Positions 1 through 64,000 of a stretch of 64,000 bases of DNA are shown in pieces. The stretch spans positions 1 to 64,000 of the forward strand of contig JAOAPV010000121.1 of the NCBI GenBank assembly GCA_025463055.1, read 5' to 3'. The first letter of the stretch is position 1, and every line of letters starts with the position of its first letter. A program made the position numbers and the translations under genes. The notes beneath the pieces were generated by a model that saw only the letters and a list, made by a program, of their open reading frames with translations, was not told the origin of the DNA and searched no databases. Source of the stretch: Candidatus Acidiferrum typicum. GTDB taxonomy: Bacteria; Acidobacteriota; Terriglobia; Acidiferrales; UBA7541.

Positions 1-21
1 CTAACTCTGCATCATCTGATG

Positions 22-51
22 TCATCACTCGTGATGAGGTTGCGCGCAACC
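22..51. promoter_or_regulatory. two adjacent palindromes upstream of ndh
   Basis: Two perfect inverted repeats lie side by side just upstream of the NDH-2 gene: TCATCAC-TC-GTGATGA (22-37) and GGTTGCGCGCAACC (38-51). The start codon follows 20 bases later. The position suggests operator sites or a structured leader; the cognate factor is not known. The upstream neighbour is outside the window, so the palindromes could also belong to the end of that gene. Confidence 0.4.
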
Positions 52-71
52 AGCAAAGCGAGCCCCTAACA

Positions 72-1394
72 ATGGCACAAACGCATCGAGTACTTATTTT
101 GGGAGGCGGGTTCGCCGGCTTGAATGCCGCGGAGAAGCTGAAACGCGCTCCGGTGGAAGTCACGTTAGTGGATCGCCGCAATTTTCACCTATTTCAACCG
201 CTTCTCTATCAGGTAGCCACCGGCTCGCTGTCGCCCGGCGAAATCTGTGCGCCTTTGCGGGGCGTCCTGAGCAAGCAGAAGAACACGCTGGTGCTGCTCG
301 GCGAAGCGGCGGACATCAACCCGGATTCAAAGCGTGTGACACTGCGCGACGGCGCATGCCTTGATTACGATTCGCTAATCGTGGCCACCGGCTCGAAGAC
401 CTCTTACTACGGCAAAGACGAGTGGCGCGAATATGCGCCGAGCTTGAAAACGGTCGAGGAGGCCACGGCCATTCGGCACAAGATTCTCTACGCGTTCGAA
501 TGGGCCGAGCGCTCTGCCAGCGCCGCCGAAGTTCACGAGTGGCTCACCTTCGTGATCGTGGGAGCAGGCGCGACCGGTTTGGAATTGGCCGGCGCCCTGG
601 CGGAAATCGCAAACGAAACTCTTAAGAACGATTTTCGCCGCATCAACCCGAGAGACGCACGCATCATCCTGATGGAAGGCGGAAACCGCGTCCTCGCCGC
701 CTACCCTCCGGATCTTTCGGAAAAAGCCGAAAAATTGGTGAAGCGGTTGGGCGTCGAGGTGATGAAGGGCGTGATGGCCACGGCGATCGAAAGCAATGGC
801 GTGACCTACAAACGCGGCGACACCACCGAAAGGCTCGCAGCCAAGACCGTGCTGTGGGCGGGAGGGGTGACGGCCACTTCCTTCGGAAACAAACTGGCCC
901 AGCGCACCAAAGCGGAAACGGATCGTTGCGGGCGCATCAAGGTCCGTCCAGATCTCACCATTCCGAATTATCCGGACATCTTTGTCGTCGGCGATCTGGC
1001 CACGGCGCAAGGCAAGGACGGCAAGCCTATCCCTGGAGTCGCGCAGGCGGCCATACAGGGCGGCGGCTACGCGGCGAACACGATCAGCGCTCGTCTAAAA
1101 GGTAAGAAGGACGTGCCGCCGTTTCATTACTTCGACAAAGGGGACATGGCGGTCATCGGACGCGCCGCCGCCGTCGCCGATATTTTTGGTCTGCATTTCT
1201 GGGGTTTGCCGGCTTGGCTCATCTGGCTGTTTATTCATCTTTTGTACATCGTTGAATTCCAAAGTCGCGTGATCGTGTTTATTCAGTGGGGATTCGAATA
1301 TCTGACGTTCAGTCGTGGTGCCCGCCTAATCACCGGTGAAGGTGGAGGCGAGCTAAAGGGGCAGTCCGCGCCGGACAACCCGCCCCCTTGTTAG
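72..1394 (+). CDS. ndh: type II NADH:quinone oxidoreductase (NDH-2)
   Basis: Non-proton-pumping, FAD-dependent NADH dehydrogenase that feeds electrons into the quinone pool from the inner face of the cytoplasmic membrane. The 440-residue protein has an N-terminal FAD Rossmann motif (GGGFAG, residues 11-16), a second dinucleotide fold for NADH (VGAGATGLELAG, about residues 162-173), and the C-terminal FAD contact VVGDLA near residue 305. The last 70 residues are hydrophobic and aromatic (WLIWLFIHLLYIVEF), matching the membrane anchor usual for NDH-2. Length is normal. No strong ribosome binding site is visible. Two palindromes lie immediately upstream. Confidence 0.93.
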   Translation: MAQTHRVLILGGGFAGLNAAEKLKRAPVEVTLVDRRNFHLFQPLLYQVATGSLSPGEICAPLRGVLSKQKNTLVLLGEAADINPDSKRVTLRDGACLDYDSLIVATGSKTSYYGKDEWREYAPSLKTVEEATAIRHKILYAFEWAERSASAAEVHEWLTFVIVGAGATGLELAGALAEIANETLKNDFRRINPRDARIILMEGGNRVLAAYPPDLSEKAEKLVKRLGVEVMKGVMATAIESNGVTYKRGDTTERLAAKTVLWAGGVTATSFGNKLAQRTKAETDRCGRIKVRPDLTIPNYPDIFVVGDLATAQGKDGKPIPGVAQAAIQGGGYAANTISARLKGKKDVPPFHYFDKGDMAVIGRAAAVADIFGLHFWGLPAWLIWLFIHLLYIVEFQSRVIVFIQWGFEYLTFSRGARLITGEGGGELKGQSAPDNPPPC

Positions 1395-1430
1395 ACCTTC
1401 AAAGCTACAAGCTCTCCTGTATTGTTCGCG

Positions 1431-1447
1431 ATTGGGCTAAGCCCAAT
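1431..1447. other. perfect 8-bp-arm palindrome between ndh and the next gene
   Basis: ATTGGGCT-A-AGCCCAAT is a perfect inverted repeat with a one-base centre, 37 bases after the ndh stop and 43 bases before the next start. No T-run follows, so it is not a canonical intrinsic terminator. It could be an operator for the downstream gene or a weak hairpin. Confidence 0.4.
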
Positions 1448-1489
1448 GATATGAGCGTCGCGGAGCTGTGGTAGGGGGCATTCCGGATA

Positions 1490-2383
1490 ATGTGGTGCGT
1501 GGTCCAGAATTCCAGGTTTTACTTTGGTATTGCCATCGTTGCGGTGTGCTTATCTCCGAATCTTTTCGCGCAAACCCTCCGATCAGATCCCCAAGCGAGT
1601 ACTAAGAACGCCGACGCGTTGGTGCGCGAGGTTATACACAACGAAATCGAGGCACAGTTACACGACACCTCCCTGTGGTGCTATCGCGAGCACAATCAGG
1701 AGGATGGAAAGCCCAGCAAGACGCTGGAAGTCTGTCAGACCAAAGACGGCGAGCTCGAACGCTTGATGGCGCAAAACGGCAGGGAATTGGACCGCGCGCA
1801 ACGGCAAGCCGACGATGAGCGCCTCCAAAAACTAATCAGCCATCCGGAGCAACTTAGAGCCAAGCAAAAAAAGGAGCGCGAAGACGGCGAGCAAGAGCGC
1901 AGCATGTTGAAACTTTTCCCCGAAGCGTTCCACTTTCAGTGCGAGAGCGAGTCCGAAGGTCGCGTTACCGTGCGGTTCCGGCCGAATCCTGCCTTTCGGC
2001 CCAACACACGCGCAGCGCTGGTTTTCCATCACATGGAAGGAACGCTGGTCTTGGATACCAAAGACAAGCGTCTAGTGGAAATCGATGGCCGCTTGACTAG
2101 CGAAGTGAGATTCCTAGGCGGTCTGCTCGGACACTTGGACAAGGACGGAACTTTTTTGGTGAAGCAGCAAGAAGTTGGCGGCGGCCACTGGGACCTGAGC
2201 CATATGAGCGTGCACATGGACGGCAAAGCGCTGTTCTTTAAAACCATCACCGTTGTGGAGAAGAAGACTTTGGTTGACTATAAGCCGCTTCCTCGCGGCG
2301 CAACTCTCCAGCAAGCTGCCGATTTTCTTATGCGCGATTTCGATATCCACACAGCCTCGTCCGCGTCATCCTCTGCAAAGTAA
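1490..2383 (+). CDS. secreted protein of unknown function
   Basis: A 297-residue protein with a clear signal peptide (hydrophobic residues about 12-22, AQ-type cleavage near residue 28), so probably periplasmic or outer membrane. A charged, helical stretch rich in Lys, Glu and Arg (about residues 85-140) looks like a short coiled coil. The C-terminal 150 residues alternate in a beta-like pattern with statements such as GTLVLD and GHLDKDGTF, reminiscent of a lipoprotein-carrier-like (LolA-type) sheet, but I do not recognise the family. It stands alone between ndh and a convergent metallophosphoesterase. Confidence 0.75.
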   Translation: MWCVVQNSRFYFGIAIVAVCLSPNLFAQTLRSDPQASTKNADALVREVIHNEIEAQLHDTSLWCYREHNQEDGKPSKTLEVCQTKDGELERLMAQNGRELDRAQRQADDERLQKLISHPEQLRAKQKKEREDGEQERSMLKLFPEAFHFQCESESEGRVTVRFRPNPAFRPNTRAALVFHHMEGTLVLDTKDKRLVEIDGRLTSEVRFLGGLLGHLDKDGTFLVKQQEVGGGHWDLSHMSVHMDGKALFFKTITVVEKKTLVDYKPLPRGATLQQAADFLMRDFDIHTASSASSSAK

Positions 2384-2410
2384 GCAGCGGGTTACCTACG
2401 TGGCTTCGCT

Positions 2411-3316
2411 CTAGTGGCACTTTCCGGTTCCTGAGTCTACGAAAGCTTTTCCCGCATCGGGGACAAACTGCCAATCATACGCTCCCGCACGCAAAGTAAG
2501 CTTTAGCACTCCATACGCGTCGGCGTTTCGCGATTCGCTGTTCGGCTTCGCGAGCACCACTGGCCGATGGTTCTTCCCGCCGGTACCTACCACGAACTCG
2601 CGAATTCCGCGCGCCGCATCGCTGTGGCCATCGGGATTTTGCGGAGCGAAGCGCTCGTAGTTGTGGTCGTGACCATTGATCACCACGTCCGCATTGGCTT
2701 CATAAAGCGCCTGCCAAAGGGGCTTCATTTCGTAATCATTCCCATGCGCGCTGCCGGAGCTGAACAGCGGCTTGTGCCAATACGCCAGCGTGCAGGCAGC
2801 CGGATGCTCGGCTAGGTCGGAGCGCAACCACTGCACCTGACGCGATGTTGCGTCGCAGCCGCCAATGTCCGCACATTCGCTATTGAGCACAACGATGTGC
2901 CAGGTTCCTAGCTCGTAACTGTAATACCCGTACTTCGGATCTCCGGCGGCCGTGCCAAAATAGGTAAAGTACGGAGTTGCGCCCGAAGCGTGGAATTCGT
3001 GATTGCCGGCAGCAGGCCGCGTGCGGCTCCTCACGCGTCCCCACGTTTTTTCGTAGCAAGCGAAATTTTCCTTCGTGCCATCGGGATACGCCAAATCACC
3101 TACAGCCATGACCGTGCCGGGAATCTGCTCCAGCAGTTTCGCCGTAGCCTCCGCGCCGGAAAGATCTCTGCAGTCCGCGATATCACCTGCCCCTACGAGA
3201 ATTGCCGCCTCTTCTGGTGCTGTCGTTCTTGCGGGAAGGTTGGCATCTGTACTGGATAAGGCCAGTAAGCACACGAAGCTGCACACGCGTACCCCAGCAA
3301 ACCATCTAGATTTCAT
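2411..3316 (-). CDS. secreted metallophosphoesterase (purple acid phosphatase-like)
   Basis: Calcineurin-like dimetal phosphoesterase, exported by an N-terminal signal peptide. The metal-ligand motifs occur in order: GAGDIADC, GDLAYPDGT, GNHE, then a late HKPLF and GHDHNYERF. This order is that of the acid phosphatase / PhoD-like metallophosphoesterases that act on phosphomonoesters or diesters outside the cytoplasm. The start is placed at the ATG behind GAGGAGTTCG rather than the GTG 12 bases upstream, which gives a 301-residue protein. An intrinsic terminator separates it from the TonB receptor gene upstream, so it is probably transcribed alone. Confidence 0.88.
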   Translation of the reverse strand: MKSRWFAGVRVCSFVCLLALSSTDANLPARTTAPEEAAILVGAGDIADCRDLSGAEATAKLLEQIPGTVMAVGDLAYPDGTKENFACYEKTWGRVRSRTRPAAGNHEFHASGATPYFTYFGTAAGDPKYGYYSYELGTWHIVVLNSECADIGGCDATSRQVQWLRSDLAEHPAACTLAYWHKPLFSSGSAHGNDYEMKPLWQALYEANADVVINGHDHNYERFAPQNPDGHSDAARGIREFVVGTGGKNHRPVVLAKPNSESRNADAYGVLKLTLRAGAYDWQFVPDAGKAFVDSGTGKCH

Positions 3317-3393
3317 CGAACTCCTCACACTTGCAGTCTGGGCAAGCCGACCTTAACCCAACCTAAATATGCTTCCCCCAAACGCGGCCAACG

Positions 3394-3439
3394 GAAAAGA
3401 AAAGGCTCGCGACGGAGACTGTTAAAGTCCATCGCGAGC
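3394..3439 (-). terminator. intrinsic terminator of the first TonB receptor gene
   Basis: Read on the minus strand, GCTCGCGA (3439-3432) and TCGCGAGC (3412-3405) form a perfect 8-bp stem. A smaller inner GACT/AGTC pairing is possible. TTTTCTTTT follows. It begins about 20 bases beyond the stop codon of the receptor gene. Confidence 0.8.
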
Positions 3440-3458
3440 TTTCGTCTGATGAGAGTTT

Positions 3459-6440
3459 CTACTCCGCGGATGAGGACCAGCGAACGCCGGCCGAAACCGT
3501 CGGGTGGTAGTATTCGCGTTGGATGGGATATATCCCACTGCCTTGGTAGAAGCCAAAAACCTCGTTGCTGAGGTTCAAGCCGTAGGCCACCAGTCGCAGG
3601 CCCTTGCCGATTCGATAGCTGCCCTGCACATCAAACTGTGTGTGGGCATAGACGTAGATATCGCCAGTCGGGCCCTTCAACCCAAGAATCGGATCGTTCA
3701 GGCTTACTCCCGGTGAAGCTGAATAGTTGTACGCGTAGATGTTGGCGTCATTGTGGCTGACGCCAAAGCGCATCGAAAAGCGCGCCTTGTCGTAAGTAAA
3801 GCCAAGGTTCCACGTATTCGGCGCTTGGCGCAGCAGGGAAGGATGATCGGTCCTGCCGCCCGAAAAACCGGTAGGGAAGCTGACTCGCGATGAGGTGTAG
3901 CTGTAGTTGGCGGCTACGCCCAATCCGTTGAGTAGGCCCGGAAGCCGCGAAAGGCGCTGTTCCCAGGCGGCTTCGAAACCGGCGATATGGGCGTTCGGAC
4001 CGTTGATGGACTGGTTCAACTGGAACCCGGCGAATTGGCCAGTGGTAAGCGACTGGGTAGTGTTGTAAATGGGGTTTGAGAGATCCTTATAGAAGAATCC
4101 GGCTTGCAGGATCCCCAAAGGCTGGAAGTAATGCTCGACAAGCACATCGTAATCGTTGCCGCGAGTGGCTTTCAAAGCGGGATTGCCGATCACGACGTTC
4201 TTGGGACTCGCGTTTGGATTGACCACTAGCGAGGGCACGATGTCCGAGAAGTTCGGGCGGGAAATGCCCATACCGTACGTCGCGCGAACATCTGTATTCT
4301 GGTTGATCTGATACTGCACCTGAACGCTCGGGAGGACATTAAGATAATCTGCGCCCCCCGGGATCGGTGTGGTTGAGACCCAAGCTCCCGAATTCGGATC
4401 GCGATTCACTTGGTTCGCCGTGTACGACTCGTTCGTTGCCTCAAAGCGGAGTCCGGTTTGCACCCGGAACTTGCGGAAATTGATGGAATTCATCAGGTAA
4501 CCCGCAATGATGCGCTCGTCGCCGCTATAGTCAGAAGCATCAGACCGCAAATGGGTTTTGTTGGAATTGAAAGAGAAAGAGCTTTGGTTGTTTGTAAAGG
4601 CGTTGATGAGCTTATCGTATGTGGACAACGGGCCCATCGTATAAGAGTGATCGTAATAGTTCGGATCCGTGAATGTTCCAAGCGTCTGATCTAATGTCAG
4701 ATTCGGATTGCCATTCTCGAAATAGAGGTTATTGACGAAATTCACCTTGTGGCCGTTCCTCGCTTTGAAGCCTACCTCGAAAGTACCGAGATGCCCGCCT
4801 ACCGTGTAGCGCCGAGCCACGGAAGCAGCACCTTGAAAACTTAACTGCGAAGTATGGGCCACAACGTTTTGCACTTCACTTATGGAATAGGCGGTGGGAT
4901 CGAAAATATTGGTTCCATCGAGCACCGGGAATTGAGGCCTACGAGGATTAGTGTTGTTGAGGGCGAGGTCCACACCCGGTGTGATGACGGCTCCACTGTC
5001 AGTGAAGTTGGGTGCCGGGCCGTTGAAATAGGTGGTCGGAAAACCGCCGATTTGATGGCCGCGAGAAACTGAGAATTCATAACTGATCAGGGTGTTTGTA
5101 AGGTCGTGACGCGCTCCGGTCGAAAAACTGAAAAGTTGCTGGTCCGGCCGGCGGATGTACTCGCGGTATTGCATGGAACCAGGCTGGCATGGATTACTCC
5201 CCGGGTTTGTCGCATCTGCTGCCTGGTTAATCGGCGCGCAATCTGCGGCGTTATCAAAAGTGATCACCGGGCCGTTTACTGACTTCACGAAATTTCCGGG
5301 GTTGTAACTGTATACCCAGGTGCTGCCATAGTCGTGAAAATCGGAAAACAAGCCTTTCAGGTAGACGAAAGAGCCAGGAGCGAGGCGATAATCAAGGCTA
5401 CCGCCAAATCCATAGCGCGTCCGATAGTATTTATACTCACGGGTGTCCAGCGCGTTGGTGACGGCAATGGGGTTTCCGCTCGGATCGGTATTGGTTCCCT
5501 GGCTGGGTTCAAGGTCATTGATGCCGCGCCCGTTCCAGTCATAGCTGCCGCTTAACAAAGCTCCGAAACGTTTGTTCGCGCCAAACCGCTTGCCGGCGGT
5601 CCCAGTAAACGCGTCGAGCCAACGGCCGCCTGAAATTGGCGTATACCCGCCCATGCCCGAAAAACCGTAAATCGGCCTGTCCACCGCACTCTTAGTCACA
5701 AGATTAACGGAGCCGCCGATGGCATCCGCATCCTGGTTAGCCGATAGCGTCTTGTTCACTTCGATGCGATCAACCAGGTCCGCGGGGATAATGTCGAGCT
5801 TGATGTTGCGCACCCCCGATTCCGGGGACGGCAAGTCCACGCCATCGACCGTCGTGTTGCTCAGGCGCGGCTCGGTGCCGCGAATCTGCACGTACTTGCC
5901 TTCGCCTTCGTCGCGCTCCAGCGTGACGCTAGGCAGGCGGCCGACCGCATCGGCCACGTTCGTATTGGGCAAGCTAGTGATAACTCGTGACGGCAACACT
6001 TGCACGATGTTGTCCGCCATGCGCTCGATATTGATGGCCTCAGCCTCGCCTCCCAGTCGTTCGGCGGTGACCATCACCTGATCGTTCACCGAAGCGATCT
6101 TTAGTTGCGCGTCCACATTGACAGTCTGACCGCCATCCACTTTCACGCTCGTTGTGAACGAAGCGAACCCAACGTAGGAAACCGTCAGTGTATATTCACC
6201 CGCGGGCACGTCAGTCATGCGGAACTGACCCTGGTTATCGGACGCGCCTTTTCTTCCCAGAGGCTCCAGTTCGATTAGTGCGCTGGAAAGCGCGCCGTTG
6301 GCCTCATCTTTGACCGTGCCGCTAACAATGCCCTTCCGTTCCTGCGCAGACATCGGCAGAGCCGGCAAAAGCATAGCCAATACCGCGGACAAAATTATCT
6401 TCTTAAAACGGTTTCCGACACCGCAGTTCAAGAAATACAT
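3459..6440 (-). CDS. TonB-dependent receptor (Xanthomonas/Caulobacter type)
   Basis: A 993-residue outer-membrane, energy-coupled receptor. In order: a signal peptide ending MSAQ; a carboxypeptidase-regulatory-like beta sandwich (about residues 35-115); a plug domain with the motif VADAVGRLPSVTLERDEGEG, typical of the TIGR01782-type receptors often linked to plant polymer or saccharide uptake; and a long beta-barrel ending in an aromatic-rich terminal strand. The start is chosen 13 codons inside the longest frame because GGGAGGGGTGT directly precedes that ATG. It is divergent from the NarL-type response regulator, whose product may control it. The substrate cannot be told from sequence. Confidence 0.92.
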   Translation of the reverse strand: MYFLNCGVGNRFKKIILSAVLAMLLPALPMSAQERKGIVSGTVKDEANGALSSALIELEPLGRKGASDNQGQFRMTDVPAGEYTLTVSYVGFASFTTSVKVDGGQTVNVDAQLKIASVNDQVMVTAERLGGEAEAINIERMADNIVQVLPSRVITSLPNTNVADAVGRLPSVTLERDEGEGKYVQIRGTEPRLSNTTVDGVDLPSPESGVRNIKLDIIPADLVDRIEVNKTLSANQDADAIGGSVNLVTKSAVDRPIYGFSGMGGYTPISGGRWLDAFTGTAGKRFGANKRFGALLSGSYDWNGRGINDLEPSQGTNTDPSGNPIAVTNALDTREYKYYRTRYGFGGSLDYRLAPGSFVYLKGLFSDFHDYGSTWVYSYNPGNFVKSVNGPVITFDNAADCAPINQAADATNPGSNPCQPGSMQYREYIRRPDQQLFSFSTGARHDLTNTLISYEFSVSRGHQIGGFPTTYFNGPAPNFTDSGAVITPGVDLALNNTNPRRPQFPVLDGTNIFDPTAYSISEVQNVVAHTSQLSFQGAASVARRYTVGGHLGTFEVGFKARNGHKVNFVNNLYFENGNPNLTLDQTLGTFTDPNYYDHSYTMGPLSTYDKLINAFTNNQSSFSFNSNKTHLRSDASDYSGDERIIAGYLMNSINFRKFRVQTGLRFEATNESYTANQVNRDPNSGAWVSTTPIPGGADYLNVLPSVQVQYQINQNTDVRATYGMGISRPNFSDIVPSLVVNPNASPKNVVIGNPALKATRGNDYDVLVEHYFQPLGILQAGFFYKDLSNPIYNTTQSLTTGQFAGFQLNQSINGPNAHIAGFEAAWEQRLSRLPGLLNGLGVAANYSYTSSRVSFPTGFSGGRTDHPSLLRQAPNTWNLGFTYDKARFSMRFGVSHNDANIYAYNYSASPGVSLNDPILGLKGPTGDIYVYAHTQFDVQGSYRIGKGLRLVAYGLNLSNEVFGFYQGSGIYPIQREYYHPTVSAGVRWSSSAE

Positions 6441-6526
6441 ACACCCCTCCCGATCAAGATTCTCAACCAGCGCACACACACCTCTTGTCTCAGCCCGTTA
6501 TTCAGAGGACTTGTAGGTCGCAAACA

Positions 6527-6561
6527 CTTATAGGCGATGACTTGTGAATGATTCGTGAATG
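6527..6561 (-). promoter_or_regulatory. -10-like box with tandem GTGAATG repeats upstream of the receptor
   Basis: On the minus strand TATAAG (6532-6527) resembles a -10 element about 87 bases before the receptor start. Upstream of it, where a -35 would lie, the plus strand carries GTGAATG twice (6544-6550 and 6555-6561). The copies are exactly 11 bp apart, one helical turn. No good -35 is seen, which fits an activator-dependent promoter. The neighbouring response regulator is the obvious candidate activator; this is inference. Confidence 0.4.
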
Positions 6562-6666
6562 TACGTTAATGCTTCTTTAAAATTGCCGGTCGCGGGAGAT
6601 CTGGCCGGCCCCTGCGGCGAGACTCCATTTGAAGCCCAATTACTGGTACATTGTGAGTGGAGAATC

Positions 6667-7296
6667 ATGCCGACCCGGATCATTCTGGCCGACGACCATG
6701 CCTTAGTCAGGCAGGGCATTAAGTCCTTGCTCGAGCGAGAAGGACTGCAAGTTGTAGCGGAAGCTTCCGATGGACGCGAAGCCATCCGCCACGCCGAAGC
6801 GCTAGCGCCTGATGTTGTAGTGATGGATATCGGCATGCCGACGCTCAACGGCATGGAAGCTGCTCGCGAACTTGCGCGCTGCTGTCCCAAGGTCAAGCCC
6901 ATTCTCTTGACGCAGCACGATGAACCTCAATACGTCTCCGCCGCCCTGAGCGCCGGTGTAAAAGGCTACGTGTTGAAGAGCCAGATTTCCGGTGAATTAA
7001 TTCACGCGATTCAACAAGTTTTGCGCGGACACGTGTATCTCAGCCCGGGCATCTCCGGCGCGGTCATGGCCGCGTACAATTCCAGAGAGCATCCCGTTGA
7101 TCCCTTGACCTCGCGCGAACGCCAGGTGCTGCAACTAATTGCAGAAGGAAAATCCACGAAGGACGTTGCGGCGCTCCTGGGTGTCAGCGTGAAAACTGCG
7201 GAGTCGCATCGCTCGCGGCTCATGCAGAAGCTCGACATACACGAAACTGCCAGCCTTGTCCGCTACGCCGTGAAACACGGCCTCGTTCAAATCTAA
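6667..7296 (+). CDS. NarL/FixJ-family response regulator
   Basis: A 209-residue two-domain response regulator. The receiver domain shows the acidic pair in LADDH (residues 7-9), the phospho-acceptor Asp in VVMDIGMP (about residue 55), and the conserved Lys in GYVLKSQ. The C-terminal LuxR-type helix-turn-helix (LTSRERQVLQLIAEGKSTKDVAALLGVS) binds DNA. The start is the ATG after GTGAGTGGAGAATC; the longer upstream frame has no ribosome binding site. No histidine kinase gene is in the window. The gene is divergent from the TonB receptor and shares a 226-base control region with it. Confidence 0.93.
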   Translation: MPTRIILADDHALVRQGIKSLLEREGLQVVAEASDGREAIRHAEALAPDVVVMDIGMPTLNGMEAARELARCCPKVKPILLTQHDEPQYVSAALSAGVKGYVLKSQISGELIHAIQQVLRGHVYLSPGISGAVMAAYNSREHPVDPLTSRERQVLQLIAEGKSTKDVAALLGVSVKTAESHRSRLMQKLDIHETASLVRYAVKHGLVQI

Positions 7297-7297
7297 G

Positions 7298-7320
7298 CGC
7301 ACTGCAAAATTTGGAGTGCG
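7298..7320. other. weak hairpin between convergent genes
   Basis: CGCACT and AGTGCG (6-bp arms, 11-base loop) lie in the 47-base gap where the response regulator and the SRPBCC gene converge. There is no T-run on either strand, so any terminator role is weak. Confidence 0.25.
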
Positions 7321-7343
7321 AGACCCCTGGTGAGTAGCCGCTC

Positions 7344-8027
7344 TTATGCGCGGCTCTCCAGCGCCAGCTTCAATCGCCCCAAATCATCCTTCAACTGCTG
7401 CTCCGGTTCCTCGCCAAACAGCTTCGCAACTGTGGCACCCAAGATCCCAGCCGGCGGCAAATATTGCATGGACACACGAATCAACGTTCCTTCATTCCGC
7501 ATGCCTCTTTCAAAACGCACAGACCCGGCGCTATCGATATCCGGATTGTTGATTGATCTCCACGCGATGAGTTCACCCGGCAAATCATTGATAATTTCCG
7601 CGTCCCACTCCACCTGCGTTCCAGCCGGAGCTTTCACTACCCAATGCGAGCGCTTGTCATCCGTTTTCGAAACGTTCTTCACGTGTTCCATAAAACGCGG
7701 CAAGTTCTGCAGGTCGCGCACAAAGTCATAAGCCTTCCGCGGCGGCGCATTCACGTGAATCGATCGTTGCACCTGCACGCCCAACTGATGCGGTATGCGC
7801 GTCCCTTCACTCTGCCCCGCATGACCGCTCGTAATTCCCAGCGCTTCATACAGATGATGTCCCGTTGCGCCGTAGCTCAGCAGGTCTGCCCCGACTAGCG
7901 CCAGTGCCTCGCGAAACCATGAGCGCCGGGAGATGCCAAAGATCAGCAGCGCGCCTCCCGCCAACCCGTACAGCAGTCGTGACTCTGTCCCCATTCTCTT
8001 ATTTCTTCTCGGAAATACTCGTTCCAT
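7344..8027 (-). CDS. SRPBCC (polyketide cyclase/START-like) membrane-anchored protein
   Basis: A 227-residue protein with one or two hydrophobic N-terminal helices (about residues 18-55, with the SRRSWFREALALVGADLLSYG segment) followed by a START-like lipid or hydrophobic-ligand pocket domain (about residues 80-225; opening RSIHVNAPPRKAYDFVRDLQNLPRFMEHV). Proteins with this arrangement are annotated as SRPBCC or cyclase/dehydrase, and their ligand is usually unknown. The start has AGGAGAG seven bases upstream. It converges on the response regulator. Confidence 0.85.
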   Translation of the reverse strand: MERVFPRRNKRMGTESRLLYGLAGGALLIFGISRRSWFREALALVGADLLSYGATGHHLYEALGITSGHAGQSEGTRIPHQLGVQVQRSIHVNAPPRKAYDFVRDLQNLPRFMEHVKNVSKTDDKRSHWVVKAPAGTQVEWDAEIINDLPGELIAWRSINNPDIDSAGSVRFERGMRNEGTLIRVSMQYLPPAGILGATVAKLFGEEPEQQLKDDLGRLKLALESRA

Positions 8028-8299
8028 AAATCTCTCCTCGCTCGAAAATCTGCAACGCGCACGTCATTTACATCGAGACTGATACTCCGTGCTTTGCCGA
8101 AGCCGATGCTATCCACTGAATCGTGTAGCGAAGATTAGTTTGTCAGAAAGTCTGGAGCGCGAGCGGCTTCGTTCGTGCTAACGCTCGAAGGTTCACCGCT
8201 TTTCGTAGACGCTTCTCGAACCAACTCTGCATTTCAAGCGAATACCCGATGGCCATCCATTCTTTACGGGCCGAACGTAGTAAATAGCGCGGAGGCAAT

Positions 8300-8590
8300 A
8301 TGAAAATCAAAACGTCAGGCCTGGGTCTAATCGCCCTGGGCATTCTGCTCCTTGGCGCGCAACTCGTTCTGTATTTGGGTGCCAAGAACGTAGTCCCGCC
8401 GCCAAACAGCGGCGAAAGCCATATCGTGCCGAAGACTCGAGTCACACCGCTCCCCGGAATCTTTGGCGCGCTTTCCCTGATCAGCGGCTTGGCGCTCGTC
8501 GCAAAAAAACCTGAAGAAGCGGACGATCCTGCAGACGGCCTCACCATTCATGAGGAAGCAGACGAAAAAATCAGGAGGAAAGCCAGCTAA
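8300..8590 (+). CDS. small DUF3185-like membrane protein
   Basis: A 96-residue protein with two predicted membrane helices (about residues 7-27 and 52-68) separated by a short hydrophilic loop, ending in an acidic then basic tail. The layout matches the DUF3185 family of small inner-membrane proteins of unknown role. GGAGG precedes the ATG. It converges on the outer-membrane beta-barrel gene with a 15-base gap. The 272 bases upstream contain no gene that I can support. Confidence 0.75.
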   Translation: MKIKTSGLGLIALGILLLGAQLVLYLGAKNVVPPPNSGESHIVPKTRVTPLPGIFGALSLISGLALVAKKPEEADDPADGLTIHEEADEKIRRKAS

Positions 8591-8605
8591 CTTTGCCGTC
8601 GCACG

Positions 8606-9277
8606 TCAGTATCGGAGGCCAATCGTAAGCGGAACCATCCTCGTAGGGATGTGGCCGTTGTTCGAGTAGTGGAACCGTGCTTCTGCGAAGATCTTGACCC
8701 CCGATTGTCCGATGGGCACTTGGAATCCCGCTCCAGCGTTTCCCCCGATGCCGTCGCGAATCGCCCTTCCAATTACTAAGTTCGCGGGAATCAGCACGGG
8801 AAAGAAGGTGAAGAAGAAGGGATCGAATACGGTGACCGCCGCCACCGTGGGCTGTGTGAACTCCACCACGCGGCGATAGTAGCCAACCCCTCCAACGACG
8901 TATGGCGTGAATTTGCGTCGAGGAGCGAAGGTCAGCCGCGGCTCTACGGTGAACGCCCAAATCCGCGCATTGCCGTCGGGCACCGCAAACTCCCGAAGCA
9001 CGCCTCTGCTGACGCCAAGCCCGTTGTACATGATCTGTGCGCCGAGCGAGAAGCGTTGTGAGAACCTATATCCGCCTCCGAAGCTAATGTTCCATCCATT
9101 GTCCAGCCGCTGGTTCAGCGCGCCCAGCAATGGTGTAAATCCCGCGCCCACATTGGCGGTCCACTTGCGTTCTTCCTCCTGCGCGGAGGCCACTCCGCCG
9201 AATGAGGTCAGCAGCGCCATCGCTGCCACGCTTCCGATTAAGTGAGTTCGAATCTTCTTGAACATCGTTTTGTGCAT
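8606..9277 (-). CDS. outer-membrane beta-barrel protein
   Basis: A 223-residue OmpA/OmpW-like small porin-type barrel. The signal peptide ends in GGVASAQ; alternating amphipathic strands and a terminal strand ending in TIGLRY (C-terminal Tyr, a BAM-recognition type ending) follow. The start is the ATG behind GAGGAATCCC, 20 codons inside the longest frame. No peptidoglycan-binding domain is present. Upstream, TGTTGAC (9300-9306) and GTCAACA (9330-9336) form a spaced inverted repeat that could be an operator. Confidence 0.85.
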   Translation of the reverse strand: MHKTMFKKIRTHLIGSVAAMALLTSFGGVASAQEEERKWTANVGAGFTPLLGALNQRLDNGWNISFGGGYRFSQRFSLGAQIMYNGLGVSRGVLREFAVPDGNARIWAFTVEPRLTFAPRRKFTPYVVGGVGYYRRVVEFTQPTVAAVTVFDPFFFTFFPVLIPANLVIGRAIRDGIGGNAGAGFQVPIGQSGVKIFAEARFHYSNNGHIPTRMVPLTIGLRY

Positions 9278-9633
9278 GGGATTCCTCGTGTCGTCAAAAT
9301 GTTGACACCCCTTAGATATAACCAGGTTAGTCAACACCAGTTACGCTGACCGTCCCGAGGGGGTGCAATACAGAACTGTTGCGTGCATTGCAGGGAAGAA
9401 CGCTGGCTTGCCCTGATGCGCGCAATACGCCATTCACCCTAGCGCCTGACATTACCGGATGCGGTAAAACAGATACGCGAATCGCACCCAAACAAATTTG
9501 GTTGGACCTACAAGATGTTCTCTATAGTCACAAACCGTGACCGTATGATTAGATAAAACACGGTGAACCTTCGACAGCGGGAAGATCTAAGTCCCAAGCC
9601 CCGCGCTGCGCAGCGGCTCATCGAGGCGCTGAA
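9278..9633. other. 356-base intergenic region between divergent genes
   Basis: Divergent control region of the barrel gene and the CheY-like regulator. It holds the inverted repeat TGTTGAC/GTCAACA (23-base spacer) near the barrel gene and a second pair, ACCGTG (9534-9539) and CACGGT (9559-9564), about 70 bases before the regulator start. No gene seen. Confidence 0.4.
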
Positions 9634-10020
9634 ATGCCGAGTCCCTTACAAATTCTGATTGTCGACGACTCCGATGTGACGCGGCGCATTCTCTCTACGA
9701 TAGTGCGCTCCCGACAATGGAACGTTTGCGGAGAAGCGGAAGACGGGTGGTCGGCGATCAGAAAATTTCAGGAATTGCGGCCTGATCTGGTTCTGCTCGA
9801 CTTGGCGATGCCCGACATCAACGGCATCGAGGTCGCGCGAATGATGTCCGGCTTGGATTCCACCGTGCCAATCATTCTCTTCACCATAATGGATTTGGAA
9901 GGTCTTGAGAGCGCTGCTCGCCGAGCGGGCGTCTACGCCGTTGTTTCGAAAGCGCAGTGCTGGGATCTCCTCAAGAGCATCGACACCGCAGTCGCGCAAT
10001 CTCAAAGATTGATTCAGTAA
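9634..10020 (+). CDS. CheY-like stand-alone receiver protein
   Basis: A 128-residue single-domain response regulator. It has the acidic pair in IVDDSD (residues 10-12), the phospho-acceptor in LLDLAMPD (about residue 55), the signalling Thr in LFTIMD and the Lys in VVSKAQ. There is no output domain, so it would act by protein contact. It converges on a MauG-like peroxidase gene. Its last 33 bases recur almost unchanged (31 of 33) at 14596-14628, next to the second cytochrome/Fn3 cassette, which suggests it was part of the ancestral duplicated unit. Confidence 0.9.
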   Translation: MPSPLQILIVDDSDVTRRILSTIVRSRQWNVCGEAEDGWSAIRKFQELRPDLVLLDLAMPDINGIEVARMMSGLDSTVPIILFTIMDLEGLESAARRAGVYAVVSKAQCWDLLKSIDTAVAQSQRLIQ

Positions 10021-10062
10021 TACCCCAAGATCATCAATTTATTTCAGGCAACTCCCTGGGCG

Positions 10063-11472
10063 CTACAGGGCGCGCAGGAACGCGACTAGATCCTGCTTTT
10101 CCTGCGGCGCAAGTTTGGTGCTGAGGATTATGTTGAAGAACTCGACCGTGTCCTCCAGCGTCAGCAGACGCTCGTCGTGCATGTAGGGCGGATTATCCTT
10201 GACGCCGCGCAGCGCAAAGGTTTTGATCGGCCCGTCCCCAATGGCCATCATGTTGTTAATCATCACCGGCTTGAAGAAACGTTCCGTCTGAAGGTTGTGC
10301 ATCAAGTTATCGGTGTAAAACGGCGGCTGGTGGCAGCTCGCGCATTGACCCTTGCCAAAGAAGATCTCCTGGCCTCGCATCTCGGCGGGGGTCGCCTTGC
10401 TGGGAATGAGCTTGCCAAGAACGTCGAGCTTCGGCGCCGGTGGAAAGTCCAGCATCTCTTGAAAATCGGCCATGAAGTCGACCTGGCTTCCACGCTCGAG
10501 GGGGTTCACGCCCTTTTTCGTGGCAATCACAATATCGCCGTCGAAATACGCGGTCCGCTGTTCGAATTCGGTGAAATCCTCGACAGTCTTCAGGGCACGC
10601 TGCGACCCGAACAGCCGCTGAATGTCCATGCCGCGGAGCGACAGCGTCTTGATGCGGTGGCGGAACTGCTGCGGACGCGTATCGGGGGCGAGGTGCGTCG
10701 CGCCGTTTTGGTGGCCGTTCGAATGACAATCAAAGCAAGCCGCGCCGAGGCTGGGAATCGCCGAGCGGCGGTCCTCGGTCGCATTAAACTGCTGCTGCGG
10801 GAAGGGCGTAAGCAAAAGGCGCAGCCCTTCCAGTTGCCTGGGCGTGAGCAGTCCGTTGAACATCTCGTAGAAATTCGTGAGCGAGACCAGCTTGCCCTGC
10901 GAGACATCGCCCAGTTCAGGGCGCGGCGCCAAGTAAATGGCTGGCGGAAACTCGGCCAGGAAGTGATCCGGCAGATCGAAATCTATATCGAACCGGGTAA
11001 GGTCTCGCCCATCCTGCTGTTTGATCGCGTCGATCAGGAAGTGCGGAAAGACAAAGCCGCCATCGGTGTGTTTGGGATGCGGCAAGGGGTAGAACCCCTT
11101 CGGATATAGATTCTGTTCGCGAATCTGCTCCGCGCTCATCGCCGCCAGCTTCTCCCAGGTCATTCCCGCTGTCAGCTTGACTCTTACGCCTTCTTGCAGC
11201 GGTTTCCCGCGATCCATCGTGACACCCCGGGCGGGACGATCGCTCAGATCGTAGCGCTCGTTCATCACGGCGCTATGCTCCTTTTCCACCTCTGGTTTTT
11301 CCGCTTTCATTCGCGCCATGATCGATGCGAACGATTCGGTATGGTCCACCTTCATATAGCTCGTCTTCCCGCGTTCTTCTTGCTGTGCATGCGCGAAGCT
11401 CAAGAATACGAACAAACCTGCGACTAGCAGGAGCACCCCAATCCTTTCGATCAAACTGTTTGGCTTCGCCAT
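10063..11472 (-). CDS. MauG/cytochrome c peroxidase-family diheme protein
   Basis: A 469-residue exported diheme cytochrome. A signal peptide (about residues 10-30) is followed by two c-type heme sites, CFDCH (about residue 245) and CASCH (about residue 377), and the late MHDERLLTLEDTVEFFN segment typical of the CcpA/MauG family (YMHDGSL-like). Family members reduce hydrogen peroxide or oxidise protein residues in the periplasm; which applies here is unknown. AGGAGGTGGTGT precedes the chosen ATG. A 10-bp palindrome ATGACGTCAT lies 52 bases upstream (11524-11533). It is in line with, and downstream of, the cytochrome/Fn3 cassettes. Confidence 0.87.
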   Translation of the reverse strand: MAKPNSLIERIGVLLLVAGLFVFLSFAHAQQEERGKTSYMKVDHTESFASIMARMKAEKPEVEKEHSAVMNERYDLSDRPARGVTMDRGKPLQEGVRVKLTAGMTWEKLAAMSAEQIREQNLYPKGFYPLPHPKHTDGGFVFPHFLIDAIKQQDGRDLTRFDIDFDLPDHFLAEFPPAIYLAPRPELGDVSQGKLVSLTNFYEMFNGLLTPRQLEGLRLLLTPFPQQQFNATEDRRSAIPSLGAACFDCHSNGHQNGATHLAPDTRPQQFRHRIKTLSLRGMDIQRLFGSQRALKTVEDFTEFEQRTAYFDGDIVIATKKGVNPLERGSQVDFMADFQEMLDFPPAPKLDVLGKLIPSKATPAEMRGQEIFFGKGQCASCHQPPFYTDNLMHNLQTERFFKPVMINNMMAIGDGPIKTFALRGVKDNPPYMHDERLLTLEDTVEFFNIILSTKLAPQEKQDLVAFLRAL

Positions 11473-11523
11473 ACACCACCTCCTCAAAGAAGGGAATCGG
11501 CACCGTGAGCAATGAAGAATCGC

Positions 11524-11533
11524 ATGACGTCAT
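11524..11533. promoter_or_regulatory. palindrome upstream of the MauG-like gene
   Basis: ATGACGTCAT is a perfect 10-bp palindrome 52 bases before the start codon in an otherwise unstructured 237-base gap. It is a possible operator; short palindromes also occur by chance. Confidence 0.25.
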
Positions 11534-11709
11534 TCGGCATTCGCCACGTCAGGTGCCGCCCTTCGTTGCTGCCCTGGCGTTCTTTCCAGAATGTCGCCTC
11601 GCACAAAACTGCGACTCCAATAGACGGAATTCTTGTGAGACCGCGTGACTGGAGTGAACTACATACAGATGATTCAAATTGGTCTGATGAGCGCGCGAAG
11701 ATAATGGCG

Positions 11710-12114
11710 CTATTGTGTCGTGAACTTATTTACTGGGCTGGTGACTCCGTCGCTCTTGCCGTTGGCGTCCAGCGACTCAACCTTGTAGTAGTAGGTCGTC
11801 TTCGGCGGCAGGTCGTACAGGTGCACGCGGAACACCGTCGAGGAATGGGAAGGGTTCAACCTGATCGGATTTTTGGCGGTTTGGCTCAGGTCTTTTGGAT
11901 CCGTACCATAGTGCACAACGCCATAATGCACGGGCCCGCCACCGGGATTGTTTACCGTCCATCGAATAACCGTCAAATATCCGCCCGCCAACGCGATCTC
12001 TGGCCCCTGGCTAATCTGTACCCGCGTGGCTCTTGGAGTCGTTGGACTTTCTTGAGCGAGCAAGCTGCCGATGAAGACCACCATGATCGACACTGTCAAA
12101 AGCACTTTCTTCAT
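11710..12114 (-). CDS. small secreted Fn3-like protein, copy A
   Basis: A 134-residue protein made of a signal peptide (cleavage after LLAQ, about residue 19) and one fibronectin-III / purple-acid-phosphatase-N-like beta sandwich (IRWTVNNPGG, HYGTDP, TTYYYKVES). No enzyme domain follows, so it is probably a binding or scaffolding partner in the periplasm. GAGGT is spaced six bases from the ATG. It is the downstream gene of cassette A, after the diheme cytochrome gene and a large hairpin. It is about 70% identical by eye to copy B at 14640. Confidence 0.82.
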   Translation of the reverse strand: MKKVLLTVSIMVVFIGSLLAQESPTTPRATRVQISQGPEIALAGGYLTVIRWTVNNPGGGPVHYGVVHYGTDPKDLSQTAKNPIRLNPSHSSTVFRVHLYDLPPKTTYYYKVESLDANGKSDGVTSPVNKFTTQ

Positions 12115-12186
12115 GTTCACACCTCAAAGAGAATTAACTCAAGATGACTCAAAGCGAAAAAAACGCGGTCAACTGCCATCCGCGAT

Positions 12187-12243
12187 CTCTGACTCCGGCT
12201 CGTCCGCTCGCATTCGAGGTTTTGCGAGACGGACGAGCCAGAG
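12187..12243 (-). other. large intra-operon hairpin, cassette A
   Basis: GGCTCGTCCGCTCGCA (12197-12212) pairs with TGCGAGACGGACGAGCC (12223-12239) with one bulged base; outer CTCTG/CAGAG extends it. It sits between the cytochrome gene and the Fn3 gene. No T-run follows on the minus strand. The same hairpin is kept in cassette B. Possible roles are RNA processing, 3' end protection of the cytochrome message, or attenuation. Confidence 0.65.
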
Positions 12244-12297
12244 AGGAGATGGGTTATTGGTTTAGGTTTAGGACTTAGGCCGTCTGGCGTCCTCCGC

Positions 12298-14145
12298 TCA
12301 CGGAATTGGCTTAGTCGGGAGAGGCGCAACGCCGCAGATGGCCGATGCGCACGGCGGTAGAGGTGGAGTCGGGATAAGCGTGCTGTTCCCTTGCGTCGCA
12401 GCGGTTCCACCGGTCATGCAAACGCCCGTGAAGGTGTTCTTGTCCGGGTAAGGTCTCGAGAAGCCATCCGATAGCGTCATGAGGAACGCAACGATTTGGT
12501 TCTCCTCGGTGTCCGTCAAGCCGAGCATACCCGTCGTCGTGTCGAGATTGTTCCTGACCTCGGGCATCGGCCAGCACGTCACCCGCTCAATCGTTCCTGG
12601 CGGGCAGTGTCCGGAAGTGACCGGCTTGGCAAAGCTCGTGTCACGCGTGTTATAGAAATGTACGAGCTGCTTGAGGCTCTTGATGTAGCCGTTGTGAAAG
12701 AACTCCTTCTGGAAGTAAGGTCCGGGGGCCTCGGTAGTGGGGCACTGTGCTGGTGTCAACGCCACATCACGCGCGGAAGATACCTGAAATTGGCCGTCGG
12801 AGGTCGGCGCAAATTGTGTCCAAGTATCGTTCGGGCTCGGCGCCGCGCCGAAACCGCTTCGCAGGAAAGTTCCCAATCCCAAATCTCTGTAGCCGAAGCC
12901 AAAAGGATTGGGGGTGAAGCCGAAGAAGTCTGGCCTGTTCTGATAATAGAAAGCATCCCTCGGATTGAGGGGCAAGCCTTCATTTGCCGAGCCGAAGCAG
13001 CTGAAGATAGGTTTCACACTGGCGGTTGCGCCTGTGTCTTCGCCGTTCGGCGCCTCCCCTTCGGGAGGCGGGGGCGTCGGGGCAGTCGACCTGCCGTCCA
13101 CATGGCAGGAGTTGCAGTTGCCCTTGCCATTGAAAAGCTTGAACCCTGCCATCTCGTCTGCACTCAACGTGGTATCGCCAGCCAGGAACATGTCGAATTT
13201 CGACGAAAAAGCGCTGACATCCGGTGAAGCTTCGTATTGGTCGAGGGACTGTCCCCAATGGTCGTAGACGTCGTTTGCCCTGGCGCGGTCCTCAGGAGAT
13301 AGCTTAATTGGCGTGGCGCTCGTTCCGAAGATCTTAGCCCCGCCTGGGGTTTCGCAGATTTCCTCGGTGTTGGCTGGGAACTTGATGTCTAGGACATCGC
13401 CCCAGAATTCCTCAAAGAAGGATTTATAGACGGCGGTCTCAAGCCGGAACGCGATGCAAGCCGTGTCCGGTAACGCGTGTTCTTGTGTATCGACAGGAGG
13501 ATGCTGCGCCTGCTCTTCGTCAGGACTTCCTAGCATGTACCCTGTCGCGCGCGAATCCCAGAAGTTTCCACCAAAAAAGAGCTCCTGCTGGATGTTGAAA
13601 TTGAAAACAGGGAAATTCGGTGCATAAGTATATCTCTGCGCCGTCCGCTTGCCGGCCCGAAACTGAAATGATCCGGGATACGCAATCATCGTCAGGTTGA
13701 CGGACGGAATCGGTCCGCTAAAGCCGGCGTACGGCATATGGCAGAAACCGCAGGCCCTATTCTGGAAGGGGGACATATTCTTGTCGAAATTCAGGGCCTT
13801 GCCTATCAAAACGTTTAACCTTTGTCCGGTGTTCTGGAAGGTTGGCGGGTTACCTGTGAGGATCGGAGGCGGCAAGGCACGCAACTGTGCCAGCGCTTCG
13901 GCTTCGATGTTATCAACTTCACGGAGGACCCGGGCTATCTCGGAATTTAAATCAGCAGGGAGAATCCCCGGCGGGTACGGGTTGTACGGCGGCGGTGTTT
14001 TGTCGGGCTCATCTCCCGTATGCCATGCTGTACTTTGTGTGCCTGTACTTTGCGCCGAGATGCGCGCTGTTTGCGACGAGATGAGTAAAGCCAAAATAAC
14101 TGTCACTGTGACTGTACATAATGCGACGAGTCTTCTTCGGTTCAT
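12298..14145 (-). CDS. diheme cytochrome c peroxidase-like protein, copy A
   Basis: A 615-residue exported c-type cytochrome of the CCP/MauG family. Signal peptide about residues 7-30, then CGFCH (about residue 131) and CNSCH (about residue 342) heme sites. FFHNGYIKSLKQLVHFYNTRD (within about residues 505-530) corresponds to the C-terminal MHDG-type loop of the family. It is longer than classical CcpA (about 330 residues) because of a Pro-rich insert after the second heme and a Cys-containing Pro-rich tail. The start is the ATG after AAGGGGTTGGCCT. It is followed by a hairpin and the Fn3 gene. A full paralogue lies at 15205. Confidence 0.87.
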   Translation of the reverse strand: MNRRRLVALCTVTVTVILALLISSQTARISAQSTGTQSTAWHTGDEPDKTPPPYNPYPPGILPADLNSEIARVLREVDNIEAEALAQLRALPPPILTGNPPTFQNTGQRLNVLIGKALNFDKNMSPFQNRACGFCHMPYAGFSGPIPSVNLTMIAYPGSFQFRAGKRTAQRYTYAPNFPVFNFNIQQELFFGGNFWDSRATGYMLGSPDEEQAQHPPVDTQEHALPDTACIAFRLETAVYKSFFEEFWGDVLDIKFPANTEEICETPGGAKIFGTSATPIKLSPEDRARANDVYDHWGQSLDQYEASPDVSAFSSKFDMFLAGDTTLSADEMAGFKLFNGKGNCNSCHVDGRSTAPTPPPPEGEAPNGEDTGATASVKPIFSCFGSANEGLPLNPRDAFYYQNRPDFFGFTPNPFGFGYRDLGLGTFLRSGFGAAPSPNDTWTQFAPTSDGQFQVSSARDVALTPAQCPTTEAPGPYFQKEFFHNGYIKSLKQLVHFYNTRDTSFAKPVTSGHCPPGTIERVTCWPMPEVRNNLDTTTGMLGLTDTEENQIVAFLMTLSDGFSRPYPDKNTFTGVCMTGGTAATQGNSTLIPTPPLPPCASAICGVAPLPTKPIP

Positions 14146-14639
14146 AGGCCAACCCCTTCTATGATTACTGTTCGGACGTGATTGTCGCTGGGAGGTGTGA
14201 TTGTCAGCGGAAGATGTGCTTGTTACTGGGATGGATGCGAAGATGGCGCGCAGAGTAGACACACTTCGGCACAATTCCACGTGTCACCCATTAAAATAAG
14301 GATTGCTCGGTTCGGTAAGAAAGGCAGTCAGCGTCTTTACTGGGATGGTTGCGGAGGATCTCGGTTCATGGGCCAACCCCTTCCGTAACGAATCTTTGAA
14401 GCTGGATTGTCACTGCGAAAGATGCAAAAGACGGCGCGCAGGATAGATACAGGACCCCCAAATTTTGACGCGTCTCTGATTAAATTAAGATTGCTCGGTT
14501 CGGCAAGAAAGGCAGTCAGCGCGTTTGTCTTGGACTGCTGCGGAGGACCTATCCTGGAATCCTCTGGACCGGCGGATGCGCATGGCTTTTGCAATCCGCA
14601 GTCGCAAAATCTCAAAGATTGATTCAGTGATCCCATTGG
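14146..14639. repeat. leader repeats L1 and L2 plus cassette remnant
   Basis: A gene-free 494 bases made of imperfect repeats. L1 (about 14276-14357) and L2 (about 14460-14640) share AAGGATTGCTCGGTTCGG-like and AAAGGCAGTCAGC blocks followed by TGCGGAGGA. The same leader recurs as L3 at 17108-17290. Between L1 and L2 is a decayed copy of the cytochrome gene start and its upstream DNA (about 14362-14455). The last part of L2 repeats the 3' end of the CheY-like gene. Confidence 0.7.
14362..14455 (-). pseudogene. remnant of a third cytochrome cassette (5' end only)
   Basis: CGGTTCATGGGCCAACCCC here matches CGGTTCATAGGCCAACCCC at the start of copy A and CGGTTCATAAGCCAACCCC at copy B. It therefore keeps the ribosome binding site, the start codon and three codons (Met-Asn-Arg), then breaks straight into leader L1. 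Its upstream DNA (GATTGTCACTGCGAAAGATG, GACGGCGCGCAG) also parallels the upstream DNA of copy A. It is best explained as what is left after deletion of a middle cassette. Confidence 0.6.
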
Positions 14640-15044
14640 CTACGGTATCGTGAACTTGTTTACGGGGCTGGTCACTCCATCACTCGTGCCATTGGCCTCC
14701 TGCGACTCGACGGTGTAGTAGTAGGTCGTCGCCGCCTTAAGCCCTTGGATACGCACGCGGAAAATTGTAGAGGGATGGCTCGGGTTTAGTCGGATGGGAG
14801 ATTTCGCAGTCTGGCTCAGGTTATTGGGATCGGTACCATAACGCACGATGCCGAAATGGTCGGGCAAACCCCCAGGGTTGTTGGTCGTCCATCGGATAAT
14901 CGTCAAATATTCCTTAGCCAATTCGAGTTCCGGACCTTGGGTGATCTGGACGCGCGCGGCTTTTGGCGTAGCTGGACTTACCTGAGCGAGCAGGTTCCCC
15001 ATGAAGACGACCATGATCAACACTGTCAGAAGCAGTTTCTTCAT
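14640..15044 (-). CDS. small secreted Fn3-like protein, copy B
   Basis: A 134-residue paralogue of the protein at 11710: signal peptide, then one fibronectin-III-like domain with IRWTTNNPGG, RYGTDP and TTYYYTVES. The N-terminal 20 residues and the stretch SDGVTSPVNKFT are almost unchanged between copies, while surface loops differ. Its start has the same GAGGT spacing. It is the downstream gene of cassette B, and its 3' end abuts the repeated tail of the CheY-like gene. The function is unknown, presumably tied to the diheme cytochrome. Confidence 0.82.
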   Translation of the reverse strand: MKKLLLTVLIMVVFMGNLLAQVSPATPKAARVQITQGPELELAKEYLTIIRWTTNNPGGLPDHFGIVRYGTDPNNLSQTAKSPIRLNPSHPSTIFRVRIQGLKAATTYYYTVESQEANGTSDGVTSPVNKFTIP

Positions 15045-15101
15045 GTTCACACCTCAAAAAGAGAATTAACTCGAGATTACAAAGCGCCATCCGATCTCTG
15101 G

Positions 15102-15152
15102 CTCTGGCTCGCCCGCTCGCATTCGAGGTTCTGCGAGACGGACGAGCCAGAG
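15102..15152 (-). other. large intra-operon hairpin, cassette B
   Basis: CTCTGGCTCG (15102-15111) pairs perfectly with CGAGCCAGAG (15143-15152). The inner GCTCGCA/TGCGAG arms continue the stem around a TTCGAGGTTC loop that is nearly the same as in cassette A. One internal C/A mismatch and one bulge are present. It lies between the cytochrome and Fn3 genes, as in cassette A. Confidence 0.65.
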
Positions 15153-15204
15153 GAGAGATGCCATTGGTTTAGGTCAGTGGTTTTCGCCGTTTAACGCCCT
15201 CCGC

Positions 15205-17031
15205 TCACGGAATTGGCTTAGTCGGGAGAGGCGCAACGCCGCAGACAGCCGACGCGCACGGCGGTAGAGGTGGAGTCGGGATAAGGGTGTTGTTCCCTTG
15301 CGTCGCGGCCGTACCACCGGTCATGCATTTACCAGTAAAGGTATTTATGTCGGGGTAGGTACTCACGCTGGGGTTAGAAGGGTTGAAGCCGTCATTCAGT
15401 GCTTGCATGATGATCACGAGTTGGTTCTCCTCCTGATCCGTCAGGCCGAGATTACCGACCGTCATGTCGATGTTGTTCGGGACCTCGGGCATCGGCCAGC
15501 AATCAACTTTTTCGGTCTTCCCTGGCGGGCAGTGTCCGGAAGTGACGGGGAATGGAAACTTGTCGCGCGTGTTGTAGAAATGGACGAGCTGCTTCAGGCT
15601 CTTGATGTAGCCATTGTGAAAGAACTCCTTTTGGAAGTACGGCCCTGGTGCCTCTGTAGTAGGACACTGTGGCGGCGTCATGGCCACGTTGCGCACCGTA
15701 GACACCTGCTGCCGGCCGTCCATCCGCGGCGCCAACTCCGTCCAAGTCTCGTTCGGGTTGGGCGCGGAGCCGAAGCCGCTTCTAAGGAAAGTTCCTAATC
15801 CCAAATCGCGGTAGCCGAAGCCTAAAGGATTCGCAGTGAACCCAAAGAAATCCGGCGTGGTCTGATAAAAGAAAGCATCCCTGGGATTTAGGGGCAGGCC
15901 AAGATTGGAATAGCCGAAGCAGGTGAACAAAGGCCTCGCATTAGTGGCATATGTGCCGGTGTCGGTCTGGCCCGGCTTTAGGAGGGTCCTTTGTCCGTCG
16001 ATGTGGCAGGAATTGCAGTTCCCTTTGCCGGCGAACAAAATGGCACCGGCAAGCTCATCCGGCGTATAGGTGTACAGCCCGTTTATATTGGCATCGACTT
16101 TCGAGGTGAAAGGGCTGACCTGCGGTGAATCTTCGAAGAAGGAAATAGATTGTCCCCAGTGATCATAGACTGAGTTTGCTTTGGCGCGGTCCTCAGGAGA
16201 TAGCTTAATTGGTGTGACGTCCGTTCCGAACACCTTAGCCCCTCCGGGGGTTTCGCAGATATCCTCGGTGTTGCCTGGGAACCTGATGTCTAGGATATCG
16301 CCCCATATTTTCTCAAAGAAAGATTTATATACGGCGGATTCAAGCCGGAACGCGATGCAAGCCGTGTCCGGTAACGCGTGTTCTTGTGTGTCGACGGGAG
16401 GATGCTGCGCCTGCTCGGCATCGGCACTCTGTAGCAGATATCCGGTCGAGCGTCCATCCCAGAAGTTTCCGCCAAACAAAAGGTTCTGGTCTGGGTAGAG
16501 CTCGAGGACAGGATATCTGGGTGAATAGGTGTATCTCTGCGCGGTCCGCTTGCCGGCCCGAAACTGAAATGATCCGGGATACGCGATCATCGTCAGATTG
16601 ACGGATGGGATCGGTCCGCTAAAGCCGGCGTACGGCATGTGGCAGAAAGCGCAGGCCCTGTTCTGGAAGGGGGACATATTCTCGTCGAAATTCAGAAGCT
16701 TACCGAGTGTTTGTACTGCTTGATATCCGGTACCTTGCAGGGTCGGTGGTTGCCCCGTCACAGTCAGAGGCGGCAATGCGCGCATCTCTCCGAGAGCTTG
16801 ATTGAAGATGAATCGGACTTCCCTCCGGACCCTGGCTATCTCGGAATTCAAATCGGCGGGCAGAATCCCAGGCGGGTACGGGTTGTAAGGCCGCGGCGGG
16901 GGTTCCTCGCGATCCACTCCACTATTTTGAGTATTTTGCGCCGATATGAGCATGGTTTGCGACGATATAAGCAAACCTAAGAGAACTGTTACAGCAACCG
17001 TACATAATCCTACGAGTTTTCTCCGGTTCAT
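15205..17031 (-). CDS. diheme cytochrome c peroxidase-like protein, copy B
   Basis: A 608-residue paralogue of the protein at 12298 with the same order: signal peptide, CAFCH heme site (about residue 127), CNSCH heme site (about residue 338), FFHNGYIKSLKQLVHFYNTRD region, and an identical CGVAPLPTKPIP tail. Long blocks are unchanged (for example MSPFQNRAC and FQFRAGKRTAQRYTY); the divergent parts are the N-terminal linker and the insert after heme 2, where copy A has a Pro-rich stretch that copy B lacks. Substrate or partner divergence after duplication is plausible. It starts with AAGGGGTTGGCTT before the ATG. Confidence 0.87.
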   Translation of the reverse strand: MNRRKLVGLCTVAVTVLLGLLISSQTMLISAQNTQNSGVDREEPPPRPYNPYPPGILPADLNSEIARVRREVRFIFNQALGEMRALPPLTVTGQPPTLQGTGYQAVQTLGKLLNFDENMSPFQNRACAFCHMPYAGFSGPIPSVNLTMIAYPGSFQFRAGKRTAQRYTYSPRYPVLELYPDQNLLFGGNFWDGRSTGYLLQSADAEQAQHPPVDTQEHALPDTACIAFRLESAVYKSFFEKIWGDILDIRFPGNTEDICETPGGAKVFGTDVTPIKLSPEDRAKANSVYDHWGQSISFFEDSPQVSPFTSKVDANINGLYTYTPDELAGAILFAGKGNCNSCHIDGQRTLLKPGQTDTGTYATNARPLFTCFGYSNLGLPLNPRDAFFYQTTPDFFGFTANPLGFGYRDLGLGTFLRSGFGSAPNPNETWTELAPRMDGRQQVSTVRNVAMTPPQCPTTEAPGPYFQKEFFHNGYIKSLKQLVHFYNTRDKFPFPVTSGHCPPGKTEKVDCWPMPEVPNNIDMTVGNLGLTDQEENQLVIIMQALNDGFNPSNPSVSTYPDINTFTGKCMTGGTAATQGNNTLIPTPPLPPCASAVCGVAPLPTKPIP

Positions 17032-17689
17032 AAGCCAACCCCTTCTATGGTTAATGTTCGAACCTGATTGCCGGGAATATTCAACGATGGCAGGATGGAC
17101 GCACCACGGCACACTTCGACGCGTCACTCATTTAAGTTAAGGATTGCTGGGCTCGCTAGGAAAGGCAGTCAGCTCTCTTGCTTAAACTGCTGCGGAGGAC
17201 CTATTCCGGAATCATCTGGGACCGGCGGATGCGCATGGCTCGTACAATTTCGCGATCCGCGCGATTCTCAAACTCTTCTGGTAGGCAACGGGGACTGTCA
17301 CCTATACAGATCCCGATCTCTGTCGCGATCGATTGGCTCAGCGGATGGAACTCGCCCGCAGCCAATGCCGACAGATCAAAACCAGTTCGTGGCGTCTTGC
17401 TATCTTTCTAAGCGCATCTGAAGCACTGAAGTGATTCAGGCGCAGAAACACATCAAATCAGAATTGCCAGATCACGTGCCTTGGCAAATTCTCTCCCGAA
17501 GTTGCTCGCTCGCGTTTCGTACGTAACCTAAAATGGTCTCACATTTCTGTCAATGCGCAGGACTCTGTACGCGTCCTGACTGTCAAAATCTGGCGAAGGC
17601 GCTGTTCCATCCCGCCGCTGAGTTCTAGTCCCGAAATCCTCGCGCCGTTGGGCGCTAGCCGCGCCCTCGCTCTCCGTCGGATGGTTCGT
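17032..17689. other. gene-free region with leader repeat L3
   Basis: The first part, about 17032-17107, is the upstream DNA of cytochrome copy B. L3 (17108-17290) is the third copy of the leader and ends in a diverged version of the CheY-gene tail (GATCCGCGCGATTCTCAAAC, 17254-17273). The remaining 400 bases hold no gene I can support; open frames there are short and show no family features. Confidence 0.55.
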
Positions 17690-18379
17690 TTACTCTGCTG
17701 GCGCTATTGCCATCTGCGCCATGGGACTAGGCCTCGTATAATTGATCCAAATTTCTGCCGCCATCGTCTGTAGTGTGAATCCGATCCAAAATGCCGTTCC
17801 GAAGAATTCGTGCGGGACCGGCCTATGTCCGCGCAGAACCGCAACAGCAAAGAACGTTGCCATGATCGGTCGGATCGTTGCCACGGCCAGTCCAACCGCG
17901 TAGCCCCGAATCATCCACTCGCGATGCTGCGCGAGCTCCCGCCGAATGGCATGCCACAGCCCTTTTGCCAGCGCGATCAGGAAGAAACTTCCGAAGAGTG
18001 TGATAGCCGCCTTTTCATCCACACCGCCAATTGTTTTTCCGAATGCCAGCGTCAGCCCGGTAACTCCCACGACGAAGCTGGCGGTCAGAAAAATCCGTCC
18101 GCACCAGCGGTGCAAGCGTCGATGTTTTGTGCGTAAGCCCCGTACAAATTGCAGCGGCCCCAAGATCATGAAGACCACCGCAGGCAGAATGTGTGCGAAC
18201 GTCAGCGTTCGCCGATCCGCGAACGCGTGATCCAGCTCCGCTGCGGGATTATTTCTCGCGCTCAGCGCCCCCGGTTTCAAAAGCACAATACTTCGCCGCG
18301 CAGCCATCGCAATCCCGATAAATGCCAGAACAATCACCGCGACCCACAGGAAACCTGCAACCGCGCGATTGGGTGTCAT
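17690..18379 (-). CDS. DUF2306-family membrane protein
   Basis: A 229-residue integral membrane protein with about six hydrophobic helices (for example residues 7-27, 60-80, 95-115, 120-145, 160-180, 195-215) and conserved charged loops (RRLHRWCGRIF, HREWMIRGYA) typical of the DUF2306 predicted inner-membrane family, resembling heme- or quinone-contacting membrane proteins. The role is unknown. It lies 99 bases downstream of the HxlR regulator in the same direction and is probably controlled by it. Confidence 0.82.
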   Translation of the reverse strand: MTPNRAVAGFLWVAVIVLAFIGIAMAARRSIVLLKPGALSARNNPAAELDHAFADRRTLTFAHILPAVVFMILGPLQFVRGLRTKHRRLHRWCGRIFLTASFVVGVTGLTLAFGKTIGGVDEKAAITLFGSFFLIALAKGLWHAIRRELAQHREWMIRGYAVGLAVATIRPIMATFFAVAVLRGHRPVPHEFFGTAFWIGFTLQTMAAEIWINYTRPSPMAQMAIAPAE

Positions 18380-18478
18380 AACCTGCTCAGCCTCTACTTA
18401 GGCATACGCGCGCTCCCGCCTTTTTGTAACCTCCGTACATCGCCTCGTGTGTATTTTCAGACGCGTCTGTTTTTCTTT

Positions 18479-18817
18479 TTACGCCGCTCGCCTCTCCGGT
18501 TTTCCTTGCATTTGCTTTCTGTGTCTCTTCCCCCATTTCGCCAGTAACGTTAAGACTGGCACCAGGGTTCGCCCGTAGGCGGTAAGCTCGTATTCGACGC
18601 GTTCCCACCTTCTCCCGAACGCTTTCCGTGAAATGATTTGATCGTCTTCTAATTCCCGCAGCTGCTCGGTAAGCACTTTGGTGCTTGCCTCCGGCGCGTG
18701 CCGTCGCAATTGGCCAAAGCGCAGCCTGCCCGCTTTTAGCGCATTCACCACGATTGGTTTCCATTTGCCTTCGATTACATCAATCGCCGGCCTGACCGGA
18801 CAATCAGAAAGCCGCAT
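18479..18817 (-). CDS. HxlR-family winged-helix transcriptional regulator
   Basis: A 112-residue dimeric repressor or activator. The N-terminal Cys (residue 6, DCPV) is followed by the family signature IDVIEGKWKPIVVNALKAG, the recognition helix near RRHAPEASTKVLTEQLRELE, and the wing EYELTAYGRTL. HxlR proteins with one N-terminal Cys often sense electrophiles or quinones. The adjacent quinol-monooxygenase-like gene is divergent and the DUF2306 gene is downstream, so it probably controls one or both. GGAGTGCGAC precedes the ATG. A TTGACA box lies on the minus strand upstream, and a short ACAAAATTGT inverted repeat lies between it and the start. Confidence 0.88.
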   Translation of the reverse strand: MRLSDCPVRPAIDVIEGKWKPIVVNALKAGRLRFGQLRRHAPEASTKVLTEQLRELEDDQIISRKAFGRRWERVEYELTAYGRTLVPVLTLLAKWGKRHRKQMQGKPERRAA

Positions 18818-19007
18818 GTCGCACTCCGGTTACAAAATTGTGTCTACTGGACTCGTCCGCCCGTTCGTGTCAAAAACGAATTGCAGCAACGACGTCCTGT
18901 GAAGGAACTACGGGAGCCCAGTCACATCATCGAAGCATAGCGCAACCGCATCGTCAGATTAGCGTCAGCCAGTGCTTTTGTTTGTGTGCATCCCAGGAGA
19001 ACGGTCA

Positions 19008-19316
19008 ATGATTGTGGAATACACCCGCTACAAGATCGACGAACAGCGACGCGGCACTTTCGAGAAAGCCTACAAAAAAGCGGTCGAACCTCTCGCAGCA
19101 TCCAGTCATTGTTTAGCCTACGAGTTGTCGCATTGTACGGAAGCTCCGGAGTATTACGTCCTCCGCATCGAATGGGACTCCGAAGAAGGCCACCTCAAGG
19201 GCTTTCGCTCCAGTCCCGAATTCAAGTCCTTCTTCGCCTTCATCCAGCCCTACGTCAAAGACATCGAAGAAATGCGCCACTATCAGGTGCTGTCAACCGG
19301 CCGGAAACCCACGTAA
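19008..19316 (+). CDS. antibiotic biosynthesis monooxygenase (ABM/YgiN-like) domain protein
   Basis: A 102-residue single ferredoxin-like alpha-beta barrel. The order is IVEYTRYKI strand, helix FEKAYKKAVEPL, CLAYELSHC, YVLRIEWDSEEGHLKGFRSSPEFKSFF, ending in MRHYQVL, the pattern of cofactor-free quinol/anthrone monooxygenases and related stress enzymes. AGGAGA is spaced eight bases from the ATG. It is divergent from the HxlR regulator across 190 bases, which suggests a quinone- or aldehyde-responsive pair. Confidence 0.83.
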   Translation: MIVEYTRYKIDEQRRGTFEKAYKKAVEPLAASSHCLAYELSHCTEAPEYYVLRIEWDSEEGHLKGFRSSPEFKSFFAFIQPYVKDIEEMRHYQVLSTGRKPT

Positions 19317-19331
19317 CCATTCCACGATGGC

Positions 19332-19397
19332 GCAGCCATTTCTGGCTGTCCGCCCAACGACCAGCGAGGTAACCAGAGCACAGCCGTTAATAGCTGT
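19332..19397. repeat. double hairpin element between convergent genes
   Basis: CAGCCA-TTTC-TGGCTG (19333-19348) is a perfect hairpin. About 30 bases later ACAGC-N8-GCTGT (19380-19397) forms a second. Both hairpins sit in GCRCAGCCRTTWMTRGCTGT-like context, so the two halves are versions of one motif. The second overlaps the last codons of the gene at 19387. It looks like an interspersed palindromic element and may serve as a bidirectional terminator. Confidence 0.45.
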
Positions 19398-19809
19398 AAG
19401 GGATCGATGGGACTTGCGTCGAGGCCTGGAACTGAAAGCAATAATCGCCCTGGGGATGAATCCATGGATCGGCAGTATTAACAGTGGGGGCGTTTCGATT
19501 ATCTGTGGCAAAACTTGCGCACAGCTCGTACTCGTCGTTCGATTTTGCGTGATAAACGAACGGCTTGCCCGTGACCGGGTCTTGTTTCAGCGCACTCGGA
19601 AGCTTGTTGAGATCCGCCGGAAGCGGTCTGGCTCCGGTTGCCCATTTCTGATTGATTTGTTGTGCAAGTTCCGCGATTGCACCCACCGTACGCAGGTCGG
19701 CCTGCACCAGGCGTTGACTTGCCGGACTGCCCAGCACGCGGAATCCCAGTATCACGACCACTGCCACGGCGATAGTAGCGGCGATGGCGGCCCACTGGTC
19801 TCTACTCAT
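19387..19809 (-). CDS. membrane-anchored protein of unknown function
   Basis: A 140-residue protein with one N-terminal membrane helix (about residues 8-26) and a soluble domain outside. The stretch RTVGAIAELAQQINQKW then LPADLNKLP and DPVTGKPFVYHAKSNDEYELCASF resembles the pseudopilin-like or type II secretion G-like small domains that describe residues in tabular fashion, but no cleavage motif is present. Its ATG overlaps the stop of the DUF5671 gene by eight bases, so the two are translationally coupled. The longer frame upstream has no ribosome binding site, while GAGGACAGCGA precedes this ATG. Confidence 0.7.
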   Translation of the reverse strand: MSRDQWAAIAATIAVAVVVILGFRVLGSPASQRLVQADLRTVGAIAELAQQINQKWATGARPLPADLNKLPSALKQDPVTGKPFVYHAKSNDEYELCASFATDNRNAPTVNTADPWIHPQGDYCFQFQASTQVPSIPYSY

Positions 19810-20455
19810 TCGCTGTCCTCGTTGCGTCAGCGCTTTTCTGCAGCGATCCCAGGTAATACCAAAAGACGCCGCCCGCAATCGCCAGCACAACGGAAGTCTT
19901 CGCTACGAAACGTCCGGTCAATTCACCGCGCAAGAAGTACGTCAAGAACGCAATCAAGTCCCCGACCACCACGCCCGCCGCAATCAGCAGCGCGATATAC
20001 GTCAGCCATTTTCGCACTGGAGACTCGAGTTTCTCTGGGTGAAGCCGCACCTCTCGCAAAATGTAGCGCGTGGTCAAAAGATACAAAGGAAACGCGACAA
20101 TCATGCACGCCAGGGAATTCGCCATTTGATAATAGCCACTGGAGTAATAATTATTGGCCGGGCTAAGCGGATCCCGGATCCAGCGGTCGATGAGTGTGAA
20201 CATCACCGATCCCAGCCCGATGGTCCACGTTGCCAGCATGGAAAAGCTAAGCAGGTACAGAAACGCGTCTTTCGCCGAACCCGAACGCTTGTACTCTGGC
20301 ACGCGAACGCCGCTGTGCTTTTCATAGTGGTTCGCAAGTGCGCGATACACGTCGTCCTCGGGCCAGCCGCGTCCGCGCAAGAGTGCCACCACCGATTCAT
20401 CGCTGGCGCCCTGGGTCTTAGCAGCGCTTAGAAATTCCTGAAGGGAATTGCTCAT
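19802..20455 (-). CDS. DUF5671-domain membrane protein
   Basis: A 217-residue inner-membrane protein. A short N-terminal helical domain (residues 1-50, SLQEFLSAAKTQGASDESVVALLRGRGWPEDDV) is followed by four hydrophobic helices in the DUF5671 pattern (AFLYLLSFSMLATWTIGLG, then MIVAFPLYLLTTRYILREV, and two more). The role is unknown. It is the upstream gene of a coupled pair with the membrane-anchored unknown at 19387. Confidence 0.8.
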   Translation of the reverse strand: MSNSLQEFLSAAKTQGASDESVVALLRGRGWPEDDVYRALANHYEKHSGVRVPEYKRSGSAKDAFLYLLSFSMLATWTIGLGSVMFTLIDRWIRDPLSPANNYYSSGYYQMANSLACMIVAFPLYLLTTRYILREVRLHPEKLESPVRKWLTYIALLIAAGVVVGDLIAFLTYFLRGELTGRFVAKTSVVLAIAGGVFWYYLGSLQKSADATRTANE

Positions 20456-20924
20456 CGGCCGCCGATTCTACCGTAACTCCCCTTTGGCGTGTTAACCGAA
20501 AAGAAAACCGTCTTTAGACAGGGCCAAATCTTCGTAGTACTCAGCTTAGTTTACTATTGACAAATAGGAAGATCTACTATATGATTCGTTATGTTAGCTA
20601 CGCTAAATCGCCCAAGCTCTTTCCTTCCTATCACATCCCTGCAAGTCCCTTATTGTCATACGATCTTTCGCGCAACGGCGACCCGTTATCTCTTCTGTTC
20701 TCAATAGCTTCCGCACTCTTTCTATTGTAACGGGGGTGGTACCCCCCCTTCTTCCTCAAGCACGGACGTTCAGGCATTCAGAGTCGCTATCTGTGTCCTT
20801 TGTTTTCATGCCATTACAAAACCCTTCACCCGCAACTCTCTTGTTTTCACATCCATACAAAACCCCGGGGGTGTCACCCAAACCCGTCCTTGCAAGGCGT
20901 CCTTTCGTGAGTAAAATGCCAGCA
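20456..20924. other. 469-base intergenic region with G/C-run palindromes
   Basis: A pyrimidine-rich region between the divergent DUF5671 and TPR genes. GGGGGT-GGT-ACCCCC (20732-20746) is a perfect hairpin. ACAAAACCC occurs twice (near 20815 and 20856), the second followed by CCGGGGGTGTCACCC. The long open frame starting at 20736 has no ribosome binding site and includes these repeats, so I treat that part as non-coding. Confidence 0.4.
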
Positions 20925-22373
20925 ATGGGCTACTTGCGAATGAACGCCGGGAAAATCTTGCGATCTTTTGCTGCTGCCATATCGCTGCTGACCTTGTCTG
21001 CGGCATCGCCATCGATTTCTGCGCAGATCCCCGTCGCCGAGCCGCGCCCCGCGATCATCGTCTCTGGCTCAGTGCGCAACTCCACCGGGGAACCCGTCCC
21101 CGATGCCTCCGTCTTTTTTGAAGAGAAGGTCACCGCGGCCGCGGTCGAGACCAAGACAAAGCCTGATGGCTCATTTTCCTTCCTCACCTTTCGCCCCGGC
21201 ACCTACACTTTGCGAGCAGAGAAAGCAGGAATGAGTACTCCCGCCACCGCTACGCTTCTCTTATCACTCAATGAGAAAAAACATATCAATCTCGTGCTCG
21301 ACCCCTCGAAAGAGGTCCCGCCAGTGTCTTCCGCCGCATCCAAAACGGATTCTTCCGGGGCAGCAATGCAATTTGATGACAAGCCCAATTTCACCGTGGC
21401 CGGAGTCACCGACTGGACCAACGTTGGCGGACATGGCTCGGACACGAAGCTGCGCACCAGCGAATCGCTCGCCAGAGAAACGGCTGCCCTGAAATCAAGC
21501 TCGCCAGCCGAAAGGCCCGCTCCGGCTGGCGTATCGCTCAGCGCCGCCGATTCGCATCGTCTGGCCGGCGATCGCGCCGAAGGCTCCAGCGATCCTCTCG
21601 CAGCCGTCCGCGAATACGAACAAGCTGTCCGCCTGAATCCCACCGAGGAAAATTATTTCGCCTGGGGCACGGAGCTGCTCCTCCACCGAGCCATCAAACC
21701 CGCCGCAGAAGTTTTCGAGAAGGGAACTACTGCGCATCCCAAATCCGCACGAATGCTCGCCGGACTCGGCGCCGCTCTCTACGCTACCGGCGATTACGCA
21801 AATGCCGCAAGCCGCCTCTGCACCGCCGCCGATGTGCAGCCCGCAGATCCAACCCCGTATCTCTTCCTCGGCAAAATGGAAAAAACCGCGCCTGATCCGC
21901 TGCCCTGTGCAGCGGAGAAGCTCGCGCGATTCGCGCATGACCAGCCTACAAATGCGCTCGCGAATTATTACTTTGCCGTTTCGGTTTGGAAGCGCGCGCA
22001 ACGGAACGAGAATCCTCAATACCTGCGGAAATGCGAATTACTGCTGCAAGCTGCCATTGCCGCCGATCCGAAGCTGGATTCTGCTTACGTGTACTTGGGA
22101 ATGGTGTACGCCGCGCGAGCCAATTTCGCGCAAGCCATCGAGACATACAAAAAAGCTGTCGAAATAAATCCGCAATCTACCGAAGCTCACTACCGCTTGT
22201 CGCAAGCGTACAAACGCGTGGGCGAAGAAGAAAAGTCAGAGCGGGAACTGCAACTTTACAAGCAAGTCGACAAAACGGAAACCGCCGCAATCGAGCAGCA
22301 GCGCCGCGAAATCCGTCAATTCCTGATCATCCTGAAGGATCAGCCGCAAGCCTCCGCGCCGCAGCAGCAATGA
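20925..22373 (+). CDS. secreted carboxypeptidase-regulatory-like/TPR protein
   Basis: About 482 residues. A signal peptide (ends SISAQ) is followed by a carboxypeptidase-regulatory-like beta sandwich (about residues 45-120, SGSVRNSTGEPVPDASVFF), a low-complexity linker, and TPR repeats from about residue 210 to 450. WGTELLLHR in the first TPR is shared with the protein at 52003, as is the C-terminal AEIRQF-type helix, so the two are paralogues. The start is uncertain: ATGs at 20916, 20925 and 20940 are all possible and none has a good ribosome binding site. It converges on two CRTAC1 genes. Confidence 0.8.
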   Translation: MGYLRMNAGKILRSFAAAISLLTLSAASPSISAQIPVAEPRPAIIVSGSVRNSTGEPVPDASVFFEEKVTAAAVETKTKPDGSFSFLTFRPGTYTLRAEKAGMSTPATATLLLSLNEKKHINLVLDPSKEVPPVSSAASKTDSSGAAMQFDDKPNFTVAGVTDWTNVGGHGSDTKLRTSESLARETAALKSSSPAERPAPAGVSLSAADSHRLAGDRAEGSSDPLAAVREYEQAVRLNPTEENYFAWGTELLLHRAIKPAAEVFEKGTTAHPKSARMLAGLGAALYATGDYANAASRLCTAADVQPADPTPYLFLGKMEKTAPDPLPCAAEKLARFAHDQPTNALANYYFAVSVWKRAQRNENPQYLRKCELLLQAAIAADPKLDSAYVYLGMVYAARANFAQAIETYKKAVEINPQSTEAHYRLSQAYKRVGEEEKSERELQLYKQVDKTETAAIEQQRREIRQFLIILKDQPQASAPQQQ

Positions 22374-22393
22374 TGAAAACTTCAATCAAGGGG

Positions 22394-24229
22394 TCATTTC
22401 AATTTGGCCGCAGCCGGGGAAACGATGCCGCTGCCTTCGCGGATTGTGAGAACTTGATTGGCCTTGACCTTCGTAAATCGCTCCACCTTCTGTGTGGTCG
22501 GCCATTTCACTTCGATCAAGTCGATCGTCGGCGCTTTTCCCACACCGAAGTGCAGCCGCAAATCGCTCTGCGACATAACGCTCGAACCGCTATGCACTTC
22601 ATCCATCTGCGCATGAGTTCCGGTAACCACTCGCACCCGTGCTCCAATCGCCGTGCGATTGCATTTCGTCCCAATCAATTTAACCTTGATCCAGTTCTGC
22701 AAATTCCCGCCGTCATTGCGCAGCAGCGAAGGAATGTCGTTCATATTTAAGATCAGCGCATCAATGTCGCCATCGTTGTCGTAATCGCCGAACGCGGCGC
22801 CGCGGCTGGAAAAGCGCTCCAAGATTCCGGGGCCCATCTGGGCGGAAACATCTTTGAACTGTCCCTTGCCGAGATTTCTGTAAACGAGCCGCGGATTCTT
22901 AAATGTTTGCCCGATATTTTGCCCGTCAATTTCGGGATAGACGTGGCCGTTAATTTGCATAATGTCAGGCCAGCCATCGTTGTCGTAATCGAGAAACGCA
23001 CAGCCCCACGCGACAAATTGATTGTTGATTCCGACGCCAGACGCAAACGTTACGTCGCTGAAAGTTCCGTCGCCGTTGTTGTGGTAAAGATTGCAGGTGT
23101 CGTCGGCAAAATTGGTTTTGAAAATGTCGAACCAACCGTCGCAATCATAATCGGCAACGCCGATGCCCATGCCGGCTTGCTCGTGTCCATTTTCGCTGTA
23201 AGCGACGCCGGCAATCACCGCTACATCGGTGAACGTGCCATCGTGATTGTTGCGAAATAAAATGCTGGGCTGCGAATCCACCGCAACATAAATATCCGGC
23301 CAGCCGTCATTGTCAAAATCGTACGAAACGGCAGTAATGGAATATTTCGGCCCCGGTTTCAGGATTCCGGATTTCTCGGAAACGTCGGTGAACGTTCCGT
23401 CACCGTTGTTGTGAAACAAGACATTCGTATCGCCGGGCATGCCGCGGGGGCCGCACATCACCGGAATTCCCTTCCACTGGCAGAGCGGATCCGTGAGAGA
23501 CGGAGCTTTTTCCGGATCAAGGCGAATGTAATTGCAAATGAAAAGATCGAGATGCCCGTCGCGATCATAATCCAAGAATGTGCAGCCCGCGCCCCAGCGA
23601 TAGTTGTCATCGTAGACGCCGGCTTTCTTGGTCACATCGGTGAAGGTGCCATTGCCATTGTTGTGAAACAAAATATTGTGGCCCCAGAAGCAGCAGAAGA
23701 GATCGTCCCAGCCGTCATTATCGTAGTCGCCGACGCAAACTCCGGTTTGCCAGCCGGTGCGCGCGAGCCCGGATTTGTCGGTCACGTCGGTAAAAGTGCC
23801 GTCGCGATTGTTTTTGTAGAGATGGGAGGTCGGCGCTTTTCCTTCCGGCCATTTGGCATCGAGGCGCGTGCCGTTGGTGAGATAAATATCGAGCCAGCCA
23901 TCTTGGTCGTAATCGAAAAAAGCGAGGCCACTGCCCTTGGCTTCTATGATGTAGCGCTTGTGTTCGACGCCGCCCCAGACATTCGGAGAATTCAGTCCCG
24001 CCTCTTTTGCTACATCGACGAAGGTGACTGGCGAGACTGCGTTTTGTTTCGAAACGGTTGCAGCGCTTTTCTGCAACGTGGCGCCAGACGGGCACGGGTA
24101 TCCCGTGCCCCTGCACTCTAGGAGTGCGGACCGATTCCATTTCCAGAGCGGAGTGGCGAGGGCGTCCAACAGGGTGCTGCCGAGCATTACAGCGGAGGAG
24201 CCGAGGAAACTTCGACGGGGTAATTTCAT
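22394..24229 (-). CDS. Tat-exported CRTAC1 (FG-GAP/ASPIC-UnbV) protein
   Basis: A 611-residue secreted protein. A Tat signal (PRRSFLGSSA, residues 4-13) is followed by seven or so FG-GAP/VCBS blades with the calcium-type loop DYDQDGWLDIYLTNG and HNNGDGTFTDVT repeats (about residues 70-490). A C-terminal ASPIC/UnbV domain (about residues 510-590) carries the GARVRVVTG and SQSDLRLHFGVG motifs. Such beta-propellers bind ligands or polymers at the cell surface. The ATG overlaps the upstream stop as ATGA, so it is coupled to the next CRTAC1 gene. A palindromic element is embedded between the signal peptide and the propeller. Confidence 0.9.
   Translation of the reverse strand: MKLPRRSFLGSSAVMLGSTLLDALATPLWKWNRSALLECRGTGYPCPSGATLQKSAATVSKQNAVSPVTFVDVAKEAGLNSPNVWGGVEHKRYIIEAKGSGLAFFDYDQDGWLDIYLTNGTRLDAKWPEGKAPTSHLYKNNRDGTFTDVTDKSGLARTGWQTGVCVGDYDNDGWDDLFCCFWGHNILFHNNGNGTFTDVTKKAGVYDDNYRWGAGCTFLDYDRDGHLDLFICNYIRLDPEKAPSLTDPLCQWKGIPVMCGPRGMPGDTNVLFHNNGDGTFTDVSEKSGILKPGPKYSITAVSYDFDNDGWPDIYVAVDSQPSILFRNNHDGTFTDVAVIAGVAYSENGHEQAGMGIGVADYDCDGWFDIFKTNFADDTCNLYHNNGDGTFSDVTFASGVGINNQFVAWGCAFLDYDNDGWPDIMQINGHVYPEIDGQNIGQTFKNPRLVYRNLGKGQFKDVSAQMGPGILERFSSRGAAFGDYDNDGDIDALILNMNDIPSLLRNDGGNLQNWIKVKLIGTKCNRTAIGARVRVVTGTHAQMDEVHSGSSVMSQSDLRLHFGVGKAPTIDLIEVKWPTTQKVERFTKVKANQVLTIREGSGIVSPAAAKLK
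24090..24127. repeat. REP-like double palindrome inside a coding sequence
   Basis: GGGCACGGG-TAT-CCCGTGCCC (24090-24110) and GCACTC-TAG-GAGTGC (24113-24127) are perfect hairpins two bases apart. They lie in frame in the linker after the Tat signal of the CRTAC1 protein, where they encode a Cys/Gly/Pro-rich stretch (ECRGTGYPCPSGAT) unlike the rest of the protein. Confidence 0.6.
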
Positions 24230-26028
24230 CGGGTCGCTGTCTTTGGCGCGATTTTAGGGGCTATTTGCGGAAATGAGCGCGGCACAATTCCGGCGCCTTC
24301 TTTTACGGCGCTGATTTTGTCGATGGGGACGTTTGTCAGTTTTTCCACGGTACCGCCGGGCCAGGTTATTTCCAGGGAATCGATTTTCGTGCGCTTGCCG
24401 AGACCGAAGAAAATGCGCGGATCGTTTGCGGACATGTAGCTCATGCCGCCTTTGGCTTGCTCGACATGCGAGATTCCCTCGGAAGTGAGTTTGAGTGACG
24501 CGCCGATGCCGTCGCGATTCGATTTTGTTCCGATGAGCAGAATCTCCAGCCAGTGATTCGAATTGCCGCCGTCATTGCGGAGCAAAGAAGGATAGTCTCC
24601 GCGATTATTGGTAACGATGTCGATGTCGCCGTCGTTGTCGTAATCGGCGGTGGCCAGGCCGCGGCCCGCGATGGGACGCATGAAATCCGGGCCGAGCGAG
24701 TCTGAGACTTTTTCGAACTGGCCTTTGCCTACGTTGCGGAACATCAGCAACGGCTCCTTGTAAGAAACCTCGCCATGGTAGAGGTGCACATTATCGAGCA
24801 TCGCGCCATTGAGTTGCAGAATGTCGGGCCAGCCATCGTTATCGTAGTCCAAAAACTTCATGGAGACGCCGCTCAGGAGAATTGCTTTGTTGCCGATACC
24901 AGAGCGATAGGTGTCGTCATTGAAGGTTCCATCATGGTTGTTGTGATACAGGCGATTCAATTCGAAATCGAGATGCGTAATGTAGACGTCTTGCCAGGCA
25001 TCGCCGTCAACGTCCGCAGCGTCGATACCCATGCCCGCTTCGTAGCGGCCATCTTCGCTGGCGGCCATGCCGGAGACGAACGACACGTCTTGAAATGTGC
25101 CGTCATATTTATTCAGGAAGAGAAAATTGGGCCACGAATCGTTGGCGATGGCGATGTCGGTCCAGCCGTCATTGTTGAAGTCGGCGAGAACGACGCCCAT
25201 GCCTTTCGATTCGGGCTTGCCGACGCCTGATGCATCACTTACGTCGGCGAACGTGCCGTCGTGATTGTTGTGATAGAGCTTGGTTTTCTGGCCTTTGTAA
25301 TTTCCGGGGTGGCAGTAGGAGCGATACCCAGGGCGGTGTTCGCCGCAATAAATATTATTTTTGGGCGACCATTCGATGTAGTTGGTAACGACGAGATCGA
25401 GCCAGCCGTCTTTGTCATAGTCAAACCATCCGGCGCTGGTAGACCAGCCGCCTTCATCGGCGACACCGGCTTTTGCAGTGATGTCCGCGAATGTACCGTC
25501 ACGATTGTTGTGATAGAGGATGCCGCGGCCGTATCCGGTCACGTAGATGTCAGGATAGCCGTCATTATCGAAATCGCCGACGGCAACACCCTGGCCGTAG
25601 TGCCCTTCGCCGGCAAGTCCAGCTTTTTCGGTGACGTCTGTGAAGGTGCCGTCGCCATTGTTGTGGTACAGCGCGGAGCGGAGCGGATGCGGCGGCTTGT
25701 AAATATCGGTGGCAGCCGACTGCACGAAGAAAAGATCCATCAAGCCGTCCTGGTCGTAATCGAGCCAGGCGACGCCAGTGCCCATGGTCTCCAGATAATA
25801 TTTTTCTTCGGTTTGAGTGGAGTCCTGAAGAAATGTGATTCCGGCTTCTTTGCGAACGTCGTTATAACGGACAGGAATGGCAGCCTGTTGCTGCGATTTG
25901 GGAGCCTGGCCCGCGAAGAGCAGCAGATGGGTAGCGGTGCCGAATATTGCGGTGAGCGCTATAATTGCGGCGATTTTGATCCCGAGGCTAAGGATGGGTC
26001 GTTTAGCTATTGGCAATTTTGCGCCCAT
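24226..26028 (-). CDS. membrane-anchored CRTAC1 (FG-GAP/ASPIC-UnbV) protein
   Basis: A 600-residue protein with an N-terminal signal anchor (about residues 14-38), then FG-GAP/VCBS repeats (YHNNGDGTFTDVTEKAG, FDNDGYPDIYVTG; about residues 55-490) and a C-terminal ASPIC/UnbV domain (GIGASLKLTSEG, YMSANDPRIFFGLG, about residues 500-580). It is the first gene of a translationally coupled pair and differs from its partner in export route (Sec-type anchor versus Tat). Family roles are poorly known; adhesion or ligand binding is inferred. Confidence 0.9.
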   Translation of the reverse strand: MGAKLPIAKRPILSLGIKIAAIIALTAIFGTATHLLLFAGQAPKSQQQAAIPVRYNDVRKEAGITFLQDSTQTEEKYYLETMGTGVAWLDYDQDGLMDLFFVQSAATDIYKPPHPLRSALYHNNGDGTFTDVTEKAGLAGEGHYGQGVAVGDFDNDGYPDIYVTGYGRGILYHNNRDGTFADITAKAGVADEGGWSTSAGWFDYDKDGWLDLVVTNYIEWSPKNNIYCGEHRPGYRSYCHPGNYKGQKTKLYHNNHDGTFADVSDASGVGKPESKGMGVVLADFNNDGWTDIAIANDSWPNFLFLNKYDGTFQDVSFVSGMAASEDGRYEAGMGIDAADVDGDAWQDVYITHLDFELNRLYHNNHDGTFNDDTYRSGIGNKAILLSGVSMKFLDYDNDGWPDILQLNGAMLDNVHLYHGEVSYKEPLLMFRNVGKGQFEKVSDSLGPDFMRPIAGRGLATADYDNDGDIDIVTNNRGDYPSLLRNDGGNSNHWLEILLIGTKSNRDGIGASLKLTSEGISHVEQAKGGMSYMSANDPRIFFGLGKRTKIDSLEITWPGGTVEKLTNVPIDKISAVKEGAGIVPRSFPQIAPKIAPKTATR

Positions 26029-26187
26029 TCCCCCGGAGTGTGTAGCGGATATTCCTTCCTACGAGCCGGCTCACAAAATCTATAGTATTCTGAAAAGTGG
26101 TACGCATTCTAGTGCCGCGCTTGACGGTGCTCAACGAAAAGTTTTCGCCTGCTTGGCGGAAACAGACTGAAGAACTTCCGACCTACG

Positions 26188-26871
26188 ATGATTTGGGACC
26201 TTTTCCTTTGTGTCTTCGACATCCGGTTTTGGATACGGAGCGCCCGGAGCGATGCACAACTCCAGCGTTTGCGTAGCGAGCACGATAACGCCCAGAGCCT
26301 CAATCTGCTTTATCAAGAGCGAAAAGACCCCTGGGGTTTGGATTCCCCGCACTTTCGGTACCAGCAAAGCAAATACTCCAGGATGCTGTCACTGCTGCCG
26401 AGCCGTCGTTACAAACGAGCACTCGACCTTGGTTGCGGTTTGGGCACTCTTACACGCCGCTTGCGCAGCCACGCTGACGAGGTTGTGGGGATTGACGTGT
26501 CTGACGTCGCCGTCGCACAGGCTACGCGAGAAACGACGGAGCAGAGCAACCTGCAATTCCAACAGGGCGACGCGCTGAATCTCAGCCGCGAGCTGGATAA
26601 TGGCTTTGATCTAGTGGTGATCGCAGACACCCTCTATTACCTCTCGCCACTTTCAGACGAGGTACTACAGACTGTTCGCGAGCGAGTGGCCCAGTTGCTT
26701 ATGCCTGGCGGAATCTTGTTGCTGGTGAATCACTTCACTGTCAATTTGGATCCCGGAAGCCGGTGGAGCCCGAAAATCCATCGAATCTTTCGCTCCGCAC
26801 GCGACTTCACAACCGTACACGAAAGCTGGCGTCCATTTTATCTCGCCAGCATCTTCCAGAAGTCTCCGTAA
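26188..26871 (+). CDS. NodS-like SAM-dependent methyltransferase
   Basis: A 227-residue class I methyltransferase. KDPWGLDSPHFRYQQSKYSRMLSLLP (about residues 45-70) followed by ALDLGCGLGTLTRRL (SAM-binding motif I, about residues 78-92), GIDVSDVAVAQA and VIADTLYYL match the NodS-type methyltransferases, which modify sugar or amino-sugar derivatives. The first 35 residues are hydrophobic and unlike the family, so the true start may be further in. It is divergent from the CRTAC1 pair. Confidence 0.8.
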   Translation: MIWDLFLCVFDIRFWIRSARSDAQLQRLRSEHDNAQSLNLLYQERKDPWGLDSPHFRYQQSKYSRMLSLLPSRRYKRALDLGCGLGTLTRRLRSHADEVVGIDVSDVAVAQATRETTEQSNLQFQQGDALNLSRELDNGFDLVVIADTLYYLSPLSDEVLQTVRERVAQLLMPGGILLLVNHFTVNLDPGSRWSPKIHRIFRSARDFTTVHESWRPFYLASIFQKSP

Positions 26872-26917
26872 CGGAAGGGAAGTGGGTTGCGGAGATCCTG
26901 AATTCGCGCCGGCAATC

Positions 26918-27208
26918 TTATCGCCAGTCATTCACAAGAAAAACGTGCGGTGGGTTGAGTGCATCCGAATCTGGCCTGTGCATGGCGACACCCTGTATAT
27001 CGATACGAAACCCGCGCTGGAGCATACGACGAAACACTGCGCTGCAACCGAGGTTCACACCTGCTTCTATGCGCTGCAGGCCGCGTTCTGTGTCGAGCGC
27101 TGCGCACGAGTCTAGCAGCAGGTCGAAATGCTTCTCGGCTTCCGGTCCGGCCGGACTGCTGCAACTTTGATATAACTTGAGCCGTTGTCGCGCTTCTTGG
27201 GTAGACAT
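26918..27208 (-). CDS. small GNAT-like protein, possibly a truncated gene
   Basis: A 96-residue frame. Its C-terminal two thirds (GLQRIEAGVNLGCSAVFRRMLQRGFR, then QGVAMHRPDS and a final NDWR) closely fit the last half of GNAT acetyltransferases, in which a helix-strand unit with V-N and G-F-R motifs is followed by an AMHRP strand and a DDWR tail. The acetyl-CoA P-loop (Q/R-x-x-G-x-G/A) is missing, so this is either a remnant of a longer gene or a small protein. The ribosome binding site (AGGTTA) is weak. Confidence 0.4.
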   Translation of the reverse strand: MSTQEARQRLKLYQSCSSPAGPEAEKHFDLLLDSCAALDTERGLQRIEAGVNLGCSAVFRRMLQRGFRIDIQGVAMHRPDSDALNPPHVFLVNDWR

Positions 27209-27316
27209 TAACCTGTGTATCGGAGTGTGGGTAAGATGTCGACCCAAGGATGGCGCAGCACTGCCAGGCTCTAGCAGCAGGAAGCGGTGCTCAGCTGGAG
27301 GTTTCCGCAGACGACG

Positions 27317-28078
27317 TTATTTGCGAGTTCCAAGCCAGAGAATGGCATCTTCGAATAGTTTGTTCTGCTCCGGGCTGGCGAAGATTTTGTCGCCGTGGCC
27401 CATGTTCACGTAGATCATTCGGTAGGCCGTATTCGTCCACACTACGGGAAGGTCCCCAGCGGTGATGGTGTCTTTGAGTCCGATCGGATAATTCTTTGGA
27501 TCGAGCGTGAGCAGCACCTTTACGTGCTTGTTTAGCCGAGGGCTGGGCTTCCAGATGTACCACTCGTTTGCGGGCGAGATGAATGTGTCAGGCAGGTGAC
27601 GTGTCACCGGGTGGGAGCGCTCGTCTACTATGAGCTTTGCGGGAAGCGGAGGCCAATTGTTGCCGTAGAAAACGCCGCCACCGATAAAATCAACGAACCA
27701 AGGCCAGCGCGTGCTCTCATCATTGTAGGTAGACACATGAAAGCCAAGCCATGCGCCGCCGTGAGTCATGTAGTCCTGGAACGCCCCGCGCTGCTCTGCC
27801 TTTACCGGAAAATCGTTTATCCAGAGAACCAAGTCGAAGCCTTTTAACTTTTGGGCGTTCAAGGCTTCCCATCGTGTTGTCGATTCGAAATAGAAATTGT
27901 GTTTCTTGGCGAGCTCGGCGAAGAAGGGCAAGGCTTGCTCCGCAAACGCTATATGGTCCGGTTCGCCCTTCGCAGTGTAGAAGGCCAGGACGCGGAAGGA
28001 AGGCTGCTGTGCGAGGGTCGCAGAGGGGAAGAGAACGGCCGCCGCGCCGAGGAGAAGAGTGAGAAGAAAGCGAATCAT
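27317..28078 (-). CDS. secreted ThuA-domain protein
   Basis: A 253-residue protein with a signal peptide (ends TLAQ) and a glutamine-amidotransferase-like ThuA fold: FRVLAFYTAKGEPDHIAF, LVLWIND, MTHGGAWLGFHVS, and the late WTNTAYRMIYVNMGHGDKIF. ThuA proteins occur with sugar-degradation genes; some act on trehalose or related substrates or serve as ligand binders. The catalytic Cys of true amidotransferases is not apparent in the GGAWLGFH nucleophile-elbow position. It is divergent from the YVTN beta-propeller gene. Confidence 0.85.
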   Translation of the reverse strand: MIRFLLTLLLGAAAVLFPSATLAQQPSFRVLAFYTAKGEPDHIAFAEQALPFFAELAKKHNFYFESTTRWEALNAQKLKGFDLVLWINDFPVKAEQRGAFQDYMTHGGAWLGFHVSTYNDESTRWPWFVDFIGGGVFYGNNWPPLPAKLIVDERSHPVTRHLPDTFISPANEWYIWKPSPRLNKHVKVLLTLDPKNYPIGLKDTITAGDLPVVWTNTAYRMIYVNMGHGDKIFASPEQNKLFEDAILWLGTRK

Positions 28079-28155
28079 TGATGGAAAATGATGCCATCGA
28101 GAGCGGGTGCTCGACAAACATCATCGTATAGTGCTTCCGGAGGTTCCGGCAGGCT

Positions 28156-29289
28156 GTGGATAGAGGAAACCGAAACGTCTTGCGTGGCGCTCCCTTTTCT
28201 CGATGGTTCTCGCGACTCCCGAGGCGCGTGCCCGCAGAATTCGTGGGTGTGATCCTAGCGCTTTTCGCTTGCATCGCTTTTACGAGCGCGGCGCACGCGC
28301 AGACGGAAGAGCCTTCCACCGCGTTGATAAGCAGCGGAGCTGTTGCTTTGAATCCAGAAACGGGAAAGGTCTATGCGGTCGACACAAGTCGGGGCGTTGT
28401 GTCGGTCTTTGATTCACAAATACACTCCGTGTCGAGCGTACGCGTGGGGGCGGGGCCGATCGCGATCGCGGTGAATGCGGACACAAACAGAATTTATGTT
28501 GCTAATTCAGCAGGCGGCTCTATAAGTGTGGTCGATGGCAAGAACGATTCGGTGCTTGCCACGCTCAGTGTAGGACCGCGGCCGTATGTTGTAGCGGTCA
28601 ATCCGGCCACAAACCGGATTTATGTATCGAATACATTCAGCAACCTAATCACGGTGATCGACGGCGCGACAAATTCTGCAACCACAGTGAAAGCCGGCTC
28701 CGCGGATGCAATCGCCGTGGATTCAAAGTTGGACAGGGTATACCTGCTAGGTTACGAGAACCCGAATCTGATTGTGCTGAACAGGATGCCGTCCGTTGTC
28801 AGCAAGATTCCAGTGGGCATCCATGCTTGGAGCATGGCAGTCAACGAGACGACCGGCACACTTTACGTGACGCGAATCGGAAGTGCGGAGCTGGTCATGG
28901 TGGACGAAGTCGCTGGCCTTGTTACGACCATTCCTACTGGTGCGATCCCTTGTGCCGTTGCTATCAATCCTGCGACTAACAAGGCATACGTCGCGAATCA
29001 CGGCGATAACACGGTAAGCGTGATTGACGGCGCAAGGCGCGAAGTGATCGCGACGGTGAAAGTGGGACAGCGTCCCCAGGCGGTCGCAGTGGACGCGAAA
29101 ACGAATCGCGTGTATGTCGCCAATTCGCATAGCGGCGACGTCACGGTGATTGACGGTGCTCGAAACAGCGTTCTCAAGACGCTTCATGCCGGAAGCAATC
29201 CTTACGCGCTTGCGGTCGACCCGAATGGTGGGCATCTCTATGTGGCTTTGTATGGAGAACGAGCGCTGGCGGTTGTTGACACAAGATAA
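28156..29289 (+). CDS. secreted YVTN beta-propeller protein
   Basis: A 377-residue protein with an N-terminal membrane-spanning signal (about residues 27-48) and about seven to eight YVTN-type repeats of 41-43 residues (for example AIAVNADTNRIYVANSAGGSISVVDG, then AVDAKTNRVYVANSHSGDVTVIDGA). The fold is a seven- or eight-bladed propeller and usually sits at the cell surface. It starts at a GTG, with GGAGG 14 bases upstream, so a start further in is possible. The GH5 gene follows closely in the same direction. Confidence 0.83.
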   Translation: MDRGNRNVLRGAPFSRWFSRLPRRVPAEFVGVILALFACIAFTSAAHAQTEEPSTALISSGAVALNPETGKVYAVDTSRGVVSVFDSQIHSVSSVRVGAGPIAIAVNADTNRIYVANSAGGSISVVDGKNDSVLATLSVGPRPYVVAVNPATNRIYVSNTFSNLITVIDGATNSATTVKAGSADAIAVDSKLDRVYLLGYENPNLIVLNRMPSVVSKIPVGIHAWSMAVNETTGTLYVTRIGSAELVMVDEVAGLVTTIPTGAIPCAVAINPATNKAYVANHGDNTVSVIDGARREVIATVKVGQRPQAVAVDAKTNRVYVANSHSGDVTVIDGARNSVLKTLHAGSNPYALAVDPNGGHLYVALYGERALAVVDTR

Positions 29290-29352
29290 TGAGATCGGTG
29301 AAGACGGGTGTGCGCCGTCGACTTTGGTGTAGTCTTTTCGGCGGAGAAAATC

Positions 29353-30582
29353 ATGTTCAAGCTCAGAGTTCTACAGTTGTCGCTTCTTTTCCTGACATTG
29401 ATTTCCCCAGGAAGCGCGCAGTACGCGCACACCGACCACAAACAGATTGTAGATACCGCCGGTAAACCGCTTCTTATTCGCGCAACGAATCTTGGCAATT
29501 GGCTGGTGCCAGAGGGGTACATGTGGCTGTTCGAAGGCGGTCCGCAGTCTCCGAGCGAGATCCGCACGTTGGTGTTCGAGCTGCTTGGACCTGAAGGGTC
29601 GGCCGCATTCTGGCAGAAGTATCGCGAGAACTACGTCACGCGTGAAGACATCGGGCTCCTGCATCGGGCGGGATTCAACGTCATTCGCGTTCCTTTGCAT
29701 TACAGCTTGTTTGAGAGCGACGACTCGGAGGGTTTCAAGGTGGTGGACCGGCTGATCGGCTGGAGCCGCGCCGAGAATTTATACGTGGTCCTTGATCTGC
29801 ATGCCGCACCGGGCGGACAGACGGGCACGAACATCGATGATAGCGACGGATATCCCTGGCTGTACGAGAGCCCACAAGAGCAAGAGCACCTGATCACTAT
29901 TTGGCGGCGGCTGGCGACGCACTATCGCGATGAGCCTATCGTGCTCGGTTATGACTTGCTGAATGAGCCGATTCCGCATTTCCCGAAGCTCGCACCTTTG
30001 AATCTTTCGCTGGAGCCGCTTTACAAGAAGCTCTCGGGCGAGATACGGAAGGTGGATGCTCACCACATTCTTCTTCTCGGCGGGGCGCAGTGGGACGGAA
30101 ACTTTTCGGTTTTCGGCAAACCTTTCGATGCGAATGTCGCCTACACGTTCCACAAGTATTGGACGGCGCCGGATGAGAGCGTGATTCGCCAGTACATTGA
30201 TTTTCGTGAACGTTACGACGTGCCGATCTGGATGGGCGAGTCTGGGGAGAACACCGATCATTGGATCGCGCAATTCGCGAAATCACTCGAGAAAAATAAT
30301 ATCGGATGGGCTTTCTGGCCGTACAAGAAGATGGAAAAGTCGTCGGCAGTGGTCAGCATTATTCCTCCTGCTGATTGGGGAAAAATCGTAGAGTTCGCCA
30401 AACTTCCGGCCGGCACTGCGCACGCGGAAGATCGGCTGAAGGCGCGGCCTGAACAGGAGACGATCGCGCGCGCTTTCGCTGAGTTGCTGGAGAATGTCCG
30501 CGTGCAAAAATGTCGGGTGAACGCGGGATATTTAAGGGCGCTCGGGTTGAAGGCTGATATTGCGCCACAACCCGAGCGCTAG
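29353..30582 (+). CDS. secreted glycoside hydrolase family 5 (cellulase-like)
   Basis: A 409-residue exported glycosidase. After the signal peptide (ends GSAQ) the family 5 TIM barrel shows LGNWLVPEGYMW, DLHAAPGGQTG, the acid/base Glu in YDLLNEPIP and the nucleophile Glu in WMGESGEN. This pattern fits exo-beta-glucanase or endoglucanase members; exact specificity is not readable. GGAGAAAATC precedes the ATG. It lies near a LacI-controlled TonB receptor, so it may feed that uptake system. A 12-bp stem overlaps its stop codon. Confidence 0.9.
   Translation: MFKLRVLQLSLLFLTLISPGSAQYAHTDHKQIVDTAGKPLLIRATNLGNWLVPEGYMWLFEGGPQSPSEIRTLVFELLGPEGSAAFWQKYRENYVTREDIGLLHRAGFNVIRVPLHYSLFESDDSEGFKVVDRLIGWSRAENLYVVLDLHAAPGGQTGTNIDDSDGYPWLYESPQEQEHLITIWRRLATHYRDEPIVLGYDLLNEPIPHFPKLAPLNLSLEPLYKKLSGEIRKVDAHHILLLGGAQWDGNFSVFGKPFDANVAYTFHKYWTAPDESVIRQYIDFRERYDVPIWMGESGENTDHWIAQFAKSLEKNNIGWAFWPYKKMEKSSAVVSIIPPADWGKIVEFAKLPAGTAHAEDRLKARPEQETIARAFAELLENVRVQKCRVNAGYLRALGLKADIAPQPER
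30538..30582 (+). terminator. hairpin overlapping the GH5 stop codon
   Basis: GCGCTCGGGTTG (30538-30549) and CAACCCGAGCGC (30568-30579) are perfect 12-bp arms around an 18-base loop, ending one base before the TAG stop. No T-run follows, so it may act as a stabilising 3' stem or a weak terminator between two convergent genes. Confidence 0.45.
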
Positions 30583-30608
30583 AGCTGATGGACTCGGTGA
30601 TTTCAGAG

Positions 30609-33600
30609 CTAAAACGTCAGTTTTGCGCCGAGTTCGAGTTGGCGGCCGCCGGTGGCTTGCGTGATCTGGCCGAAGGTAGAGCTGCCTAGCGTTACGCCGG
30701 CCACGGTACCGTTGCCGCTGCCGAAGAAGAACTGCGGCGTATTGGTCGCGCCAAATGCTTCTAAGCGGATTTCCAGATTGAGGCGTTCTGTGAATCGGAT
30801 CGACTTGGCTAGAGAGGCATCTAGGTTGAAAAAGCCGGGTCCGCTAAGAAAGTTCCGCCCGACGTTGCCGAATGCAGTGCCAGTGGGAGCAGCGAAGCTG
30901 GACGTGCTGAACCAGGGATTGCCCAGGCCGACGCCGTGAAGAATCTGTACCGGGGCAACTAAATTGGGCGTTTGCGTGTTGCCCGGCGCCAGAAGGTTCG
31001 AGGAACTAGCAGTAAAGTAGAGAGGCAGGCCGCTCATCAGCGTGAGAAAACTGGATACGCGCCAGCCACCCAGAACCGCGGAAGCGACTCCAGAGGAGAC
31101 GAAGCGCTTGCCCCTTCCGAACGGCAGATCGTACACAACGCTTTGCACAAAGGTATGCGTGCGATCGAAGTCGTTGCGGGCGTAGTTGCGGCGCTGATTG
31201 ATGTAGAAGGCGAGGCCACCATCGTCACCCGTTACGTAGCCCATGCCTTTGCCGAAGGTGTAAGCAGTTGTGGTGGCAAAGCCGTTCGAGAAGCGGCGGT
31301 CAAACTTCACTTGCAAAGCATGGTAGCTGGACGAATATCCCGCGAATAGGAGATTGGTAGAGGCAGTTCGCCCGAAGGAATTGAACTCGGGTTGTCCCTG
31401 CTTCCCGAGACCTACCGACGTAGCGGCGTTGAGGTTGTAGTTGATGACGGAGTCCACGCCGTGGTTGCCGACGTACGCCAAATCGAGAACGAAGTGCCAA
31501 GGCAGCGACTGTTGGATGGCGGCATTCCACGATTCCACGTAGGGATTCTTGAAGTTCTGATTGACGACAAAGTAGTTCGAGCTTACGGCGGGGTTGGTAA
31601 TGATTCCGTTGGATGGAATCGGGGGAAGCGTCAGAGTGGGGAAGCCATTCTCGAAAGTCGCCGGAGTCACGCCATCCGGAAGCACTGCCGGACCATACGT
31701 CACTACTGCTGGATTTAGAGCGACATTGGCACGCACGGGAAAATTGTAGGCGTAGCTGTTGTCGGGGAACGGCGTGTAGCTGATGCCGAATCCAACGCGG
31801 AAGACAGTCGATTCCTTTAGACGGTAGGCTAGCCCTAGGCGGGGCGCGAAATATTTGTAATGTGTGGCAATCCCCAGATCATTGGGATTACTTCCCAGGC
31901 CGCTTAGGACAAGCGTGTTGTTGGTGGGATTGTAATTTGAAAAGCCCGCCGGGGCCACGGGCGTGGCGGGCGGATAAAACTCCCAGCGGACTCCAATATC
32001 GGCGGAGAGTTTGGGAGTGACCAGCCATTTATCCTGCACGAAGCTGAAAAATTGCCATGCGCGATAATTCGGGAAGAAGGTGGCAAGATCACGGCCTGCC
32101 TGGTTCGGCAGGTCGAGCAGAAAGCTGGCGAAATCGTTCCCAAAGCTGGTTACGGTTGTGCCCGTACCAGTGTTGAGCGCCGTCTGACCATCGGCGAAGG
32201 TGTAGAGACCGCGTGGGCTGAAAGTCTGCTCCTGCAGCAAAGCATCGCGAACCCGGCGTAGATCGACGCCGAACTTAACCGTGTGATTGCCGACCACCTT
32301 GGTCCATGTGTTGGCAAAGTCGATGTTCGTTTCAGATCGAATCCATGGGAGGCTGGCAGAGTAGCCAATCAAAGGATTGGAGAAGCCTCTGTTATTGGCA
32401 ATGGTGATGCCGACGATTCCGCTGGTTATCGGGTCGAGGTTAACGCCGGGAATGCCGAGATCTTTCGAGGCTGTCGTGCCGAAATCGCTGTTGTGAGCCT
32501 CGTTGTGATACCAGGCCACACCAACGCGGAACTCGGCAACGAGACTGTTCGAGAAAAAGCGATTGTAGTTGAGACCGATGCTGTAGGTGTTCTGGATGCC
32601 GGTCCCCTCAAAATTGCCTTGTGCTGGTCCTCCGGCTGAACCGAAGATAGGCGCTTGGAAAATGGATGGACGCTGATAGCTGAATCGGGCGCTCAGGCGA
32701 TCTTTATCGGTAAGGTTGGCATCGACTTTAGCGTCAACGAAATCCGTATCTTTATGGAAAGGAAGCAAAGCAAAGTAGTTGTTTGAGTTGCCCACAGCCG
32801 TTGGGGTTGGCAGGAGCGTCATAATCTTAGCGGATATGGGATCAATCAAGGCCACGGGAACCATGTTGGGGCAACCGGCTGCATTGGTGCAGGCAGGGTT
32901 GAAAGCGTCCACCGGGCCGTTGCGGCCTGGCACCGTGGCTATGCCAGGAGCGGAAGTGGCGACGAACTGCTGGCGGCCCGTGCCGTTTGGATTGCCGCTA
33001 AACGGATTGTAGATGTTGCAGGCGGTCGGCGGAGCCGGGGGTTTACAAGCTGGCAAGTTTTTCACGGCGGTCAAGTCACCCGAGCGCAAGGCCATGCTAG
33101 GGATGCTTATCTGGTTTGTATTTGCCTCGTGGTCATAGACTTTCAGATAGTCGGCGAAGAAGAAGAGCTTATTCTTCTTGATGGGCCCCCCGATATTGCC
33201 GCCAAAATAGTTGTAAGCGAGATGCCCCACGGAGGGGTCGAAAAAGTTGCGTGCGTTGAAATAGCTGTTTCTGGCGAATTCGTAGGCAGCGCCGTGGTAG
33301 CTGTTGGTGCCGGACTTGAGGATAACGTTGGTGACAGCGCCGCTTGCCCGGCCCAATTCGGCGTCGTAGTTACTCGTCGATACGTCAACTGTCTGGATAG
33401 CTTCGAGTGGCGGTACGAGGATCTGCAGAAGGCCGGTGCGTTCGTTGTTGTCGATGCCCTCGATCTGGTAATTGTTGCCCATGCGCAATTGGCCGTTGAC
33501 TTCGGTCTGCAGGGAGCTGCTCGCGTTAAAGAACTGCGAGTGCTGGAACGTGGCGCGGGTCGTGCCGGGCACTATGTTCAGAAGGTTTTGATAATTGCGA

Positions 33601-34157
33601 TTGGTGCCGAGCGGCAAATTCTCGGTTAGCACGGTTTCGATCTTGCGCCCAGTGTCCGCCCGCTCAGTCTGCAGGATGGCAGTTTCGGCCTCAACGGTGA
33701 CGGTTTCCGAAACGTTGCCGGGCTGAAGCACCAGGTCGACGCGCTCGGTTGTGTTCACGATTAGATCGATGCCCACTCTCGACGCTCTCTTGAATCCTGA
33801 TTGTTCGGCGGTGATCGTATACGTGCCGGGGGGCAAGTCCGGAACTACGTAGTTGCCGCTTTCATTCGTGCGCGAGGTATGGCTGATGCCAGTGTTCGTT
33901 TCGGTAAGCAAGACCTTCACGTTCGCAACAGCGGCGCCGGAGGAGTCCGTCACGGTGCCGAGCAAAGTTGCATTGACGGCCTGGCCCATGATCGGTGCAG
34001 AAGATCCCACGAGCATTGTTGCGAGCAGTAAAAACGTGAAGAAATGCAGGGCGATCGGACCGCGTTCCTTACGCGCTGCGAGCGCTGAAGGATTCATTGC
34101 GGGCGAGGTAAGGTAGCCAATCGCCAAACCGAAAAGCGAAGGAAACAGTTTTTTCAT
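30609..34157 (-). CDS. TonB-dependent receptor, Oar-like (1182 residues)
   Basis: Large outer-membrane receptor. An N-terminal signal anchor (about residues 35-60) is followed by a carboxypeptidase-regulatory-like domain (about residues 65-145, GTVTDSSGAAVANVKVLLTE), a plug (about residues 160-320, QIEGIDNNERTG), and a long barrel ending in LGAKLTF (terminal Phe). The size and the Oar-type plug are common in Acidobacteriota. The start is the ATG after GTGGGGTGTGTG. A TTGACA / TAGGGT promoter with a 14-bp palindrome lies 48-92 bases upstream and is shared with a LacI gene, so it is probably repressed by it. Confidence 0.92.
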   Translation of the reverse strand: MKKLFPSLFGLAIGYLTSPAMNPSALAARKERGPIALHFFTFLLLATMLVGSSAPIMGQAVNATLLGTVTDSSGAAVANVKVLLTETNTGISHTSRTNESGNYVVPDLPPGTYTITAEQSGFKRASRVGIDLIVNTTERVDLVLQPGNVSETVTVEAETAILQTERADTGRKIETVLTENLPLGTNRNYQNLLNIVPGTTRATFQHSQFFNASSSLQTEVNGQLRMGNNYQIEGIDNNERTGLLQILVPPLEAIQTVDVSTSNYDAELGRASGAVTNVILKSGTNSYHGAAYEFARNSYFNARNFFDPSVGHLAYNYFGGNIGGPIKKNKLFFFADYLKVYDHEANTNQISIPSMALRSGDLTAVKNLPACKPPAPPTACNIYNPFSGNPNGTGRQQFVATSAPGIATVPGRNGPVDAFNPACTNAAGCPNMVPVALIDPISAKIMTLLPTPTAVGNSNNYFALLPFHKDTDFVDAKVDANLTDKDRLSARFSYQRPSIFQAPIFGSAGGPAQGNFEGTGIQNTYSIGLNYNRFFSNSLVAEFRVGVAWYHNEAHNSDFGTTASKDLGIPGVNLDPITSGIVGITIANNRGFSNPLIGYSASLPWIRSETNIDFANTWTKVVGNHTVKFGVDLRRVRDALLQEQTFSPRGLYTFADGQTALNTGTGTTVTSFGNDFASFLLDLPNQAGRDLATFFPNYRAWQFFSFVQDKWLVTPKLSADIGVRWEFYPPATPVAPAGFSNYNPTNNTLVLSGLGSNPNDLGIATHYKYFAPRLGLAYRLKESTVFRVGFGISYTPFPDNSYAYNFPVRANVALNPAVVTYGPAVLPDGVTPATFENGFPTLTLPPIPSNGIITNPAVSSNYFVVNQNFKNPYVESWNAAIQQSLPWHFVLDLAYVGNHGVDSVINYNLNAATSVGLGKQGQPEFNSFGRTASTNLLFAGYSSSYHALQVKFDRRFSNGFATTTAYTFGKGMGYVTGDDGGLAFYINQRRNYARNDFDRTHTFVQSVVYDLPFGRGKRFVSSGVASAVLGGWRVSSFLTLMSGLPLYFTASSSNLLAPGNTQTPNLVAPVQILHGVGLGNPWFSTSSFAAPTGTAFGNVGRNFLSGPGFFNLDASLAKSIRFTERLNLEIRLEAFGATNTPQFFFGSGNGTVAGVTLGSSTFGQITQATGGRQLELGAKLTF

Positions 34158-34205
34158 CACACACCCCACTAGGCTTCGAGAGGACAGGATTGGGCGCAAA
34201 CGCGC

Positions 34206-34249
34206 TGGAACTGGTTCCACACCCTAGCCGAGCAAAAAGTGTCTGTCAA
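34206..34249 (-). promoter_or_regulatory. promoter with LacI-type operator of the Oar-like receptor
   Basis: On the minus strand TTGACA (34249-34244), a 17-base spacer and TAGGGT (34226-34221) form a promoter with a perfect -35. Immediately downstream, TGGAACTGGTTCCA (34206-34219; 6-bp arms) covers the expected transcription start. This is the classic place for repressor binding. A second, near-identical palindrome lies at 34425-34438. Confidence 0.65.
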
Positions 34250-34423
34250 GTGCGAATCCTGAAAAATGAGTACGCGCAATCGTTTTTCTTGCTTCTTGCC
34301 AAAGGCACATGGGCAGCGCTGTTTACTATGCCGACGGTGATGGTGTGCTAGACTTTCGAACCGAAAGGGAGCGGGCGGCGGTTGGTAGTGAAAACTGCAA
34401 AAGTCAGAAGACGACTCGATTCT

Positions 34424-35464
34424 ATGGAAGCGGTTCCAAGAAAAACAACGATTCGCGAGGTAGCCCGGGCGGCGGGCGTAGGCATCGGAACCATTTCGCG
34501 CGTACTGAATTCCAGTTCGCAAGTAAGTTGGAAAACACGCGCGCGGGTGCTTGATGCAATCCGCCGTCTTGGGTTTCGGCCCAATGCGCAGGCCCGCCGT
34601 ATTCTGAAAAAGCGCGCCGAGATGGTTTGCTTTCTGCTGAGCAACCGCGATTTTCTGCACCCGTTCCATGCTCGCATTCTGCAAGGCGTCGAATCCTACG
34701 CCAGCGGCATGAAACAACACGTACTGTTTGCGGCGCTGCATTATTCTCCGAGGACGCCGCCCGAGAAAATTGACCTGCCGCCGGTTCTTCAAGAGCATGG
34801 CTTGATTGATGGCGTCATTCTGGCGGGGACGATTTATCCGAATCTGCTGCGCAGAATCGAGGGCATTCAAATGCCCTTCGTGGCCTTAAGTAATAACGTG
34901 ATGGGAATGGACGACGTGCAGCAATTTGACCAAGTGGGATTCGATGACCTTAACGGAACGTTGCAAGCCACGCGCTACCTGATCAGCAAGGGCCATCGGC
35001 GGATTGTGTTCGCCGGCGATGTGTCCTATCCGTGGCTTCAACGGAGATTCGAAGGCTACGGGCGAGGAATGCGCGAGCAAAAGCTAAAGCCGGTCTTGAT
35101 CACGGCGCGAAATGTCCCGAGTTTCGGCGACTTCGGTCAAGAGAGCGTAGGGCGGATCCTGTCTGGGCGATCGCGACCTACGGCTGTGGTGGCCGGGAAC
35201 GACGAAATCGCCTACGGACTCTGGCGAGCGTTGTGCCGACGAGGGGTCAAGGTGCCGGACGAAATCAGTCTGGTTGGTTTCGATGACCGCGAAGAAGCGG
35301 TGTTGATGGATCCGCCGCTGTCAACGGTGTGCGTCCATAAGGAAGAGATAGGCGAAACGTGTATGAAGATGCTTCTCGAACGCTTGCATCACCCTCAAAT
35401 GGCCTTCAGTCAAAGAGTTTTGCCAACGGAATTTCTGATCCGCGGAAGCGTGCGCCAGCTTTAG
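34424..35464 (+). CDS. LacI-family transcriptional regulator
   Basis: About 346 residues. The N-terminal helix-turn-helix (TIREVARAAGVGIGTISRVLNSSSQV, about residues 8-33) with the hinge helix ends in RPNAQARRI. A periplasmic-binding-protein-like ligand domain follows (VAGNDEIAYGLWRAL, LVGFDD, about residues 60-340). The ligand is presumably a sugar. A GTG at 34388 would add 12 residues. The palindrome TGGAAGCGGTTCCA (34425-34438) covers the start region, suggesting autoregulation together with control of the divergent receptor. Confidence 0.9.
   Translation: MEAVPRKTTIREVARAAGVGIGTISRVLNSSSQVSWKTRARVLDAIRRLGFRPNAQARRILKKRAEMVCFLLSNRDFLHPFHARILQGVESYASGMKQHVLFAALHYSPRTPPEKIDLPPVLQEHGLIDGVILAGTIYPNLLRRIEGIQMPFVALSNNVMGMDDVQQFDQVGFDDLNGTLQATRYLISKGHRRIVFAGDVSYPWLQRRFEGYGRGMREQKLKPVLITARNVPSFGDFGQESVGRILSGRSRPTAVVAGNDEIAYGLWRALCRRGVKVPDEISLVGFDDREEAVLMDPPLSTVCVHKEEIGETCMKMLLERLHHPQMAFSQRVLPTEFLIRGSVRQL
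34425..34438. promoter_or_regulatory. second LacI-type palindrome at the regulator start
   Basis: TGGAAGCGGTTCCA keeps both outer arms (TGGAA/TTCCA) of the palindrome at 34206-34219 and has the central CG-type core usual for LacI operators. It covers codons 1-5 from the chosen ATG, so it would be an internal or auxiliary operator. Confidence 0.45.
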
Positions 35465-35467
35465 TGA

Positions 35468-36577
35468 TTACTTGCATTTTGATTGGGCTTCGCGGGCGAG
35501 GACCATTTCGTCGAACGCGTGCAATAGGGCTTCGCGCGTGGAGTACGGGCCGGGCTTGTAAGCGCGGGAACTGATTCCTTTTTGCGACAGGTCGGAGATA
35601 CCCCAGTCCTCGCGGTTGGTGAGATCCCAAAAATCGATAGCGTCAGCGCACTGAAAATCCGGCTTAGCCATTTCTGTCGGGTGGAAGTGCCATTCGCAGA
35701 CGACTTCCGTACGGTCCGGCGCTTTGGGCCACAAGGTATGGACCATCATGTAATCGGGATGGAGGCTCAGAAGCAAATTCGGATAGATCGCGTAGTAGTA
35801 GACCTGCGTGCGCTGCTCGTCATTCAAGCCATGGAGATAATCGCGGCGGCGCTTGCCATCGAGGCTCATGGTTTGCGCGCCATCGCGGAAGCCCATCGAG
35901 CCGCCAATGTATGTGCTGTGCGGAGAATCATTGTCTGCGCCGAGATAATTCGTGAGGCGATTTAAGCACGGGTGCAACACCGGGCAGTGGAGGCACTCGT
36001 TGTAATTGAGCACGATGAGTTTCCAGTTGGCGTGCACGTCGTAGACGATGCGTTTCTGTAGGCGGAGATCCTGCATGCGCCAGTTGGTAAATTTATTCGG
36101 CAAGGAGGCCAGTTGATCCGCGAGCGGTTCGGGATTGGCGCTCAGATTCAAGAAAAGATGGCCATCCCACAAATCCGCATGAACGCGATTGAGCGGATAG
36201 TCCTCGCGGCAAAAGTTCGTCTCCTGCATGTGTGTTGCGCCTAAGAGGCGTCCGTCAAGCGCGTACGTCCAGCCGTGGTACGGACACTGGATGCGGCCTT
36301 CGAAATGCCCTTCGGAGGTAGGACAGATGCGCGTGCCGCGGTGGCGGCAAACATTGAAAAAAGCGTTCACGCGGGCCGTGGAATCGCGGGTGACAATGAT
36401 GCTTTCGCCGGCGATCTCACGCAGAACGTAGTCGCCCGGTCGTGGAATTTCGGTCTCGCGGCCGGCATAGACCCACATCTGGGAGTAGAAGCGGTCCATT
36501 TCCTCGCTGAAAATCTGCGGGTCTGTGTAATAGCGACGTGGAAGAGTCCTTGGCGTGGGCGTCACTTCTGTTTGCAT
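35468..36577 (-). CDS. Rieske ring-hydroxylating oxygenase alpha subunit
   Basis: A 369-residue mononuclear non-heme iron oxygenase. The Rieske site is CRHRG...CPYHGWTY (about residues 70-95). The catalytic iron triad is suggested by NYNECLHCPVLHP (about residues 195-207, Glu/His/His) and a later Asp in WDLTNRED. The size fits stand-alone members that hydroxylate or demethylate small substrates (carnitine/choline-type). No reductase or ferredoxin gene is adjacent, so electrons must come from elsewhere. GGGGAAAAC precedes the ATG. It converges with only three bases on the LacI gene. Confidence 0.9.
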   Translation of the reverse strand: MQTEVTPTPRTLPRRYYTDPQIFSEEMDRFYSQMWVYAGRETEIPRPGDYVLREIAGESIIVTRDSTARVNAFFNVCRHRGTRICPTSEGHFEGRIQCPYHGWTYALDGRLLGATHMQETNFCREDYPLNRVHADLWDGHLFLNLSANPEPLADQLASLPNKFTNWRMQDLRLQKRIVYDVHANWKLIVLNYNECLHCPVLHPCLNRLTNYLGADNDSPHSTYIGGSMGFRDGAQTMSLDGKRRRDYLHGLNDEQRTQVYYYAIYPNLLLSLHPDYMMVHTLWPKAPDRTEVVCEWHFHPTEMAKPDFQCADAIDFWDLTNREDWGISDLSQKGISSRAYKPGPYSTREALLHAFDEMVLAREAQSKCK

Positions 36578-36718
36578 GTTTTCCCCGAAGCCTTGCGCTT
36601 TTTCGGGCTTATTATGCCACAAACGAAAAACGGGATAGAACGCCGTCCGCTGGAAGTCGAATGCGATTGGCCGATGATTCAGAAGCTATAATTGTATGGA
36701 TTGGAGTAGGAATTTTTG

Positions 36719-37675
36719 ATGGAAACTCAAACACGGCACGCTAGGTGGAAGACGCTATTAGCTTTCGCGATTATCTACTTTGTTTGGGGATCCACGTTTC
36801 TTGCAATTCGCATCGGTGTCCACCAAGTTCCGCCGCTTCTCTTTGCGGCGATGCGTTTCCTGATTGCGGGGCTCGTTCTTTATGGATGGATGATCGTGAG
36901 AGGGGAGCGCTCTCCGAGTGGACGCCAGTGGGCGTCCGTATCTTTACTCGCGGCCCTGATCTTCGTCTTCGACTACGGCCTATTGTTCTGGGCCGAGCAG
37001 CGTGTGCCTTCGGGCATTGCCGCGGTCATGATGGCTTTGATCCCGGTATTTATGGCGCTCTCGGAAATTATTTTTCTTCGGACGCAGAGGCTCACGGTGC
37101 GCTTGGCCTTGGCCCTCTTGATCGGGATTGCCGGCGTGGCTGTGTTGATGAGCCGTTCCTTGAACCTCGGCGGGGCGCCGATTGATAGGCTGGGAGCCGT
37201 GGCGCTGATCATTGCATCCATGAACTGGTCCATAGCGTCGGCGCTCACGCGCAAGCTGCCCCTGCCGACTTCCAAAGTCATGAGTTCGGGGGCGCAGATG
37301 CTTGCGGGCGGAGTGTTTCTGACTCTTGCGGCTGCGGCGCTGGGTGAATTTCGTGATTTCCATCCGTCAACCGTCTCACGCGCAGCATGGATGTCATTGC
37401 TCTACCTGATCGTTGCCGGCTCCATTATCGGATTTACCGCCTACGTGTGGCTGATTCACCATCAATCGCCCACAAAAGTCGGGACCTACGCGTATGTGAA
37501 TCCGGTTGTCGCCGTGCTGGTTGGATATTTCCTAGGCGGCGAAGCGCTTGGCTTGCGAACGATTTTGGGAACGCTCTTCGTTTTGATCAGCGTGGTACTG
37601 ATCACCCTGACCCCAGCGAAGAAGCCTGCAGCAGCACTCCTGGTGCAAGATGCGACAGAAGTTGCGGGATCGTAA
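36719..37675 (+). CDS. EamA-family (DMT) transporter
   Basis: A 318-residue inner-membrane protein with ten hydrophobic helices in two EamA repeats (first repeat signature FVWGSTFLAIRIGV; second repeat about residues 165-300). Members export amino acids, purines or other metabolites. The ATG has AGGAAT in the correct place; the TTG directly upstream in the same frame is not needed. It is divergent from the Rieske gene with a 141-base gap. Confidence 0.88.
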   Translation: METQTRHARWKTLLAFAIIYFVWGSTFLAIRIGVHQVPPLLFAAMRFLIAGLVLYGWMIVRGERSPSGRQWASVSLLAALIFVFDYGLLFWAEQRVPSGIAAVMMALIPVFMALSEIIFLRTQRLTVRLALALLIGIAGVAVLMSRSLNLGGAPIDRLGAVALIIASMNWSIASALTRKLPLPTSKVMSSGAQMLAGGVFLTLAAAALGEFRDFHPSTVSRAAWMSLLYLIVAGSIIGFTAYVWLIHHQSPTKVGTYAYVNPVVAVLVGYFLGGEALGLRTILGTLFVLISVVLITLTPAKKPAAALLVQDATEVAGS

Positions 37676-37822
37676 AGCTCCAGGAGCGCCGAGGACTGCG
37701 GTACAGCGTGCGAAGCACAAAACCGCCAACAGTAGCGGACTCCGCGAAAGTGTGGTAAACCACGGCAAAGTGCGAACAGCAGCTAATCAAGTGAACCTGT
37801 GCGCTGCGGTCAGGAAGGGACT

Positions 37823-39379
37823 GTGAAGAATAGGCCTCGATCTTCTAGCTCTTTGGGCGCGGTATCCCGGCGGAAGTTCATCGGGCAAGCTGGCGCAGCG
37901 GCGATTGGACTTTCGATTGTTCCGCGTCGAGTGTTGGGCGGAGCGGGATATGTTCCGCCGAGTGACAAAGTCAACATTGCTTTCATCGGAGTAGGGTCGC
38001 AAGGATTGCGCGTGATGCTCAAATTCTTGCGCGAGCCTGACGTTCAGGGCGTGGCGGTGTGCGATCCGAATAAGTCGAGCGCGAATCATCCGCAGTGGGA
38101 TACGCATGAGTTCTGCAACTCCGTCCGAAAATTGCTTGCCGTGGATAGCGGGTGGGATTGGCTCAGCCCGGACGAGCCGGTTCAACTGACGCATGCGCTG
38201 CGAGTGACTGGCGGCGTGGCCGGGCGCGAGCCCTGCCAGAAAATCGTTGACGCCTATTACGGCACGCAGCAGCGCTCCGGCCAGTATCGGGGCTGCGCGG
38301 TGTACAGCGACTTTCGCGAACTACTCGAAAAGCAGAAGGACCTCGACGCGGTGGTTGTGTGCACTACAGACAATTTGCATGCAGCGGTGTCCGCCGCGGC
38401 AATGAAGAGGCGCAAACACGTTTTTTGCCAGAAGCCTTTGACGCACACGATTTACGAGGCGCGAAGGATTGCCGAAATTGCGCGCGAGACCGGCGTGGCG
38501 ACGCAGATTGCCGTCGCGAACCAAGCCTCAGAAGATACGCGCTTGCTCTGCGAATGGATTTGGGGTGGCGCCATTGGGCCGGTGCGCGAGGTGCATAACT
38601 GGTCTAGCCGTCCGTTCTGGCCGCAGGCGATTGAACGTCCTAAGGACGCAGAGCCCGTTCCCGATGGTTTCGATTGGGATTTGTGGCTGGGGCCGGCGCC
38701 GCAGCGTTCGTTTAACCGTGCGTACGTGCCGTTTGTTTGGCGTGGGTGGGGCGATTTCGGTTGCGGAGCGCTGGGCGATATGGGTTCGTACAGTTTCGAC
38801 ACAATTTTTCGCGTCCTAAGGCTGGAGGCGCCGGTAAGCGTGGAAGCGAGTTCCACGGACCGTTACGAAGAGACATACCCGCTGGCCTCGATTATCCAAT
38901 ACAACTTCCCGACGCGTGGTGAGATGCCTCCGGTGAAATTTACCTGGTACGACGGCGGTCTAAAGCCGCCGCGGCCGGAGGAATTGGAAGAAAACCGTCC
39001 GTTCCATGCTGAGGGTGAAGACGGGGATGAAGGACTTCTCTTTGTCGGAGATCGCGGGAAAATTCTTTGCGGATTCAATGGGATGAGTCCGCGCCTTATT
39101 CCCGAAGCGAAAATGGCGAGCTACAAGCAGCCGGCAAAAACGTTGCCCAGGTCACCTGGGAACGAACGCGAATGGCTCGACGCCTGTAAGGGAAGCAAAG
39201 TGAAGCCTGGCGGAAATTTTGAATTCTCGGGTCTGGTGACGGAGACTTTGCTTCTTGGGAATGTTGCCACGCGTTCCGCACAGAAACTGAATTGGGATCG
39301 CGCGAACATGAAAGTGGTTAACGGGGATGCGCCGCAAAAGTATGTCCGTCCGGAACGTCGAAGTGGATGGGAACTCTAG
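37823..39379 (+). CDS. Tat-exported Gfo/Idh/MocA-family oxidoreductase
   Basis: A 518-residue NAD(P)-dependent sugar dehydrogenase-like protein. A Tat signal (SRRKFIGQAG, about residues 15-24) is followed by the Rossmann motif in FIGVGSQG (about residues 55-65), the lysine of the active-site motif in CQKPLTHT (about residue 210), and the C-terminal substrate domain (DLWLGPAPQRSF, GCGALGDMGSY). Export of a cofactor-binding protein requires Tat, which fits. GTG is the start, chosen because AGGAAGGGACT precedes it. The next gene, also Tat-exported, follows closely. Confidence 0.9.
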   Translation: MKNRPRSSSSLGAVSRRKFIGQAGAAAIGLSIVPRRVLGGAGYVPPSDKVNIAFIGVGSQGLRVMLKFLREPDVQGVAVCDPNKSSANHPQWDTHEFCNSVRKLLAVDSGWDWLSPDEPVQLTHALRVTGGVAGREPCQKIVDAYYGTQQRSGQYRGCAVYSDFRELLEKQKDLDAVVVCTTDNLHAAVSAAAMKRRKHVFCQKPLTHTIYEARRIAEIARETGVATQIAVANQASEDTRLLCEWIWGGAIGPVREVHNWSSRPFWPQAIERPKDAEPVPDGFDWDLWLGPAPQRSFNRAYVPFVWRGWGDFGCGALGDMGSYSFDTIFRVLRLEAPVSVEASSTDRYEETYPLASIIQYNFPTRGEMPPVKFTWYDGGLKPPRPEELEENRPFHAEGEDGDEGLLFVGDRGKILCGFNGMSPRLIPEAKMASYKQPAKTLPRSPGNEREWLDACKGSKVKPGGNFEFSGLVTETLLLGNVATRSAQKLNWDRANMKVVNGDAPQKYVRPERRSGWEL

Positions 39380-39414
39380 CTAGTAGTTCGTCAAGAATTG
39401 CCAAAGGAGGAGGT

Positions 39415-40278
39415 ATGTCTGCGATGTCGAGGAGAGAGTTTGCGAAAACGGCGGCAATGTATGCGGCCGCGGCGGGGTTTAGTTCCGGGGGTGGGTCGGA
39501 GCTTCGCGCTAATCCGCTCGGCATTCCAATTGGATGTCAGACATGGCCTGTCAGGGACATGATCGCCAAGGATTTTCCCGGAACGATCAAGCAGCTTGCC
39601 GGCGCCGGATTTCAGACCATTGAGCTCTGCTCGCCAGTGGGATACGCGGACTCGGGTTTCGCGGGCCTCGCCAAATACTCGGGGACGGAGATACGAAGAA
39701 TTCTGAGCGACGCGGGCGTGACATGCACGAGTTCTCACTTCGGCATCAAGGAATTAAGGGACGATCAGGAAGGCCGCATCGCGTGGGCGAAAGACGTCGG
39801 CCTGACGCAAATGATTGTGCCGACGCTTGAAGGGCCAAAGAAACCGATCATGGATGACGTGACGCGAGCGGCCGATGAATACAACAAAATGGGCGAACGC
39901 TCGGCCAAGGCTGGCATCCAGCAGGGACTTCACAACGAGGATTTTGAGTTGTCGATGGTCGATGGTAAGCGAACTTACGACTTGTTGCTGGATCTTCTCG
40001 ATCCGAAGCTAGTCAAGTTTCAATTCCAGGTCTCCACAATCAGCGAAGGCTACGACGCAGCGGAATATTTCACTAAGTACCCGGGCCGCTTTAACTCTAT
40101 GCACGTACAAGGGTGGTCGTCGGACACGAAGAAAATTATGCCTGTGGGGCAGGACACCTTGGATTGGAAGAAAATCTTTACCGCGGCGAAGACGGGCGGC
40201 GTCAAAAACTACTTCGTCGAAATGAACCTGGACATGATGAGAGCCAGCGTGCCGTATCTTCGCAAACTGCAGGCGTGA
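39415..40278 (+). CDS. Tat-exported sugar phosphate isomerase/epimerase-like protein
   Basis: A 287-residue TIM-barrel of the xylose isomerase-like (AP endonuclease 2) superfamily. Tat signal SRREFAKTAAMYAAAAGFSS (about residues 5-24), then a barrel with IELCSPVGY, LHNEDFE and the metal-ligand Glu/His positions near NSMHVQGW and FVEMNLD. AGGAGGAGGT directly precedes the ATG (very strong). It lies 35 bases behind the oxidoreductase and probably acts with it on an extracytoplasmic sugar. It converges on a TPR gene. Confidence 0.87.
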   Translation: MSAMSRREFAKTAAMYAAAAGFSSGGGSELRANPLGIPIGCQTWPVRDMIAKDFPGTIKQLAGAGFQTIELCSPVGYADSGFAGLAKYSGTEIRRILSDAGVTCTSSHFGIKELRDDQEGRIAWAKDVGLTQMIVPTLEGPKKPIMDDVTRAADEYNKMGERSAKAGIQQGLHNEDFELSMVDGKRTYDLLLDLLDPKLVKFQFQVSTISEGYDAAEYFTKYPGRFNSMHVQGWSSDTKKIMPVGQDTLDWKKIFTAAKTGGVKNYFVEMNLDMMRASVPYLRKLQA

Positions 40279-40318
40279 CGCACCTGTTAGGTCAGTGATG
40301 GCCTGCCAAAACAAAATA

Positions 40319-42865
40319 CTAGAGAGTGCGCTCAGCGAGAGAGAGTGCGAGCTGTAGGAGTTGCTGGCGCACGGTCATAGGCATGGGTTCGCTGGCGGAG
40401 GCGGTTTGTGCAGGGGCGCGGGATAGCGCTTCTTCGATGCGGTTTACGTCCAGGCCGCCGGCGGCGTTGCTGCCTTTGAAGCGATTGAGGACTTCGCGGG
40501 CCTTTTCAATTTGGCCGGTTTGGTAATAGAAGACGCCGAGAGTGGAGTAACTGCCGGCCCATTCGGGCAAAAGTTCCACAGCGCGCTCCAGGCGCTGGGC
40601 AGCTTGCTGCGTATTGCCTTCGAGCACAGAGATGAGGCCGAGGCCCCAGAGGATTTTTCCGGAGCCGGGAATGCGGGCCAAGCCTTGTTGCAAGGTCTCG
40701 GTGGCGCCGCGCACATCGTTGCTGCGCAACTGCACCAAAGTCAGCGAGAGATAATACTGATCGTTATCGGGATTGCGGCGAATGGCGTCGCGGTAGATCT
40801 CGGTGGCACGCGCGGTGTCGCCGAGGTGCGCTTGGATATCGCCGAGCAAGGAGAGGTAGGTGTCGTCTTGCTGACCCGCGGCGGAAACTTGTTGCGCGGT
40901 TTCGAGCGCCTGAGCGTAAAGGCCTTTGCGGAAATAGGCATCGGCCAAATCAAATTTCACATCGTCGGAATCTGGATTGGCGCGCAACGCCGTCTGAAAA
41001 TGCTGAATAGCTTCGTCGTAAAGGCGATAACGAGCGAGCAGGACGCCAACTCCCGTTTGAGTGCGATAATCGCTGGCGCTGAGTTGATCTAGCTGCGCGA
41101 TGGTCTTGCGGGCTTCTTCCCCTTTGCCGAGCTTCAAGTACGCTTCCGCGAGCAGATAGAGATCTTGCGGCTGGTCGGGATGTTTTTGGATTTGCTCGGT
41201 GAGCTGCGTTAGGTCGAGCTGTGTGCGTTCGCGCGCGCTTAGAGTCGCGCGGTTGTCGAGATAATCGAAAAGATGCTGGTAAGGGTAGGGGCCGGTGGAC
41301 GCGTTCTTGGACAGGGTCTGAAATACGCTTAAGTCGCGCTGCGCCGCTTCGGTCTGGTGCAGATTACGTTCGACCATCGCGAGCTTGTAATAGCCGGAAG
41401 CAGGATCGCGGCTAACTTTTACATAGCGGCGAAGTAGTACCGCTGCTTCCTCGAATTTCTTGCCGGCGATCCGAAGATTGGCCATTTCCAACAGAGCTTC
41501 CGAATCATCGGGACTGGATTTGAGGGCTTGCTGAAAAAAAGTTTCCGCGGCCGCGTGATTTCCTTGCCGCTCTTCGATGTAACCCATATTGAAAAGACAG
41601 GAACCATTGCGCGGGTCGAGCTTCAGGCCTTCCTGGAAGTACTTCTTGGCTTCCTCGAAACGTCCGAGATGGCGATAGGAGAGGCCCATAAATGCGTACG
41701 AGCGGGGGGAAGGGTCGAGCGCGATGAGCTCCTTGAACTCGTCGATGGCCTTTTCGGTCTTGCCGGACATGAAGTAGCTTTCGCCGAGCGCGGCGTGCAG
41801 GTCGGCGCGTTTGGGAGCGATTTGCAGGCCGGATTCGAGCAGCGGGATGGCATCTTCAAAATAGTTTTGAGTCATGCTGACGCGGGCGAGAAGAAAGATG
41901 ACGTCGGCATTTTGCGGAGCGAGCTTATGCGCGCGCACTAGTAGCTCCAGGGCGTCAACAGGCCTTTTCTGATCGGCGTAGACCTGCGCGAGCAGATAAA
42001 GCGTCTCCGGCGAATCCGGTTTTAGTTTTAGCGCACGATTCAGGGCCAGTTCCCCTTTGGAATATTCGCCGGCGCGAAGATAGGTTTGGCCCAGGTTGTG
42101 AAGAATCTCGAACGTTTCCGGCTGCAGCGCGTTAGCTTTTTCGAGTTCGAGCTGTGCGGGACGATACTGCTTTTGCGATGCGAGCAGCACGCCCAGAGTG
42201 AAATGAAGTTGGACGTCGTCTTCATTTTCGTTGGAGAGTTCGGTCGAGGACTTCAGGCCTTCGGCGGTCCTGCCGGCTAGAAGGTACGCGCGCGTGAGGT
42301 TGAACTTGCTCTCGCGATTCGCGGGCCGGACGTGCTGAAAGTGAACAATGGCTTTCGCGGGTGCATCTTGCGCCAAGAGCACCAAGCCGAGATTGTAATT
42401 GGCGTCACGGTTGGCGGGCGCCACGCGCAGAACGGTTTGCAATTCTTTCTCGGCGAGGTCGAGCTTGCCTTGCGCGACGTAGACATTGGCGATGCTGTTG
42501 CGCGTGCGGGCGGAGTTGGGCGCGAGCTGGAGCGCATGCTGGAAGGCTTCGAGCGCGGCTGGAAAATCCTTTTCGTTGACGCAGGCGACTCCGAGCAAGT
42601 CGTACGCTTCGGCGTTTGCGGGATTACGCTGCAGCTCTTCCTGAATTTTGCTCTTGGCGTCAGCGATGCGGCCTTCGCGGAGCAGCGCTTCCGCTTCGGC
42701 GAGCAGCGGCGAGACGGGCCTGGTGGATTGCTTGGGCGGAGTGCGGTTAGTCGTGGATTGCTGCGCAAGGGATGGCGTCACGCAAAATACAATCCCCACT
42801 ACCGCAAGAATGTTGCAGGTCGCGAAGCTCACGTGCGTTCGCTGCAATGCGGCGTAAAACGGCAT
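40319..42865 (-). CDS. secreted TPR protein (848 residues)
   Basis: A signal peptide (about residues 15-34, ends SLAQQ) is followed by about 20 tetratricopeptide repeats covering almost the whole chain (for example AEAYDLLGVACVNEKDFPAALEAFQHALQLAP). This gives a long periplasmic superhelix that would bind partner proteins. It is 43 bases downstream of the CRTAC1-redoxin-TPR gene in the same direction, so the two are presumably one operon under the LacI regulator. GGAG is 12 bases before the ATG. Confidence 0.88.
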   Translation of the reverse strand: MPFYAALQRTHVSFATCNILAVVGIVFCVTPSLAQQSTTNRTPPKQSTRPVSPLLAEAEALLREGRIADAKSKIQEELQRNPANAEAYDLLGVACVNEKDFPAALEAFQHALQLAPNSARTRNSIANVYVAQGKLDLAEKELQTVLRVAPANRDANYNLGLVLLAQDAPAKAIVHFQHVRPANRESKFNLTRAYLLAGRTAEGLKSSTELSNENEDDVQLHFTLGVLLASQKQYRPAQLELEKANALQPETFEILHNLGQTYLRAGEYSKGELALNRALKLKPDSPETLYLLAQVYADQKRPVDALELLVRAHKLAPQNADVIFLLARVSMTQNYFEDAIPLLESGLQIAPKRADLHAALGESYFMSGKTEKAIDEFKELIALDPSPRSYAFMGLSYRHLGRFEEAKKYFQEGLKLDPRNGSCLFNMGYIEERQGNHAAAETFFQQALKSSPDDSEALLEMANLRIAGKKFEEAAVLLRRYVKVSRDPASGYYKLAMVERNLHQTEAAQRDLSVFQTLSKNASTGPYPYQHLFDYLDNRATLSARERTQLDLTQLTEQIQKHPDQPQDLYLLAEAYLKLGKGEEARKTIAQLDQLSASDYRTQTGVGVLLARYRLYDEAIQHFQTALRANPDSDDVKFDLADAYFRKGLYAQALETAQQVSAAGQQDDTYLSLLGDIQAHLGDTARATEIYRDAIRRNPDNDQYYLSLTLVQLRSNDVRGATETLQQGLARIPGSGKILWGLGLISVLEGNTQQAAQRLERAVELLPEWAGSYSTLGVFYYQTGQIEKAREVLNRFKGSNAAGGLDVNRIEEALSRAPAQTASASEPMPMTVRQQLLQLALSLAERTL

Positions 42866-42908
42866 TGACTATCAATTCTCCATTCGCGCAGTGCTCGTTG
42901 TTGAAAGG

Positions 42909-45900
42909 TCAATTTAGCATTTCCAGCGCTTGTTGAGCCATCTTGTGTTGCGGCTGCTGCTGCAGAAGGGCTTGCAGCACCCCTCGCGCCTTTTCTTTTT
43001 CTTTCAGGATTACGTAGAGGCGCGCGAGATTGAGATATGCCTGGTCAAAGTTCGGCGCTACGCGGATGCACGTTGTGAATTTTTCCTCGGCTTCGGGGTA
43101 ACGCTCTTCGCGCACGAAGAAGACGCCCAGATTATTGAGCGCGTCGGGGTAATCGGGGCGAAGGGTTATCGCACGTTGGAGATATTCGGAGGCGGCCTGG
43201 AGCTGTTCTTGCCGAGCGCAGAGCATGCCGAGGTTGTAGTGAACTTCGGGATTTTCCGGCTCGAGTTCGAGAGCCCGCTTGAGGAGCTTTTCTGCTTCGA
43301 CAAAATTTCCTTGGCGGCGATAGACATTACCGAGGTTCAGGAGCGCGATTGCATAGTCAGGACGCTGGCGCAGTGATTCTCTGAAATTGCGGATAGCGTC
43401 GTCAGCTTGGCCTTGCTGCGCGGCGATCATCCCGAGATTGTTCCATGCTTCGGGATAATTCGGGCGCAGCTTGACGGTTTGCTCGAGATACTGGCGCGCT
43501 TCCGTGAAAGCGTTTTTGCGAAGGTAGAGCGTGCCGAGATTGTAGTAAGCCTCCGGCTCACTCGGCTTGTCAGCGATCACTTGCTGGAACGACGAGGCGG
43601 CTTGATCGAGATAGCCGCGTTGGAAGAGGGCCACTCCGTAGGTGAAATCGTTGCGATGGAAAGCGTCCTTTTCGTGGAGAGTCCCGGGGAAGGGCAAAGC
43701 TTTGCGCGTTCGTTCTTCGGGAGTGTGTGGAAGGGAATTGATGTCCTCGAGCAGGCGTTCGGATGTGATGGCGCCTTGGTAGATTTTGACGATCATGCCT
43801 TCGCGGTCGACGAGCAAGGACGTTGGCACGGCGAGATCGCGACGGCGATCGAAGAGGTAGCGATAAAGAATGTTGTAGATGCCGATGACTTCTTGCGTGG
43901 CGAGCAGTGTGGGGAAAGCGAAATGTTCTTTCGTCGCCAGTGCGCGCGCTGCTAGTTCGTTGGACGCGTCGACATTGATTCCGATGATGCGTAGTCCGTG
44001 CTGGCTGAGAGCTTCGCGATTCTTCTGCAGAATCCGCAATTGCTCGCCGCACCGCGGCGTAGCCGCCTCCCAAAAATGGAGAAGCAGCGGGTTGCCTCTT
44101 AGCGACGCCAAGCTGATCAGCTTACCGGCGAGGTCCGGCAATGAAAAATCGGGGGCGCGCAACGGTTCGATGAGCCAGGTATCCGAAGACGCTGATAAAG
44201 CCTCGTTCGTTGTGATCTTGCTTGGGTGAGCGTAAGAAGCAATCGAAGCGGCAAAAGGCTTTACTGCGAAATCGTGCACGCCTTCCTGAAGGTCGATCCG
44301 GCTGTTGATCGGCAGTTGCTCGAATTTTTGCGAGAGGCCGCTGGGCCAGCGAACAGTAGCGCGAAGGCCGCCTTCCGTGCTGCCTAGGCCGAAGAAAAGT
44401 TCTTTCGTGTGTTGCGACAGAAACCCGCAGCCAGCCTGGAGAAATTTCGTTTGCCGGTGCGCACCGGCTTCTACCGTGATCGAGGTGCCGATTGCGTCGC
44501 GATTGCTTTTTGTGCCGCGCAGCCGAAACACGATAGCGTTGCCGAGCTTTTTCATTGTGTTGCGTAAAATTCGGAGCTGCGGCGCGTTGCGATTCTTGAG
44601 AATTAGTTCGAGGCGCCCGTCGTGGTCCAAGTCGGCAAGCACGAAGGCGCGGCTGTCGTCCGGGAAATCCAATCCGGCTGCGGCGGAGACGTCCGAAAAT
44701 GTGCCGTCACGATTGTTGGCGTAGAAAACGTTTCGTTCGTAGCCGTTCCAGGTCGCGTCCGACCGGATAAGCTCATTGATGGCGTTCCAGCCTCGCTCGT
44801 AATTGGCCGAGGGCAGGGAATTCTGCGGAGATTTGCCGACGACCTGTCGCCAGAAGAAACTGGAAATATCGTCATGGACGCCGCGCGAGGATTGCGGTCC
44901 GGAAATGTAACCGCTCGCGATGTACAGGTCGGGGTAGCCGTCGTGGTCGAAATCCCAGGCATCGGAAGACCACGCCCAACGGCCCATGTCAACGCCCGCT
45001 TGTGCGCCGACGTTCTTAAATTTTCCATTGCCGAGATTGCGATAGAGCGAATTGCCGCGCGCGTGTTGGCGATACAAGGCGCGAATGTTTTCGGGGTCGC
45101 TTTGGTGAAAGCGTTCTTGCTCCGAGACACGAATGCCGGCAGCCGACCACATGTTCGATACGTACGCATCGTGGTTGCCGTCATTGTCGTAATCGAACCA
45201 GCTCGCGCTCATTCCCGCCCCTGGGTCCTCGACACCTGCTTCGCTTGAGACGGAGGTGAAGGTGCCGTCGCCGTTGTTGTGGTAGAGATTGCTACGCCCG
45301 AAATCGTTCGCGACGTATAGGTCGGCGTGGCCATCCGAATTGAAGTCGCCCCAAGCGCACGCAAAGCTGTAGCGGTTGTTGTCCACGTTTAGCCCGGCTG
45401 CTTCGGTGCGATCGCGGAACGTGGCGTTGCCTTCGTTATGCAGCAGGAAATTGGGCGGGCCATTGCGCGCGTCGAAATACGGAGCAGGGTAGTGATATTG
45501 GTCCAAGCCGAGGTAGTAGCTGTAGAGGCAGAAGTAGATGTCGAGGCGACCGTCTTTATCGTAGTCGGCTATGGCGGCATGCGTGAACGTGCCTTGCGGC
45601 GGGCGCGCGAATTGGAAAGCATCGAGCTTGAGAGAAAACTTTCCGTGGCCATCATTGAGGAAGAGAAGCGGGCCGGTGCCGCAAACGACCAAAAGGTCCT
45701 GCACACCCTTGTTTTCTAAATCGGCGAACAAGGCACAAGCGGTCGCGTCGAGCACGCCGACGCCGGATTTTTCGGTGACATCGTCGAACGTGCCGTCACC
45801 GCGATTGCGATAAAGCCGATTGGGAAGCCCTGCGGGCTGGCAGATGTAGAGGTCGTCGAAGCCGTCGTTGTCGATGTCGCCGGCTGCGAGGCCGTTGTTG

Positions 45901-46754
45901 CCATAGATATCGATGCCACAGGCGCCATCGAGAACCGTGCGCCAATGGTCGATGCCGCGGAGCATCTGATTCTTGTAGGATTCAGTTTGGCCCAGCGCTT
46001 GTGCTGTGATGTCGACGAAAATCGGCTCGCGCGCGCGACTCACATTTTCCGTTGCAGCCTGCCAGCGAACCACTCGCCACGCGTTGGAATCATTGCGAGT
46101 CCAGCGCGTTGACCATGTACCGATGCGCCCTTCGCGAGCATGATCGGCTCGTGTGCCGGCGAGGTCGTAGCGAATCTCGGCTTCCACTGTCAAAGGGGAA
46201 CTGGCGATTACCTTGATGCTTACGATCTCAAATTCCGCAGTTTCTACGCGCGCGAAAGAGGCGAGGTGATTCTTCATTTCCTCGAGGAATCGCTCGCGAC
46301 CCGTCGTGAAATTCGCCGCGAAGCGACGCCGCGTAACTTCGATACCGCCACCGGAACGTACAGTGGTGTCTGGACTTTGCGAAAAGAGAGTCGCTTCCAG
46401 CGAATCGTTAATAAATTGCGCGAGCACACCGACCGCAGGCGGATCTGCTTTCAGAGCCCGGCTCCAGCCGTCGAGCAGCCGCGCGATTTCAAACGCGTAT
46501 TTTTCGGTAACGAACTCGTCGCTACCAGGAGCAACAAGCCGAAGCACATCATCGAGCGGAGATTTTGCGGGGTAATGAGGTGTCACTCGAAAATCGGCGA
46601 AGGAAAAGGAGGGAATCGCGCGCGGCGGAGCAGCGTATTTCGCGCCAAAAGGGAAAGCGCGCATCGGAGCGGGAACGAAAAGCACGGGAGCCCAGCGCAT
46701 TCCCCGAAGGAAGGTTCGACGCGAAATGTGCTTTTCGTCTTTGTAACGCGTCAT
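42909..46754 (-). CDS. giant CRTAC1-redoxin-TPR fusion protein
   Basis: About 1281 residues with an unusual domain order. It begins with a Tat-like signal (SRRTFLRGM), then an NTF2/SnoaL-like region (about residues 60-260, FEIVSIKVIASSPLTVEAEI). FG-GAP/VCBS blades (about residues 290-700, DIDNDGFDDLYICQ) and an ASPIC/UnbV domain (about 740-820) follow. Next is a thioredoxin-fold AhpC/TlpA-like domain (about 860-1000, PDFSLPDLAGKLISLASLRG). The C-terminus carries TPR repeats (about 1040-1275). In the redoxin, the CxxC of TlpA-type proteins reads T-P-R-C, so the nucleophilic Cys is missing. The start is uncertain (ATGs at 46793 and 46820 also in frame). It follows the LacI gene by about 80 bases. 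Confidence 0.82.
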   Translation of the reverse strand: MTRYKDEKHISRRTFLRGMRWAPVLFVPAPMRAFPFGAKYAAPPRAIPSFSFADFRVTPHYPAKSPLDDVLRLVAPGSDEFVTEKYAFEIARLLDGWSRALKADPPAVGVLAQFINDSLEATLFSQSPDTTVRSGGGIEVTRRRFAANFTTGRERFLEEMKNHLASFARVETAEFEIVSIKVIASSPLTVEAEIRYDLAGTRADHAREGRIGTWSTRWTRNDSNAWRVVRWQAATENVSRAREPIFVDITAQALGQTESYKNQMLRGIDHWRTVLDGACGIDIYGNNGLAAGDIDNDGFDDLYICQPAGLPNRLYRNRGDGTFDDVTEKSGVGVLDATACALFADLENKGVQDLLVVCGTGPLLFLNDGHGKFSLKLDAFQFARPPQGTFTHAAIADYDKDGRLDIYFCLYSYYLGLDQYHYPAPYFDARNGPPNFLLHNEGNATFRDRTEAAGLNVDNNRYSFACAWGDFNSDGHADLYVANDFGRSNLYHNNGDGTFTSVSSEAGVEDPGAGMSASWFDYDNDGNHDAYVSNMWSAAGIRVSEQERFHQSDPENIRALYRQHARGNSLYRNLGNGKFKNVGAQAGVDMGRWAWSSDAWDFDHDGYPDLYIASGYISGPQSSRGVHDDISSFFWRQVVGKSPQNSLPSANYERGWNAINELIRSDATWNGYERNVFYANNRDGTFSDVSAAAGLDFPDDSRAFVLADLDHDGRLELILKNRNAPQLRILRNTMKKLGNAIVFRLRGTKSNRDAIGTSITVEAGAHRQTKFLQAGCGFLSQHTKELFFGLGSTEGGLRATVRWPSGLSQKFEQLPINSRIDLQEGVHDFAVKPFAASIASYAHPSKITTNEALSASSDTWLIEPLRAPDFSLPDLAGKLISLASLRGNPLLLHFWEAATPRCGEQLRILQKNREALSQHGLRIIGINVDASNELAARALATKEHFAFPTLLATQEVIGIYNILYRYLFDRRRDLAVPTSLLVDREGMIVKIYQGAITSERLLEDINSLPHTPEERTRKALPFPGTLHEKDAFHRNDFTYGVALFQRGYLDQAASSFQQVIADKPSEPEAYYNLGTLYLRKNAFTEARQYLEQTVKLRPNYPEAWNNLGMIAAQQGQADDAIRNFRESLRQRPDYAIALLNLGNVYRRQGNFVEAEKLLKRALELEPENPEVHYNLGMLCARQEQLQAASEYLQRAITLRPDYPDALNNLGVFFVREERYPEAEEKFTTCIRVAPNFDQAYLNLARLYVILKEKEKARGVLQALLQQQPQHKMAQQALEMLN

Positions 46755-46834
46755 CCGGAAGTGCCTGCCCTCGACCACCGCCGCTTTTGGCATGCTAGCA
46801 CTCGGACAGGGCTCATCCAAACGGTAAGGCCCGC

Positions 46835-47845
46835 TTAGCGAGCGAGGGACGGCGCCGGACCCGAGGAATCGCCCGGGATCAGTTCGGCGGTAATCTGATA
46901 TTCGCGTCCCTGGGGATCCGCCGAGCAGGAGAGTTCATGCAGCGCGTCAGCCGCCATATGGCCGAGCACGTCGCGATGAATGTCCACCGTGGTAATCGAA
47001 GGATTGCTGTATTCCGCCAGGCGCGTTTTGTCGAAGCCGGTCACCGAAACATCTTGGGGCACACGGCAGCCGGATTTCATCAGCCCCTTGATGACTCCGA
47101 CCGCGGTGAGATCGTTCACCGCCATAACCGCCGTGGGCCTGGGATCGAGCTTTGCGATCGCGAGACCGGCGCTCAAGCCGCCTTCAAAGCGCAAATCGCC
47201 CGGCAGCACCGGCCCTGGCTCCAGGCCTAGAGCCTTCATGCACTTTTCATAGGATTGCAAGCGCACCACGTTTGATTTCAGGCGCGCGCGTCCCGCGACA
47301 AAGGCAATGCGGCGGTGCCCATGTTGGTAGAGGTATTCCACGATCTGCTGCATGCCGGAATGATAGTCGATGCGCAGATTGCTGACGTACTTGCGCACGG
47401 GAGCGAGATCGAGAAATGTTACGGCAATTTTTCGGCGCGCCAGCTCATGAATCACGCGCAAGCTTATTTCAGAGGTCATCACGGCCACGCCGCGCACTTT
47501 GTGCTCCATCATGCGCTCCGCGGCTTCGCGCGTTCTGCGCGGATCGTAATTGGTGTCGCTCAGAATCGCGTCATACCCAAGTTCGCGGGCGCGCGTCTCG
47601 AAACTCTTAATTACCTCGGGGAAGAATGGGTTCTCGATGTCGGAAACGATGATGCCCAGGGTGCGGCTCTCGCGGGAAGCCAAATGGCGCGCGTGAACGT
47701 CCGGAAAATAACCAAGACGCTTGACCGCAGAGAGCACGAGGGTATGCGTGCGCGGGCCGACTTTTCCCGTTTTGTTCAATACATTGGAAACCGTTGCGGT
47801 GGAGACGCCCGCGGCTTTTGCCACATCACGAATGGTTAGGCCCAT
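46835..47845 (-). CDS. LacI-family transcriptional regulator
   Basis: A 336-residue LacI repressor: helix-turn-helix TIRDVAKAAGVSTATVSNVLNKTGKVG (residues 4-29), hinge (PDVHARHLAS), then a sugar-binding-like domain with LGIIVSDIENPFF (about residue 63), AVMAVNDLTAVGVIKGL and VTGFDKTRLAEY. It is the first gene of a putative operon with the CRTAC1-redoxin-TPR and TPR genes. It is divergent from a TonB receptor. Two AAGCGCTT boxes lie inside its own promoter, which suggests autoregulation. No good Shine-Dalgarno is seen. Confidence 0.92.
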   Translation of the reverse strand: MGLTIRDVAKAAGVSTATVSNVLNKTGKVGPRTHTLVLSAVKRLGYFPDVHARHLASRESRTLGIIVSDIENPFFPEVIKSFETRARELGYDAILSDTNYDPRRTREAAERMMEHKVRGVAVMTSEISLRVIHELARRKIAVTFLDLAPVRKYVSNLRIDYHSGMQQIVEYLYQHGHRRIAFVAGRARLKSNVVRLQSYEKCMKALGLEPGPVLPGDLRFEGGLSAGLAIAKLDPRPTAVMAVNDLTAVGVIKGLMKSGCRVPQDVSVTGFDKTRLAEYSNPSITTVDIHRDVLGHMAADALHELSCSADPQGREYQITAELIPGDSSGPAPSLAR

Positions 47846-48171
47846 AAAGGGAAAGTCTCACATTACAACACTTAACGCGAAGGTATCCCCAATTTGGGGA
47901 GAAAAGCGCTTGCAGTATAGATTAAAAAAAGCGCTTGACAAGATTCAAAGATTTATGAGATAGACTTTTCCACTAGGTTAAGCGGTTAAGCAGTTTGGGT
48001 GCGTAAATCAGGGTTAAGCGGTTTACATTCATTCACCGGGCTTGGGGTGCCAGGATCTCTGTTCGCAAAAGTTTAAATGAGTCGAGGAGCGTTTAAGGCG
48101 GCCTTTTTCGCCTTGGGCGTCGCTGTCCGGATTTGTCGTGGATGGGCCGCAGGGGCCCGGGAGGAAAGGCG
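47846..48171. promoter_or_regulatory. divergent LacI/TonB control region with four operator-like boxes
   Basis: On the minus strand TTGTCA (47941-47936), a 16-base spacer and TATACT (47919-47914) form a strong promoter for the LacI gene. AAGCGCTT occurs at 47904-47911 (start-site position) and 47929-47936 (against the -35). Two related boxes, TTAAGCGGTTAA (47978-47989) and TTAAGCGGTTTA (48014-48025), lie nearer the receptor gene. A further palindrome TCCCCAA-T-TTGGGGA (47886-47900) is in the LacI leader. The plus strand also shows TTGACA (47935-47940). Confidence 0.7.
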
Positions 48172-51100
48172 ATGAACGGAAAGGCTCTTTCTGCATTGTT
48201 CGGCCGCGTCTCGGCATGGGCGCTAGCCAGCCTTGTGGTGTTGCTCTGCAGCGCGGCGCCGATTCGCGCGCAGGTGGACGCCGGCAGCATCTCGGGGACC
48301 GTTACCGACGCCTCCGGAGGCTCCGTAAACGGTGTCACCGTCACCCTCATCAATCAAGGCACTAATGCCTCGCTTAGCACCACCACCAGTTCGGACGGCG
48401 AGTACAAGTTCTCCCCAGTAAAAATTGGTACTTATAAGCTAAGAGCCACGTTGCAAGGCTTCCAGACCATCGAGGCGCGCGACATCACAGTAAACGTGGA
48501 CCAGAACGTGGTCATCAATCTGGCCCTTAAGCCAGGTTCGGTTTCAGAGACGGTGGAAGTTGCATCCTCGGTTCCGGTGCTTGAGACGCAGGATGCGTCC
48601 GTCGGCCAAGTGATGGATCGCCGCAATGTTGATAATCTGCCTCTGAACGGGCGCAATTTTACGTTTCTCGCGCAACTGGCCGCCGGCGTCAATACCCCCC
48701 AAGCAGATACTCGTGGCAATGCCGCTAGCGGCGCCTTCTCCGCGAATGGTGGGCGTCCCGCACAGAATAACTACTTGCTCGACGGCATCGACAACAATTC
48801 AGACACCGTGGACTTTCTGAACGGAACAAACTATGTGGTGCTGCCGCCGGTTGACGCGGTCCAAGAGTTTAAAGTGCAGACTTCAGATTTCAGCGCAGAG
48901 TTCGGGCGGTCCGGCGCGGCTATTCTCAACGCCTCAATCAAGTCTGGCACGAACGAATTCCACGGAGACGTGTGGGAATTTTTCCGCAACGACAAGCTAG
49001 ACGCCGCGGATTTCTTCGAGAATTCTGGGCGCGTTCCCAAAGGCGAGTTACGCCAGAACCAGTTCGGCTTCACCGCTGGTGGTCCCTTGTACATCCCGAA
49101 ACTGTTTAACGGCAAAAACAAAGTTTTCTTGTTTGGTGACTATGAGGGCCTTCGTCGGGTTCAGGGCACGGTTCTTAGCGGCGCGGTCCCTTCCGTGGCC
49201 GAACGGAACAGCGGTTACACCAATTTCCAAGACCTCATTCTCGCTCAATCTGGCACACTTACCGATGCTTTGGGACGGACGATGCCACAGGGCACCATTT
49301 TGGATCCCGCGACGACGCGTGCAGTCGGTGGCGCCTTCGTGCGTGATCCGTTTGGCGGTTGCGGCAATCTGCCGGTATACAACTTGACGACCTGCCCGAC
49401 CTTGAACATCATCCCCGCCGGTCGCCTCGACGCGAATGCGATTAGTCTCCTCAATCTATACCCGCTGCCGACAACGAATGCGATCGGCTCACTTTTCTCA
49501 AATTTCACCAATTCACCTCATCTTTTCGAGCATCGCAACGCCTTCGATACTCGGGTGGACGTCAATTTCAATGAGAAGAACCAGTTGTTCTTCCGATTCA
49601 GCCTCGTCGACGACCCGCAATTCATTCCGGGCATTTTTGGCGGCGTGGCCGATGGTGGCGGTTTTCAGCAGGGCACACAGACAGCTATCGCTGAGCAGAG
49701 TGCGTTAGGTTACACGCACACGTTTTCTTCGAACCTGATTAATGAACTCCGCGCCGGCTTGAATTACTTGCACACAAGCCGTATTTCGCCTTCCGCCAAT
49801 GACTTGAGCAACATTCCTGCTACCTTCGGCATCCAGGGTATTCCGCAGGACCACCTGAACGGGGGCTTGCCGGCATTTGGCATCAACGGTTTACAAACAC
49901 TGGGCAGCAATGCGTTTTTGCCTTCGGATGAAGTGACCTCAACTTTCCAGCTCACCGATGACGTTACGCGCATTCTCGGTAAGCACACATTCAAAATGGG
50001 TTTCGAATGGCAGCACGTAAAATTCTCCACGCTGCAACCGCCGTGGTCTCGCGGCGAGTTCGACTACGATGGTAAGTACACGGAAATCCCTTCGACAGGA
50101 TGCCCGAACCCCACCAACTGCAGTTCCGCCGACAAGGGCAACACTGGCCGCGCGGACTTTCTGTTGATTCCGAGCGCTTCCCCGGTAGGCACTATCGGTG
50201 GTTCGAGCCAGGTATTCGTGTCCAACATCTCCCTGACCGATAACGGCAAGGACTACTACGGCGGCTACGTCAACGACGATTGGAAACTCACTCCCAAGCT
50301 CACGCTGAACCTGGGTTTGCGCTATGACTTTTTCGGCTTAGTCGGCGAGCATCATGAGAACCAAGCCAACTTCGTGCCTGCCGGTCCGCCGACCGGTGCG
50401 GCGACGTACATTATTCCGGTTGGGAAGAACTCCGGCAACTTGTCCGCAAGCTTCCTCAATCTCCTAGCTGCGGATGGCATCAACTTGGCGGTCACAGACA
50501 AGTATGGCCAGGGACTCGGCAATTCACAAAAGACCAACTTCGCGCCACGCATAGGCATTGCCTATCAAGTAGATCCTAAGCTTGTAGTTCGAGCCGGATT
50601 TGGAATTTTCTACAACGGGTTTGAGAATCGCGGGTTCTCACCCAACATCGGCGAGAACTATCCATTTCAGTTCAACTTCTCGTTCTCGCCGTCGAATGAC
50701 GTGAGCCCCATGGGCAGCAATACACCATATCCGACGTGTGCCACAGCGGGGCCCGGCGGAACGGCAACCTTCGAGAGTGGCTTTACCTGCACTCCCCTAA
50801 GTCCGCTGCTGGTCAATGCCTCCGGTTTGCAGTTGCGCGGCATCCAGTTCAACTATCTGACACCGTATACGATGGGCGCTAACTTGACCGTACAATATCA
50901 GCTAACGCCATCGATGTCTGTGCAGGCGGGTTATGTAACTTCGTTGGCTCGCCACCTAGAGTCCTTTCCGGGATCTAATAATCCCACGTCCATCGCACCG
51001 CCTGGCACTCCTCTAGCCGGCGTAGGTGCAAACCATGTCGGCAGCCTGATACCTTTCCCCGATTTTGGGAATGGCGGAAGCTATGCGGCGAGTGCTGGTA

Positions 51101-51915
51101 TGAGTGCGTACCATTCTTTGCAGACCAAGGTAGAGAAGCGTTTCTCAAATGGGCTGAACTTCCTGGCCACTTACACGTGGTCGAAGACCATGACAGACGC
51201 CGGTGACTTGCTCAACGGCGGCGTTGGCGAGGGTTTCCGCGCTCCGAGCGTTCCTGGTCTCGGCATGGCCTTCGACTACGGTTTGGCGGACTTCGATATC
51301 CGGAATGTCTTCCACTTCAGCGGGGGCTACGAGCTTCCCTTCGGTAAGGGCAAGCTCTTCATGTCCAATGCATCGGGATTTATGGACAAAGCCCTGGGTG
51401 GTTGGTCCATTGTCTGGAGCAGCACGCTGCAAGGAGGGCAGCCCGTACGGCTTAGCTGTCCCAACGGGACCGGTAGTACAGCTGCCGGCCTCGGATGCGG
51501 CGATCTATTCACGGGTCAACCGGTAAAGCTAGGACTGCACACCGATGCGAATCGGTTGCTCAGTTGGTTCGGCAACCCTGGCGCATTCACTCAGCCGGCA
51601 CAATGCACCGCAGGTGGCAGCCCTGCCTGCTTGGGTGGCGTCACCCAAGTGCCGGGTCCCGGCTTCCATAGGCTGGATTTGTCCCTCTTCAAAGACTTTG
51701 TATTCAACGAACGTTTCCGCCTGCAGTTCCGGACAGAAATCTTCAACATTCTTAACCACCCGAACTTCAATGCCCCCGGATTTGGCGGCAACGGCGTAGT
51801 TGCCATCTCCGGATCGACTGATTTCACCAACAATCACTTCGGTGAAATTGGCTCCACTCGTGATGCTCCTTACGATCCGAGGCAGATCCAGTTCGCTCTG
51901 AAGCTGTATTACTAA
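48172..51915 (+). CDS. TonB-dependent receptor, Oar-like (1247 residues)
   Basis: Outer-membrane receptor with a signal peptide (ends IRAQ), a carboxypeptidase-regulatory-like sandwich (about residues 40-125, GTVTDASGGSVNGVTVTLIN), a plug (about 130-330, with LPLNGRNFT and DGIDNNSDT) and a large barrel (GDYEGLRRVQG, FNEKNQLFFRFS) ending in FALKLYY. GGGAGGAAAGGCG precedes the chosen ATG, which is 13 codons inside the longest frame. It follows the LacI control region and ends in a strong intrinsic terminator, so it is a single transcription unit. The ligand is unknown, presumably a polymer or saccharide. Confidence 0.93.
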   Translation: MNGKALSALFGRVSAWALASLVVLLCSAAPIRAQVDAGSISGTVTDASGGSVNGVTVTLINQGTNASLSTTTSSDGEYKFSPVKIGTYKLRATLQGFQTIEARDITVNVDQNVVINLALKPGSVSETVEVASSVPVLETQDASVGQVMDRRNVDNLPLNGRNFTFLAQLAAGVNTPQADTRGNAASGAFSANGGRPAQNNYLLDGIDNNSDTVDFLNGTNYVVLPPVDAVQEFKVQTSDFSAEFGRSGAAILNASIKSGTNEFHGDVWEFFRNDKLDAADFFENSGRVPKGELRQNQFGFTAGGPLYIPKLFNGKNKVFLFGDYEGLRRVQGTVLSGAVPSVAERNSGYTNFQDLILAQSGTLTDALGRTMPQGTILDPATTRAVGGAFVRDPFGGCGNLPVYNLTTCPTLNIIPAGRLDANAISLLNLYPLPTTNAIGSLFSNFTNSPHLFEHRNAFDTRVDVNFNEKNQLFFRFSLVDDPQFIPGIFGGVADGGGFQQGTQTAIAEQSALGYTHTFSSNLINELRAGLNYLHTSRISPSANDLSNIPATFGIQGIPQDHLNGGLPAFGINGLQTLGSNAFLPSDEVTSTFQLTDDVTRILGKHTFKMGFEWQHVKFSTLQPPWSRGEFDYDGKYTEIPSTGCPNPTNCSSADKGNTGRADFLLIPSASPVGTIGGSSQVFVSNISLTDNGKDYYGGYVNDDWKLTPKLTLNLGLRYDFFGLVGEHHENQANFVPAGPPTGAATYIIPVGKNSGNLSASFLNLLAADGINLAVTDKYGQGLGNSQKTNFAPRIGIAYQVDPKLVVRAGFGIFYNGFENRGFSPNIGENYPFQFNFSFSPSNDVSPMGSNTPYPTCATAGPGGTATFESGFTCTPLSPLLVNASGLQLRGIQFNYLTPYTMGANLTVQYQLTPSMSVQAGYVTSLARHLESFPGSNNPTSIAPPGTPLAGVGANHVGSLIPFPDFGNGGSYAASAGMSAYHSLQTKVEKRFSNGLNFLATYTWSKTMTDAGDLLNGGVGEGFRAPSVPGLGMAFDYGLADFDIRNVFHFSGGYELPFGKGKLFMSNASGFMDKALGGWSIVWSSTLQGGQPVRLSCPNGTGSTAAGLGCGDLFTGQPVKLGLHTDANRLLSWFGNPGAFTQPAQCTAGGSPACLGGVTQVPGPGFHRLDLSLFKDFVFNERFRLQFRTEIFNILNHPNFNAPGFGGNGVVAISGSTDFTNNHFGEIGSTRDAPYDPRQIQFALKLYY

Positions 51916-51933
51916 GTTCGGGCAACATTTCCC

Positions 51934-51970
51934 AAAAGGCGTTCCGGTCCGGCCGGAACGCCTTTTTGTT
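51934..51970 (+). terminator. intrinsic terminator after the second Oar-like receptor
   Basis: AAAAGGCGTTCCGG (51934-51947) pairs perfectly with CCGGAACGCCTTTT (51953-51966) around a TCCGG loop (14-bp stem). It is followed by T-rich DNA (TTTTTGTTTT). It begins 18 bases beyond the stop codon. Confidence 0.9.
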
Positions 51971-52002
51971 TTGCAGTCCAAGCTCCGCGACTCCGGTTCC
52001 CA

Positions 52003-53436
52003 ATGCTAAAATTCAAGATCGTGATGCCGAGACTTACGTTGCTGTGTTCCGCGCTCCTTCTTGTTGCGGCCGGCATGTACGCGCAGGAGGCCGTCCCGAG
52101 CGCTACAGAGCGCCTTGAGCGCCAGTTCCAAGCTGCAGTGGCTCAATACGAATCCGGGCATCTGCTAGAGGCTGCGGCGGCTCTGGAAGCGCTTATCCGC
52201 GAGGCCCCCGAAAGTTTCGAGGTGCACGAATTGCTCGGACTCGTGTACTCGGCGCAGTCTCAGGACGCTAAAGCCTCGACGCATCTGGAAAAAGCAGTAC
52301 GGCTGAAGCCAGATTCCGCCAGCGCGCGAATGAACCTCGCGATTAACCTCGTGCAGCTCGGAAAATTGCAACCGGCGGAAGCGGAGTTCAAGAAAGCTCT
52401 CGAGCTCGAGCCGCAGAACTACGATGCCAATCACAATCTAGGCGAGCTTTATGTTCGCGCTGGGAAAGTCCCTGCTGCGATGCCCTATCTGGAGCAGGCC
52501 CAGCGCATTAACCCCGCCGCCTACGACAATGGCTACGACCTTGCCCTCGCTTACATTGTGACGAAGCGCTTGGCTGACGCCCGCCAGCTTCTGCTCACTC
52601 TTCTGAACCAAAAAGATTCCGCCGAGCTGCATAACTTGCTCGCCGACGTGGAAGAAAAGGACGGCAAATTCGTCGCCGCCGCCAACCAATACGAGATCGC
52701 AGCGCACCTCGATCCCAGCGAAGGCAATCTTTTCGATTGGGGCAGCGAACTGCTCCTGCACCGCACGCTCGACCCGGCGATCACTATTTTCGAGAAAGCC
52801 GCGGAGCGCTATCCCAATTCGCCGCGCATGGCCATCGGCTTGGGCATCGCGTACTACTCCCGAGGCAACTACGACGATGCCGTCAAATCTCTGCTGCACG
52901 CCGCCGACCTGACCCCCGCTGACCCGCGCGTCTATCCTTTCCTTTCGCGCGCCTACGACAGCTCGCCCAGCCAGGCTGAAGACGTCATCGCGCGCTTTCG
53001 CCGCTTCGCGGAAAAGCAGCCCAACAATGGCCGCGCGCAGTATTACTACGCTATGAGCCTCTGGAAAGGGAAGCGCGCGCAGGATTCCAGTCTCGACCTG
53101 GCGCAAATCAGCGCGCTGCTGAAAAAAGCCATCGCCCTCGATCCGTCCCTCGCCGAAGCGCACCTGCAGTTGGGCAATCTCCACTCCGACCAACAAAAGT
53201 ACGCCGACGCGATTCCAGAATACCAGCGTGCGCTCGAATTGAATTCCGACTTGGCCGACGCGCACTACCGTCTCGGCCAGGCGTACGTGCACACTGGCGA
53301 AAAGGACAAAGCCCAGGAGCAGCTCCAGGTCTACCAAAAATTGCGCGAGCAGCATCTCGCCGACTTAGATAAACAGCGCGCCGAAGTCCGCCAATTCGTC
53401 TACGCCGCAAAAGACTCTCAGCCGGCGCGACAGTGA
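52003..53436 (+). CDS. secreted TPR protein (paralogue of the one at 20925)
   Basis: A 477-residue protein with an N-terminal signal sequence (about residues 8-27, ends MYAQ) and about nine TPRs from residue 40 to 460 (for example LLEAAAALEALIREAPESFEVHELLGLVY). It shares WGSELLLHR, a DPRVYPFL-type motif and the C-terminal REQHLADLDKQRAEVRQF helix with the protein at 20925, so both belong to one TPR subfamily. It is downstream of a receptor terminator and upstream of the Tat phosphatase-like gene in the same direction. Confidence 0.87.
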   Translation: MLKFKIVMPRLTLLCSALLLVAAGMYAQEAVPSATERLERQFQAAVAQYESGHLLEAAAALEALIREAPESFEVHELLGLVYSAQSQDAKASTHLEKAVRLKPDSASARMNLAINLVQLGKLQPAEAEFKKALELEPQNYDANHNLGELYVRAGKVPAAMPYLEQAQRINPAAYDNGYDLALAYIVTKRLADARQLLLTLLNQKDSAELHNLLADVEEKDGKFVAAANQYEIAAHLDPSEGNLFDWGSELLLHRTLDPAITIFEKAAERYPNSPRMAIGLGIAYYSRGNYDDAVKSLLHAADLTPADPRVYPFLSRAYDSSPSQAEDVIARFRRFAEKQPNNGRAQYYYAMSLWKGKRAQDSSLDLAQISALLKKAIALDPSLAEAHLQLGNLHSDQQKYADAIPEYQRALELNSDLADAHYRLGQAYVHTGEKDKAQEQLQVYQKLREQHLADLDKQRAEVRQFVYAAKDSQPARQ

Positions 53437-53507
53437 TCCTTACGTGGCGGCAAACTCTTGACTTCGCCAACCCTGCATCGTACTTTTACGCTCACGCGGT
53501 TTTCTAA

Positions 53508-54668
53508 ATGAGTTCCCACTTTTCAGCGATCAACCAGGAGCTTGCTCGCCAGCTTGCTTGGAGCCGGCGCGAGTTCTTGCGCACTGGCGCGGCCATGGCG
53601 CTGGGAAGCACTCTGCTGCACAACCCAGTAGCGCTGGCCGGCATTCCCATTAAGAAGAGGAAAGTAGTCGTCATTACGTTTGGCGGCGGGGCGCGCGATC
53701 AGGAAACGTTTGCCCCCGAGGGTCAAGAGAATATCCCGCACCTGATGAAAGAGCTCATTCCGCAATCCACTTTTTTCACGCAGGTAGTGAACCGCGGAAT
53801 CCTGGGGCACTACGTCGCTACCGCAAGTCTTGCCACTGGCGTCTACGAAACCATCAACAATTTCGCTTCGCTTCCGCCGGAGCACCCTACCGTCTTCGAA
53901 TATTTCCGCAAAGACCTGAAGCGCCCTTCCACGGACGCCTGGGTAGTCGCGCCCAGCAATGGCTTCAATCGCATCGGAGAAAGCAATAATCGCGCGTACG
54001 GCCCCGGCCTCGGCGCCAGCGTCATTCTTCCCAAACATTTGCTGACCGCGGCAATGTCCGGCCGTGCCACAGATTACGAGCACCTGCTGCGCGACAATTA
54101 TGAAACTCCTCTATATGCGCCGGACCTCGGCGGCAACGAATTTCAGTTGCAGCAACTGCAGATGATGCTCAAGCTTTCAGTCGACGACTTCAAAGCGCAC
54201 GCTCTGACGCTGTCCAGCCCCGACGAGCTCTCCGTCTACATCGCACGCCGCCTGATGCGCCAGCTCGCCCCCAGCCTGCTGTGGATCACCATGCACGATA
54301 TCGACATAGCGCACGCCGGCGCGTATTCCCTCTATATTGACGGCATTCGCCGCACCGACCGGCTTTGCGCTGAGATGTGGAAGGCCATTCAGAGCGAGCC
54401 GGAATACGCGGGCAACACCACGCTCTTTATTCTGCCGGATTTCGGGCGCGACTCCGACGACGACTCCGGCGGCAACGGTTTCCAGCACCATCGCACCGGT
54501 GACGCACTCTCTCGCACTACCTGGATGATGGCGCTCGGCCCAGGCATTCGCGAAGGTGTGGTTTATGATCGCCCGATGCAATCTACGGATCTGGTCCCGA
54601 CACTCGGCTCCATCCTTGGTTTTTCTCCTTCGCTCGCGCAGGGCAAACCCATCGCGGAGCTTTTGTAA
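53508..54668 (+). CDS. Tat-exported alkaline-phosphatase-superfamily protein, member 1
   Basis: A 386-residue exported enzyme-like protein. Tat signal SRREFLRTGAAMALGST (about residues 19-35), then a phosphopentomutase/nucleotide-pyrophosphatase-type fold: VVVITFGGGARDQETF in place of the usual D-G metal site, WITMHDIDIAHAG (Asp/His ligands), LFILPDFGRD and FQHHRTGDALSRTTWMMALGPG (late His ligand). The nucleophile Ser/Thr is unclear. It is followed by only six bases before the next gene, so they are one operon. A sulfatase- or phosphodiesterase-like role is plausible. Confidence 0.78.
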   Translation: MSSHFSAINQELARQLAWSRREFLRTGAAMALGSTLLHNPVALAGIPIKKRKVVVITFGGGARDQETFAPEGQENIPHLMKELIPQSTFFTQVVNRGILGHYVATASLATGVYETINNFASLPPEHPTVFEYFRKDLKRPSTDAWVVAPSNGFNRIGESNNRAYGPGLGASVILPKHLLTAAMSGRATDYEHLLRDNYETPLYAPDLGGNEFQLQQLQMMLKLSVDDFKAHALTLSSPDELSVYIARRLMRQLAPSLLWITMHDIDIAHAGAYSLYIDGIRRTDRLCAEMWKAIQSEPEYAGNTTLFILPDFGRDSDDDSGGNGFQHHRTGDALSRTTWMMALGPGIREGVVYDRPMQSTDLVPTLGSILGFSPSLAQGKPIAELL

Positions 54669-54674
54669 ACTCCG

Positions 54675-55877
54675 ATGTTGCCGCGTGACCTCAGACCGGA
54701 ACAACTCAGCGGCTACCCGCCGGAAGCAAGAAAGCTCGTCACGAATTACATCGCCGCGCTACAGCGCTTGCCGCTCAGCTTTCTGCCAAGCCTGTTGCGC
54801 GAAAGCATCGAGTACGACTACAAGTTTCCAGTCGAACGCAAAGCCCTGGAAAGGGAACTGGCCAATCTGAATTCGTTGTCAGTCGAGCAATTGCAAGAGT
54901 GGCTGCAGGGTTTCGCAGAGATCCATCTTTCGGCCGCACTCGAAAATTTCGACTGGATCAACGCGCCCGCCCAATTCGTCGAGCAGCTTTCTTCCTATCT
55001 CTGGACCACGCATCAGCTCGACGCCTTCCGTACCGCTGCGGTTGCGTACGCCGATCGCCTTCGGGCAGCGGCCCCGCCGGAGCCGCCGTCCGCGCCCCGC
55101 CTGGGCATCACGGTAGTCGGCCAAGGCGTCACCTCCTACGATCAGCCGCTCTTCCGCAAGCTGCGCGCGCATGGCGCGTATTACAGCCACGTCAATCCCG
55201 AAAATGGTCTTCGCGTTCTCCTCGATGCTGTCGCCGCCAGAGCCAGAGCGCATCCCACGCCGTACGCTCATTGGTATATCGACGGCGGCAAGGAAGTCGA
55301 GCACGACACCGCATTGACAACCGTTTCCTACGCCGCCCTGGAACCCGCGCGCGCCGCACTACTGGGCAAAATGCGCGCGGAAATCGATCGTCCCGGCATG
55401 GGACCCGAAGCGTTGCGCACGAGACTGGCCCAGTTGCGCCCCGCCGATCTCGCCTTCAGCAACGGCGACGAAGTGCTCGACCGCTTCCGCATCAAAATGC
55501 TCACCGAGGGCTCTGGCACTCAAATCTTCAGCACCACATTCGCCCAGTGGACCGCGCGCGAAGCGCTGCGTCGCGCGCAGCCGCTAACCCTGCTGGTGCG
55601 TTTCGCGGCGCGCCAGCGTCAAAAGCCGATGAACGAATTGCTGGCGGCAACGTTGGAGGCGACCGAACTCGATCCGGTCGGCTCGCTCGTAGACGCCGAC
55701 ATCGCCGCTTATTACAACTGGCTTAATCAGCAGCGCCTCCCAGGGGCAAACCAGTCCTCGTTCCTGGTCTGGTTCGAAGGCAACACGCAAGCCTTGGTAA
55801 TAGGGCCAGGAGTTCCTCGTGGGACGTCCTCCACCTCCGCCACAACCCTGAGCCAGCTCCTCTCGACACTCGCCTGA
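54675..55877 (+). CDS. conserved unknown, cotranscribed with phosphatase-fold genes
   Basis: A 400-residue soluble protein with no signal peptide. Mostly helical N-terminal part (residues 1-130, LPLSFLPSLLRESIEYDYKFPVERKALERELANLNSLSVEQLQEWL), a strand-rich region with GITVVGQGVTSYDQPLFRKLRAHGAYYSHVNPENGL (about 143-180), then Arg-rich helices and a C-terminal strand LVWFEGNTQALVIGPG. I do not recognise the family. The tight spacing (six bases) to the gene before and the 122 bases to the next suggest a shared role with the two phosphatase-fold proteins. Confidence 0.7.
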   Translation: MLPRDLRPEQLSGYPPEARKLVTNYIAALQRLPLSFLPSLLRESIEYDYKFPVERKALERELANLNSLSVEQLQEWLQGFAEIHLSAALENFDWINAPAQFVEQLSSYLWTTHQLDAFRTAAVAYADRLRAAAPPEPPSAPRLGITVVGQGVTSYDQPLFRKLRAHGAYYSHVNPENGLRVLLDAVAARARAHPTPYAHWYIDGGKEVEHDTALTTVSYAALEPARAALLGKMRAEIDRPGMGPEALRTRLAQLRPADLAFSNGDEVLDRFRIKMLTEGSGTQIFSTTFAQWTAREALRRAQPLTLLVRFAARQRQKPMNELLAATLEATELDPVGSLVDADIAAYYNWLNQQRLPGANQSSFLVWFEGNTQALVIGPGVPRGTSSTSATTLSQLLSTLA

Positions 55878-55999
55878 AGAAATTGTGCTCTCTGGTCGTA
55901 ACGCACCCGCAATATTCCAGTGATAACGTGACGTCAAATCGGTTCCGCATCTGTGGTCGAATGGTCGGCTTCGCGTATCAACTCTCGGGAGGTATGGCT

Positions 56000-57112
56000 G
56001 TGGAATTTGCTCGTCGTTTGATTTTGATGCTGCTCGCCATTATCGCCGCAAGTTCTCCCACGTTCGCGCAAGCGTCCGCGGAGCACAAAACACAGCACAT
56101 TATCTTCGTCATGACCGACGGCCTGCGCTGGCAGGAAGTATTCAGCGGCGCGGAAGCCTCGATCATGAACAAGAAGAACGGCAAAGTCGCGAATGAAGCT
56201 GCGCTCAAGAAGACTTATTGGCGTGAAACCCCTGAGGCTCGCCGCGAAGCGCTGATGCCATTTCTTTGGACCGTGATGGCCAAGCAAGGGCAAGTCTTCG
56301 GCAATCGCGACAAAGGCTCAGACGCATTCGTCACCAACGGCCTCTTCTTTTCCTATCCCGGCTACAGCGAGACGCTATGCGGTTTTGCCGACCCGCGCAT
56401 TCACACGAACGACAAAGTTCCCAATCCAAACGTGACCGTCCTGGAATGGCTGAAGAACCGGCCTTCCTTTCAAGGTGAGATCGGCGCGTTCGGAGCTTGG
56501 GATGTGATCGCATCCGTATTCAATCCCGAGCGTTCCAAACTCACCGCCAATGCAGGCTGGGATCCCTTCACCGCGATGACACCAACACCAAATCTCACCA
56601 TGCTGAATAAATTAAAGGCCGAAACGCCGCGAGTTTGGGACGATGAGCCTTTCGACGCCATTCCGTTCTACACGGCCATGGAATACCTAAAAGAGAAGAA
56701 GCCTCGCATTTTGTATCTCTCTCTTGGAGAGACCGACGATTGGGCGCACGAAGGAAAGTACGCTGAGTATCTCGACGCCACCCACCGGGTCGATGCCTAC
56801 CTGCAAGCTCTTTGGGAGCAAGTGCAATCCATGCCGGACTATCGCGGCAATACCACGCTCATTTTTTCTCCAGACCATGGCCGCGGAAAAGCTCCGCACA
56901 AATGGAAAGATCACGGCCAAAGAGTTCCCGATTCCAAATATATCTGGATGGCGTTTCTCGGACCCGATACGCCCCGCATGGGAGAGCGATCCAATATTCA
57001 GCCGCTGACGCAGAGTCAGATTGCCGCGACTTTGGCCGCTTTTCTAGGTGAAGATTATGTCGCCGATGTCCCGAAATCCGGCAAGCCAATTGCGGACGTT
57101 CTGCCGCACTGA
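56000..57112 (+). CDS. secreted alkaline-phosphatase-superfamily protein, member 2
   Basis: A 370-residue exported protein of the type I phosphodiesterase / sulfatase fold. After the signal peptide (ends TFAQA), IIFVMTDGLRWQEVFSGAE gives the first metal Asp. LSLGETDDWAHEGKY gives the Asp/His of the second site, and LIFSPDHGRG plus WKDHGQRVPDSKYIWMAFLGP the late Asp/His and His ligands. It is about 30% similar in layout to member 1. GTG at 56000 is chosen because GGGAGG is spaced seven bases from it, whereas the ATG at 55994 is only one base from GGAGG. Converges on the quinoprotein gene. Confidence 0.82.
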   Translation: MEFARRLILMLLAIIAASSPTFAQASAEHKTQHIIFVMTDGLRWQEVFSGAEASIMNKKNGKVANEAALKKTYWRETPEARREALMPFLWTVMAKQGQVFGNRDKGSDAFVTNGLFFSYPGYSETLCGFADPRIHTNDKVPNPNVTVLEWLKNRPSFQGEIGAFGAWDVIASVFNPERSKLTANAGWDPFTAMTPTPNLTMLNKLKAETPRVWDDEPFDAIPFYTAMEYLKEKKPRILYLSLGETDDWAHEGKYAEYLDATHRVDAYLQALWEQVQSMPDYRGNTTLIFSPDHGRGKAPHKWKDHGQRVPDSKYIWMAFLGPDTPRMGERSNIQPLTQSQIAATLAAFLGEDYVADVPKSGKPIADVLPH

Positions 57113-57165
57113 GCCTAGACATCCTTTCGCAACCATTTTTCGCGGTCGCGGGTGTATAGCATTTA

Positions 57166-58752
57166 TTACCGATGCGAGCCGGTTTGTTCCACGGATTTTT
57201 CTGGAAGTGCCCAAGCGAACAGCTCTCCCCCGCTTGCGACAATTACGTACTGTCGCCCGTCCAGCTGATACGTGATTGGAGAGTTTCCGACGTGCCCGAT
57301 AGCTGAATGCCAGAGAGTTGCGCCGTCGCTCGTGCGCAGGGCTATAACACTGCGAACGGAATCGCCAGTGAAGCTTAACCCCGACTCCGTCGTAAGAACT
57401 CCCGCCGATGCCCAACCACCGCCGAGATCATGGTTCCAGCGAATTTTCCCGGTTTGATAGTCGATCGCTCGCAGCACCGCTTTTCCGAAGACCCCGTAAT
57501 CTGCGCCGGCCCAGCCAACCGTACCGTGCTCTGCCTTGGAAAAATAAATACCATAGGCGTCCCGCGAGCTAACCACCAGCAAACCCGTCTTCGCATCGAA
57601 ACTAGGGGAACGATAATTCGTCGCTCCGCCCTCATCCGGCGCGACCAGGCGACCATCCCGCGCAGGGTCCTTTTCGGGGTTGTGAATGGGACGGCCGTCC
57701 TTATCAACGCCCTTGGACCAGTTGACCGCGGCGAAAGTGCTCGTCAGAAGCGCCTTCCCGGTCGCGCGATCGAGCACGAAGAAATAACCGTTTCGCGAAG
57801 CTTGCAATAGCATCTTCTTAGGAGAACCCTTAAAGATCCCGTCCACAAGAACGGGAACCTCTACGGCGTCCCAGTCATGTGTGTCATGGGGCGTGGCCTG
57901 AAATCCCCAAACGAACTTCCCGGTATCGGGGTTCAGCGCGACGATGCTGCAGGTCCAAGGATTGTCGCCGGGACGGGTCTGTGCTGCCAGTACCGGCGTA
58001 GGATTTCCCGTGCCCACGAACACTAGATTCAACTCCGGGTCGTACGTTCCCGTGATCCACATGTTGCCGCCGGTCGCACCGCCGCTCGGATTTCCCGGAG
58101 TGCCGGGCTGAGCCGTGCTGTAAAACGTCCATTGCGTCTCACCCGTTTCCGCATCGAGCGATTTCAGCATTCCCGGAAGATTGTCAAAATCTCCGGAGAG
58201 TCCTACGAGCACGTGATCGCGCACAATCAGCGGAGCCACTGATGTCCAATATCCCGTCTTCACGTCTGCTAGAACGACGTTCCATTTGACCGTGCCATCT
58301 CTCGCATTAAGGCAGACGAGGTGATCGTCGGGGGTAGTGAGGTATACAGAATCTTTGTACAAGGCAACGCCGCGATGGCCGATATGCAAACCCTCGTTGG
58401 GCGGATAGGTATAGAGCCAAACCTGCGCGCCCGTCCGCGCATCCACCGCCCAAACGTGATCAGGTATCGAGACGTATAAAATACCGTTCGCGACAATAGG
58501 AGAAGATTTGATTTCGGCTGCCTGGCCGGTTTGAAAGGCCCAGGCAAGTGTTAGCTCGCCAACGTTCGCCGGAGTAATCTGACTCAAATGGCTGTGCCGT
58601 TGGCCGGAGTAGTCTCCATGATAGAGGGGCCAACTGTCCGGTGTCGGCTTTAAGAGTGTTGCAGGATCGAGCCCTTGAGCAGACGCCAGCCTGCAGAACG
58701 CGGACGCCAAAACTAGCGCTACAGCGAAAGGGAAGAGCTTCGCGAACTTCAT
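57166..58752 (-). CDS. PQQ-dependent (quinoprotein) dehydrogenase
   Basis: A 528-residue periplasmic eight-bladed propeller dehydrogenase that oxidises alcohols or aldose sugars with pyrroloquinoline quinone. After the signal peptide (ends LASAQ), repeated Trp-docking blades (GNMWITGTYDPELNLVFVGTGNP, VWAVDARTGAQVW) run to the end. The active-site Asp lies in ATPHDTHDWDA (about residue 290). The vicinal Cys-Cys pair of classical methanol dehydrogenases is not seen. It is downstream of a diheme cytochrome c, its likely electron acceptor. GAGGTG precedes the ATG. Confidence 0.9.
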   Translation of the reverse strand: MKFAKLFPFAVALVLASAFCRLASAQGLDPATLLKPTPDSWPLYHGDYSGQRHSHLSQITPANVGELTLAWAFQTGQAAEIKSSPIVANGILYVSIPDHVWAVDARTGAQVWLYTYPPNEGLHIGHRGVALYKDSVYLTTPDDHLVCLNARDGTVKWNVVLADVKTGYWTSVAPLIVRDHVLVGLSGDFDNLPGMLKSLDAETGETQWTFYSTAQPGTPGNPSGGATGGNMWITGTYDPELNLVFVGTGNPTPVLAAQTRPGDNPWTCSIVALNPDTGKFVWGFQATPHDTHDWDAVEVPVLVDGIFKGSPKKMLLQASRNGYFFVLDRATGKALLTSTFAAVNWSKGVDKDGRPIHNPEKDPARDGRLVAPDEGGATNYRSPSFDAKTGLLVVSSRDAYGIYFSKAEHGTVGWAGADYGVFGKAVLRAIDYQTGKIRWNHDLGGGWASAGVLTTESGLSFTGDSVRSVIALRTSDGATLWHSAIGHVGNSPITYQLDGRQYVIVASGGELFAWALPEKSVEQTGSHR

Positions 58753-58819
58753 TCTTGCGCCACCTCATCAGAGAAGCGTCCCGCAGCAACGCCTCGCAAA
58801 TTTCGATAAGCAAATTGCT

Positions 58820-59674
58820 CTAGCGCAATGTCTCGAGATAAGCCAAAACATTGTGCATATCTTCGTCCGTATACTTCCCTAATTGTTCGATGTGCGCTTC
58901 TAGGGGATCCGTCACCGTGAATTTCACCTGAGTGACAGGCCAGGACCGATACCATCCAGATGAATCAATCAGTCCAATCGTGAACTCATCGCGGTACGCC
59001 AATTTCCCACTCACGGTTTGGCCTGAGGCAAGCGTTACCGTAGCGGTTGGGGTCGCCTTGCTAGGTTCCGTTGTGCGCTCGTTCTCTCGATAGAGCATGC
59101 GCTTCAGAAGTTCTAATCCTTGGAGCTTGCCGCCAATGCCCGCGAGGTCGCCGCTAGGAGAATGACATTTAGCGCATCCCCCAGCGCCATTAAAATATCG
59201 CATCCCAGCCTCCGCGTTTCCGGTCTGGAGGTCAGCAACATCAACCGTACGCCGCCGGCCTTCCTTTGCGTTTGCTTTTCGGTCATGGATGAATGAAACC
59301 AGTGCTGCTAATTGTTGATCGTCGACATTGCCAAATGCTGGCATCCCTTTGGCAAGCCGCCCATTCCGGACCACCACGCCGATTTTGTCTCCATGCACGT
59401 CTTGCTCAACAAGTGGCGACGCCGTCAGATCCGGACCGCTTTCGCCGCCTGCCGCGTCGCGTCCGTGGCAGAAGCTACATTGCGAGGCGAACAAAGCTTT
59501 ACCAGCCTGTATCTGCTCAACGGTAGCGGGAGATGCAGCAACAGGTTTGGCCGCAGCTGCCTCTTGCCCTTTACTGCTCTGTGCGTAAGACAGCGCCGCA
59601 GTCAAGACGAGCAGGGCCAGTGCCACTCCGTACCTCTGCCTTTTGCGCACACGATAAACAAGCGACGAAATCAT
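58820..59674 (-). CDS. diheme cytochrome c, electron acceptor of the quinoprotein
   Basis: A 284-residue exported cytochrome. Signal sequence, then CSFCH (about residue 65) and CAKCH (about residue 165) heme sites, each in a small class I-like domain (GKALFASQC, MRYFNGAGGC). After the second heme, a beta-rich segment (ATVTLASGQTVSGKLAYRDEFTIGLID) and a terminal YTDEDMHNVLAYLETLR helix follow; this heme-plus-sheet architecture is common in cytochromes paired with quinoproteins. It is 67 bases upstream of the quinoprotein gene in the same operon. Confidence 0.9.
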   Translation of the reverse strand: MISSLVYRVRKRQRYGVALALLVLTAALSYAQSSKGQEAAAAKPVAASPATVEQIQAGKALFASQCSFCHGRDAAGGESGPDLTASPLVEQDVHGDKIGVVVRNGRLAKGMPAFGNVDDQQLAALVSFIHDRKANAKEGRRRTVDVADLQTGNAEAGMRYFNGAGGCAKCHSPSGDLAGIGGKLQGLELLKRMLYRENERTTEPSKATPTATVTLASGQTVSGKLAYRDEFTIGLIDSSGWYRSWPVTQVKFTVTDPLEAHIEQLGKYTDEDMHNVLAYLETLR

Positions 59675-59810
59675 GAGAGAAGTCCCATAGCTCGGTAAGA
59701 TTATTTTCCACCCGACACAATACCTCGCGCGTCATTTTCTTGTACAGAAGGAATTTACAATTTCGCGTCGAGTGTTGGACCGGCTCTGAAAAGTTGCGGT
59801 GCCGCGTGGG

Positions 59811-59885
59811 TGGTGCCGGGGGCCAGAATCGAACTGGCTACGCCCGCCTTTTCAGGGCGGCGCTCTACCAGTGAGCTACCCCGGC
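59811..59885 (-). tRNA. tRNA-Phe (GAA)
   Basis: A perfect 75-base cloverleaf on the minus strand. The acceptor GCCGGGG pairs with CCCCGGC and discriminator A precedes an encoded CCA. The D-stem is GCTC/GAGC, the anticodon stem CCGCC/GGCGG holds loop CTGAAAA (anticodon GAA), and the T-stem is CCAG/CTGG with loop TTCGATT. No introns. Phe specificity is certain from the anticodon. Confidence 0.96.
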
Positions 59886-59901
59886 ACGCTTGAGTCTGTT
59901 A

Positions 59902-59930
59902 ATTTTAGGGGTGCGCGCAAATTGTGTCAA
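59902..59930 (-). promoter_or_regulatory. promoter of tRNA-Phe
   Basis: On the minus strand TTGACA (59930-59925), a 17-base spacer and TAAAAT (59907-59902) lie 16 bases before the tRNA 5' end. This is close to a consensus housekeeping promoter. Confidence 0.8.
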
Positions 59931-60067
59931 ATAGCGCGCTCACTCAGAACTCACCGTGACGCGCGGAACAAAAACGAAATCATTTATCGGCATGAGCAAG
60001 CGCGCCTAGCAGGCCCAAAGGGGACTCCGCGGCGCACCGCAGAGTTGCCAGCCTGAACGCCACTCGG

Positions 60068-62437
60068 TCATTGCGCCGTGTCGTCAAACTCTTTCATCCA
60101 GTTGCGGCCTTTTAGGACTTCGCGCGGCTTGGTGCCGTCCGGCGGGCCAACGATGCCGTCCTTTTCCATGAGGTCAATCAGTCGGGCGGCGCGTCCGTAG
60201 CCAATCCGCAAGCGGCGTTGCAAAGTAGAAGTGGAAGCGCGTCCCATTTCGCAAACCACGCGCACGGCGTCCTGGTAAAGGTCGTCGTCCACTTCTTCGG
60301 CTGCTTCGCCCTCGCCAACCGTGTCATCACCCGCCGTGGCGTTTTCGTCCTTCGGCGCAACAAGCAGTTCTTCGTTGTATTTGGCTTGCGCTTGCTCGCG
60401 CCAGAAGTCGCAAACCGCGGTGATTTCGTCTTCAGAGACCAGCGGGCCGTGGATGCGATGCAGGCGCGCGGAGCCAGCAGGCAGATACAGCATGTCGCCC
60501 TTGCCAAGCAGTGATTCCGAGCCGTTGGAGTCCAGAATGGTGCGCGAATCAACTTTGCTGGCCACGCGAAAAGAGATGCGTGCCGGGAAGTTAGCTTTAA
60601 TCAGACCGGTAATGACGTCGACCGATGGCCGCTGCGTCGCCAAAATCAAGTGAATGCCAACCGCGCGCGCCATCTGCGCCAGGCGAGTAATAGACTCTTC
60701 CACGTTACTGGTGTCGACCATCATCAGGTCGGCCAATTCGTCAATCACGATCACCAGATAGGGAAGCGGCTTGTGCTCGCTTTCCTCCACATTGTCGAAA
60801 AGCGAAAGTGGCTGCGCTTTCTGGAACGTGCGATTGTACTGGTCGATGTTGCGCACGCCCCGCTGCGCCAGCAGCTTCAAGCGATTCTCCATCTCCCTCG
60901 TCGCGTTGCGCAGCACGTTGGAAGCGATCTTTGGATCGGTAACGACGGGCGCGATGAGATGCGGAATGTTGTCGTAAAGATTCAGCTCAAGCCGCTTGGG
61001 ATCGACTAGGACCATCTTGACGTCGTCCGGACTCGCCTTATAAAGAATGGACATCATCAGCGAATTGATAAAAACGCTCTTGCCGGTTCCGGTCGAGCCC
61101 GCGATCAGCAGGTGCGGCATGGCCGCCAAATCGGTAACGCGCATCCGGCCGTGCAGGTCGCGTCCCATCGCCAGCGTGAGCTTGCTCGGAGAATTAATGA
61201 ATTCCGGCGATTCGATAATCTCCCGCAGCGCAATCGTCTGCCGATTAATGTTCGGCACTTCAATGCCGATGGTGGATTTGCCGGGAATGCGCTCGATCAA
61301 AATGGATTCGGCCTGCAGCGCAAGGCAGAGATCTTCGGTCAGCCCGATGATTCGGCTGTATTTAATGCCGGCCTCCGGCTTGAACTCAAAGGTGGTGACA
61401 ACCGGCCCGGGATTGATCTGGGTAACGCGCCCCTGAATATCGAATTCCAGGCACTTGTCTTCAATCGCCCGCGCGCGGATCTTCAATTCGTCTTCATCGA
61501 GCTTCTGGCTGCGCTCGCCCTCGCGCAAGAGTGAAATCGAAGGCAGCTTATAATTCGTGCTGCCCTTCGCGATTTTCAGCTCGGCAGGTTTCTTTGTGCT
61601 GACCTTTTCTTTCTTCTCGTCATGCAGGAAGAGAATCGGCGGCTTGCGCGAATCGCGCGATTTTTCTTCTTTCTCTGTCGTTTCAAAAATGTCGCTCTCG
61701 TCCGCAAGCTGAATCGACCCCTGCGTCTCAGTCACCGCAGCGCCGGCCCCCAACTGGTTTACCGGTTTTCGGCCCGAGATGCGCGTCTCTTCCAGGCGCC
61801 GTCGCATGCGCTGTTGTTCGCGTCCATCGCGCCAGCTCTGCCACCGAGCTTGCGCCTTTTGCAGCAAACCCAGCTTCTCCACCGCGCCCAGCGGACCTTT
61901 CTTCGCCCAAGCGTGCGTCCCCGCAAAAGAAAAGCTCGTAGTCATAAACAGCGAGGTCAGGAAGAAAGCGAAAGCGATCAGGCTCGCGCCCCAAAAGTTA
62001 AATCCAGCTTGCAAGCTGCCGGAAACTAGCGACCCAAGCATGCCGCCCGGGGGCAAGCCGCGCACCTCCGGAAAATGCCAAAGCGAAAGCAGGGAAGGAA
62101 GCGAAAGCAGCAGCAGCATGTAACCGAAAATGGTCGCCAGCTGCGAATTGATCGCCCGGCTGCGAAACCATTTCCAGCCAACAATAAGGATAGCCACAGG
62201 GAGCAGAAACGCCGCGAATCCAAACACCTGGAAAAGAAAATCCGCGCTGTAAGCGCCGACGGGCCCAATCCAGTTGTGCGCTAGCGGACCATCCGCAGGC
62301 GGCGCGGACACATTAAACGCCACGTCATGCGGGGAATACGAAATCAGGCACAGTGCCACCAGCACTGCCAGGATCATGAACAGGAAACCGATCAGCTCGT
62401 TGAGCCGCTTGTTATCGGTTGGAGTCAGGAAGCGCAC
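60068..62437 (-). CDS. ftsK: FtsK/SpoIIIE-family DNA translocase
   Basis: A 789-residue septal DNA pump that resolves chromosome dimers and clears DNA from the closing septum. Four N-terminal membrane helices (within residues 20-180), a basic linker (about 190-300), the motor with Walker A AGSTGTGKSV (about residue 440), Walker B LVIVIDELADLMM, and the C-terminal winged-helix gamma domain that reads polarity sequences (TSTLQRRLRIGYGRAARLIDLMEKDGIVG, about residues 710-780). GTG start with TGAGGATTATTTC upstream. Length is normal for the short-linker FtsK type. Confidence 0.95.
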   Translation of the reverse strand: MRFLTPTDNKRLNELIGFLFMILAVLVALCLISYSPHDVAFNVSAPPADGPLAHNWIGPVGAYSADFLFQVFGFAAFLLPVAILIVGWKWFRSRAINSQLATIFGYMLLLLSLPSLLSLWHFPEVRGLPPGGMLGSLVSGSLQAGFNFWGASLIAFAFFLTSLFMTTSFSFAGTHAWAKKGPLGAVEKLGLLQKAQARWQSWRDGREQQRMRRRLEETRISGRKPVNQLGAGAAVTETQGSIQLADESDIFETTEKEEKSRDSRKPPILFLHDEKKEKVSTKKPAELKIAKGSTNYKLPSISLLREGERSQKLDEDELKIRARAIEDKCLEFDIQGRVTQINPGPVVTTFEFKPEAGIKYSRIIGLTEDLCLALQAESILIERIPGKSTIGIEVPNINRQTIALREIIESPEFINSPSKLTLAMGRDLHGRMRVTDLAAMPHLLIAGSTGTGKSVFINSLMMSILYKASPDDVKMVLVDPKRLELNLYDNIPHLIAPVVTDPKIASNVLRNATREMENRLKLLAQRGVRNIDQYNRTFQKAQPLSLFDNVEESEHKPLPYLVIVIDELADLMMVDTSNVEESITRLAQMARAVGIHLILATQRPSVDVITGLIKANFPARISFRVASKVDSRTILDSNGSESLLGKGDMLYLPAGSARLHRIHGPLVSEDEITAVCDFWREQAQAKYNEELLVAPKDENATAGDDTVGEGEAAEEVDDDLYQDAVRVVCEMGRASTSTLQRRLRIGYGRAARLIDLMEKDGIVGPPDGTKPREVLKGRNWMKEFDDTAQ

Positions 62438-62601
62438 GAAATAATCCTCAGGTTTGGGGCCCCAGCTTTTGGGGAAGGCTGAGTACGAAAGAGCTCGCCG
62501 GCGCTAGAACGTGCCTTTCGGAGGAACCCAAACGCATTAAATATAGCAGACAACGTTCTGCGCCCGAAAAGGAGTTTCCAAGTTCGTGTATCTAAAGATG
62601 T

Positions 62602-63495
62602 TTACCCTATCCAATGCGACGCCCAGGCGAGCACCAGCACGCCCACGATGATGCGATAGACGGCGAACGGCGCAAAGCCATGTTTGCGCACCCAGGCCAG
62701 GAACCATGCGACCGCGGCGTACGCCACGATAAAAGAAACGACAAAACCGATGGCCAAGACGATCCAGCCGTGGGAATCGATGTGTGATACGCCGATAGTA
62801 TTCTCGTCCTTGCCCGTAACGTATTTCAGGAACTGATAGCCAGTCGCCACGGCCATAGTGGGCATAGAGAGAAAAAACGAAAATTCCAGTGCGGCAGCGC
62901 GAGACATGCCAGCAAGTTGCCCCGCGGTGATGGTAGACATCGACCGCGACGTTCCAGGAAAAACCGCCGAAAGGATTTGGCAGGCGCCGATCCAAATGGC
63001 CTGGAGCAGGCTCATCTCCTCCACGCGCCACGTCCGGATACGGCTGCCGGAAGCGCCAGGCCCGGCCTTTTCCGCCGGCGCGTTCATGGCGTCGACGATC
63101 CACATAACAATTCCGCCGATAAGTAGGGAAGCGCCCATGATGTACAAGCTCTCAAGATGCTTGCCGATAACTTTGGTCAGCAGAAACGACGGAATCGCGG
63201 TCACGACAAACGCGACCATCGTCAGCCCCAGCGGATGCGTAAGCGCCGTGCGGTCGCCGCGCTCGCCGCGAGGAAACGTAGACAGAAATTTCGCGATGCG
63301 CTCGCGAAAATAAATGGGCAGCACAAGTATCGCGCCAAGCTGAATAACAATCGTGTACATCTTCCAGTAGCCGCTGCCCAGGTCAATGTGCAGCAAAGCC
63401 TCGCTCAGCCGCAGGTGCGCCGTAGAGCTAACCGGCAAAAATTCCGTTAATCCCTCTACAATGCCCAGCAGAACAGACACCAAATAATCGCTCAA
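62602..63495 (-). CDS. uppP: undecaprenyl-diphosphate phosphatase
   Basis: A 297-residue integral membrane enzyme that dephosphorylates undecaprenyl diphosphate to recycle the carrier lipid for peptidoglycan and polymers. The family motifs are visible: GIVEGLTEFLPVSSTAHL (residues 11-28) and the active-site VFPGTSRS (about residue 175), with about eight helices. The start is TTG, supported by AAGGAGAAACG directly upstream. It lies next to ftsK but in its own unit. Confidence 0.94.
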   Translation of the reverse strand: MSDYLVSVLLGIVEGLTEFLPVSSTAHLRLSEALLHIDLGSGYWKMYTIVIQLGAILVLPIYFRERIAKFLSTFPRGERGDRTALTHPLGLTMVAFVVTAIPSFLLTKVIGKHLESLYIMGASLLIGGIVMWIVDAMNAPAEKAGPGASGSRIRTWRVEEMSLLQAIWIGACQILSAVFPGTSRSMSTITAGQLAGMSRAAALEFSFFLSMPTMAVATGYQFLKYVTGKDENTIGVSHIDSHGWIVLAIGFVVSFIVAYAAVAWFLAWVRKHGFAPFAVYRIIVGVLVLAWASHWIG

Positions 63496-63642
63496 CGTTT
63501 CTCCTTGCGTAAAAAACTACAAAAGTTTCCCGGTTCACGTAGCGCCCAGTTAATGTAGCGCCCACTTTCTGAACCTCGCTGTTTGCATCCCAAATGGCTT
63601 TTCGTGGCGGGCTCCGAGCGCGGCCCACGTCCGCCGCCACGT

Positions 63643-64000
63643 TTATGTCGATGCTGTCACGCCCTGAGCAGGCAATATCTTCCGCATTTCATACGCATCC
63701 AGCCGGCCCAAGTAATAGCGCTTCAGTGTCGCCGCAATACCATAGCCGTGGTGCTTCCAGAAGGCAACGCCAGCTTCATTGTCTGCTGCCGTTTCCAGCA
63801 GCACATGCCGCACACCGCGAAGCGCCAAATTTCTCTCGCTTTCGGACAGCAGTGCTGACCCAAGTCCTTGCCGCCGGAATTTCTCAGCAATATCAAGGGT
63901 AATGATATGCGCCAGCGGCGGATTCTCCTCCGTAAGAATAAATCCCGCAATGTGCGCGTCCTGCATAGCAACAAGGCACTCCGCCGAGCGGAGCGAGAGA
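63643..64000 (-). CDS. GNAT N-acetyltransferase (partial, 5' end outside the window)
   Basis: The frame stays open to the right window edge. The last 118 residues show a GNAT core: AECLVAMQDAHIAGFILT (beta strands), HIITLDIAEKFRRQGLGSALL (acetyl-CoA pyrophosphate loop R-x-x-G-x-G), LETAADNEAGVAFWKHHGYG and YYLGRLDAYEM. The ATG at 63966 gives only a truncated core, so the real start is probably beyond the window. RimI-like protein acetylation or a small-molecule substrate are both possible. Confidence 0.82.
   Translation of the reverse strand, partial: LSLRSAECLVAMQDAHIAGFILTEENPPLAHIITLDIAEKFRRQGLGSALLSESERNLALRGVRHVLLETAADNEAGVAFWKHHGYGIAATLKRYYLGRLDAYEMRKILPAQGVTAST

Follow-up and report, generated by a model that had tools for sequence, protein, structure and literature searches.

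A diheme cytochrome gene followed by a gene for a small secreted fibronectin type III (Fn3) protein forms a pair that recurs across several bacterial phyla and appears to be an enzyme–partner system not described before. We found this pair twice, in two tandem cassettes, in the window analysed here, a stretch of 64,000 nucleotides from Candidatus Acidiferrum typicum. Among the papers searched, none joined MauG, fibronectin type III and diheme. The most likely function, to which we give about an even chance, is that of an H2O2-driven enzyme of the MauG/BthA class which acts on the secreted Fn3 partner or is docked by it. The features of the locus, in window coordinates, are the following:

17032..17460, minus strand: leader of cassette B, full length, a conserved upstream element (similarity to the other leaders)
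15205..17031, minus strand: CytB, predicted secreted MauG-class diheme cytochrome, 608 residues from the ATG (Pfam CCP_MauG, E = 4.5e-12)
15092..15149, minus strand: hairpin between CytB and Fn3-B (minimum free energy -41 kcal/mol, z = -5.65)
14640..15050, minus strand: Fn3-B, predicted secreted stand-alone Fn3 domain like the N-terminal domain of purple acid phosphatases (PAP_N; PF16656, E = 6e-11)
14596..14634, plus strand: echo of the 3' end of the CheY gene (35/39 identical to 9986-10024)
14362..14595, minus strand: putative relic of cassette M, with leader, ribosome-binding site and the first 8 nucleotides of the cytochrome gene (ATGAACCG)
14146..14361, minus strand: leader of cassette A, distal end cut short (similarity to leaders M and B)
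12298..14145, minus strand: CytA, predicted MauG-class diheme cytochrome, 615 residues (Pfam CCP_MauG, E = 2.3e-13)
12183..12240, minus strand: hairpin between CytA and Fn3-A (minimum free energy -38 kcal/mol, z = -5.75)
11710..12120, minus strand: Fn3-A, predicted secreted stand-alone PAP_N-like Fn3 domain (PF16656, E = 1e-9)
10063..11472, minus strand: cyt3, remote diheme peroxidase relative after cassette A, of a family other than that of CytA and CytB
9634..10020, plus strand: CheY-like receiver, stand-alone, its tail at the putative duplication edge (Response_reg, E = 5.5e-22)

The two head-to-tail cassettes described in the initial annotation, in the order cytochrome, hairpin and Fn3, are thus present, all on the minus strand. 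Comparison of the window with itself gives a repeat diagonal between cassettes A and B (11709-14361 against 14639-17202; 74% identity over 2,685 bp, E = 0), together with repeat families D1-D10 at a spacing of about 2.9 kb. Both intergenic hairpins, the shared leader (homologous stretches at 17030-17460, 14364-14595 and 14146-14361) and the truncated middle copy, with its leader, ribosome-binding site and ATGAACCG at 14362-14369, all named in that annotation, were also found, as was the echo of the CheY tail (E = 6e-7), which scores 31, whereas 300 shuffles reach at most 16. The third MauG-like gene that it had listed, cyt3, does belong to the superfamily, but as a remote member, its best PDB match being a bacterial cytochrome c peroxidase (E = 8e-5). 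By eye, cyt3 has an apparent Phe (EFFNIIL) at the position of the MauG ligand Tyr294; its relatives adjoin cassettes in loci L021 (89% identity) and L025 (71%). In the whole genome (5.33 Mb, 146 contigs) a third complete cytochrome–hairpin–Fn3 cassette, cassette C, is found on contig C10 (5528-7951). No plasmid match was obtained at E-values up to 1e-30.

The assignment of the cassette cytochromes to the MauG/BthA enzyme class is well supported by their sequences. The profile of the CCP_MauG superfamily (PF03150) is matched by 49/49 cytochromes, and the Cys and His of the two CXXCH heme motifs are conserved in 48-49 of the 49. Among PDB entries, the cytochrome profile matches MauG (E = 8e-31), BthA (1e-23) and the MauG-like enzyme 6e1c (6e-11), with the classical peroxidases behind MauG and BthA at 5e-10 or weaker. 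The AlphaFold model of CytB, of moderate confidence (pLDDT 64), superposes on the MauG fold with a Z-score of 17.6 and an rmsd of 3.3 over 327 residues, and has Z-scores of 14.7 with BthA and 10-14 with bacterial peroxidases. In the alignment, the interheme W93, the distal Q103, P107 and E113, and the axial ligand Y294 of MauG correspond to W223, Q239, P243, E249 and Y518 of CytB (counted from the long open frame); Y294, Q103 and P107 are kept in 49/49 sequences, and W93 and E113 in 48/49. The axial Met ligand of classical bacterial cytochrome c peroxidases is absent, a Tyr occupying this position in 49/49, and the Ser of BthA at the interheme position is also absent, with Trp in 48/49. The MauG exit residue towards the substrate, W199, is replaced by Gly or Ala. 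CytA and CytB score below the cut-offs of both the MauG equivalog TIGR03791 (29.6 and 13.8 bits, cut-off 443.85) and the MbnH model TIGR04039 (37.8 and 23.4 bits, cut-off 362.85), and no recurrent mau-type neighbour was found in the gene clusters shared by the loci, some of whose neighbours are unannotated. Six further Cys are invariant or nearly so, suggesting disulfides, and signal peptides were recognised by eye at the N-termini of both the cytochrome and the Fn3 protein. In L012/L064, L063, L068 and L072 a frameshift splits the cytochrome gene, reflecting either a pseudogene or an assembly error.

By profile and fold, the partner is a stand-alone purple-acid-phosphatase N-terminal domain. 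All 47 Fn3 proteins match PF16656 at E-values of 1e-3 or better, with Fn3-A, Fn3-B and Fn3-C reaching 39.2, 43.2 and 31.1 bits (curated cut-off 30). The model of Fn3-B is of good quality (pLDDT 85.6). In structure it comes closest to a purple acid phytase (Z 10.6), a score that other Fn3 domains equal. No Pfam match to a metallophosphatase catalytic domain was found, and the open frames contain nothing after the Fn3 domain. The family has two conserved motifs, NNPGG..H and RLN..H, and its conserved Trp and Tyr are limited to W54, Y71 and Y110-112, which we take to be ordinary fold-core positions, leaving no obvious target for modification.

Other genomes were searched with each of the two genes. 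The cytochrome search gave 52 loci, with record labels including Acidobacteria, Proteobacteria, Myxococcales, Verrucomicrobia and Rokuibacteriota; many of these loci come from metagenome bins, and mis-binning may account for part of the phylum labels. Pairing was counted in 50 of the 52, leaving out two cut at a contig end. The Fn3 gene lies directly downstream of the cytochrome in 42/50 (in one case broken, L051), and is absent from the remaining 8, one of which has a remnant (L070). The loci lacking Fn3 include Alphaproteobacteria, where mostly a multicopper oxidase is found beside the cytochrome; in L057-L060 the cytochrome relatives adjoin this gene as though the partner had been replaced. 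Secreted-looking catalase genes were observed near C-type cassettes (L010:8024-8392, L046 and L070), with a gene for oxalate decarboxylase in L046 as well. In the Fn3 search, 7/7 close Fn3 genes in 95 genomes of the order adjoin a cytochrome, and a phylum sample of 396 genomes gave four more, 4/4 of them next to a cytochrome. Rather than occurring mostly without the cytochrome, close Fn3 genes therefore adjoin it in 11/11 cases, indicating that cytochrome and Fn3 form a conserved module. A two-domain protein of more remote similarity (G380) is not beside a cytochrome, and L099:1294-2214 encodes a 307-residue protein that carries two PAP_N domains, with no cytochrome in the stretch examined. 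Membership of the CheY-like receiver in the module was also considered; no such gene was found next to other cassettes, and it is probably a bystander.

The leader upstream of the cytochrome is also conserved. The leader of cassette B is 77% identical over about 340 bp, in apparently non-coding DNA, to C10:3981-4302, and about 71% identical to the upstream regions of the cassettes in L032 and L026, from two other genomes of the genus. Leader M matches 17024-17248 at 74% over 237 bp, rising to 82% within the best-matching 135 bp, and leader A is 75% identical to leader M and 76% to leader B. Throughout the 5.33-Mb genome, the leader was found only near cassettes (A, B, M and that on C10). Contig C10 has two leader copies (L010:3939-4302 and 5433-5522), with a gene for a small secreted repeat protein (4476-5084) between them. 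A scan for consensus promoters and terminators gave no more matches than in shuffled sequences.

The two hairpins of the window (z about -5.7) share a sequence that, in the whole genome, is confined to the three cassettes; the possibility of a REP-like dispersed repeat was ruled out on this ground. No Rfam family matched at E-values up to 1. A strong hairpin is present in 24/40 comparable cytochrome–Fn3 spacers, against 4/31 control spacers (p = 7e-5), with at least two unrelated sequences across the loci: a first type in this genus and some relatives (CTCTGGCTCGTCCG...), and another elsewhere (GCATGGGGGCC...GGCCTCCATGC), sometimes followed by a T run. Two-sided compensatory changes are absent from the type-1 hairpins, so that the evidence for their structure comes from folding energy and recurrence. 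The recurrence of the structure with different sequences argues for a role, which would most simply be partial termination or protection of the transcript end, setting the ratio of the two messages. In cassette A, a second small GC stem with TTTTTTT follows the large hairpin (12142-12190, minus strand); it resembles an intrinsic terminator and is absent from cassette B.

The initial annotation had suggested a larger ancestral unit, duplicated and then eroded, and part of this history is visible. The homology of leader M to cassette B ends at 14595, where the CheY echo begins, as would be seen if a tandem duplication had been joined at 14595/14596, and the remains of an eroded extra copy can be recognised. 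Since the leader, ribosome-binding site and ATGAACCG of relic M run straight into leader A, deletion of at least one more cassette between A and B is probable, to judge from the sequence. However, CytA and CytB are not mutual duplicates. CytA belongs to a tree clade with L025, L026, L028 and L032, and CytB to a different supported clade, and the two are old paralogues. That A and B arose by simple and recent tandem duplication was considered and rejected, as trees in which CytA and CytB are forced together fail the AU test (p-AU 1.7e-6).

Fn3-A, Fn3-B and Fn3-C cluster together, by genome, whereas their cytochromes do not, and the cytochrome and Fn3 data sets each reject the grouping of the other (p from 0.005 to 3e-9). 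This indicates that Fn3 was homogenised within the genome and not matched to the cytochrome clades, which weakens the earlier picture of a separate Fn3 partner for each peroxidase. Sliding identity between A and B gives stretches of 84-86% beside 65%, and between A and C it reaches 85-88% toward the 3' end; conversion-like tracts are found in both comparisons (p = 0.0005, site-permutation test). Taken with the tree conflict, these patches and tracts make the array look like old recombining paralogues with homogenised Fn3 and spacer, and on such patterns the cassettes are recombination mosaics. The agreement between cytochrome and Fn3 trees is weak (r = 0.29), arguing against tight co-diversification. 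B-type cytochromes also head other tandem loci (L023, L025), the order in L025 being B-type, Fn3, A-type and cyt3, with cyt3 inverted. With an A–B dN/dS of 0.28 between the cytochromes and 0.21 between the Fn3 genes, neither gene is decaying; the array had been called partly decayed, but decay is confined to its middle copy, with cassettes A and B intact (dN/dS 0.2-0.3).

In the mechanism that we propose, the cytochrome would use a five-coordinate heme to react with H2O2, sharing the oxidising equivalents with the second, Tyr/His-ligated heme, as the retained residues suggest, and would then oxidise the Fn3 partner, or something that this partner docks. The conserved leader and the hairpin would probably set expression, with the hairpin separating the transcript levels of the two genes. 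The tandem array would consist of old paralogous cassettes that recombine, one of at least three members having been deleted down to its leader.

The role of the Fn3 protein can be read in two ways. MauG oxidises methylamine dehydrogenase in TTQ maturation, and MbnH is reported to modify MbnP likewise; similarly, the cytochrome may oxidise a residue of Fn3, the modified Fn3 being the functional product, which we consider possible but doubtful. The adjacency of the genes, the small secreted partner whose close homologues are never found alone and the retained MauG residues all favour this, as does the proposal that BthA oxidises its phosphatase (PMC6405878), although the Trp199 exit route is missing and 8/50 cytochrome loci have no Fn3. 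Moreover, the resemblance of the invariant Fn3 aromatics to fold core means that the client role is not favoured over docking. Fn3 and PAP_N domains are binding modules, and an alternative to which we give the same weight is that Fn3 serves as a subunit for docking or targeting, keeping the peroxidase attached to a cell-surface or soil substrate, where small molecules or polymers such as phenolics or lipids would be oxidised. The exchange of Fn3 between cytochrome clades is as expected of a generic binder, and points to a conserved interface that is generic and not tailored. Among the neighbours in some loci are multicopper oxidases, secreted catalase and oxalate decarboxylase, which agree with docking, but the neighbours are inconsistent across loci.

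Alternatively, the cytochrome could be an ordinary periplasmic H2O2-scavenging peroxidase with the Fn3 gene as an operon passenger: it shares superfamily and fold with bacterial cytochrome c peroxidases (Z 10-14), and the close relative BthA is a good peroxidase (PMC6405878). We find this unlikely, given that Tyr replaces the peroxidase-type Met ligand in 49/49 and that Fn3 is under purifying selection and its close homologues never stand alone. An oxygenase of rubber or fatty acids of the RoxA/FadCcp type would agree with the similar size, the spacing of about 210 residues between the two CXXCH motifs and the tandem paralogues, as in PA2077/PA2078 (PMC4496055). Yet RoxA is not among the PDB sequence hits at E-values up to 1, where MauG has 8e-31, and there is no conserved C-terminal His equivalent to the second-heme ligand of these enzymes, the only His conserved past residue 520 being H532 (39/49), which makes such an oxygenase very improbable.

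The long-range protein oxidation performed by MauG and its relatives is rare, and to our knowledge few enzyme–client pairs are known for MauG-type enzymes. An enzyme with the MauG residues and a tiny, easily purified partner, in a conserved and defined pair, makes a direct test possible. The pair would also be a second, independent link of BthA-like enzymes to purple-acid-phosphatase-type proteins, with a bearing on the role of BthA. A wider and somewhat improbable extension is that PAP-type Fn3 domains are general clients or docking partners of MauG/BthA-class enzymes, presumably fused to the phosphatase in Burkholderia and bare in Acidobacteriota and others. On that extension the pair would be a new protein oxidation system driven by peroxide, spreading as cassettes with cytochrome and Fn3 halves exchanged by recombination.

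Among known systems, MauG is the best match of the cassette cytochromes in both sequence and fold, with W93, Q103, P107, E113, Y294 and both CXXCH hemes kept. In contrast, the cassette cytochromes are about 250 residues longer and lack W199, their partner is an Fn3 domain instead of methylamine dehydrogenase, and no mau operon is seen among the annotated genes beside the cassettes. The MbnH–MbnP pair (MXAN_0977/0976) likewise joins a MauG-like diheme enzyme to a small secreted protein encoded next to it, but the similarity is weak (TIGR04039 37.8 bits against the cut-off of 362.85) and the partner is from another family. RoxA and the FadCcps (PA2077-PA2078) are diheme enzymes of similar size, the FadCcps being tandem paralogues; their second heme is bis-His, whereas the cassette cytochromes have an invariant Tyr. 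The partner is a PF16656 domain by profile (47/47) and structure, but it has no attached metallophosphatase domain and carries its own conserved NNPGG..H and RLN..H motifs. BthA of Burkholderia, the closest relative characterised besides MauG itself, invariably has a putative purple acid phosphatase nearby, the outward-facing PhosA, which has been proposed as the protein it oxidises (PMC6405878). In both cases a MauG-class diheme enzyme is linked to an outward-facing protein of the purple acid phosphatase kind, although BthA has a Ser (Ser257; PMC6405878) where MauG and the cassette cytochromes have Trp93, and the cassette partner is a bare N-terminal Fn3 domain, without phosphatase, encoded downstream of the enzyme. 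This parallel is the strongest hint that we found to the function of the cytochrome–Fn3 pair.
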